Shown here one piece after another: positions 1 through 29,528 of a stretch of 29,528 bases of DNA (the stretch's first letter is position 1; each line of letters opens with the position of its first letter). A program made the translations under genes and the position numbers. The notes beneath the pieces are model-generated. The model did not search any database. It was not told the DNA's origin and was given only the letters and a program-made list of their open reading frames with translations. The stretch covers positions 1 through 29,528 of IMG/VR virus record IMGVR_UViG_3300048065_000881. One strand, written 5' to 3'. The DNA comes from a virus.

Positions 1-195
1 TATCTATCAGATGCGCGGTTTAATTTACTTAAACCAAATCAAATTACTGCAACACTAAGAGAAGAACTTGGCGGTGTTAAGCAGTTTGCTAAAATAGCGG
101 GCAAAGGCACAAACTTTATTCGCATACCTCCACAATTTGAAACTATGTATGCTGAATTTGCTAAAGCAGAAGTAGTTAAAGACCTAGATTTTTAA
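1..195 (+). CDS. C-terminal fragment of an early-region protein, cut by the window edge
   Basis: The first frame is open from base 1 and encodes 64 residues ending in KAEVVKDLDF before a TAA. The stop overlaps the ATG of the next gene (TAATG), the coupled arrangement used through this operon, so this is very likely a real gene tail. The visible part is a compact mixed helix/strand stretch with a basic loop (REELGGVKQFAKIAGKG). That layout recalls the small winged-helix C-termini of phage D5-type primase-helicases, but this is only a resemblance. The upstream part is needed to name it. Confidence 0.7.
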   Translation, partial: YLSDARFNLLKPNQITATLREELGGVKQFAKIAGKGTNFIRIPPQFETMYAEFAKAEVVKDLDF

Positions 196-653
196 TGAGC
201 ATAAAATCAATTTTAGATAAACTAGATAACGAAGTATCAAAACTACCTAACATTAACCGCGCTGTTCATGACGCTAATTTTCAACAGCTCTGCAAAGAAG
301 CAAAAGAAAAAACAAAGACAGAGCAACGAAACCAAAAAAAGAGTTTTGGTAAAGGTAAACTGTTAAAAGAATCACAAAAGAAAAAGAGGAGACAGCTTTG
401 GGAAAAGTATGCAGAAGATCCTGAAAAAGCGGCAAAGAAAGCTGGCTTGTCTTCTCGTGCTTGGTATGAGTATGTTCGCAATCATTTTCAATCTACACCA
501 GTAACAGAAACAAGAAAGAAAAGAAAAGCAGCAGCTATCTTACGAAAAAAGATATATGAAGAACACGGCACTGATTATACAACAGGGGCTAAGAAAGCAG
601 GACTTCAAAAAAATAGTTGGTGTAATTACATAAGGGCAAACTTTCATGAGTAA
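195..653 (+). CDS. Small basic protein with a duplicated 31-residue helical motif, function unknown
   Basis: A 152-residue, strongly Lys/Arg-rich protein. Its N-terminal third (about 1-65) is charged and probably helical. Two copies of one 31-residue unit follow, at about 68-98 and 120-150. They share an aromatic/E start, an AKKAGL core, a Trp near the centre and a Y-x-R-x-x-F ending. Each unit looks like a short helix-turn-helix (AKKAGLSSRAWYEYVRNHF and GAKKAGLQKNSWCNYIRANF). Nucleic-acid binding is inferred from the charge and this pattern; no family was recognised. It is coupled to the preceding gene by TAATG and overlaps the next ORF by 8 bases. It could be a transcription or replication accessory factor. 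Confidence 0.8.
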   Translation: MSIKSILDKLDNEVSKLPNINRAVHDANFQQLCKEAKEKTKTEQRNQKKSFGKGKLLKESQKKKRRQLWEKYAEDPEKAAKKAGLSSRAWYEYVRNHFQSTPVTETRKKRKAAAILRKKIYEEHGTDYTTGAKKAGLQKNSWCNYIRANFHE

Positions 654-819
654 AAAACGAAACTCACGAGGCTTGTCAAAGGTCACTTTTGAACTGTCTG
701 TTAAAAAACAAAAAGACATACACGGAGTAGATATTGAGTATGGTTTACGAAAAATAATAGAGAAAGATTATAACATAATTAAATTTAAAATAATACCACA
801 GAACCCACATGATAAATAA
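646..819 (+). CDS. Small hypothetical protein (57 aa)
   Basis: The ATG at 646 opens a 57-codon frame ending in TAA at 817-819. It is tied to both neighbours: its start overlaps the 3' end of the preceding gene, and the helicase ATG lies inside its last codons. A purine-rich AAGGG lies about ten bases upstream. The protein begins with a basic tail (MSKKRNSRGLSK). A predicted strand and helix (VTFELSVKKQ, YGLRKIIEKDY) follow, then a hydrophobic strand (IIKFKIIP). The size and order recall small ribbon-helix-helix-like phage proteins, but I do not recognise a family. The tight fit between two real genes is the main support. Confidence 0.6.
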   Translation: MSKKRNSRGLSKVTFELSVKKQKDIHGVDIEYGLRKIIEKDYNIIKFKIIPQNPHDK

Positions 820-2305
820 AATATTTGGACCACCCGGAACAGGTAAAACTACACACTTGCTAAGCATTGTAGAAAAGCTCTTAAAAGAAGGAGTAGACGC
901 TAACAAAATAGCGTTTACTACTTTTACTAAAGCAGGCGCTACAGAAGCTTTAGAACGGGCGTGTGTTAAGTTTAATAAATCAATAGATGATTTTCCGTTC
1001 TTTAAAACTTTACATGCTTTGGCATACAAACACGGTTCCAAAAAACAGGTTCTCGGATATGTCGACTATAAACAACTATCCGAGAACCTTAACTTACCAT
1101 TAACCTATGGACAAAACAACAGTGATGGCGCAGTGACATCAAGCTATCGAGGCGACCATATCATGGCTATATATCAACTGGCAAGAGTAAAACTTATTTC
1201 AGTTGAGCAAAGCTATGAAGAATATGATGGCACATTCAATATTGATTTTGGCGAAGTAGAACGGTTTGTTGAGCACTATAAAGAATACAAAGAATATACA
1301 AACAAACAGGATTTTACTGATATGTTAGAAGGGTATGTCATAAAAGATAAGCCTTTAAATATAGAATATTTAATTGTGGACGAAGCGCAGGACATAAAGC
1401 CCCTTGAGTGGAATATGGTTGATGTGATTAAACGTAATTGTGTGAACACTTGGATAGCTGGAGATGACGATCAGTGCATTCACGCTTGGGCAGGGAGCGA
1501 CCCTGATGCTTTTATGAACATTGATGGAAGCACAGAAATACTTAGTAAGTCTTATCGGGTTCCAGAAAGCATTCATACTGCTGCTCATATGGTCATAAAA
1601 CGCATCGCAAAGCGTCAGGTAAAGGAATACACTCCTAAAGAGATAGAAGGCTCTGTACAGCGAATCATAAGCATAGAAGACCTAACAATAGATAAAGGCT
1701 CTTGGTTCTTTCTTGCTAGGAATAAAAGAATGCTCCAAGACTACGAAATGTACTGTAGAAAAATGGGGTATCTTTACGACGTTCCGGGCAAAAAATCAAT
1801 TGGTTCTGTATTTGAAGCTATTGTATTATGGGAACAATTAATTAACGGCGGATTAGTGCAAGGAGCAGAAGCAAAACTTGTGTATAAACACCTCAAAGAA
1901 AGAGATCGTATAAAGACAGGATCTAGGAAACTACTTAAAGATTTAGTTGACGATGACCAATTAATTGATATACACGAATTAAAGTCTAATTATGGATTGC
2001 TTTGTCACGGTTCATGGGAAGATGCATTTATACAGATAACCTCGGAAGAAAAAGACTATATTACAAAGATAGAAAAAACTGTTGGTTTTGACGAAGCTCC
2101 GCGAATAGAGATTAACACAATTCACGGTTCAAAGGGCAAAGAAGCTGACAACGTAGTTCTTATGACAGATATGAGCGTAAAAACACATGATTCTTTTCTC
2201 AACAATCCAGACAACGAACATCGCGTGTTTTATGTCGGCATGACTAGAGCAAAAGAAAACCTATATATTGTAGCACCGCACACAGAAAGATACTATGAAA
2301 TATAG
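809..2305 (+). CDS. UvrD/Rep-type superfamily 1 DNA helicase
   Basis: A 498-residue protein with the SF1A helicase motifs in order. These are Walker A GPPGTGKT (7-14), motif Ia FTTFTKAGA, Walker B DEAQD (191-195), motif III GDDDQCIHAW (218-227), motif IV SYRVPESI, motif V HGSKGKE (439-445) and motif VI YVGMTRAKENL (475-485). It should be an ATP-driven single-strand DNA translocase acting in phage replication or recombination-dependent repair. It is shorter than cellular UvrD/PcrA (about 700 residues), so the 1B/2B subdomains are reduced. The ATG overlaps the preceding small ORF and no clear Shine-Dalgarno is visible, which suggests translational coupling. The helicase class is certain; the exact role is inferred. 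Confidence 0.95.
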   Translation: MINKIFGPPGTGKTTHLLSIVEKLLKEGVDANKIAFTTFTKAGATEALERACVKFNKSIDDFPFFKTLHALAYKHGSKKQVLGYVDYKQLSENLNLPLTYGQNNSDGAVTSSYRGDHIMAIYQLARVKLISVEQSYEEYDGTFNIDFGEVERFVEHYKEYKEYTNKQDFTDMLEGYVIKDKPLNIEYLIVDEAQDIKPLEWNMVDVIKRNCVNTWIAGDDDQCIHAWAGSDPDAFMNIDGSTEILSKSYRVPESIHTAAHMVIKRIAKRQVKEYTPKEIEGSVQRIISIEDLTIDKGSWFFLARNKRMLQDYEMYCRKMGYLYDVPGKKSIGSVFEAIVLWEQLINGGLVQGAEAKLVYKHLKERDRIKTGSRKLLKDLVDDDQLIDIHELKSNYGLLCHGSWEDAFIQITSEEKDYITKIEKTVGFDEAPRIEINTIHGSKGKEADNVVLMTDMSVKTHDSFLNNPDNEHRVFYVGMTRAKENLYIVAPHTERYYEI

Positions 2306-2456
2306 CATTGGAGACAGAGTCTATTACAATAACAAAGAATGGGAGGTATTCCAATACACTAGCGGTATCTACCAGCTATGGAACAAAGACCTACGACACA
2401 GTATCAAAGTAACAGAAGAGGAGTTGTTGAGCTATGACACACACAGAGAAGATTAA
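2295..2456 (+). CDS. Small SH3-like hypothetical protein (53 aa)
   Basis: The ATG at 2295 lies inside the last codons of the SF1 helicase, and the frame runs 53 codons to TAA at 2454-2456, overlapping the start of the next gene. An AGAAAG lies a few bases upstream. The product starts MKYSIGDRVYYNNKEWEV and continues with alternating hydrophobic strands. The 'xxGDRVYYxxxxWEV' opening is typical of small beta-barrel (SH3/KOW-like) phage proteins, so a binding role is possible. Coding is supported by the overlap with genes on both sides. Function is not known. Confidence 0.6.
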   Translation: MKYSIGDRVYYNNKEWEVFQYTSGIYQLWNKDLRHSIKVTEEELLSYDTHRED

Positions 2457-2736
2457 CCAAGCACTAAAGGTCGCTGACCTCATTAAAACACAGAACGAGA
2501 TCCAACGGACGAAGGATCTTTTGGGGCGATGCTACGTAAAATCAGGATATAACCGAGGAGTATTCTACTCACTTGCAATTATCTCCCATGATCCCGGAGA
2601 AAAGAGAGAGGTGATTAAAGCCCTGCTGTATGAATGCTGTCCCCTGACACCGGAGATCGAGCAAGCCATGCACGATACTCTGACCAAAAAGATCAAACAG
2701 ATCGACGAGAAAATAGAAAATGAGATACAAGACTGA
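2434..2736 (+). CDS. Hypothetical protein (100 aa), helical
   Basis: A 100-residue, mostly helical acidic/basic protein with the ATG preceded by GAGGAG about eleven bases upstream. It opens with an amphipathic helix (about 1-30), has a central segment with Cys and Tyr residues (RCYVKSGYNRGVFYSLAII), and ends in a charged coiled-coil-like helix (about 76-98, KKIKQIDEKIENEI). It lies between two helicase genes and overlaps the SNF2-type helicase by 17 bases, so it may be an accessory to DNA transactions. No family was recognised. The G+C of this stretch looks slightly higher than that of the surrounding small genes. Confidence 0.8.
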   Translation: MTHTEKINQALKVADLIKTQNEIQRTKDLLGRCYVKSGYNRGVFYSLAIISHDPGEKREVIKALLYECCPLTPEIEQAMHDTLTKKIKQIDEKIENEIQD

Positions 2737-4123
2737 ACCATACCTTTATCAGAGGGAAGTATTAGAACAATCACACAACAAGGAAATTTATGCACTATTC
2801 ATGGAACAAGGGCTCGGCAAAACAAAAGTCTCCCTCGACACCGCTACGGCTATGTATGATAATGGGGCTATTGACGCTCTGTTCATTCTTGCTCCGAACG
2901 GTGTTGCATCTAATTGGGTTATCAATGAGATTCCTCGCCATTGTCCAATCGACGACGCACGATCTTTTGTTTGGCGTTCTAAGAAAACAAAGAAATATAA
3001 GAAAGAGCTTGAAGCCTTCTTCGAAGCAGAGGCACCATTCAAATGCTTGGCGATGAATATAGAAGCCATTCGGACCACGGATGGTAATATTGTTGCTCAA
3101 GCGTTCCTAAAGAGCCGTAGAGCCCTCTTAGTTGTCGATGAGTCTACTATTATTAAGAACGTCAAAGCTAAGCAGACCAAAGAAGCTATTAAGTTAGGTC
3201 AAATGGCTGTGGCTCGTAGAATACTTTCCGGAACTCCTATCGCTCAGAGTCCCTTGGATTTATGGGGTCAATGCCAATTCTTATCTCCTAGAGCTTTGCC
3301 TCACTCGTCATACACAGCATTTAAAAATGACTTTGCTCATACTTTATTAGAAAGTCACGGGGGAAGAGTTTATGAAAAAATACTAGGCTACAAGAATCTT
3401 AATAAGCTGTCAGATTCAATCAGGGGCTTCTCAGTGCGTTTGTTAAAGAAAGACAACCTAGACCTACCCCCAAAGGTTTATCAAAAGGAATACGTGCCTT
3501 TAAGCAAAGAACAGGAGAAGGCATACAAAGAGCTCAAGAATCTAGCACTAACTATGATTGAAGATGGTCTTGTGACTACTTCTGCTGCTGTTGTTTTATT
3601 GATTAGGTTGCACCAAATCACTTGTGGCTTTGTTACTGACGACGACGGAAATATACACGATTTAAAACATGACAGAATTACAAGGCTAAGAGAAATATGT
3701 GACAGGATTGACGATAAGATTATTATTTGGGCAAAGTTTAAACACAGTATAAAACAACTAAAAAAGGAATTTGGAGATGAAGCAGTCACCTACTACGGAG
3801 AAACAAAAGATAGAGATGAATCTGTGCGTCGATTTCAAAACGACGACGATTGCAGATACCTTATTGCGAACGAGGCAGCAAGTAGAGGTCTTACTCTCAC
3901 AGCTAGTGCAACTTCCATATACTACACAAATGATTTTAAACTCGAAACGAGACTTCAAAGTGAAGATAGAAATCACAGAATCGGGCAGGACCGATCAGTA
4001 ACCTATATTGATATGATAGCTCCTAATACAGTAGATGAAAAGATTCACGCGGCTCTCAAGCTAAAGCAAAACATATCTGACAGTGTTCTAAAGAACGTAA
4101 CAGCAATCAAAGGAATGATGTGA
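2720..4123 (+). CDS. SNF2-type superfamily 2 DNA helicase/translocase
   Basis: A 467-residue protein with a complete SF2 SNF2-like set. A Q-motif-like PYLYQREVL (7-15) comes first, then Walker A GLGKT (31-35) and a DEAH-box variant DEST (140-143). Next are motif III SGTP (170-173) with the family-typical SPLDLWGQ after it, a second RecA lobe with IIWAKF and YYGETKDRDESVRRFQ, motif V EAASRGLTLTAS, and motif VI QSEDRNHRIGQDR (413-425, arginine fingers R422 and R425). This family moves along duplex DNA and remodels protein-DNA complexes; in phages it accompanies replication and recombination genes. The start overlaps the preceding gene by 17 bases. The class is certain; the specific substrate is unknown. 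Confidence 0.95.
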   Translation: MRYKTEPYLYQREVLEQSHNKEIYALFMEQGLGKTKVSLDTATAMYDNGAIDALFILAPNGVASNWVINEIPRHCPIDDARSFVWRSKKTKKYKKELEAFFEAEAPFKCLAMNIEAIRTTDGNIVAQAFLKSRRALLVVDESTIIKNVKAKQTKEAIKLGQMAVARRILSGTPIAQSPLDLWGQCQFLSPRALPHSSYTAFKNDFAHTLLESHGGRVYEKILGYKNLNKLSDSIRGFSVRLLKKDNLDLPPKVYQKEYVPLSKEQEKAYKELKNLALTMIEDGLVTTSAAVVLLIRLHQITCGFVTDDDGNIHDLKHDRITRLREICDRIDDKIIIWAKFKHSIKQLKKEFGDEAVTYYGETKDRDESVRRFQNDDDCRYLIANEAASRGLTLTASATSIYYTNDFKLETRLQSEDRNHRIGQDRSVTYIDMIAPNTVDEKIHAALKLKQNISDSVLKNVTAIKGMM

Positions 4124-4305
4124 AGCATAGGCATACTGACAACTTCCGTAGGGATATGGAAGAGAGTTTCCGCAACTTCCGTAGGGATATGGAAGAGAGT
4201 TTCCGAGACACCAGTGGCCGGACAGTTCGGACAGATGGTCGACCAATCAGTATGCAACAATTGGAGCCTGTCAGAGAAGCCAAAGTCAAAGAAGTCAATT
4301 GGTGA
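4120..4305 (+). CDS. Small charged protein with an 11-residue tandem repeat, GTG start
   Basis: A 61-codon frame opens with GTG, whose last two bases plus the next A form the TGA stop of the SNF2-type helicase (GTGA). An AAGGA lies about five bases upstream, a well-placed Shine-Dalgarno. The peptide contains NFRRDMEESFR twice in succession (residues 8-18 and 19-29), followed by an Arg-rich tail ending VREAKVKEVNW. It is the last gene of the rightward operon and stops where the AT-rich junction begins. No family was recognised. Because the 33-bp duplication preserves all frames, coding rests on the RBS and coupling alone, hence moderate confidence. Confidence 0.5.
   Translation: MKHRHTDNFRRDMEESFRNFRRDMEESFRDTSGRTVRTDGRPISMQQLEPVREAKVKEVNW
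4141..4206 (+). repeat. 33-bp direct tandem repeat, two copies
   Basis: Two adjacent 33-bp units (4141-4173 and 4174-4206) beginning AACTTCCGTAGGGATATGG are identical except for the final base (C against A). Such a near-perfect in-frame duplication suggests a recent slippage or unequal recombination event at the end of the early operon. Confidence 0.95.
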
Positions 4306-4325
4306 GGTATTGGATGTATTGGATT

Positions 4326-4355
4326 GGTATTAAAAATTTTTAAACTTTCAATACC
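4326..4355. repeat. Inverted pair of a decamer (GGTATTAAAA / TTTCAATACC), small hairpin
   Basis: The word GGTATTAAAA at 4326-4335 faces TTTCAATACC at 4346-4355 (GGTATTGAAA on the minus strand), with ten A/T-rich bases between. The outer six pairs are perfect. The right arm is followed on the plus strand by GTTTTTG, which makes it a weak intrinsic-terminator candidate for the rightward operon. Confidence 0.6.
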
Positions 4356-4408
4356 GTTTTTGATTTAAGTACTTAATTGTATTCAATGACTTATGAAGAT
4401 TATTGATT

Positions 4409-4495
4409 GTTGGTATTAAAATATTGAAAATATTGAGAAAAAAAGTTTTTGTTTTTTTTTAAAATAAATGTAATTACCAATATTTCAATACCAAC
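4409..4495. terminator. Large bidirectional hairpin in the convergent region
   Basis: GTTGGTATT (4409-4417) pairs exactly with AATACCAAC (4487-4495). Inside these arms ATATTG (4421-4426) pairs with CAATAT (4478-4483), across a 3-by-3 internal loop. The 51-base apical part holds runs of seven A and nine T. The structure lies between two converging operons, so it may stop or process transcripts from both sides. It lacks a classical GC-rich stem with a T-tract, so a regulatory or origin role cannot be excluded. Confidence 0.45.
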
Positions 4496-4524
4496 AGCTT
4501 ACAATCCTACAAAAACCATTAGTG

Positions 4525-4590
4525 TCAGTAGGTATTGCGTTTTTTCTTTGTTTTAGGCTTTGCCAATTTTGGCATGATTTTCTTTTTCAT
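4525..4590 (-). CDS. Lysine-rich micro-protein (21 aa)
   Basis: On the minus strand an ATG at 4590 is preceded by AGAGGAATAAT, which puts a GAGGA Shine-Dalgarno five bases upstream. It opens a frame of 21 residues ending at TGA (4525-4527): MKKKIMPKLAKPKTKKKRNTY. About half the residues are Lys or Arg. It would be the last gene of the late operon, 15 bases after the coiled-coil membrane protein. Very short basic ORFs are plausible in phage late regions, but length alone gives no statistical support. The RBS placement is the main evidence. Confidence 0.4.
   Translation of the reverse strand: MKKKIMPKLAKPKTKKKRNTY
4561..4586 (+). terminator. Weak intrinsic terminator candidate for rightward transcripts
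   Basis: TGCCA (4561-4565) and TGGCA (4570-4574) form a short stem with loop ATTT, followed on the plus strand by the T-rich tract TGATTTTCTTTTT. The stem is only five to six pairs. The same bases lie inside the minus-strand micro-ORF, so the palindrome may be coincidental. Confidence 0.3.
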
Positions 4591-4605
4591 ATTATTCCTC
4601 TGTTG

Positions 4606-5097
4606 TTAGTTGGACGGCCAGTTTTCGATAAACGGTTGAGCATACTTGAAAATGATTTGACCTGTGAATAAGGCTCCAAAACTAAAAATAAACCATCGTT
4701 CATGTTTGTTAATCTTGGTGTTTTGTTTTTCGTTAGCGTCAGACAAGTCTTTTACCTTATCTTGTAAGTCTGCAATTTCTTTCATTTTTAATTTCCAGTC
4801 AGTCACGGCAGGACTTTCGTTGTAACGGCCCACGAATTCCTGATGAGATTTAACCACTCCTCTGAGTGATTCATGAATGTTTGTTAGGCTCTCGTTGATT
4901 ATTGTTTTTGTGTTTTCAGATATGATTTTGAGTTCTCCATAATTTTTCTCTAGTGCGGATACTGCTCTAACACAATCAGACTGACCTTTTTCAAGCTCAC
5001 CTATTACGTTTTGTAAGTTAGCAGAAACAGAGTGTCTATCTTGACGCATCTGTAAAAACTTCTCATCAAGCAATTTTTCAATATCTTTATTTTCCAT
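4606..5097 (-). CDS. Coiled-coil protein with a C-terminal membrane anchor, possible lysis accessory
   Basis: A 163-residue protein. Residues 1-130 are charged and heptad-like, with strong helical stretches at about 45-90 and 100-131. A single hydrophobic segment (about 135-152, WFIFSFGALFTGQIIF) follows, then a short tail. It has no signal peptide, so it is probably a tail-anchored inner-membrane protein with the coiled coil in the cytoplasm. The layout is reminiscent of XhlA-type proteins, which partner holins, but that is an analogy. The start is preceded by a good AGAGGTAA Shine-Dalgarno. It lies directly downstream of a multi-spanning membrane protein at the end of the late operon, the usual place for lysis genes. 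Confidence 0.75.
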   Translation of the reverse strand: MENKDIEKLLDEKFLQMRQDRHSVSANLQNVIGELEKGQSDCVRAVSALEKNYGELKIISENTKTIINESLTNIHESLRGVVKSHQEFVGRYNESPAVTDWKLKMKEIADLQDKVKDLSDANEKQNTKINKHERWFIFSFGALFTGQIIFKYAQPFIENWPSN

Positions 5098-5098
5098 A

Positions 5099-5533
5099 TC
5101 ATTTACCTCTAAAAAAAGCAGTCATCACAAAAATCTCAAACATCAAACAGGTGTAAACTACTCCCCCTGAGTTGATCGCCAGTACGGCTTTTCCCAAATC
5201 GGAGGACCAAGATGTAGAGTAAAAGAGGAGGTTGACATCGGTCCTGTGTGCATGCTCCGGGAGAAAGATTCGGAACTCTGCGTAGGGGAAGAGGAGACAG
5301 GTGACTGCGGTGGCTGCGAAGAGGAGGCACATGACGTTAGCAATAAAATTAGCAGTGTGCACATAGTCAGGGTTATCAATAGGTAACCCGCATTCTCTTC
5401 CAGATATTTTCTGATTAATAGCTTCATTTCTTTTCTTCTTAGATTCGATAATTGCGTTAAGGATAGTAAAAACTATGCGGACAACTAGACCACCTCCTGC
5501 TGCTCCTGCCAATGGTCCTAGTAGTTCGGTCAT
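5099..5533 (-). CDS. Membrane protein, holin-like candidate
   Basis: A 144-residue protein with an N-terminal Gly/Ala-rich hydrophobic stretch (about 4-29, LLGPLAGAAGGGLVVRIVF). A basic segment (SKKKRNEAINQK, about 31-42) follows, and then two clear transmembrane segments (about 62-84 and 114-140). Three membrane passes with a charged linker and small size fit a holin-like protein, but no named holin family was recognised. The start overlaps the end of the adhesin-like gene by four bases (ATGA) and has no obvious Shine-Dalgarno, suggesting coupled translation. The downstream partner is a coiled-coil tail-anchored protein. An alternative is a membrane protein with a superinfection-exclusion role. 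Confidence 0.75.
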   Translation of the reverse strand: MTELLGPLAGAAGGGLVVRIVFTILNAIIESKKKRNEAINQKISGRECGLPIDNPDYVHTANFIANVMCLLFAATAVTCLLFPYAEFRIFLPEHAHRTDVNLLFYSTSWSSDLGKAVLAINSGGVVYTCLMFEIFVMTAFFRGK

Positions 5534-6681
5534 GGTTTATCGAAAGTGATTTTAAGATCAATGTTACCAGCGTCTAAGTTTGCTAGGCTCCAATCACTAG
5601 CTCCATCGTCAAACATAACAGCACTATCATTTCCTACAGTTAGTGGAAGAGAGATATCTTCCTCTCGATTAGCACTCGATGTTGCATCAGTGATTTTAGC
5701 TTTTAGAACAGAGCTTGCTTTTGTAGCCTCAATTTGTCTTGCATAAACATTAACTGCCTCAATCTTAGTAAAATTACTAGCGGTTTCGCTCATTCCTGTG
5801 CCTGACAAAGTAGGTAAAGAGAAATTCATTTCGCTTAAATCAGTTGCAGTAGTAACACGAGTTGCATCATCGCCATCAGTAAGGTTTGTCAAAATAGTTG
5901 ACCCACCAACTGTTGAAAAGCCAGTTTGTGAGTCTAAAGTAGCTTGATCGAAAAAGTTGTAACCTCGAATCGAATTAGGCAAAGCATTGTCGGAAGAACC
6001 TGATCCATCATTTATGGCAATGTCATCAATATGAGCAGTATTGATTCTTGCCATACACGCTCCAATCTGCGTAAAAGTTGAAAAAGCTGCTCCAGTTGCA
6101 TAAGTTAGAGGACTGCTGCCATTAATTGAAATGGATATTAATCCAGAATTATCCAGACTAACATTTGTATTGTACCATGTTCCTAATGTGGCCAACTTTG
6201 AACCTAGATCGTTAGTCGCAACATCAACACCATTTTTTTCAATCGTAACAACTGTGTTTGATCCTGAGTTATTTAGGTATGACGTATATACATTAGAACC
6301 ATCGTTCAAATAAAGTAGTCTTAAATAATTTGCAGAACTATTTGACGCACTTAACCAAAAGTTAGCAAAAAAACCATTTGAAAACTTAGACGTATCGAAT
6401 GCTAAAAAACACCACCCATTAGCATCACTATCTCCATCAGTAAAACAGCCTCGTGATCCAATTTTGGTTCTAGCTTGTGTTGAATATTGAATTCTTAAAA
6501 GTCTAAGGTTGTCAAGAGACAAACTTGCCGATTGATTATTAACAGCTCCATTCATTCGATAAAATCCAATGACGTTTCCATTAAATAAATAGGGGTCATT
6601 CGGGAATACACTAATTACAGAATTTCCTCCTGTTGCATTTGAAAAAGGAAACTCAAGACCTGTTCTAATTATTTTTGCCAT
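5530..6681 (-). CDS. Probable LamG/concanavalin-like virion adhesin
   Basis: A 383-residue, Ser/Asn/Thr/Gly-rich, beta-dominated protein with very few Lys and no signal peptide, as expected for a phage fibre or adhesin. Residues about 50-220 have a jelly-roll pattern: long alternating strands, GTWYNTNVSLDNSGLISISI, and a closing IDDIAINDGSGS that resembles the end of LamG-like domains. Residues about 235-383 form a second beta domain. It starts after an excellent GGAGGAAG Shine-Dalgarno and directly abuts the upstream LamG gene. Its role would be binding surface glycans or decorating the fibre. The family call rests on pattern only. Confidence 0.7.
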   Translation of the reverse strand: MAKIIRTGLEFPFSNATGGNSVISVFPNDPYLFNGNVIGFYRMNGAVNNQSASLSLDNLRLLRIQYSTQARTKIGSRGCFTDGDSDANGWCFLAFDTSKFSNGFFANFWLSASNSSANYLRLLYLNDGSNVYTSYLNNSGSNTVVTIEKNGVDVATNDLGSKLATLGTWYNTNVSLDNSGLISISINGSSPLTYATGAAFSTFTQIGACMARINTAHIDDIAINDGSGSSDNALPNSIRGYNFFDQATLDSQTGFSTVGGSTILTNLTDGDDATRVTTATDLSEMNFSLPTLSGTGMSETASNFTKIEAVNVYARQIEATKASSVLKAKITDATSSANREEDISLPLTVGNDSAVMFDDGASDWSLANLDAGNIDLKITFDKP

Positions 6682-7536
6682 TTAAACTTCCTCCAATACT
6701 ATTTCAATTCCTAGTTCACTAATTTGCGTTTCCTCTGCTTGCTCCATAACTACCTCCATGCCTAATTCGCTAATAAATCCTTCGTGTGCAATACTGTCTA
6801 AACTGTAATCAAGAAGCTTTTGCTGTTCTTCAGATGTCAACAATTTGTCAAACACATATACATCTCCCAATTCACCGTTCCATTCGGAAGTATGACCACC
6901 GACCCTAAATGGTGCAGTGCTATTAAATACTCCTGTTGTATGAGGATCTAATTGTTCAACTCCGATTTCTCGTCCTCTTATATCCCACATCCTAAACCCA
7001 ATTTGCACACCGTTTTCGTGCCAGCCAAATCCAAAATACCATTCGCCAGCAACAATAGGTTTGTCAGTGATAGCTGTGTTAGATTGCACAGAACCATCGT
7101 GAGACACAGCAAACTGTATGCCTGCACCTGAAGAACCGTTTCTGATGCCAAATGATCGAGAACCAGTAGACCCCCACACACCGATAGGAAATCTAAACTG
7201 AGTCAATTCATCCTGTTTAAACCAACATCCGATTGCAAAATCACCTGTAAAATTAAAAGGCTCTGGGTCAATATCTAGCTCGCCATCTTTAAAACTTCCC
7301 TTACTACCAAATCCGTTTCCGACATAGGTTGGTTTTTCTGAACTTACAGATTGTGACACAGACCTATTAAAAACAGAACGATCTTCCCATTCCGAGACAT
7401 CGTTAGAACCATCTTTAGTTACATAAATTTCTAAGCTATCGCCCCAGAAGACAGGGTTTAAAGCTGCAACCTCCTGAGCTTTTGTTAAAAAACGCCTGAT
7501 GAGGTTTTTAACTACACCTAGCCCAATACCAAGCAT
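6682..7536 (-). CDS. LamG-domain (laminin G-like) virion protein
   Basis: A 284-residue protein with a recognisable LamG/concanavalin-like domain at about 96-245. Landmarks are FAIGCWFKQDE, AGEWYFGFGWHENGVQIGF, PFRVGGHTSEWNGELGDVYVFDK, and the terminal LTSEEQQKLLDY helix typical of this fold. The N-terminus (MLGIGLGVVKNLI) may dock it to the virion. The C-terminus carries two copies of a short strand motif, ISELGMEVVME (255-265) and ISELGIEIVLE (272-282), a kind of tail repeat seen in phage structural proteins. A TAGGAG Shine-Dalgarno precedes the start. It probably binds host surface carbohydrate as part of the fibre complex. Confidence 0.8.
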   Translation of the reverse strand: MLGIGLGVVKNLIRRFLTKAQEVAALNPVFWGDSLEIYVTKDGSNDVSEWEDRSVFNRSVSQSVSSEKPTYVGNGFGSKGSFKDGELDIDPEPFNFTGDFAIGCWFKQDELTQFRFPIGVWGSTGSRSFGIRNGSSGAGIQFAVSHDGSVQSNTAITDKPIVAGEWYFGFGWHENGVQIGFRMWDIRGREIGVEQLDPHTTGVFNSTAPFRVGGHTSEWNGELGDVYVFDKLLTSEEQQKLLDYSLDSIAHEGFISELGMEVVMEQAEETQISELGIEIVLEEV

Positions 7537-7537
7537 G

Positions 7538-8104
7538 TTAAGCTCCTATCAAATATGCTAACCCGACCGCAGAACAGTCAATCGCTGTTCCGGCAATTGG
7601 ATGGTAGCCTGTTTTTAAAACAGCGCCAGAAAGAGAATCACCCGCTAAATTACTATCGGTAACAGAGGTTAAAGTGATGTCGTCTACTACTTGTATGCCA
7701 TGAAAAGTAAACGTCTTAGCACCTGTGCTTTTAACGACGTATACGTCCGAAGCAGCGGTTCCTCCAAAAGATCGTTTCGATTGAAGTGCCAATGTAGTTT
7801 CACTAGCAACCCCCGTAATTTCTGCGGGGTTTACGGCTCCTTCAGAAGGATGAACTGACAAGTAAAAGTCTATTGAACCGCCTCCACCAGAAACATCAAC
7901 ATACAACTCTACGTTGTTGTTTACATTAAACGAAAGTGGTTTAGCTGTTGTTGTGCTAACCAATGTGTCTTTAGTTACTCCGTGGTCTAATGAGTATTGC
8001 AGAGCTACAGTCGCTCCATTTAGCGTCCCTTGTGTAATAAAAGTTCCGCCGCCACCTTTCCAATCGAAAGGTCCTATAATTCCATTTGTGGTTATTCTTG
8101 CCAT
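7538..8104 (-). CDS. Small beta-rich virion-associated protein
   Basis: A 188-residue protein of Gly/Thr/Val-rich strands. The N-terminal half (about 15-95) has two Gly clusters (WKGGGGTF, VSGGGGSIDFYLS) flanking strands such as ATVALQYSLD. The C-terminal half begins near TGVASETTLALQSKRSFGG and ends in YHPIAGTAIDCSAVGLAYLIGA. This resembles small structural proteins found next to phage fibres, but I cannot name a family. An AAGGAGAG Shine-Dalgarno lies a few bases upstream. The 66-base gap before it (8105-8170) holds no other gene and no convincing promoter. Confidence 0.7.
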   Translation of the reverse strand: MARITTNGIIGPFDWKGGGGTFITQGTLNGATVALQYSLDHGVTKDTLVSTTTAKPLSFNVNNNVELYVDVSGGGGSIDFYLSVHPSEGAVNPAEITGVASETTLALQSKRSFGGTAASDVYVVKSTGAKTFTFHGIQVVDDITLTSVTDSNLAGDSLSGAVLKTGYHPIAGTAIDCSAVGLAYLIGA

Positions 8105-8170
8105 TTTACTCTCCTTCTTCTGAGTTCTGTTTTATTTAAACTTATCTAACTACTGCAATATGTCCAGTTA

Positions 8171-10978
8171 TTAATGCCCCATATTAACGGTTTGTCGTTC
8201 GATCTTGTTTAGTTTTGCTGTGATGTCATCACTACTAGCAATCAATACCTTCTCTCGCCAGACTAAGTCTATCGCACCTCCGCCTGTTGTTGGATCTTTA
8301 ACTGGATATGCACTATCTGCTCGATATATTCTTGCATTGTCATTTTGGTAGACGTTATCGTTTGTTGTGATGTCAAAAAAAATATTTACTACACTGTTAT
8401 TAATTAAATAATTAGCTGTGTCCTGTGCAGTAACACCACCGAAAAACTCGGTAATACCTTGTGCTGTTGTAAGGTTGTAACTCCACCAAGCGTAAAATTG
8501 CTTGCTTGTAAAATTATTTCCGACAACTACATCTACTTCGTCATTTGCATAATCAGCAGAAAACAATGTAATTGATGATCCATCCACTGCATTTGCATTG
8601 TACACTGGATCATCTATTTGTGTGTCGATAATTGACAGACCTGTCGATGTTAAGATACCTAAAGCACTAAACTCTTTTTTAGCTGTTACTCCGTTTACGT
8701 ATGTTGCGGTAAGGCGAAACGTATCTCCTACATCTGCGGTTGCCGCGAAAACGTCAACTTGTGCAGAATATCCACTACCTCCAGAAACAACACTGTTATC
8801 AACCTCGGCAGATTTAGTTACGTTATACAACCTAGCTCTTGTTCCATTTAGTAAATTTGGAGCGGTTACAGGTAGATTGTTTTTAAATGGATAATCACTT
8901 CCTGTTAGTGTAAGATTACACCTAAGACGATCCAGATAAGCAGATAAATTTGTTGCTGTTTTTTGGATTCTGAATTTAAACTGCACTCTGTTTTGAGTAT
9001 CGGCAGCTAGACTTGCATATGCTGTCTGCATATCAGTTTGATTTGTTGCTACGTAACTCGTGTATGTTCCTCCAGGTCTACGCATTTTTACAGTTACCGC
9101 AAAATCGCTTATGCCATTTCCTTGCAAGGTAACTGCTGAAGAAATTGAAGAGACATTGTTATGTACAAATGATTGTAGCTCAATGACATCACCAGAATTT
9201 TGGATATACAACCGATTTCCATTGTTAAATTGAATTACTCCTGTCTGTGTAACTGTCGTTAGATAATCTGTTTGTTCCTCAACAGGAGAAAATCTTAGGT
9301 AAAAAATACCATCAGTTTTTTCAACAGCACCGCCATTTGCTGTGTTTCGGATACCTACTACCGAAAGTGAGTCCACACCTGATGCTACTGCACTTGAAGA
9401 AAGTGATCCAGGACCAGCCGTGTTATTATCACTTAAATAGACTTGTTCGAGCCTAGTCCTTGCTCCAACATTTTGCGATACATTATGGTCATTTTGTAAT
9501 TCAACGAAATATAAGTTAGACACTTCTAACCCCAAAGAATTAGCATTAACTAGAACTGCTCTATCCTGGACATGACCGTAAACTACAATATTATTAAATC
9601 TGTTTCCATTGCCATTGTCTGAGATTATATTATCCCATCTATCAACGCCTGAACCAGCTGCACCACTCCGACAAACAACACCGTTGATAATGTTGTTAGA
9701 TGTTCCCGCACCTGTGATTATAAATTGAGTATTGCTAAAATTTCCAGTTAATTTTATTTGATTAATATTAGTTATCAGTCCGTTTGAAACTGAACCTAGT
9801 GCATTAACTGCCTTTTTATTACCTAATTTAAACGATGTATCATTCCTGCAACCAATCTCAAAATTAACATTGTCTACAATAGGACTTGAAGCTCCAGAAT
9901 TTAAAAGGACGCTTATGCCATAAGTAAAATCAAACAGATCAAAAAGTATCGAATTGGGACTATTAGTGCTAAAAGTTCCTCTTGAACCAGAAACATTAGG
10001 AGTTGTAGTGCCAGTTTTATAGCAGGTAGCTACAAGTTTTTCGACTCTAGGTGAGCTAGTAGAAGAGGCATTAATTACGTTATGATTACCTACTAAATTT
10101 GTGTCAATCCACAAGTTAGTGTGTGTGCCAGCAGATGCGGAGTTAGAAATATTAACACACGCTGATGTTGTTTCTGAGCTTTTTATCCCTACATTAGACA
10201 AAAAAGGTGGTTGTATCTGATTTGCTAAATTAAATATTTGATCCTCCGAAGACACAAAACCGCTGTTGCTTATTTGTATTTGTTTTGCCGATAGTGCATT
10301 GTAATTAAATTTGCCCGACCATATACATTTGTTTATGTTAGCCTGTCCACTATTAGCATAATCCCATGTAAACTGAGAACTCGTAAGACTAGCTCCTGTA
10401 ATGAAAAATATATTTGGCATATACACCGCTTGTCCTGAAGGTATTGCTCGCTTAAACGTAACCGTATTTGCTGAAGTATCATGCTGAAATACATTCCCTC
10501 CAAGTTCATGATCTGTTGCATTAGTATAACCTCCTGAGTCTACGGATAGTGCTAAACGAGGTATGCTAGTTCCATCTCTTAATGTGTCAGTCCCATTAAT
10601 CCAAAGAAAACCTACGTCAGGTAAAGATTGCGTTCCTACACCATGAACTCCTTGAGCTAAAGGCACATTAAAAACTTGTCCAGCTACCCCATTACCAGTT
10701 CCTAGCGTAATCCACTCGCCCTCTACGGTTGAAACTCCAGCAGCTTCAAACCTAAATTGTGGATTTGACCCTGTTGACCCTAATGCTACAACAATAGGAG
10801 TAGTTGTTGATGTATTTTTTACCAAACACTCGCCAAAAGTAATACAACGAATATATCGTAAATCTACTGTAGATTGATCTATCGTTAATTTAGCACCGTC
10901 AGTAATGTTAATTAGCTCATTGTTGCTGTAACCTCCGCTAATTGCTGAGTAGGTAGAGTCTGTTGATATAGTTGCCAT
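8171..10978 (-). CDS. Large tail fibre/spike protein
   Basis: A 935-residue, Asn/Ser/Thr-rich protein. From about residue 20 to 520 it shows short repeating strand-turn units (for example DLRYIRCITFGECLVKNT, GNRFNNIVVYGH), consistent with a right-handed beta-helix as in phage spikes. A C-terminal module (about 715-935) contains ARLYNVTKSAEV, a DDPVYNANAVDGSSITLF segment and FYAWWSYNLTTAQGITEFF, a pattern met in many phage minor structural proteins. The end, DDITAKLNKIERQTVNMGH, is helical and may trimerise. No catalytic motif for depolymerase activity is obvious. It overlaps the next upstream gene by one base. Its role is host recognition or virion decoration. Confidence 0.75.
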   Translation of the reverse strand: MATISTDSTYSAISGGYSNNELINITDGAKLTIDQSTVDLRYIRCITFGECLVKNTSTTTPIVVALGSTGSNPQFRFEAAGVSTVEGEWITLGTGNGVAGQVFNVPLAQGVHGVGTQSLPDVGFLWINGTDTLRDGTSIPRLALSVDSGGYTNATDHELGGNVFQHDTSANTVTFKRAIPSGQAVYMPNIFFITGASLTSSQFTWDYANSGQANINKCIWSGKFNYNALSAKQIQISNSGFVSSEDQIFNLANQIQPPFLSNVGIKSSETTSACVNISNSASAGTHTNLWIDTNLVGNHNVINASSTSSPRVEKLVATCYKTGTTTPNVSGSRGTFSTNSPNSILFDLFDFTYGISVLLNSGASSPIVDNVNFEIGCRNDTSFKLGNKKAVNALGSVSNGLITNINQIKLTGNFSNTQFIITGAGTSNNIINGVVCRSGAAGSGVDRWDNIISDNGNGNRFNNIVVYGHVQDRAVLVNANSLGLEVSNLYFVELQNDHNVSQNVGARTRLEQVYLSDNNTAGPGSLSSSAVASGVDSLSVVGIRNTANGGAVEKTDGIFYLRFSPVEEQTDYLTTVTQTGVIQFNNGNRLYIQNSGDVIELQSFVHNNVSSISSAVTLQGNGISDFAVTVKMRRPGGTYTSYVATNQTDMQTAYASLAADTQNRVQFKFRIQKTATNLSAYLDRLRCNLTLTGSDYPFKNNLPVTAPNLLNGTRARLYNVTKSAEVDNSVVSGGSGYSAQVDVFAATADVGDTFRLTATYVNGVTAKKEFSALGILTSTGLSIIDTQIDDPVYNANAVDGSSITLFSADYANDEVDVVVGNNFTSKQFYAWWSYNLTTAQGITEFFGGVTAQDTANYLINNSVVNIFFDITTNDNVYQNDNARIYRADSAYPVKDPTTGGGAIDLVWREKVLIASSDDITAKLNKIERQTVNMGH

Positions 10979-11364
10979 TAGGTATAAGCCTTTGTAAAAC
11001 TGATGACATAATTATCACTGTCATACGTCCAAGTTTTTGTCAGAGTTTTAGTGTTTACCTCATCTGTAATGGAAAAAGCCGTCATGTAATTAGAGCTGTT
11101 ATATGTGTATGTTTTAGTAAACAATTTAGTTGTTTTTGCTGCGCTTGTCCAAACATCTACTTGTGTTTTATACTTGTCGGCATTGTATGTGACTTCGTGG
11201 TAGTATGATGCATGGGCATTTAAAAACAAAAGGTCGATACGGTCTCTTACGTCTTGATCCCCGACAACTAAATTTCCTATTACTCCATCACGAAGTTTTA
11301 AGTTATTAGCCTCAATAACATCAAAAAATGCAAGTCCTCCTCCTCTGTTTGTGTTTCTAGCCAT
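10978..11364 (-). CDS. Small virion protein with three degenerate TYN repeats
   Basis: A 128-residue protein. The N-terminal part (about 10-50) reads LAFFDVIEANNLKLRDGVIGNLVVGDQDVRDR and looks like a docking region. The remainder is three imperfect units of 26-28 residues, each with a T-Y-(N/D)-x-x-x-Y core, at 59-65, 87-93 and 113-119. Similar beta repeats occur in phage structural proteins next to fibre genes. It is linked to both neighbours by one-base overlaps (TAATG), so it is surely co-translated with the collar-domain fibre and the large tail protein. It could be a fibre adaptor or tip component; the function is not established. Confidence 0.75.
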   Translation of the reverse strand: MARNTNRGGGLAFFDVIEANNLKLRDGVIGNLVVGDQDVRDRIDLLFLNAHASYYHEVTYNADKYKTQVDVWTSAAKTTKLFTKTYTYNSSNYMTAFSITDEVNTKTLTKTWTYDSDNYVISFTKAYT

Positions 11365-12881
11365 TAAAATTTAATACCATAATATACTACTTTATTTACT
11401 GGTCGTGTTTCATTGTCTCCACTGTTAGTATAAACACTTTGTGCATTGTCTACGTTACTCGATCCTCCGGGGGCTGTTAAAACAACATTTGTAGATATCG
11501 TAGTTGTGTCTCCATTGCTGTCGTTAGGTAAATTAAAATTACCAGAGTTCGCACTAGCTGGAAAATAATACCCCGAAGCACTTTGCCCTATATTATCAAA
11601 TAACACCCAACCGCTGTCATCTCCTGAATGCAAATGATTATCTGCTGTGTGCGATTTAATTCCTTCGGCTTGAACAGAGTTAATGGTTCTCGTGCTTCCT
11701 GAGGGATCGACTGATCCTGTAGAGTCTAATCCACGGAGAAAATATCCTCGGTAATCAGGAAGGTTAAATGTAGTTGATCCGTCCCCCACGCCATAAGCTG
11801 TCCCTAGCTTAGTGTATAAATTAGCATAAGTAGTTCTGCTCACCGCTCTTCCGTCGCAGTGTAAATGACCCGCCGCTGCTTCTTCACTTGTAAAATTATA
11901 AGCAAAGGCTTTTACTGTCCCTGTAGTATCAACAGTGCCGAAAGTTGAGCTTCCTATTGCGTATAGTTTTGTTCCGTCAGAAACAAATTCTAATGTAGTA
12001 ATTTCATTTGCTCCTGTTCTTACCGTAGGGTTCCCTGAAATCATTGCTCCCCAGATAGGTTCCGCTCCGCCTACCGAATCTTGAATGTAGATAAGCGAAT
12101 ACTTACCCGGCTTGATGTTCGTTATATTGAACGTAGGACTGGTCGTAACCCCTGTAGCAACCGTTACTGTAGCAATGTGTCCTTGCGTTGAGTCCCAAGT
12201 CGTAGTGCTTAGCCAGTTAAGGGTCTGTTGTAAGAACAATGATTCTGCAAGGTCATTGTTTTGTTTAAGCAGTCCTGTTGTTGTGTCGTAAATGGCTAAA
12301 TTGCCGGCAACTTGTGGTTCAGGTCCAGTCATGCCCCCAATACTACTTGAGCTAATTGATGTCACTGAGGGCTCACCATTACTGTCAAAAGAAAGAATAT
12401 TGTTAGCTCTAGCCGCTTGGTCAGGAAGAACCGGGCTAATCGTATCAGGGTCACTTGCAGGGAACTGTAAAGAACGAACGTCTTGAGGAACGACACCTTC
12501 TGTTGCTTGTGCTAAAAGAAGAGTAAGCTTATCCAATGCGTTTTCTGTGTTTTCCGCAGGGAAGTTGTCCATTGCTATGTAATCAATCAACTGAGTAGCC
12601 GTCATTACTCTCTGACATGTTACTGTGACTGAAGACCCAGCAGCTGTTAGCTTAGCAATACCTACGGTCGTTAATGTAACATTAGACGCACTATTAGATG
12701 TTCCTATGTCACTGACCGTATAATCTGTTACATTAGTTAAAAGAAGTTCGTCTCCTGATGCTCCTACATATATAACTTGTAGGTCAGTAGCGACAAGCAC
12801 CACTGGTGTGTTTTGAAACTGAGTCACTCCCGGTGTGAAAGTGTAGTCTTTTATAGCTGTTGCTGATGCTCCTTGTATCAT
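11364..12881 (-). CDS. Tail fibre with T7-like N-terminus and collar (short-fibre) tip domain
   Basis: A 505-residue protein. Residues about 1-130 fit the beta-sandwich plus helix layout of T7-type fibre attachment domains, ending in YIAMDNFPAENTENALDKL. A linker and beta region follow. At about 318-390 lies a phage tail collar domain: GHLHCDGRAVSRTTYANLY, then GDGSTTFNLPDYRGYFLRG. This is the consensus seen in T4 gp12-like short fibres and many Stf proteins. After it comes a His-rich stretch (HTADNHLHSGDD, near 410-420) suited to metal coordination along the fibre axis. The C-terminus reads ETRPVNKVVYYGIKF, also typical of collar fibres. A TAGGAG Shine-Dalgarno precedes the start, which overlaps the gp16-like gene by four bases. 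Confidence 0.9.
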   Translation of the reverse strand: MIQGASATAIKDYTFTPGVTQFQNTPVVLVATDLQVIYVGASGDELLLTNVTDYTVSDIGTSNSASNVTLTTVGIAKLTAAGSSVTVTCQRVMTATQLIDYIAMDNFPAENTENALDKLTLLLAQATEGVVPQDVRSLQFPASDPDTISPVLPDQAARANNILSFDSNGEPSVTSISSSSIGGMTGPEPQVAGNLAIYDTTTGLLKQNNDLAESLFLQQTLNWLSTTTWDSTQGHIATVTVATGVTTSPTFNITNIKPGKYSLIYIQDSVGGAEPIWGAMISGNPTVRTGANEITTLEFVSDGTKLYAIGSSTFGTVDTTGTVKAFAYNFTSEEAAAGHLHCDGRAVSRTTYANLYTKLGTAYGVGDGSTTFNLPDYRGYFLRGLDSTGSVDPSGSTRTINSVQAEGIKSHTADNHLHSGDDSGWVLFDNIGQSASGYYFPASANSGNFNLPNDSNGDTTTISTNVVLTAPGGSSNVDNAQSVYTNSGDNETRPVNKVVYYGIKF

Positions 12882-15800
12882 AATAAGTCTCCTACTTCTG
12901 TAAATATCTCTTCGAAAAAATTACTTTGTGCAAGACCAATACTATATGTATCTCCCAATACGCCTGCAAATAAATTATCAATTCCTTGGTCAATGCCCGG
13001 AACACCCTTACCCGGAATAAAATCAGCTAACCCAGAAACAAAACGATATTTAGAAAAGTCTGCTCCTCTTATGCCATTAATCAATTCTATGGATGACTTG
13101 TCGGCTAGTCCAACGAAAGGTCCTAACTCACCAAGAACAGCTCTTAGTTTGTTCCCTTGTGCAAACTCCATAGGAGCGCCAACGATTGTTTGAATAAGAG
13201 GCATAGTGCCACTTGATTCTAAAATACGCTGTAATCTTTGTCCGCTCATTAACGTGTCTCTGGGGTCTTTAAGGTTAAGTGTATCTAAAATGACCTGCCT
13301 AAAGCCAGCGAGCATAATTGCCTGCGAAGCATATACCATCATATTTGTTGTAAGAGCCACAGATTGGGCTGACGTTGGGTTTACAATAAAATCAGTAACT
13401 TTATCATGACCAAAACCTTTAATATTTCTTTTTAAAGACTGCCTATAGTTTGCCAGCTCATATGCTCGGAACTTACCCAAGATACGAACAGCCGCTCCAG
13501 CAACCGTGCCCGCTTTTAATCCTAATTTACCGATAGCTACGGAAGCGTCATCTGGTTCTAAGACACCTGTTCTCATAGACTCATCAAAGAAATTAGATAG
13601 TTTGTTCCTAAGAACTTTGTCTTTAATATCAAAAGGAGCTAATCGAAAACCCGTTAATCCATTTTCTTTGGTAGTGTATTTAGCAGCCTCTTGTAATTCT
13701 TTAATATCAATGTCAAATCTTTTTAACGCTAAAAGAGCTTGTTGTGGAAGCTTTCCATTTATTGAAGCAGCATGAGCAAGCTCACCTACCCATTGTTGCA
13801 TAACATCATGGATTGCCTCTTGGTGCACTTGGGTATTGCGCATTAACTGATTATATTCAAAAAGCTTTCTGTGAGCGTTATCTAATAGAGTGTTCCCTGC
13901 TATTGCTTCTATCCCTTGGATACGAGACGCAGCAAACTGGCGCATGTCCGCCGCCGCTCCCATAACATGTAGAGCTTGTGCTGCTTTTTCTGGGACTTTG
14001 TATCTTTTTTGAGCTTCGATTACTTTAGCTCCAATTTCTTTAGTTGCTCGATCAACAGGCATTCCCATCCACATCATTTGATTTACCATTGTTGGTAAAT
14101 CATAAAAAGGAGAACTAAAGCCAGCCAGTTCAAGAGTAGCTAAGTCAGTAACCTTAGTGACGTTTTTAGTAATGTTTACTATCTGAGACGCTCCGGGCTT
14201 GTTTACAGGATGATCTAAATCTCCAATTATTTGGTCAAAGACTATTTTAGTAAGCCAGCGTTTTTTAAATTTTATGGGGCTTTTAATCATCTTTAGAAAA
14301 TTTACCTCATCTCCTATGATCTCCTTACGTATCTTTTCAATAGACGGGCCGAATGATTCTAAGATAACCTCATACTCTCCGGCTTTATGTATTTGATTAA
14401 GTATCTGTACACTCGGATTACCTGAACCATAAAGACGATCATAATGGTATTCACCAATGTCTTTAAATATAATCATTTTTCTAGCTGATAATTGCTTAGC
14501 TAGTTCTTTATCATAGTTTATTCCAATAATGTCTTCAGTAAAATCTTGCTCAATTAACTTATCATAAGTGTTTTCCAGATAACTGTTCATCTTACTTTGC
14601 GTTGAAACATCAACGAACCTGTTCATTTGTTTTGAATCAACAAGCTTCATTGTGTTGCGCACCCAATCATCTTTCCCAGCTTTGAGCATAAGCTCTCTGT
14701 TGTGGGTTGTGCCTAGTATTCTGTTACTTCTTAGATCAGTTATTGCACCGTGAGATTTTTTAATATTTCCGTCTAACTCATACAGTGTCTTAATTACATC
14801 CGCTATGTTCTTTGCTGAGGCATTTCCAGTAGGCACCCCGCTAAGCTCTTTGGCTACTTCTTCAGCAAAAGGATTCTCTCCTTTTTGAAAAAACTCATCG
14901 TACTTGCCTTCAGCGTTAAGGGCTTCTGTTAACAAGCTGCCTCGCTCTCCTGAGCGGACTTTTTTTATTGTTGAGACACTGTTGCCTATTCCTTCGTATT
15001 GCTTTCCACTCCAACCACCAACCATCCATTGATATAATCGCTCAAGGGAGCCTTTGCTCTTAACTTGTTTTAAAGCACGAGTTTCTGACTGTAGTGCAGC
15101 CAAATCTCTGCGATACATGGATTGAAATCTAGACAGTGCGTCTACTAATGTAATAGGCTTGCCGGGCTCATATATGTCCATCATAGCAGACAGTTGCTCA
15201 GTTGACCAATTGTTTTTTAATGCTTCATCCCGCAGTTCTTTTAATTTATTACGAAAATCTACGTCGCTAAGAAAAACACCTCCGGGGGCTAGTTCTTTTA
15301 GCAAGCTTAGGGCACCGCCAATGTAAGAATTTTGAATTTTTTCAAGGGCAGACGGATCAACAAGAGGAATTCTTTTCCCCTTTGTCATGTCTAAGATAGT
15401 TTCTGGCTTTTCTTGAATTTCATACACCTTTACTAAGTCTACCTCAAGTTCACTATAGTCCTCTAAAATATCTGCATCTGTTCTAGATTTAAGCTCAGCC
15501 AGTTCCTCTTGTGCTGCTTTACGCTTCTTTACATATGGCGTTTCTGTTTCTGTAGGTGCAAAGGAAGAGTCGTCATATTCCTTTTCGCCTTTCATTCCTT
15601 CTTCAAGTTCTCTAAGAGCTTTTTTAACTTGTGGCCCTTGAAAATCCTGCTCTATTTGTTCCTTAGTAATCTTAGGTGCTTTTGATTTATCTAAAGTAAA
15701 AGGTTGTCCAATGTTATCTTTCCGAAGAGACCCTAATCGTTTTTTTTCAGAGCCTAATCGCTTCCCCAATTTAATATGTAATTCTTTTAACTCAGGGAAG

Positions 15801-17473
15801 TCTTTTTTATTTTGTGTAAGAAAATCCCAAAATTTAATAAACGCCTGTCTAAGCTTGCCGTACTTTTTTTGGCCAAAAGCATTCCAGAAAACATCCGACT
15901 CAAAAGCTTCTCCAAAAACATCCGCTAATTCTTCTTCTGGTATGTTTGTTCGTTTAGTGGATTTTTTAATAAGATCCTCTAATTGACGAGCTAATTCTGG
16001 GTCAGATCGAGCTATCGTATGAAACAGCTCATGCCCTAATGCAAAAGTAGAGCTTCTTCCTTGTATGTCTTCTTCAAACAATCGACTGTTTAAGTAGATA
16101 ACTCCCGGCTCATCTCTATAAACACGACCGCGAGAATACTCTGCGTCCATAAGCTTTGAGTCCACTATAACAACCTCTCTGTTGAATAGCTTTTTCATAA
16201 ACTTTAATCTTTGAAGAGCAGGGTGGTCTGTAATTGCAGCGGCTCGGAAAGCTGAACTTCGCTGGTCACGAACCTTACGAACTTGCTGTTTTTCCGCAGG
16301 AGGCATATCAGCAGGGAGGTCGGACCCATCGCCATCTGTGTATCGTTTTATTCCTGCTGCGTAATTATCAGCATCCACAGTAGGTGCGTGGTTTTGGCTG
16401 GACATTTCATAAACGAGCTCGTTGTCTAGGTTTGTCCAATTCCCTTCTTTTATTCTAACTTCTGCTTCATCTCTTAACACAACTAAACGAGCAAACTCCT
16501 CCGCTGTCTGTGTTCCTTGTCTTAGCTTTTCAATAAGAACCTCTTTTTCACTTTTTGTGAGGCTTGGGTCCATCGCGATGCCTTGAAGCTTATTAAATTC
16601 TTTTTCGTTAAAATAAGCCACTGGGTCTCTTCCTGTAGCTTTTCGATAGCTTCCAGAAATAGTCCTCATGCCCACGCCAAAAGTTAAAGCGGTAGCCGCT
16701 CCCATTAACCAATCACGACCACTGCCTACTTCTTGACTTTGATACACATTCGATAATTCAATAGCTGATTGAGCCAATACAAAATCTCCCATGTCTTCAG
16801 TGAGGCGTAGGCTACTTCTTCCTATGTAGTGGTTAGCAAAACGACCAACTAAGCCAGATCCAACTTTCTTTGCTGCTAGATTCACACCTACGCGCACCCC
16901 AGCAGTCGCGATCCCGCCTGTAACAAAGTTTAATGGGTCAATGAGATTAAGGCCCAGCTCTTTCATACCAGCTTCAAATCGTTCAGCACCAAGCATACTA
17001 GACCCAATTCTTTCATATTCTTCATGAACCTTAGCGTATTCTGATAATCTACTGCGCCGATCCCAAATAAACGCAGCGGCTGGCATTGTAAGCTTTTTAT
17101 CTAATGCTTTAAAAAAATCACCTGTCTCTGGAAACTTTTCTGCTAATTGATCGGGAGTTAGCTTTTCTCTGTAAGGAATGGGCAAGTCTAACGCGTACCG
17201 ATACTCCCCCTCTAATAAAGGAGAAGAAAAGACTTCACTGTCATCTCCCATCCCGATAGCATCCGTAAACATTGCCATACCATCAAGGACGTTAGCTATA
17301 ACACTATCTGGGTTATTCAAAGCATACTGGTTTATGTTTCGAACACCAACTGTATTTATTAATCTGTTCTCCTGCCGCTCCCTCTGACGAAGCTCCTCTC
17401 TTTTTGTACGACCGAGAAATGAATCAGGATCATGAAAAACAGAAGTTAAGTTTCTTGGTGTTAGTAAACTCAT
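12878..17473 (-). CDS. Giant internal virion (ejection) protein, gp16-like position, with HExxH zinc-peptidase motif
   Basis: A 1531-residue protein, the third of three internal virion proteins and in the position of T7 gp16. N-terminal helices are followed by a Gly/Ala hydrophobic region (about 175-210). A metallopeptidase-like segment at about 435-530 starts with REVVIVDSKLMD and GVIYLNSRLFEED, then has HELFH at 481-485 (two His ligands and the catalytic Glu482). EEELADVFGEAF (513-524) follows and offers an acidic third ligand. Long charged helices fill the middle and C-terminal parts, with membrane-prone stretches near 1390-1410 (NMMVYASQAIMLAGF). I see no lytic transglycosylase motif. In T7 the equivalent is ejected and forms a channel through the envelope. 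Confidence 0.85.
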   Translation of the reverse strand: MSLLTPRNLTSVFHDPDSFLGRTKREELRQRERQENRLINTVGVRNINQYALNNPDSVIANVLDGMAMFTDAIGMGDDSEVFSSPLLEGEYRYALDLPIPYREKLTPDQLAEKFPETGDFFKALDKKLTMPAAAFIWDRRSRLSEYAKVHEEYERIGSSMLGAERFEAGMKELGLNLIDPLNFVTGGIATAGVRVGVNLAAKKVGSGLVGRFANHYIGRSSLRLTEDMGDFVLAQSAIELSNVYQSQEVGSGRDWLMGAATALTFGVGMRTISGSYRKATGRDPVAYFNEKEFNKLQGIAMDPSLTKSEKEVLIEKLRQGTQTAEEFARLVVLRDEAEVRIKEGNWTNLDNELVYEMSSQNHAPTVDADNYAAGIKRYTDGDGSDLPADMPPAEKQQVRKVRDQRSSAFRAAAITDHPALQRLKFMKKLFNREVVIVDSKLMDAEYSRGRVYRDEPGVIYLNSRLFEEDIQGRSSTFALGHELFHTIARSDPELARQLEDLIKKSTKRTNIPEEELADVFGEAFESDVFWNAFGQKKYGKLRQAFIKFWDFLTQNKKDFPELKELHIKLGKRLGSEKKRLGSLRKDNIGQPFTLDKSKAPKITKEQIEQDFQGPQVKKALRELEEGMKGEKEYDDSSFAPTETETPYVKKRKAAQEELAELKSRTDADILEDYSELEVDLVKVYEIQEKPETILDMTKGKRIPLVDPSALEKIQNSYIGGALSLLKELAPGGVFLSDVDFRNKLKELRDEALKNNWSTEQLSAMMDIYEPGKPITLVDALSRFQSMYRRDLAALQSETRALKQVKSKGSLERLYQWMVGGWSGKQYEGIGNSVSTIKKVRSGERGSLLTEALNAEGKYDEFFQKGENPFAEEVAKELSGVPTGNASAKNIADVIKTLYELDGNIKKSHGAITDLRSNRILGTTHNRELMLKAGKDDWVRNTMKLVDSKQMNRFVDVSTQSKMNSYLENTYDKLIEQDFTEDIIGINYDKELAKQLSARKMIIFKDIGEYHYDRLYGSGNPSVQILNQIHKAGEYEVILESFGPSIEKIRKEIIGDEVNFLKMIKSPIKFKKRWLTKIVFDQIIGDLDHPVNKPGASQIVNITKNVTKVTDLATLELAGFSSPFYDLPTMVNQMMWMGMPVDRATKEIGAKVIEAQKRYKVPEKAAQALHVMGAAADMRQFAASRIQGIEAIAGNTLLDNAHRKLFEYNQLMRNTQVHQEAIHDVMQQWVGELAHAASINGKLPQQALLALKRFDIDIKELQEAAKYTTKENGLTGFRLAPFDIKDKVLRNKLSNFFDESMRTGVLEPDDASVAIGKLGLKAGTVAGAAVRILGKFRAYELANYRQSLKRNIKGFGHDKVTDFIVNPTSAQSVALTTNMMVYASQAIMLAGFRQVILDTLNLKDPRDTLMSGQRLQRILESSGTMPLIQTIVGAPMEFAQGNKLRAVLGELGPFVGLADKSSIELINGIRGADFSKYRFVSGLADFIPGKGVPGIDQGIDNLFAGVLGDTYSIGLAQSNFFEEIFTEVGDLL

Positions 17474-20388
17474 TTGTAGGTTCTTTTAAGCTGCCAATTA
17501 TGCGATTTATTTGTGGTTATTCTCTTATCAAGAGAACCATAGTCGCTCATTAACTTCTCCATTGGTATATAAATCATATTCATAACTGTTGGGTAATCCT
17601 GAGAAATCGCTTCTGTGATTGCTTGCTTACTTGTCTTATCTCTCTTGTAAGCAAAAGGGGACACCCTTCCGTCGTAAACACCTTCGTTAAAGTTCTTATT
17701 GTGTGCCCCGATAATTTCCTTATCACTGGTCATAAAAGCAACTGCATTGCCCTCACGAACCATAGTCAAATTGATATTTTCACCGTCCTTGCCTTTGACA
17801 GTAGCCACAGGTCTTCCATACTTATCTACATTTGAAAAGACCAATCGAACCTCTCCCCCAGATTTACCTACTAAAGCCTTTAATGCCGCGGTTGCTTCGG
17901 GTCCTCCCTCTTGGCTTTTCTCAAAGGTATCTATATTTTTTAATCGAATACTTACAGAGTTATCCTCAATATTGACTTTCATTGTATCTCCATCATCAAC
18001 ACTAAGAACCTTTGTGCTTAGTCCTTGATAATAGCCTACGGGCTGTTGAGCCCCTGTTTCTGAAGGAAAGGTAACAATGATTCCGCTCCCATCTTTCGAG
18101 TTAGACACCTGAGTATTTGCCCATGACTGATTATCGAGAAACTGGTCGTCCCTAAGCCCAAGCTTGGGATTCTCCCTGAAATTTTTTCTTTTAATATTCG
18201 TTTCAAAGTACGCAACCGTATCAGAAACTTGTTTAACGCTCCAGTTATTTGGAATGTTCACAACTAAGCTAGATCGGCCTGTGGTTATTGGTTCCTTTCC
18301 ATTAAGCATGAGTCTTTGAGCCTCTTTTATGTAAGGCTTCATGTCATCCATAAATGAAGAATTGTCTGTTAAGTCCTTCAATTCTCGGTTGTCTATCGAC
18401 AGTCTACGACCATCTGCTTCGGCTAATCCTAAAGCAAGGCGGGATAAGAAAAGTTCAGCGTTTCTTGCATCCATAGCTCCGCCAAAAGGATCGTTTTGGA
18501 GGAAGGCCTCGCGCATGTTAGATGCCCGGGCATCAGTCAAGTGCTCAATAGCTACCATGTCCGCCATTAAAGACGCTTGAGTTCCTGCAACGAGCTTTGC
18601 GCCCATAGCTCCTTTAGCAGCAGTAAATAACTTAGAAAAGCTATTCTCGTCCCCCTCTGACGCATAACTAAACGCTGTTGATAAGAGCATCTTTTGCTCT
18701 GGTGTGTAAGCATCTCCAGCGTCCCTAAACATATCATTAAACATATCCGCAGAGAAGGCTGGTTCTGGAATTGGCAACCAGTCATGCTCTTTGTAATGCT
18801 CACCAATAGCACCTACCATCTTAAGTGATTCTTTATAGGCCGCCGGAGCATCCATTGTAGTAAATTTACTTAAAAGCGCTTTTGATTCTTGTTTAAGGCT
18901 TCTATTAAGTTTTAAATCATTTCCTCTAGAAAACTCTACGTTGTTGGCGGAAACACCTTTTTTCTGAGAGTCCACAGAAGAATTATTCTTAGTAGCATCT
19001 ACAGCAATGTCGTAAGCCGAAGTATTATTAAGATAATTTGTTATCGTCTTTTTTGCTTCTTGTAAGCCTGTAAGTTCAGCCTGCTCGTCAGGGAGTCTAA
19101 CTTTATCACTTAGTTCGTTAATCTTTTCTCCTAAATCACGCCACGTGCTCGACTTAAAGACTGCCTGCTTTGCGTCGTTTGTGTAAACAGTGTTGACCAC
19201 GCTAAAAAGTTTATCGTTAACTAAGTCAATAACTTGTTCAGCAGCGGTTACTCGCACGTTAAAAAGCTGTGCTTCTTCTGTTAATTCCCCCGCGTTTTCA
19301 AGTTGGGTAATTTGATCTCTGTGCTCACCAAGGATGCTGGCTGTATTCTGCAAAGAACCCGACGAATCCTCCATGGTTTTCACATACTGGTCTTCTTGAC
19401 CTTTGAAAAGCTTAACTAATTTGGCCGTTCGAGTTTCAACGAATTGATTGTAAAGGTTTGATGATTCAGTATCGGTTACTTGTTGAAAAAGAGTTTGAAT
19501 GTCTAAATCAACTTCCGTTGCTTTCTCGCCCCCAAGGTAAGACCACAAGGCAGCTAAATCTTTTCTCGTGGCAAGTGCCGCGTTAACTGAAAGTTCTCTA
19601 TATTTTGTTCTAAATGAATCTAAGTCTGTAATTTCGCCTCCAATGACAGATTCTTCCAGTTTAACCATCAACTCGCTTTTTTGTAAATTAATCGAGCTTT
19701 TCATTATGTTTGCGGATATCCCATACGCCGCCTCTATTACCTGCATTTTAAGCTCTTTCGACGCCCCTTTAGATTTTGCCAAAAGTCCTGCTGTTTTAAA
19801 AAGGTCAACAGCACTAGGCACGAAGCCCTCTTGTTCAGCCACTGTAAGGTGTCGCTGAAGCTCAGACCATTTCATGTTTAGCTGGGTTGTTTCAAGGACA
19901 GCCCCTTGCACGGCAACGTCTCTTTCTGCTAACGAAGCATGAATAGGTCCCATTTCTTTAACGTACCGATTAAAAGCGTCGGACATATCTTGACTGGTAG
20001 AGACAAGGTCACTACTACCATAATTATCTAAAATATCCTGCCTTCCCTTGGCAAAGTCAAAAGGAATTCCTTCTCTTATAAGAAGCTCCCCTTGTGCTTG
20101 CATTGTCTTTATTTGTGCATCTATTTGAGCAGATATAAGCCCCTTGTTGGCATTAATCGTATTCTCTTGTTTTCTCTTGTTATCCTCGTTATGGTTAACA
20201 GCAAAATTAAACAGGTCTTGTCCAAAATCAACCATTGTCTTACCCACGGCCGCTTGGCCTTGAGCGAGGATTTCATCTGTTCGATCTACGGACTCGGTTT
20301 GTAAACTACGAGCACGATCAAACTGACTAGACCCTCCTAATAAAGAACGGCCTTGCTGGCTTCCTAATAATACTGGTCTTTGTGGCAT
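17470..20388 (-). CDS. Internal virion (ejection) protein, gp15-like position, with C-terminal thermonuclease (SNase-like) domain
   Basis: A 972-residue protein lying between the gp14- and gp16-like genes. Residues about 1-770 are almost entirely helical and charged, as in T7-like core proteins. Residues about 788-930 form a staphylococcal-nuclease-like OB-fold: VLSVDDGDTMKV, then SIRLKNIDTFE, then NVDKYGRPVATV, then LTMVREGNAVAF. Set against SNase, the catalytic and calcium-binding residues appear as D801, R815, D820, T821, E823 and R859. The D/R/D/E spacing (14, 19 and 22 from the first Asp) is the same as D21/R35/D40/E43. The nuclease therefore looks intact. The start follows GGAGGAGG, and the end overlaps the gp16-like ATG. 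Confidence 0.9.
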   Translation of the reverse strand: MPQRPVLLGSQQGRSLLGGSSQFDRARSLQTESVDRTDEILAQGQAAVGKTMVDFGQDLFNFAVNHNEDNKRKQENTINANKGLISAQIDAQIKTMQAQGELLIREGIPFDFAKGRQDILDNYGSSDLVSTSQDMSDAFNRYVKEMGPIHASLAERDVAVQGAVLETTQLNMKWSELQRHLTVAEQEGFVPSAVDLFKTAGLLAKSKGASKELKMQVIEAAYGISANIMKSSINLQKSELMVKLEESVIGGEITDLDSFRTKYRELSVNAALATRKDLAALWSYLGGEKATEVDLDIQTLFQQVTDTESSNLYNQFVETRTAKLVKLFKGQEDQYVKTMEDSSGSLQNTASILGEHRDQITQLENAGELTEEAQLFNVRVTAAEQVIDLVNDKLFSVVNTVYTNDAKQAVFKSSTWRDLGEKINELSDKVRLPDEQAELTGLQEAKKTITNYLNNTSAYDIAVDATKNNSSVDSQKKGVSANNVEFSRGNDLKLNRSLKQESKALLSKFTTMDAPAAYKESLKMVGAIGEHYKEHDWLPIPEPAFSADMFNDMFRDAGDAYTPEQKMLLSTAFSYASEGDENSFSKLFTAAKGAMGAKLVAGTQASLMADMVAIEHLTDARASNMREAFLQNDPFGGAMDARNAELFLSRLALGLAEADGRRLSIDNRELKDLTDNSSFMDDMKPYIKEAQRLMLNGKEPITTGRSSLVVNIPNNWSVKQVSDTVAYFETNIKRKNFRENPKLGLRDDQFLDNQSWANTQVSNSKDGSGIIVTFPSETGAQQPVGYYQGLSTKVLSVDDGDTMKVNIEDNSVSIRLKNIDTFEKSQEGGPEATAALKALVGKSGGEVRLVFSNVDKYGRPVATVKGKDGENINLTMVREGNAVAFMTSDKEIIGAHNKNFNEGVYDGRVSPFAYKRDKTSKQAITEAISQDYPTVMNMIYIPMEKLMSDYGSLDKRITTNKSHNWQLKRTYK

Positions 20389-20391
20389 TGT

Positions 20392-21270
20392 TTAAGGTCC
20401 TCCTCCGGGTCCATAATATACAGGAGCGGGAGCAGGGGGAGCTCCTCCTCCAAACGCACTAAGTGGTGTAGGCTTAAAAGAATTATACGCTTGAAACCCT
20501 TGCATAGCCAAACTCCCAAAATTAGACAACGACTGAGCTCTATTAATGCTAGTCTGCACCTGAGAAGAACTGACCCCTGTTTTTTTAATAAGGTCTGCTT
20601 CTTTTTTAACTAACCCGGCTTGTTCTACGGCTGTTTTATAGTTTTGCTCTGATTCTCTAAATGAAACGGCTTGATTAAGACTGTTACGTTTTTTATTGTA
20701 TTCTGCTTGTAGTTTCATAACGCCACGCTGAGCAATGATCTCTGATTGTTTGTTCCATCCGTCGTATCGTAACTGGGCCTCTACTTTTGAAGATTGAATA
20801 CCTGAATCAATAAAAGCACTCTGTGTGCTTACAGAAAGAAGATCACCGCCCATTTTTGCAAGACGAACAGCCAACTCAGCGGTAGACCTTTTAGCTTGCT
20901 CCCTTGTTTCGGCAATTGCAGCAGACAATTCTGTGGACAGGCCTTTTCTAGTGTTTTCTAATTGTTGTAAATCATGTTCAAGTTGATAGTCGTCCCACAA
21001 TTGGTTTATTTGCATCATGCGAAGATTATAACCTGCTGTGGTTTTATCAAACTCCGCTCCGTCTAACATCATGTTTGCCTGACGATACTTAATTTTTGAC
21101 TGCCCTATTGCAGACGCTTTAATTGCAGCGGCTTGTCTTTTGCCCGCTTTGTCTGATTTAAACATACCAAACGCAGAGAGCGCCAGACTCCCTCCTGAAA
21201 GAAGAGTCATCGGCTCGATATATAGCCGAGGGCCTGTGATTAAATAAGTTAGTAGGGAGAATAGCTTCAT
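20392..21270 (-). CDS. Internal virion protein, gp14-like position
   Basis: A 292-residue protein. A hydrophobic N-terminal stretch (about 1-40, with GGSLALSAFGMF) leads into long, Gln/Ala/Lys-rich amphipathic helices (about 45-240). A Pro/Gly-rich tail (APPAPAPVYYGPGGGP) ends it. Size, composition and position between the nozzle gene and the larger ejection proteins match the smallest core protein of T7-like virions, which enters the outer membrane during DNA ejection. The annotated ATG overlaps the nozzle stop (ATGA). A second Met at residue 21 is possible, but it has no better ribosome-binding site. The role is inferred from synteny. Confidence 0.8.
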   Translation of the reverse strand: MKLFSLLTYLITGPRLYIEPMTLLSGGSLALSAFGMFKSDKAGKRQAAAIKASAIGQSKIKYRQANMMLDGAEFDKTTAGYNLRMMQINQLWDDYQLEHDLQQLENTRKGLSTELSAAIAETREQAKRSTAELAVRLAKMGGDLLSVSTQSAFIDSGIQSSKVEAQLRYDGWNKQSEIIAQRGVMKLQAEYNKKRNSLNQAVSFRESEQNYKTAVEQAGLVKKEADLIKKTGVSSSQVQTSINRAQSLSNFGSLAMQGFQAYNSFKPTPLSAFGGGAPPAPAPVYYGPGGGP

Positions 21271-23999
21271 CGTGATTGATTGATCTCTGGCATTAAAGAT
21301 ACCACGGTTAACGGATAGGGCAAGTCCTGAACAATATATAAATCAGACTTTCTGTCCCATCCTGAGCGAAACTCAACTCGTTTGTCGTCAGATTCTAAGT
21401 CTGGTCCTGTGTTCATAATTCGTCCTGTGTTTGAAAATTCTTCTAAATCAAGTTCATCTAAAGACACCCCATATTTAAATCCTAGAGAATTTCTTACTCT
21501 GACAGTTAGCGCGTGTGTTACTCTACGCTTGCCCTGATTTGTGCCTGCTATACCTTCAACATTAATCTCTAAAGGGCGTATAATCCCTTTGTATCGCCAC
21601 CCAACGTACACATAGTTGCTTGCTGCTTGCTGAAGAGTAAAACTATTACCCGTAATTGTTACATCAGGCTGAATCGCCCCATCAGCAACGACCGACACAG
21701 TTTTACCATTAAACCTCGACAAAGACGCGTCCGTAACAGTCGTCGTAGGAGTTCCGCCAAGAGCCACTTTGGTAGCAGAATCAAGATAAACCATAGACTC
21801 TTTGTCTTGTGGGTGTGAAGGTTTAAACGGGGAAGCCAAGCGTTCAATCGTTTTTTGATCTCCTCTTTGAACGAGCGCATAAAGCCAGTCCTCTTTTTTA
21901 TCAATTGATGGTAATGAAATAACAGATTCTACATAACCTATCTCCTCTATTGCATCTTCGCCTGTTAAAGCGGGTATGCCTGTGCTTTTGAACACGGTGT
22001 ATTTATCATTGGTGCTTGCACCATATAATGTAAAGTCTGTAGTGTTTCCCAGTATTCTGTAACACGCTCCGTTAGTCAATGACTCGCCTGTGCTTAACGT
22101 CCTTCCGCCTAACACATGTTGCGTCCAAGCGTAAACTTCTTGCTGTTTCTCGTATGTTAAACAAGCTAACTTTCCGTCTAGTCTAGCAATCCATAAAGTA
22201 GAGACAGGTTCTTGTTTGTAGCAAAAATCTACCGCTTCTGTGCCATCCTTTTCAAAAATATGGTCAGCTAAAATAGTGGTGTCCTGAGCCTCATATCCGT
22301 TTACTCGAATGTTAAACCCTACTTGATTAACTCGTTTACCTGATCGCTGAATATAAAGAAGGTCTGTTCCTACTAAGATAGGAGGTATGATAGTTCCTTT
22401 GGACTCCTCTGGAGTTACTCTGAAGTTTGTAGGCGTAATTGGATCGCCATCTGAAGGAGAGCGCCCTCTTTGTAACCCTGTTTCTGTTCCTATTAGCAAA
22501 TCATCTTTAGCAGTGATTGTTCTGACAATAGGTGTTCGATCTGCCTTAACTTTATAACTAATGCCAGAAGTAGCTAGAACTTGAGCATCTCCTGTCAATG
22601 GGGCAAAGTTATCTTGCTCCCCTGTTACACTTGAAAATATATGGTCCGGGTAAGCTGGACCTCCTGTTAGGAGCTGTCTTTGCTGATAACCCTCTCCAGA
22701 AAAAGGCTGGCTTGCTGAAGCACTTCCGTCTCCGCCTAAATAAGCACCTAAAAACCATGTTTCAGTGTTCCCGCTATTAGCGATGTTTTCACTGCCAGGC
22801 TCTCTTGGAGGGGCACTAGATGGAGTAACTTTTACAGAGGTAGCTGTGTTTCCAGAGTCATATGCTATTTTAACATTTAATGTTTGTGAGCCTAAAATAA
22901 GTAACACCCACCGTCCAACATCAGGAGATGAGGAAAGACTTGCATTAAACAAACTTGCACTGGCAGTAAGCTGAGCGGTGTTAATAGAGTCAGTTACCGT
23001 AAGCTGTCCTGTTAATGTAGTTGCTGAAACAGAGCTATCTAAAGAATAAAGCGGTTTGTAATTGTTAGCTATGCCAGTGTCGTGCGATATATAATATTGA
23101 GCACTAGCGAAAGCGGTTAACGACACTGTGTCAAAAAGAGTGGTTGTTCCTGTCGTTCCTTCATAGAAGTCTCCTTTTACCCAGCTCTTTTTTCCATCGT
23201 TAGCGTCGGTCATGCGATAATAGGCTTTTTCAAAAAGAGAAGAAAAACCTGCTATTCTAGAACCTAGTTTGCCTGCTGTCGGTGCATTACGCTGAGGAGC
23301 TAAATCAAAAACAGCGTCGCGGATTATATAGCTTACAGGTTCTACAATTAACTGCTGACCGCTAGAAACTGTGATTACTTCACCAAGATACCAGTCACCA
23401 CCAACTTGCCATTCAATAAAATCACCTATATTAACAGAGGCAAAGTCTGTAGATACGGAAGAATCAATCTGAACTCTGTAGATAAAATCAGACACCGACA
23501 ACTGAATGTCATTTCGATCAGTAGTGACATAAGGACCGTTTTTAAATTCTCTAATAGACCACGCCCATGTTGTGTCATCTGTCCGAACAAGTTTACGTGG
23601 GTAGTATCTAGGATGGTAGAAATATATTTCATTGCTTTCTGTCTCTACCGTTACGTCCCATATATCCGCCCCTGCCCATACATTAGAGGTTTGATTTAGC
23701 TTTAGGACGCCCTCTCTGTCGTAAATATTGCAAAAACCATCGCCCAATTCTACAATGTAAGCAGCGTCACTTGTAGGAACAAAATCAAAAAGCCTAGACG
23801 GACTGGTAATACTAGGGGCAGCCGAATCGCGAACATGATAAAATCCGCCACGAAAATCAGCGGGTCCTTTAGGGTCAATTAAAAAATTAGTTAATTCTTT
23901 GGCTCCATTTCGATACTGTGGGATATCTGTTCGGCCATAGCCTAACGGTGAAATCTCCCCAGCAGTGAAGTTAGTCTGGATTGGATCTACCTCTGGCAT
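21267..23999 (-). CDS. Tail nozzle protein (T7 gp12 / tail tubular protein B-like)
   Basis: A 910-residue beta-rich protein. Its N-terminus, TNFTAGEISPLGYGRTD followed by YRNGAKELTNFLIDPKGPADFRGG, is the hallmark opening of podovirus nozzle proteins. After it comes RLFDFVPTSDAAYIVELGDG with the DREG segment, and later repeated strand blocks of the propeller-like body. It would form the hexameric distal tube, below the adaptor, through which DNA leaves. It is longer than T7 gp12 (794 residues), so extra platform loops are likely. It overlaps the adaptor gene by one base and the gp14-like gene by three, so the three are coupled. Confidence 0.92.
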   Translation of the reverse strand: MPEVDPIQTNFTAGEISPLGYGRTDIPQYRNGAKELTNFLIDPKGPADFRGGFYHVRDSAAPSITSPSRLFDFVPTSDAAYIVELGDGFCNIYDREGVLKLNQTSNVWAGADIWDVTVETESNEIYFYHPRYYPRKLVRTDDTTWAWSIREFKNGPYVTTDRNDIQLSVSDFIYRVQIDSSVSTDFASVNIGDFIEWQVGGDWYLGEVITVSSGQQLIVEPVSYIIRDAVFDLAPQRNAPTAGKLGSRIAGFSSLFEKAYYRMTDANDGKKSWVKGDFYEGTTGTTTLFDTVSLTAFASAQYYISHDTGIANNYKPLYSLDSSVSATTLTGQLTVTDSINTAQLTASASLFNASLSSSPDVGRWVLLILGSQTLNVKIAYDSGNTATSVKVTPSSAPPREPGSENIANSGNTETWFLGAYLGGDGSASASQPFSGEGYQQRQLLTGGPAYPDHIFSSVTGEQDNFAPLTGDAQVLATSGISYKVKADRTPIVRTITAKDDLLIGTETGLQRGRSPSDGDPITPTNFRVTPEESKGTIIPPILVGTDLLYIQRSGKRVNQVGFNIRVNGYEAQDTTILADHIFEKDGTEAVDFCYKQEPVSTLWIARLDGKLACLTYEKQQEVYAWTQHVLGGRTLSTGESLTNGACYRILGNTTDFTLYGASTNDKYTVFKSTGIPALTGEDAIEEIGYVESVISLPSIDKKEDWLYALVQRGDQKTIERLASPFKPSHPQDKESMVYLDSATKVALGGTPTTTVTDASLSRFNGKTVSVVADGAIQPDVTITGNSFTLQQAASNYVYVGWRYKGIIRPLEINVEGIAGTNQGKRRVTHALTVRVRNSLGFKYGVSLDELDLEEFSNTGRIMNTGPDLESDDKRVEFRSGWDRKSDLYIVQDLPYPLTVVSLMPEINQSR

Positions 24000-24610
24000 T
24001 ATGCTAAGTTTGGATATCTAGTCGGTTGAAGTCCCGCTTCATGAGAATTAGTCCACTCATTAGCAGCAATCGTCTTTTGGTAATCTTCCTTAGAGTCAAT
24101 GCTTCGGGCTTCTGCAAATTTTATTCGGAACTCGTTTTCTATTCGGTCATATAATGACCCATCCCCTGAACGGGAAAAAGCTAGTTCTTTTGCTAGTTGT
24201 AGTGATATGATTTCGTTTAAGGAATCATCTAAAAGGTCTACATTTTCTTCGTCTTTTATGTATTTAATATACAAAATAGACTCGTCAGATAATATATTTT
24301 GACCTTCTAATTCCCAGTCATTAATTGCGGTGCCATCTCGTTGGTCAACTACTAACCAAAGACGCAAACAATCAGAAGGGAGTGGAAATTGATAGCCCCA
24401 TTGAAACTCAGGCTTATCCGCTAACGGAGCTAGTGTAGCACGTTTACGTAATCGTTTCCAAGGGTGCGATCTTAAAACCTTACGCCGTGAAATGTCGTAT
24501 CGGTTTTTTAATAAATCTGCTGTAGGTGTTCCGTCATCTAAAGACGAGATTAACCTATCACCAAGTCGGATCAGGGCATCATTGCATATGTCTAAACTTG
24601 TTCCGGGCAT
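23999..24610 (-). CDS. Head-tail adaptor (T7 gp11 / tail tubular protein A-like)
   Basis: A 203-residue protein with the gp11 family pattern. It has a short helix LDICNDALIRLGD, a loop, then NRYDISRRKVLRSHPWKRLRKRATLAPL (about 36-63) and FQWGYQFPLPSDCLRLWLV (about 69-87), and a C-terminal helical half. It should form the dodecameric ring joining portal and nozzle. The ATG begins only four bases after the T-tract of a strong terminator, and no Shine-Dalgarno is visible, so its expression depends on readthrough from the capsid cassette. The start is supported by the family-typical N-terminus. Confidence 0.93.
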   Translation of the reverse strand: MPGTSLDICNDALIRLGDRLISSLDDGTPTADLLKNRYDISRRKVLRSHPWKRLRKRATLAPLADKPEFQWGYQFPLPSDCLRLWLVVDQRDGTAINDWELEGQNILSDESILYIKYIKDEENVDLLDDSLNEIISLQLAKELAFSRSGDGSLYDRIENEFRIKFAEARSIDSKEDYQKTIAANEWTNSHEAGLQPTRYPNLA

Positions 24611-24614
24611 GGGT

Positions 24615-24642
24615 AAAAAAGGGGCAGGGATTAACCTGCCCC
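24615..24642 (-). terminator. Strong intrinsic terminator after the capsid cassette
   Basis: On the minus strand GGGGCAGG, loop TTAATC and CCTGCCCC form a perfect 8-bp GC-rich stem (arms 24635-24642 and 24621-24628). It is followed at once by six T (24615-24620). This is a textbook rho-independent terminator. It lies 8 bases downstream of the putative decoration gene and 4 bases before the adaptor ATG, so it should reduce tail gene expression relative to capsid. Confidence 0.92.
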
Positions 24643-24649
24643 ATTAAGA

Positions 24650-25126
24650 TTATTGAATAACGTAAACAACTCCAGTAATGGAGTCGCCCGCTGATAAAGC
24701 AGCTCCGCCAACTGTAGCCACTAATGAAAATTCATTAGCAGGTAAGTCTAGGTATGCTACTTCAGCAGTTCCGTCATGCAGTTTTAAGTCTTTAACTCCA
24801 AGAGCACCAGAAGCCAAGCTTACGGTAGAACCTCCTGAAAAAGAATCATCATCAGTAACAGCTCCTGTGCCACTTACATCAGTAGAACCATGTCCTATCT
24901 TTAAAGTTGCAGAAGCTCTCGCTGTATTTGTAATTGCACCTACGCCAACGGCTCTGGTTGCTTTTACACGAGCCAATTCTACGGTGTCTCCGATAGAGAC
25001 AGTCCCAGCGGCTGTGAAAGTAAAAGCAACTCCACGAACTCTCCCAAGTAAATCAGCTTCGGAAATATAAGTGTTGTCATCGCTATCAACGGAAGTGATT
25101 TGGGTCGATTTGTTATTATACGCCAT
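24650..25126 (-). CDS. Putative capsid decoration / head stabilisation protein
   Basis: A 158-residue protein of Thr/Ser/Val/Ala-rich beta strands with few aromatics and no signal peptide. Segments such as TFTAAGTVSIGDTVELARVKATRAVGVG and SATLKIGHGSTDVSG alternate strongly hydrophobic and polar residues. It has the best Shine-Dalgarno in the window (AGGAGGT, 8 bases before the ATG) and shares the terminator-bounded cassette with the major capsid protein, so high expression is expected. Position and composition fit a head decoration protein. The family was not recognised, so a minor head-completion role is the alternative. Confidence 0.7.
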   Translation of the reverse strand: MAYNNKSTQITSVDSDDNTYISEADLLGRVRGVAFTFTAAGTVSIGDTVELARVKATRAVGVGAITNTARASATLKIGHGSTDVSGTGAVTDDDSFSGGSTVSLASGALGVKDLKLHDGTAEVAYLDLPANEFSLVATVGGAALSAGDSITGVVYVIQ

Positions 25127-25142
25127 AATTTTTTACCTCCTA

Positions 25143-26171
25143 TTAATCTAAGCAGTTAAGTTTTGCTACACATTCACCATGCATACGGACAGCGTCTGCC
25201 TGCAAAGCAAAATACACATAAGGTATGTTTTTCTTACCTGTGTCTTTCCAGATGTCTAAGCTCAAAGACTTAGCTTGAGAAAAGATAAGTGCTTCTTTTT
25301 TAGCAATGATACACTGACGAGGATCGCCAGATGTTCCAGAACCTTTGAGTCTCTCAAAGTGACGGAAACGGAATCCCATGAATGTAGTGACATTACCTTC
25401 AGCAAGACTCTTACGAACTGCATAATCGCTATTGATTACCTTATCAATTCCTAATAGTTGCTCAAACTGAGAAGCTCCTAACCAAACATCAAGAATTTCT
25501 TCTTGAGAAATGGCTTCTAATCTCATCATTGTGTAACGAACTGCTTTTAACTTATCTAGTGTAATACCAGAGTTAGTTGCCGCTCCACCCGGATTGTAGT
25601 CAACCGCAACGTCGATTCCTTCAACATCTCCTGCTTCTAACTGGTAGTCCCCTACAGTTGTGATTGGGTTACTTGCACCTTTAGAAAGATTACCGACAGT
25701 GATCTTGCCTGAATTAGTGCCTGCATAAGTAATTGGAGTTGAGCCTGCTTTACCTGCATAAGCTGTTCCAAAAATATTGTCACGAACAATGTCATCCATC
25801 TTACGGTGTCCAGAATGACGCATTTGCGAAATAACGGGAGCAGTAGGATCGGTCAACACTCGTGTGAGGTCTTTTGGTTCGATGTATTTACCTAACTCAT
25901 AATTACGAGTCTGGGTTCTACGTCTATCAAAACTTACTTCTGATTGTGGGTTATCACCATATCTTGTGATATCCTCTTTCATTTCCTCGGCCATGCCGAT
26001 TCTGTCATAGTAAGCATACTCGCTGTCTTGTGTCTCCATTCTAAAGGAGTCTACTAGACGGACATCTGTTTGTTGAAAGGCTTCTGAAAACCCTGCTTTA
26101 AACTGATTAACTTTTACTGTATCTATTGCGGGGGAGCCTGTTCCACCGCCACTTGAAATATTATAACTCAT
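25143..26171 (-). CDS. Major capsid protein
   Basis: A 342-residue protein between the scaffold and adaptor genes. It has the features of podovirus capsid proteins with the HK97 fold. The extended N-arm contains QFKAGFSEAFQQTDVRLVDSF. An E-loop region has SEVSFDRRRTQTRNYELGKYIEPKDLTRVL, a spine helix LDKLKAVRYTMMRLEA is followed by WLGASQFEQLLG, and the P-domain/A-domain end includes FMGFRFRHFERL and YFALQADAVRMHGE. No protease is seen nearby, consistent with assembly on a scaffold without maturation cleavage. The ATG lacks a Shine-Dalgarno; the leader just before it is A/T-rich. The scaffold gene is upstream, across a 165-base regulatory gap. Confidence 0.95.
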   Translation of the reverse strand: MSYNISSGGGTGSPAIDTVKVNQFKAGFSEAFQQTDVRLVDSFRMETQDSEYAYYDRIGMAEEMKEDITRYGDNPQSEVSFDRRRTQTRNYELGKYIEPKDLTRVLTDPTAPVISQMRHSGHRKMDDIVRDNIFGTAYAGKAGSTPITYAGTNSGKITVGNLSKGASNPITTVGDYQLEAGDVEGIDVAVDYNPGGAATNSGITLDKLKAVRYTMMRLEAISQEEILDVWLGASQFEQLLGIDKVINSDYAVRKSLAEGNVTTFMGFRFRHFERLKGSGTSGDPRQCIIAKKEALIFSQAKSLSLDIWKDTGKKNIPYVYFALQADAVRMHGECVAKLNCLD

Positions 26172-26212
26172 TTTATATATATTTTGGTTTATTGTGTGTT
26201 TGGTGAAGCTCC

Positions 26213-26225
26213 CCTGCTTGGCAGG
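26213..26225 (-). other. Hairpin in the capsid mRNA leader
   Basis: CCTGC (26213-26217), TTG and GCAGG (26221-26225) form a perfect 5-bp stem with a 3-base loop. It would lie near the 5' end of a transcript from the candidate promoter upstream. It may stabilise the capsid mRNA; no terminator T-tract follows it. Confidence 0.4.
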
Positions 26226-26241
26226 ACCTCGTAATCTTTAC

Positions 26242-26270
26242 CAGATAAAGGCCGACTTTGTCGGAGTCAA
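26242..26270 (-). promoter_or_regulatory. Candidate sigma70-type promoter for the capsid cassette
   Basis: On the minus strand TTGACT (26265-26270) is one base from the -35 consensus. It stands exactly 17 bases from TATCTG (26242-26247), a weak -10. The spacer begins with a perfect dyad, CCGAC-AAA-GTCGG (26252-26264), which could be an operator or a chance hairpin. The site follows the scaffold terminator and precedes the capsid gene by about 70 bases, where a new promoter would be needed. The poor -10 keeps confidence modest. Confidence 0.4.
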
Positions 26271-26275
26271 AGGAC

Positions 26276-26312
26276 AATAAAAATCGCTACCCTTAAAATT
26301 AAAGGTAGCGAT
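26276..26312 (-). terminator. Strong intrinsic terminator after the scaffold gene
   Basis: On the minus strand ATCGCTACC (26304-26312) pairs exactly with GGTAGCGAT (26283-26291) across a 12-base A/T-rich loop that can pair partly. It is followed by TTTTTATT. It lies about 25 bases after the scaffold stop and upstream of the capsid gene, closing the portal-scaffold transcript. Confidence 0.88.
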
Positions 26313-26336
26313 GTATTGGCAATTGTAAAGCAGAAA

Positions 26337-27248
26337 TTATCTAAAAGCATTTTCATACAATAGATTTCGCTGTTCTAGCATCCTATTGTATTCATTTTGT
26401 TCTGCGGGAGTTGCATCATTGCTAAGCATTTTACTTAACAATGTCTTCCACTCAGCCGAGTTCTCAAACTGCTGGATGGACGCTTCTCCGCCTTTACCCG
26501 CTGCATAACTTGAGTTTAACCCAGCGGGTGCATCTTCCATCATCATTGAAGCTGCTTTCTGAAAAGCATTGATAATTGCAGGGTTGTTGGACACAGCAGG
26601 ATTATCGGTTAAAAACTGAGCTAACTCTTCCCCACCAAGCCTATCCGCTGCTGCGTTTGCTTGCTTTAAGTGAGACTCAAACCTATCGCCAAGGTTCTCT
26701 CTTAACTGATTTAGGCCTTGCTCAATCTGAGCCTTTTGTGCTTCTTGTGTCGCGGTTGATTTGGATTCGAAAAACTCACCTAATTTCTCATAAACTGACT
26801 TCGCTTGATCCGAGTTAAGACCATTGCTAAAAGCCATGTCTTTGAACAACTCAGCCACTTCTTTGGCGTCATCTGGTGCATCGTCTCCAATTCCGAAATC
26901 ATAAGCATCCTTTTCCGCAGGGACACCGAAATGCTCCCGCATGTAATTTAATCTATCTTCAGGCGAAGCGTCTTCCTTTAATTTAGGAATTTTCTCCACT
27001 CCAATCATTTTTTGTGCATTAACGGTCATTCCCGCTAATTTATCAATGGCTTCTTGGGCAGAACCTGCCTGTAGCCCGCTAATTGTTGGACTGTTCCTAA
27101 TATCGTCACTTGCGATAGAAGTTCTCCAATCAATTGGTTTGTTGTCCGTAGGGTTTGACTCAGTTATGCCAGCTTGGCTACCAAGACCCCCTAGTGGTGC
27201 AGACGCCTCAGCGCTCCCTGACCCTTCAGTTGCTTGACCTTCACTCAT
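26337..27248 (-). CDS. Capsid scaffolding protein
   Basis: A 303-residue acidic, Ala/Glu/Gln/Asn-rich helical protein with no Cys. A disordered N-terminus (about 1-45, MSEGQATEGSGSAEASAPLGG) is followed by a conserved-looking segment with YMREHFGVPAEKDAYDFG (about 107-124). Coiled-coil helices span about 145-215, and a C-terminal helical region carries NEYNRMLEQRNLLYENAFR, a likely capsid-binding end. It lies between the Bbp19-like gene and the capsid, the standard scaffold position, and would direct procapsid assembly and then leave. A weak AGAAGAAAG precedes the start. The start overlaps the upstream gene by eight bases. Confidence 0.9.
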   Translation of the reverse strand: MSEGQATEGSGSAEASAPLGGLGSQAGITESNPTDNKPIDWRTSIASDDIRNSPTISGLQAGSAQEAIDKLAGMTVNAQKMIGVEKIPKLKEDASPEDRLNYMREHFGVPAEKDAYDFGIGDDAPDDAKEVAELFKDMAFSNGLNSDQAKSVYEKLGEFFESKSTATQEAQKAQIEQGLNQLRENLGDRFESHLKQANAAADRLGGEELAQFLTDNPAVSNNPAIINAFQKAASMMMEDAPAGLNSSYAAGKGGEASIQQFENSAEWKTLLSKMLSNDATPAEQNEYNRMLEQRNLLYENAFR

Positions 27249-27504
27249 ACATTCTTTCTTCTAGTTCTGTTAAGACCTGTTCAGGAATATCTTCCTGCTT
27301 AAGTCCTATATGTTTCATTATGGAATACCCCACCCGTCTGCGCTCGTCTGCTCGACTAAGTTCTTCAAGGGAAGTGCCTCCTAAATACCTCGTAACACCC
27401 AACAAACTCATTAGGTGTCGTAATACGATTTGTGATTCTTCTGTCTCTCCGCTAAACAATCGCTTGTAAGCTTGAGGGACACTCATAGATGTCTTTTTTG
27501 CCAT
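27241..27504 (-). CDS. Bbp19-like small phage protein
   Basis: An 87-residue helical protein. Landmarks are a Phe in YKRLFSGETEESQIVLRHLMSL, then a middle TSLEELSRADERRRVGYSIMKHIGL, matching the pattern of the Bbp19 structural domain (a small helical domain encoded next to portal genes of podoviruses). It lies between portal and scaffold and overlaps the scaffold start by eight bases. Its role in particle assembly is not well established. The N-terminus is basic (MAKKTSM) and no clear Shine-Dalgarno is seen, so it is probably coupled to portal translation. Confidence 0.75.
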   Translation of the reverse strand: MAKKTSMSVPQAYKRLFSGETEESQIVLRHLMSLLGVTRYLGGTSLEELSRADERRRVGYSIMKHIGLKQEDIPEQVLTELEERMYE

Positions 27505-27507
27505 AGA

Positions 27508-29136
27508 TTATTGTAGGACATTTAGTCCAGAAGCCTTAGCTGCTGCAATGTCTTTCATAGCACTAGCTGCTGGCTGCATTGCTGCTCCGGCTGCCGCTTG
27601 CTGTTCGACTTGCTGTTGCTGTGCTTGCTGTTCCTGCTGAGCCGCCATCTCGTCTGGAGATAACATGAACTCTGGCGGAACTCCTCGGTAAGCCGCTAAT
27701 TTCTGAACCAGCTCTGGCCACTTCATTCCCTGAGCCACGGCAGGATCAATCTGCATAAGCGGAGTTATATCCTGAACAAAGCGTAGCATTAAGTTGCCTT
27801 TGGTTCCCATTTGAGCACTTGCCGCAGGACTGACATACTCAATAGTTAAGCCCTGACCTGAAATAGAGGCCGGAGGTTCTGGTATTTTATCATGTTCTTC
27901 TAATATTTTGTATGTATACCGAACCTGTGGCCCTAAAAGCTCTCGTTCAATACGACCAAGGATTGCACCCATTTGTCGGAACATTTCTTCACGATCATCT
28001 TGAACTTCAAAAACGGATTGTCTTTCTTTTTTCTTCGGTCTTAACAACCAATCAATGAAAAAATCTTTTGCAATCTTTTCTTGCTTCTGCTGAAGCATTT
28101 CCAATGTAATGTTAAAGTCATTCCCTCCAGTCAACTGTTTTGGGTCTGTTGCACCCGGTGTTCTGAAAATCATTGCTCCGGGCTTATATGCTATAGGAAG
28201 CATAAAGCTGTCGTCGTCAAATACTGTAGGCGGACGATTACTTAACTGAGCACCCACAAGCAATTCTTTTTGCATTGTCTGGAGGGACAGGATGTCGGGT
28301 AATGCGACTAAGCCGGGGCTGATGCCATAAACATCTCCCGCAATCTTAGACCAACGCGCCGTGTGATATGGCATAAAGTCATTTCCACCCATTTTAAACA
28401 CCCACCGATGTTGTTCTGAAAAGTATATGCTGTGGAATTTTTTTCGTAAGTTTTTCTTACGAACAGGTTCTGCGTCTGTGTTTGGAAATGTAGCATGAGT
28501 AACAACAATTGTTTCGTTGTCTTTCATTTTAAGCATTCGTTCATCTAACTGCTTAACCCCAAACTCCTGCTTTACCTGACGAACTGTCCACTCAAAGTCA
28601 CGAAAAACAACATCAACCTCGTCGTGGTTGTTTTGCTCCAAATAGATCATACTTAGTGGAAATACTTTATAAGCAGGTCCGTCGTGTTCTTCGTGCCAAT
28701 AAGTATACGGGCAGGCTGTGCCATAAGATACTAAGTCAAGAAATGTCTCGTGTGAAGCACCGCTAAAGTTTGACTCCATACGACTAAGGTAGTAATGCAA
28801 AATCTCATTTGTTTCATCTACCCATAAACGACCCGCTCTGTCTAACTTATGGTTAGGTGTTCCTCTTACACCAATAGACACCCAAAGATCACTGTCTGGT
28901 GTAAGAAAACTTTTTAAGCCACTCGCCAGTTGTGTGCTTGCCCACATGGCGGTTCCATCATAAATCTGCCCTGTGTTACGTCTGCCCGAAACATGACCCC
29001 CTTGAAAGTCGCGACTTGTGGGTCTGACGTATCGGTTAATGTCCTCAAACTGAGTTTCCCAATTACTTCGTCCTTGCTTAGATCGGTTGTATCTATCTAT
29101 TATTTCTTTTAAAAAATCTTTATTTGGCTGTCTCAT
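27508..29136 (-). CDS. Portal protein (T7 gp8 / head-tail connector-like)
   Basis: A 542-residue protein matching the T7-type connector family in length and order. The N-terminal helices contain RYNRSKQGRSNWETQFEDI. GQIYDGTAMWASTQLASGLKSFLTPDSDLWVSI follows (about 57-89). A wing region has a SYGTACPYTYWHEE segment and VFPLSMIYLEQN. The stem/crown part has SLQTMQKELLVGAQLSNRPP and FRQMGAILGRIERELLGP. The C-terminal tail is Gln/Ala-rich (about 497-535) and probably forms the barrel or a flexible tail. It would form the dodecameric vertex for packaging. A GCAGGA Shine-Dalgarno precedes the start, which overlaps the upstream gene by four bases. Confidence 0.95.
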   Translation of the reverse strand: MRQPNKDFLKEIIDRYNRSKQGRSNWETQFEDINRYVRPTSRDFQGGHVSGRRNTGQIYDGTAMWASTQLASGLKSFLTPDSDLWVSIGVRGTPNHKLDRAGRLWVDETNEILHYYLSRMESNFSGASHETFLDLVSYGTACPYTYWHEEHDGPAYKVFPLSMIYLEQNNHDEVDVVFRDFEWTVRQVKQEFGVKQLDERMLKMKDNETIVVTHATFPNTDAEPVRKKNLRKKFHSIYFSEQHRWVFKMGGNDFMPYHTARWSKIAGDVYGISPGLVALPDILSLQTMQKELLVGAQLSNRPPTVFDDDSFMLPIAYKPGAMIFRTPGATDPKQLTGGNDFNITLEMLQQKQEKIAKDFFIDWLLRPKKKERQSVFEVQDDREEMFRQMGAILGRIERELLGPQVRYTYKILEEHDKIPEPPASISGQGLTIEYVSPAASAQMGTKGNLMLRFVQDITPLMQIDPAVAQGMKWPELVQKLAAYRGVPPEFMLSPDEMAAQQEQQAQQQQVEQQAAAGAAMQPAASAMKDIAAAKASGLNVLQ

Positions 29137-29528
29137 AATCCTGCACCTAATGTCGGTCTTCGTTTACTAAAGTCTGATCCGCTTGGCGCACTTACTCTAG
29201 CGGCAAAACTACCAAAATCAACTCTTCTTCGCTCAACAGAAGGAGTCGTTGCATCAACAGACTGACGAACAGGTGCTGGCGGACTTGGTGCTGGAGGAGG
29301 AGGCTTAAAAATATTAGCTAATTGATCTAAGGCTGTGGCTATTGGGTCAACTGTAGGCGCGGGTGGCGCGGGGGCAGATAAAAAAGGATCTACTCTAAAC
29401 AACTCTTCCTGAAACCTTCCCGGTTCGTTAAATATACTATTACTATATCCTCTGAAATTCTTATGACGAGTGTAGTCATCCATTGCAAAAGCTCGAAAAC
29501 CGGATTCGTCAAAAACCTGATCTTGTTC
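29133..29528 (-). CDS. Proline-rich protein upstream of portal, 5' end outside the window
   Basis: The minus-strand frame ending at 29133 is open all the way to the window edge. An internal Met (at 29483) would give 116 residues, but it has no Shine-Dalgarno. The 15 codons before it (EQDQVFDESGFRAFA) look like normal coding, so the true start probably lies beyond base 29528. The visible part has a Pro-rich middle (PAPPAPTVDP, FKPPPPAPSPPAP) and an Arg-rich C-terminal end (ERRRVDF, SKRRPTLGAGL), so it is probably largely disordered. It overlaps the portal start by four bases. Function unknown; the location suggests packaging or head assembly. Confidence 0.65.
   Translation of the reverse strand, partial: EQDQVFDESGFRAFAMDDYTRHKNFRGYSNSIFNEPGRFQEELFRVDPFLSAPAPPAPTVDPIATALDQLANIFKPPPPAPSPPAPVRQSVDATTPSVERRRVDFGSFAARVSAPSGSDFSKRRPTLGAGL

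What the first reader, a model, noticed from the sequence alone, without database searches (positions are those of the whole stretch)
17470..18030. Ejection protein fused to an apparently active thermonuclease domain
The gp15-like internal virion protein ends in an SNase-like OB-fold. The catalytic set (D801, R815, D820, E823, R859) is complete, and the first four keep the spacing of the classical enzyme exactly. T7 gp15 has no nuclease. If this protein is injected with the DNA, the phage would deliver a nuclease into the envelope or cytoplasm at the first moment of infection. Possible uses are degrading host DNA or RNA, clearing extracellular DNA, or competing with other phages. Self-DNA protection would then be a puzzle; confinement to the periplasm or dependence on calcium could explain it.
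Basis: partly seen in the sequence, partly recalled or inferred. Interest (0 to 1): 0.75.

Follow-up and report, generated by a model that had tools for sequence, protein, structure and literature searches.

The report
Phage ejection protein carrying a nuclease
An uncultured short-tailed phage appears to carry a complete DNA/RNA-cutting enzyme of the staphylococcal-nuclease type, fused to the end of a protein that such phages normally store in the virion and push into the cell ahead of their DNA; this suggests the phage delivers a nuclease at the start of infection, although no activity or packaging has been shown.

Summary
Observation confirmed. The 972-aa ORF at 17470-20388(-) ends in a genuine SNase domain: Pfam PF00565 E=1.3e-9; PDB thermonucleases E=9.5e-9; AlphaFold core pLDDT 90-98 over residues ~787-886; Foldseek 1.5-1.6 A over 99 columns to staphylococcal nuclease. 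D801, R815, D820, E823 and R859 are all present as stated. Deviations: F822 replaces a near-invariant proline, and the classical C-terminal helix/'GLW' end is replaced by an unrelated ~85-residue tail. The carrier is assigned as 'gp15' by position only: it lies between gp14-like and gp16-like genes that have counterparts in a sister phage (tail protein 64% identical), whose slot protein has no SNase and no detectable similarity. The ejection module diverges fast (gp12 98% but gp14 57% in another relative). Nearly all phage SNases found are free-standing; one further C-terminal SNase fusion to a giant late protein was found in an unrelated podovirus-like contig. I found no paper on a natural SNase-armed ejection protein; staphylococcal nuclease packaged artificially in T4 heads is active with calcium. 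Most likely a Ca2+-dependent nuclease cargo delivered into the cell envelope. Packaging, delivery, activity and target are inferred.

The parts
17470..20388 (-). 972-aa ORF, gp15-position (ejection/internal virion) protein with C-terminal SNase
   Evidence: ATG..stop, overlaps next gene by ATGA; gene order as in relatives
18031..20388 (-). N-terminal part, residues 1-786; no detectable homologue; mostly helical in a low-confidence model
   Evidence: no hit in phages, IMG/VR, GTDB genomes or PDB; pLDDT 38
17731..18030 (-). SNase OB-fold core, residues ~787-886
   Evidence: PF00565 E=1.3e-9; pLDDT 90-98; Foldseek to staphylococcal nuclease
17986..17988 (-). D801 (SNase D21, metal ligand)
   Evidence: invariant in 33 viral SNases
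17944..17946 (-). R815 (SNase R35)
   Evidence: invariant
17929..17931 (-). D820 (SNase D40, metal ligand)
   Evidence: nearly invariant
17920..17922 (-). E823 (SNase E43, general base)
   Evidence: invariant
17812..17814 (-). R859 (SNase R87)
   Evidence: invariant
17473..17730 (-). C-terminal tail, residues 887-972, replaces SNase helix 3/GLW end
   Evidence: low pLDDT; no counterpart in other SNases
20392..21270 (-). gp14-position protein (292 aa)
   Evidence: 29% identical to the gene in the same place in G003, E=4e-15
12878..17473 (-). gp16-position protein (1531 aa), phrog_684 virion structural protein
   Evidence: phrog_684 E=1.9e-31; 28% to G003 gp16-slot protein, E=4e-63
21267..23999 (-). 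tail tubular B / gp12-like (910 aa), synteny anchor
   Evidence: phrog_376 tail protein E=1.5e-121
23999..24610 (-). tail tubular A / gp11-like (203 aa), synteny anchor
   Evidence: phrog_394 tail protein E=9.6e-44

Best explanation
The gene encodes the middle (gp15-position) ejection protein of a short-tailed phage, to whose C-terminus a complete staphylococcal-nuclease domain has been attached. The protein would be packaged in the head core, threaded through the tail at infection, and (if it behaves like T7 gp15) built into the tunnel across the periplasm, with the nuclease near the inner-membrane end. There, in a calcium-containing compartment, it would cut nucleic acid non-specifically; the most plausible uses are destroying DNA of later-arriving phages in the envelope or host nucleic acid near the entry site, while calcium-poor cytoplasm or an inactive packaged conformation spares the phage's own DNA. 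Shown: the domain, its fold, its residues, the gene's place. Inferred: packaging, ejection, activity, compartment and target.
For: SNase identity by profile, sequence and model; all five catalytic residues, the same ones conserved across 33 viral SNases. Same slot between gp14-like and gp16-like genes in G003, with gp12 64% and portal 70% identical; same arrangement in MW202510 and HTVC203P, where neighbours are annotated as internal virion proteins. The SNase region reads as ordinary coding sequence of this phage: codon fit 0.119 per codon versus 0.09 for the N-terminal part, antisense frames -0.30 to 0.014. The 972-aa protein has no cysteine, compatible with unfolding and refolding through the tail. 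T7 gp15 associates with the cell after adsorption and forms a hexameric periplasmic tunnel whose C-terminal region is stabilised by gp16-N (PMC8954989). Staphylococcal nuclease targeted into T4 heads is packaged in active virus and cuts packaged DNA when calcium is added (PMC3012670). An independent SNase C-terminal fusion to a giant late protein exists in G009, whose only relative found in the phage collection lacks the nuclease.
Against: No sequence or profile similarity of residues 1-786 to T7 gp15 or to any gp15-slot protein, so the ejection role is positional. No close homologue of the whole protein was found anywhere, so conservation of the fusion cannot be tested. F822 sits where proline is nearly invariant, and the classical third helix/W end is missing, which could weaken folding or activity. 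The high-confidence model was built with SNase sequences in its alignment. In the T4 experiment calcium led to digestion of the phage's own DNA, so an active packaged nuclease is costly unless controlled.
Confidence: 0.55

Rival explanations
1. The domain is a folded but catalytically weak or silent DNA/RNA-binding OB-fold used structurally, e.g. to hold packaged DNA or the genome end in the core or tunnel.
For: T7 gp15 has DNA-binding activity (PMC8954989); the P42 equivalent is F822 and the C-terminal helix is missing; a silent domain would remove the self-damage problem.
Against: All five catalytic residues kept, whereas degenerate SNase domains usually lose them (general knowledge of Tudor-SN repeats); relatives do without the domain.
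Confidence: 0.2
2. The nuclease acts inside the producing cell (host DNA breakdown late in infection, or DNA processing), and the fusion is only a way to express it; the SNase part is removed or inactive in virions.
For: Free-standing SNase genes are common in phages; the gp16-position protein carries an HExxH motif that might process the cassette, as proposed for metallopeptidase domains of polyvalent proteins (PMC5512222).
Against: Position in the structural module; a free enzyme would be simpler; cytoplasmic calcium is low (general knowledge).
Confidence: 0.12
3. A toxin-like cargo: the virion delivers a nuclease effector into the cytoplasm, as proposed for MuF-family polymorphic toxins, for killing or competition.
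For: An enzymatic domain at the C-terminus of a putative virion protein is the MuF pattern; more than half of 191 putative MuF toxins have nuclease domains, and head loading with delivery alongside DNA is hypothesised (PMC5576092).
Against: No MuF domain found; no recognised immunity gene; gp15 of T7 forms the periplasmic tunnel rather than entering the cytoplasm; no lysogeny gene was identified in this window.
Confidence: 0.08
4. The ORF is not an ejection protein but another late, perhaps non-virion, protein.
For: No homology to known gp15.
Against: Same gene order and similar sizes in relatives; neighbours on both sides have homologues in G003.
Confidence: 0.05

Closest known systems
Staphylococcal nuclease / PF00565 (TNase-like) family
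   Same: OB-fold order and all five catalytic residues; 1.5-1.6 A over 99 columns
   Different: fused to the C-terminus of a ~790-aa late phage protein; lacks the classical C-terminal helix; the proline before the catalytic glutamate is phenylalanine
T7 gp15 and P22 gp20-type ejection proteins
   Same: gene position between gp14- and gp16-like genes; size within the 431-982 aa range given in PMC8954989
   Different: no sequence similarity; T7 gp15 (747 aa) has no nuclease
Free-standing phage SNases (phrog_452; SPbeta YokF; cyanophage endonucleases)
   Same: same catalytic domain
   Different: those are separate genes of roughly 110-520 aa, not part of a large structural-module protein
MuF polymorphic toxins of temperate phages
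   Same: enzymatic domain at the C-terminus of a putatively head-packaged protein, often a nuclease
   Different: no MuF domain, no immunity gene identified; SNase is not mentioned in that paper's main text
Polyvalent proteins (PMC5512222)
   Same: large late proteins thought to be packaged and injected with effector domains
   Different: SNase is not mentioned in that paper's main text; this protein has one recognisable domain only
Artificial staphylococcal nuclease packaged in T4 heads (PMC3012670)
   Same: SNase inside a phage head
   Different: engineered through the capsid targeting sequence; here the fusion is natural

Membership tests
SNase (PF00565) | profile score above curated cut-off | tested here: met
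   38.9 bits vs 21
SNase (PF00565) | catalytic residues D21, R35, D40, E43, R87 | tested here: met
   D801, R815, D820, E823, R859
SNase (PF00565) | five-stranded OB-fold with helices 1 and 2 placed as in SNase | tested here: met
SNase (PF00565) | third helix and conserved C-terminal W (common, but I do not treat it as defining) | tested here: not met
   profile matched only to 80/107; low pLDDT after residue ~887; short free-standing phage SNases such as CNPH82 cn57 also end early
SNase (PF00565) | Ca2+-dependent nuclease activity | not testable with these tools
   needs assay
T7 gp15-type ejection protein | gene between gp14-like and gp16-like genes in the tail/core module | tested here: met
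T7 gp15-type ejection protein | sequence or profile similarity to gp15 proteins (not decisive: PMC8954989 says most are matched by size and synteny) | tested here: not met
   hhalign probability 0.3% against three gp15-slot proteins; no PDB match
T7 gp15-type ejection protein | curved helical protomer forming a tunnel | tested here: inconclusive
   single-sequence model mostly helical but pLDDT 38
T7 gp15-type ejection protein | packaged and ejected | not testable with these tools
   needs virion proteomics and an ejection assay
MuF polymorphic toxin | MuF domain | tested here: not met
   no Pfam or PHROG MuF hit
Polyvalent protein | two or more effector domains in one transferred protein | tested here: not met
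   only SNase recognised in P0001

The most novel reading that the evidence does not exclude
A natural nuclease-armed DNA-ejection tunnel: the C-terminal SNase of a gp15-type protein is displayed at the inner-membrane end of the ejectosome, switched on by periplasmic calcium, and degrades superinfecting DNA or host nucleic acid during entry, with the virion form held inactive until the tunnel assembles.
Probability: 0.3. Interest if true: 0.85.

Novelty: new variant of a known kind. Interest (0 to 1): 0.58.

Why it matters
Ejection proteins are known to carry a cell-wall enzyme or an RNA polymerase, but I found no report of a natural nuclease cargo of the SNase type. If active, it would show that the tunnel a phage builds across the envelope can itself be armed, would offer a new route to superinfection exclusion or early takeover of the host, and would pose a sharp, testable question: how a phage stores an enzyme that can cut its own packaged genome.

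Tried and rejected
Whole-protein homologue searches in phage records, IMG/VR and GTDB genomes found nothing, also with the C-terminal 216 aa in IMG/VR. Profile comparison with three gp15-slot proteins failed. Full-length AlphaFold from a single sequence was uninformative. The C-terminus of HTVC203P's slot protein looked lysozyme-like to me by eye, but no PDB or Pfam match supports it, so it is not used. Arthrobacter Abba and Streptomyces Issmi nucleases near structural genes turned out to be free-standing, as did the Moraxella Mcat8 and Microcystis Mae-JY22 hits. Chance match, and artefact of an antisense frame, rejected on E-values and codon fit. Papers searched for ejection or virion proteins with SNase: none found; most subscription papers are not in that library. 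From memory I suspected that BFVD entry A7KUR9 belongs to Bacillus phage 0305phi8-36, but no record under the two accessions I tried was held, so this is only a lead.

Full report
What is there. The minus-strand ORF 17470-20388 encodes 972 residues. Pfam finds one domain, SNase PF00565, residues 814-888, E=1.3e-9, 38.9 bits against a cut-off of 21; PHROGs finds phrog_452 endonuclease at 791-891, E=9.4e-13; the best PDB relatives are staphylococcal thermonuclease variants, E=9.5e-9. The first four keep the classical spacing; the interval E43-R87 is 36 instead of 44 residues.

Fold. An alignment of the C-terminal 206 residues with 32 SNases from IMG/VR contigs (A4) gave an AlphaFold model with pLDDT 90-98 over about residues 787-886 and the order b1-b2-b3-a1-b4-b5-a2. 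Foldseek places it on staphylococcal nuclease at 1.5-1.6 A over 99 columns. The alignment contained SNases, so model and family assignment are not fully independent, but sequence searches had already established the family. In A4 the equivalents of D801, R815, E823 and R859 are invariant and that of D820 nearly so, and the window has all of them. It departs at the proline before the catalytic glutamate (F822), and after residue ~887 it has no counterpart of helix 3 and the W of other SNases; instead there is an ~85-residue tail of low confidence. Some short free-standing phage SNases also stop early. Inference: activity is likely but not certain.

The carrier protein. Residues 1-786 match no Pfam or PHROG family; the whole protein has no homologue in 50,697 phage records, IMG/VR or GTDB genomes, and residues 1-780 have only insignificant PDB matches. 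The case that it is the gp15-type ejection protein is positional. The window reads, in transcription order, portal (phrog_332), a protein related to phrog_3742/458, capsid, a 158-aa ORF, gp11-like and gp12-like tail proteins, then ORFs of 292, 972 and 1531 aa. In the sister contig G003 (37,461 bases; portal 70%, capsid 71%, gp12 64% identical) the same order holds with ORFs of 264, 912 and 1651 aa; the flanking 264- and 1651-aa proteins are homologous to the window's (E=4e-15 and 4e-63), while the middle one is not detectably so. MW202510 and pelagiphage HTVC203P show a comparable series with annotated internal virion proteins. A review states that gp15-like proteins are mostly matched by size and synteny because sequences diverge so fast, and gives a size range of 431-982 aa (PMC8954989).

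The nuclease is an addition. G003, MW202510, HTVC010P and HTVC203P have no SNase anywhere in their records at E<=1. The ejection module as a whole changes fast: the contig behind L005 has gp12 98% identical to the window but gp14 only 57%. Codon fit of the SNase part (0.119) resembles that of the rest of the ORF (0.09), and antisense frames fit poorly, so it is a settled part of the gene.

How unusual. In INPHARED, phage SNases are numerous (416 records for one query), and the ones whose annotation was listed or inspected were separate nuclease or hypothetical genes. In IMG/VR, of 80 SNase ORFs retrieved, 79 are of 113-523 aa and one is of at least 1820 aa. That one, in contig G009, is a 2132-aa late protein ending in SNase, in a record with phrog_156 portal, scaffold, major head protein and amidase; its only relative in the phage collection is a 1312-aa protein of podovirus MW202803 that ends about 100 residues after the match, too short to hold the SNase, and that record is not among the listed SNase hits. 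So the same kind of fusion seems to have arisen at least twice. A Foldseek search of predicted viral structures also lists SNase-like domains inside several large proteins, one named a baseplate hub protein; most have no name at hand and I could not examine them, so further virion-linked SNases may exist. SNase domains are also very common on plasmids, up to 46% identical to this one.

Mechanism. In T7, gp15 leaves the head at infection and forms a hexameric tunnel through the periplasm; its C-terminal region is stabilised by gp16-N (PMC8954989). If this protein behaves likewise, several nuclease copies would end up on the inner-membrane side of the tunnel. Staphylococcal nuclease needs Ca2+, which is scarce in bacterial cytoplasm and available outside it (general knowledge), so the enzyme could be silent during assembly and active in the envelope; some SNases use Mg2+ (PMC3585158, title), which would make control harder. 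Precedent for storage: staphylococcal nuclease directed into T4 heads is carried by active virus, and cuts packaged DNA into short fragments, predominantly a 160-bp repeat, when calcium is added (PMC3012670). That same result shows the danger to the phage's own DNA in calcium-containing water, so I expect an additional control, possibly the pre-ejection conformation or the altered C-terminal end; this is speculation. Degradation of superinfecting DNA in the periplasm has a cellular analogue in endonuclease I acting on excluded T4 DNA (general knowledge, not tested here).

Verdict. Observation confirmed; interpretation partly supported. My estimates: domain real about 0.97, carrier in the ejection slot about 0.85, catalytically competent about 0.75, delivered and acting in the envelope about 0.45-0.5. 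Novelty: new variant of a known kind, an ejection-position protein with a new enzymatic cargo.

Noticed in passing
window 16019-16033 (-), within ORF 12878-17473: The gp16-position protein has an HELFH (HExxH) motif at residue 481, and G003's counterpart has HEFWH in a comparable region: a zincin-type metallopeptidase-like motif as described for polyvalent phage proteins (PMC5512222). Pfam and PDB searches do not confirm a domain.
   Followed up: partly
L005 7241-7849 versus window 20392-21270: A contig with tail, capsid and portal proteins 97-100% identical to the window has a gp14-like protein only 57% identical, suggesting replacement or very fast change starting at the ejection module.
   Followed up: partly
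L015 4569-5045 and L011 14542-15006: An acetyltransferase-like gene sits between the gp12- and gp14-like genes in a relative (my reading of the sequence) and in pelagiphage HTVC203P (annotated), but not in the window.
   Followed up: no
L105 3832-10227 (contig IMGVR_UViG_3300018412_000052): 2132-aa late protein with a C-terminal SNase in a different podovirus-like phage; apparently an independent fusion.
   Followed up: partly
BFVD entries A0A6J5M9K0, A7KUR9, A0A516LXN0, A0A646QXC0, A0A7R7G2A4, A0A8S5RKI5: SNase-like fold matches inside large predicted viral proteins, one named baseplate hub protein; possible further virion-linked SNases.
   Followed up: no
window 6682-7536 (-): 284-aa late protein with a Laminin_G_3 / concanavalin A-like lectin domain, E=3.6e-10.
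   Followed up: no
plasmids collection: Relatives of this SNase domain (up to 46% identity) are found on 4,636 plasmid records, 3,830 of them predicted conjugative.
   Followed up: no
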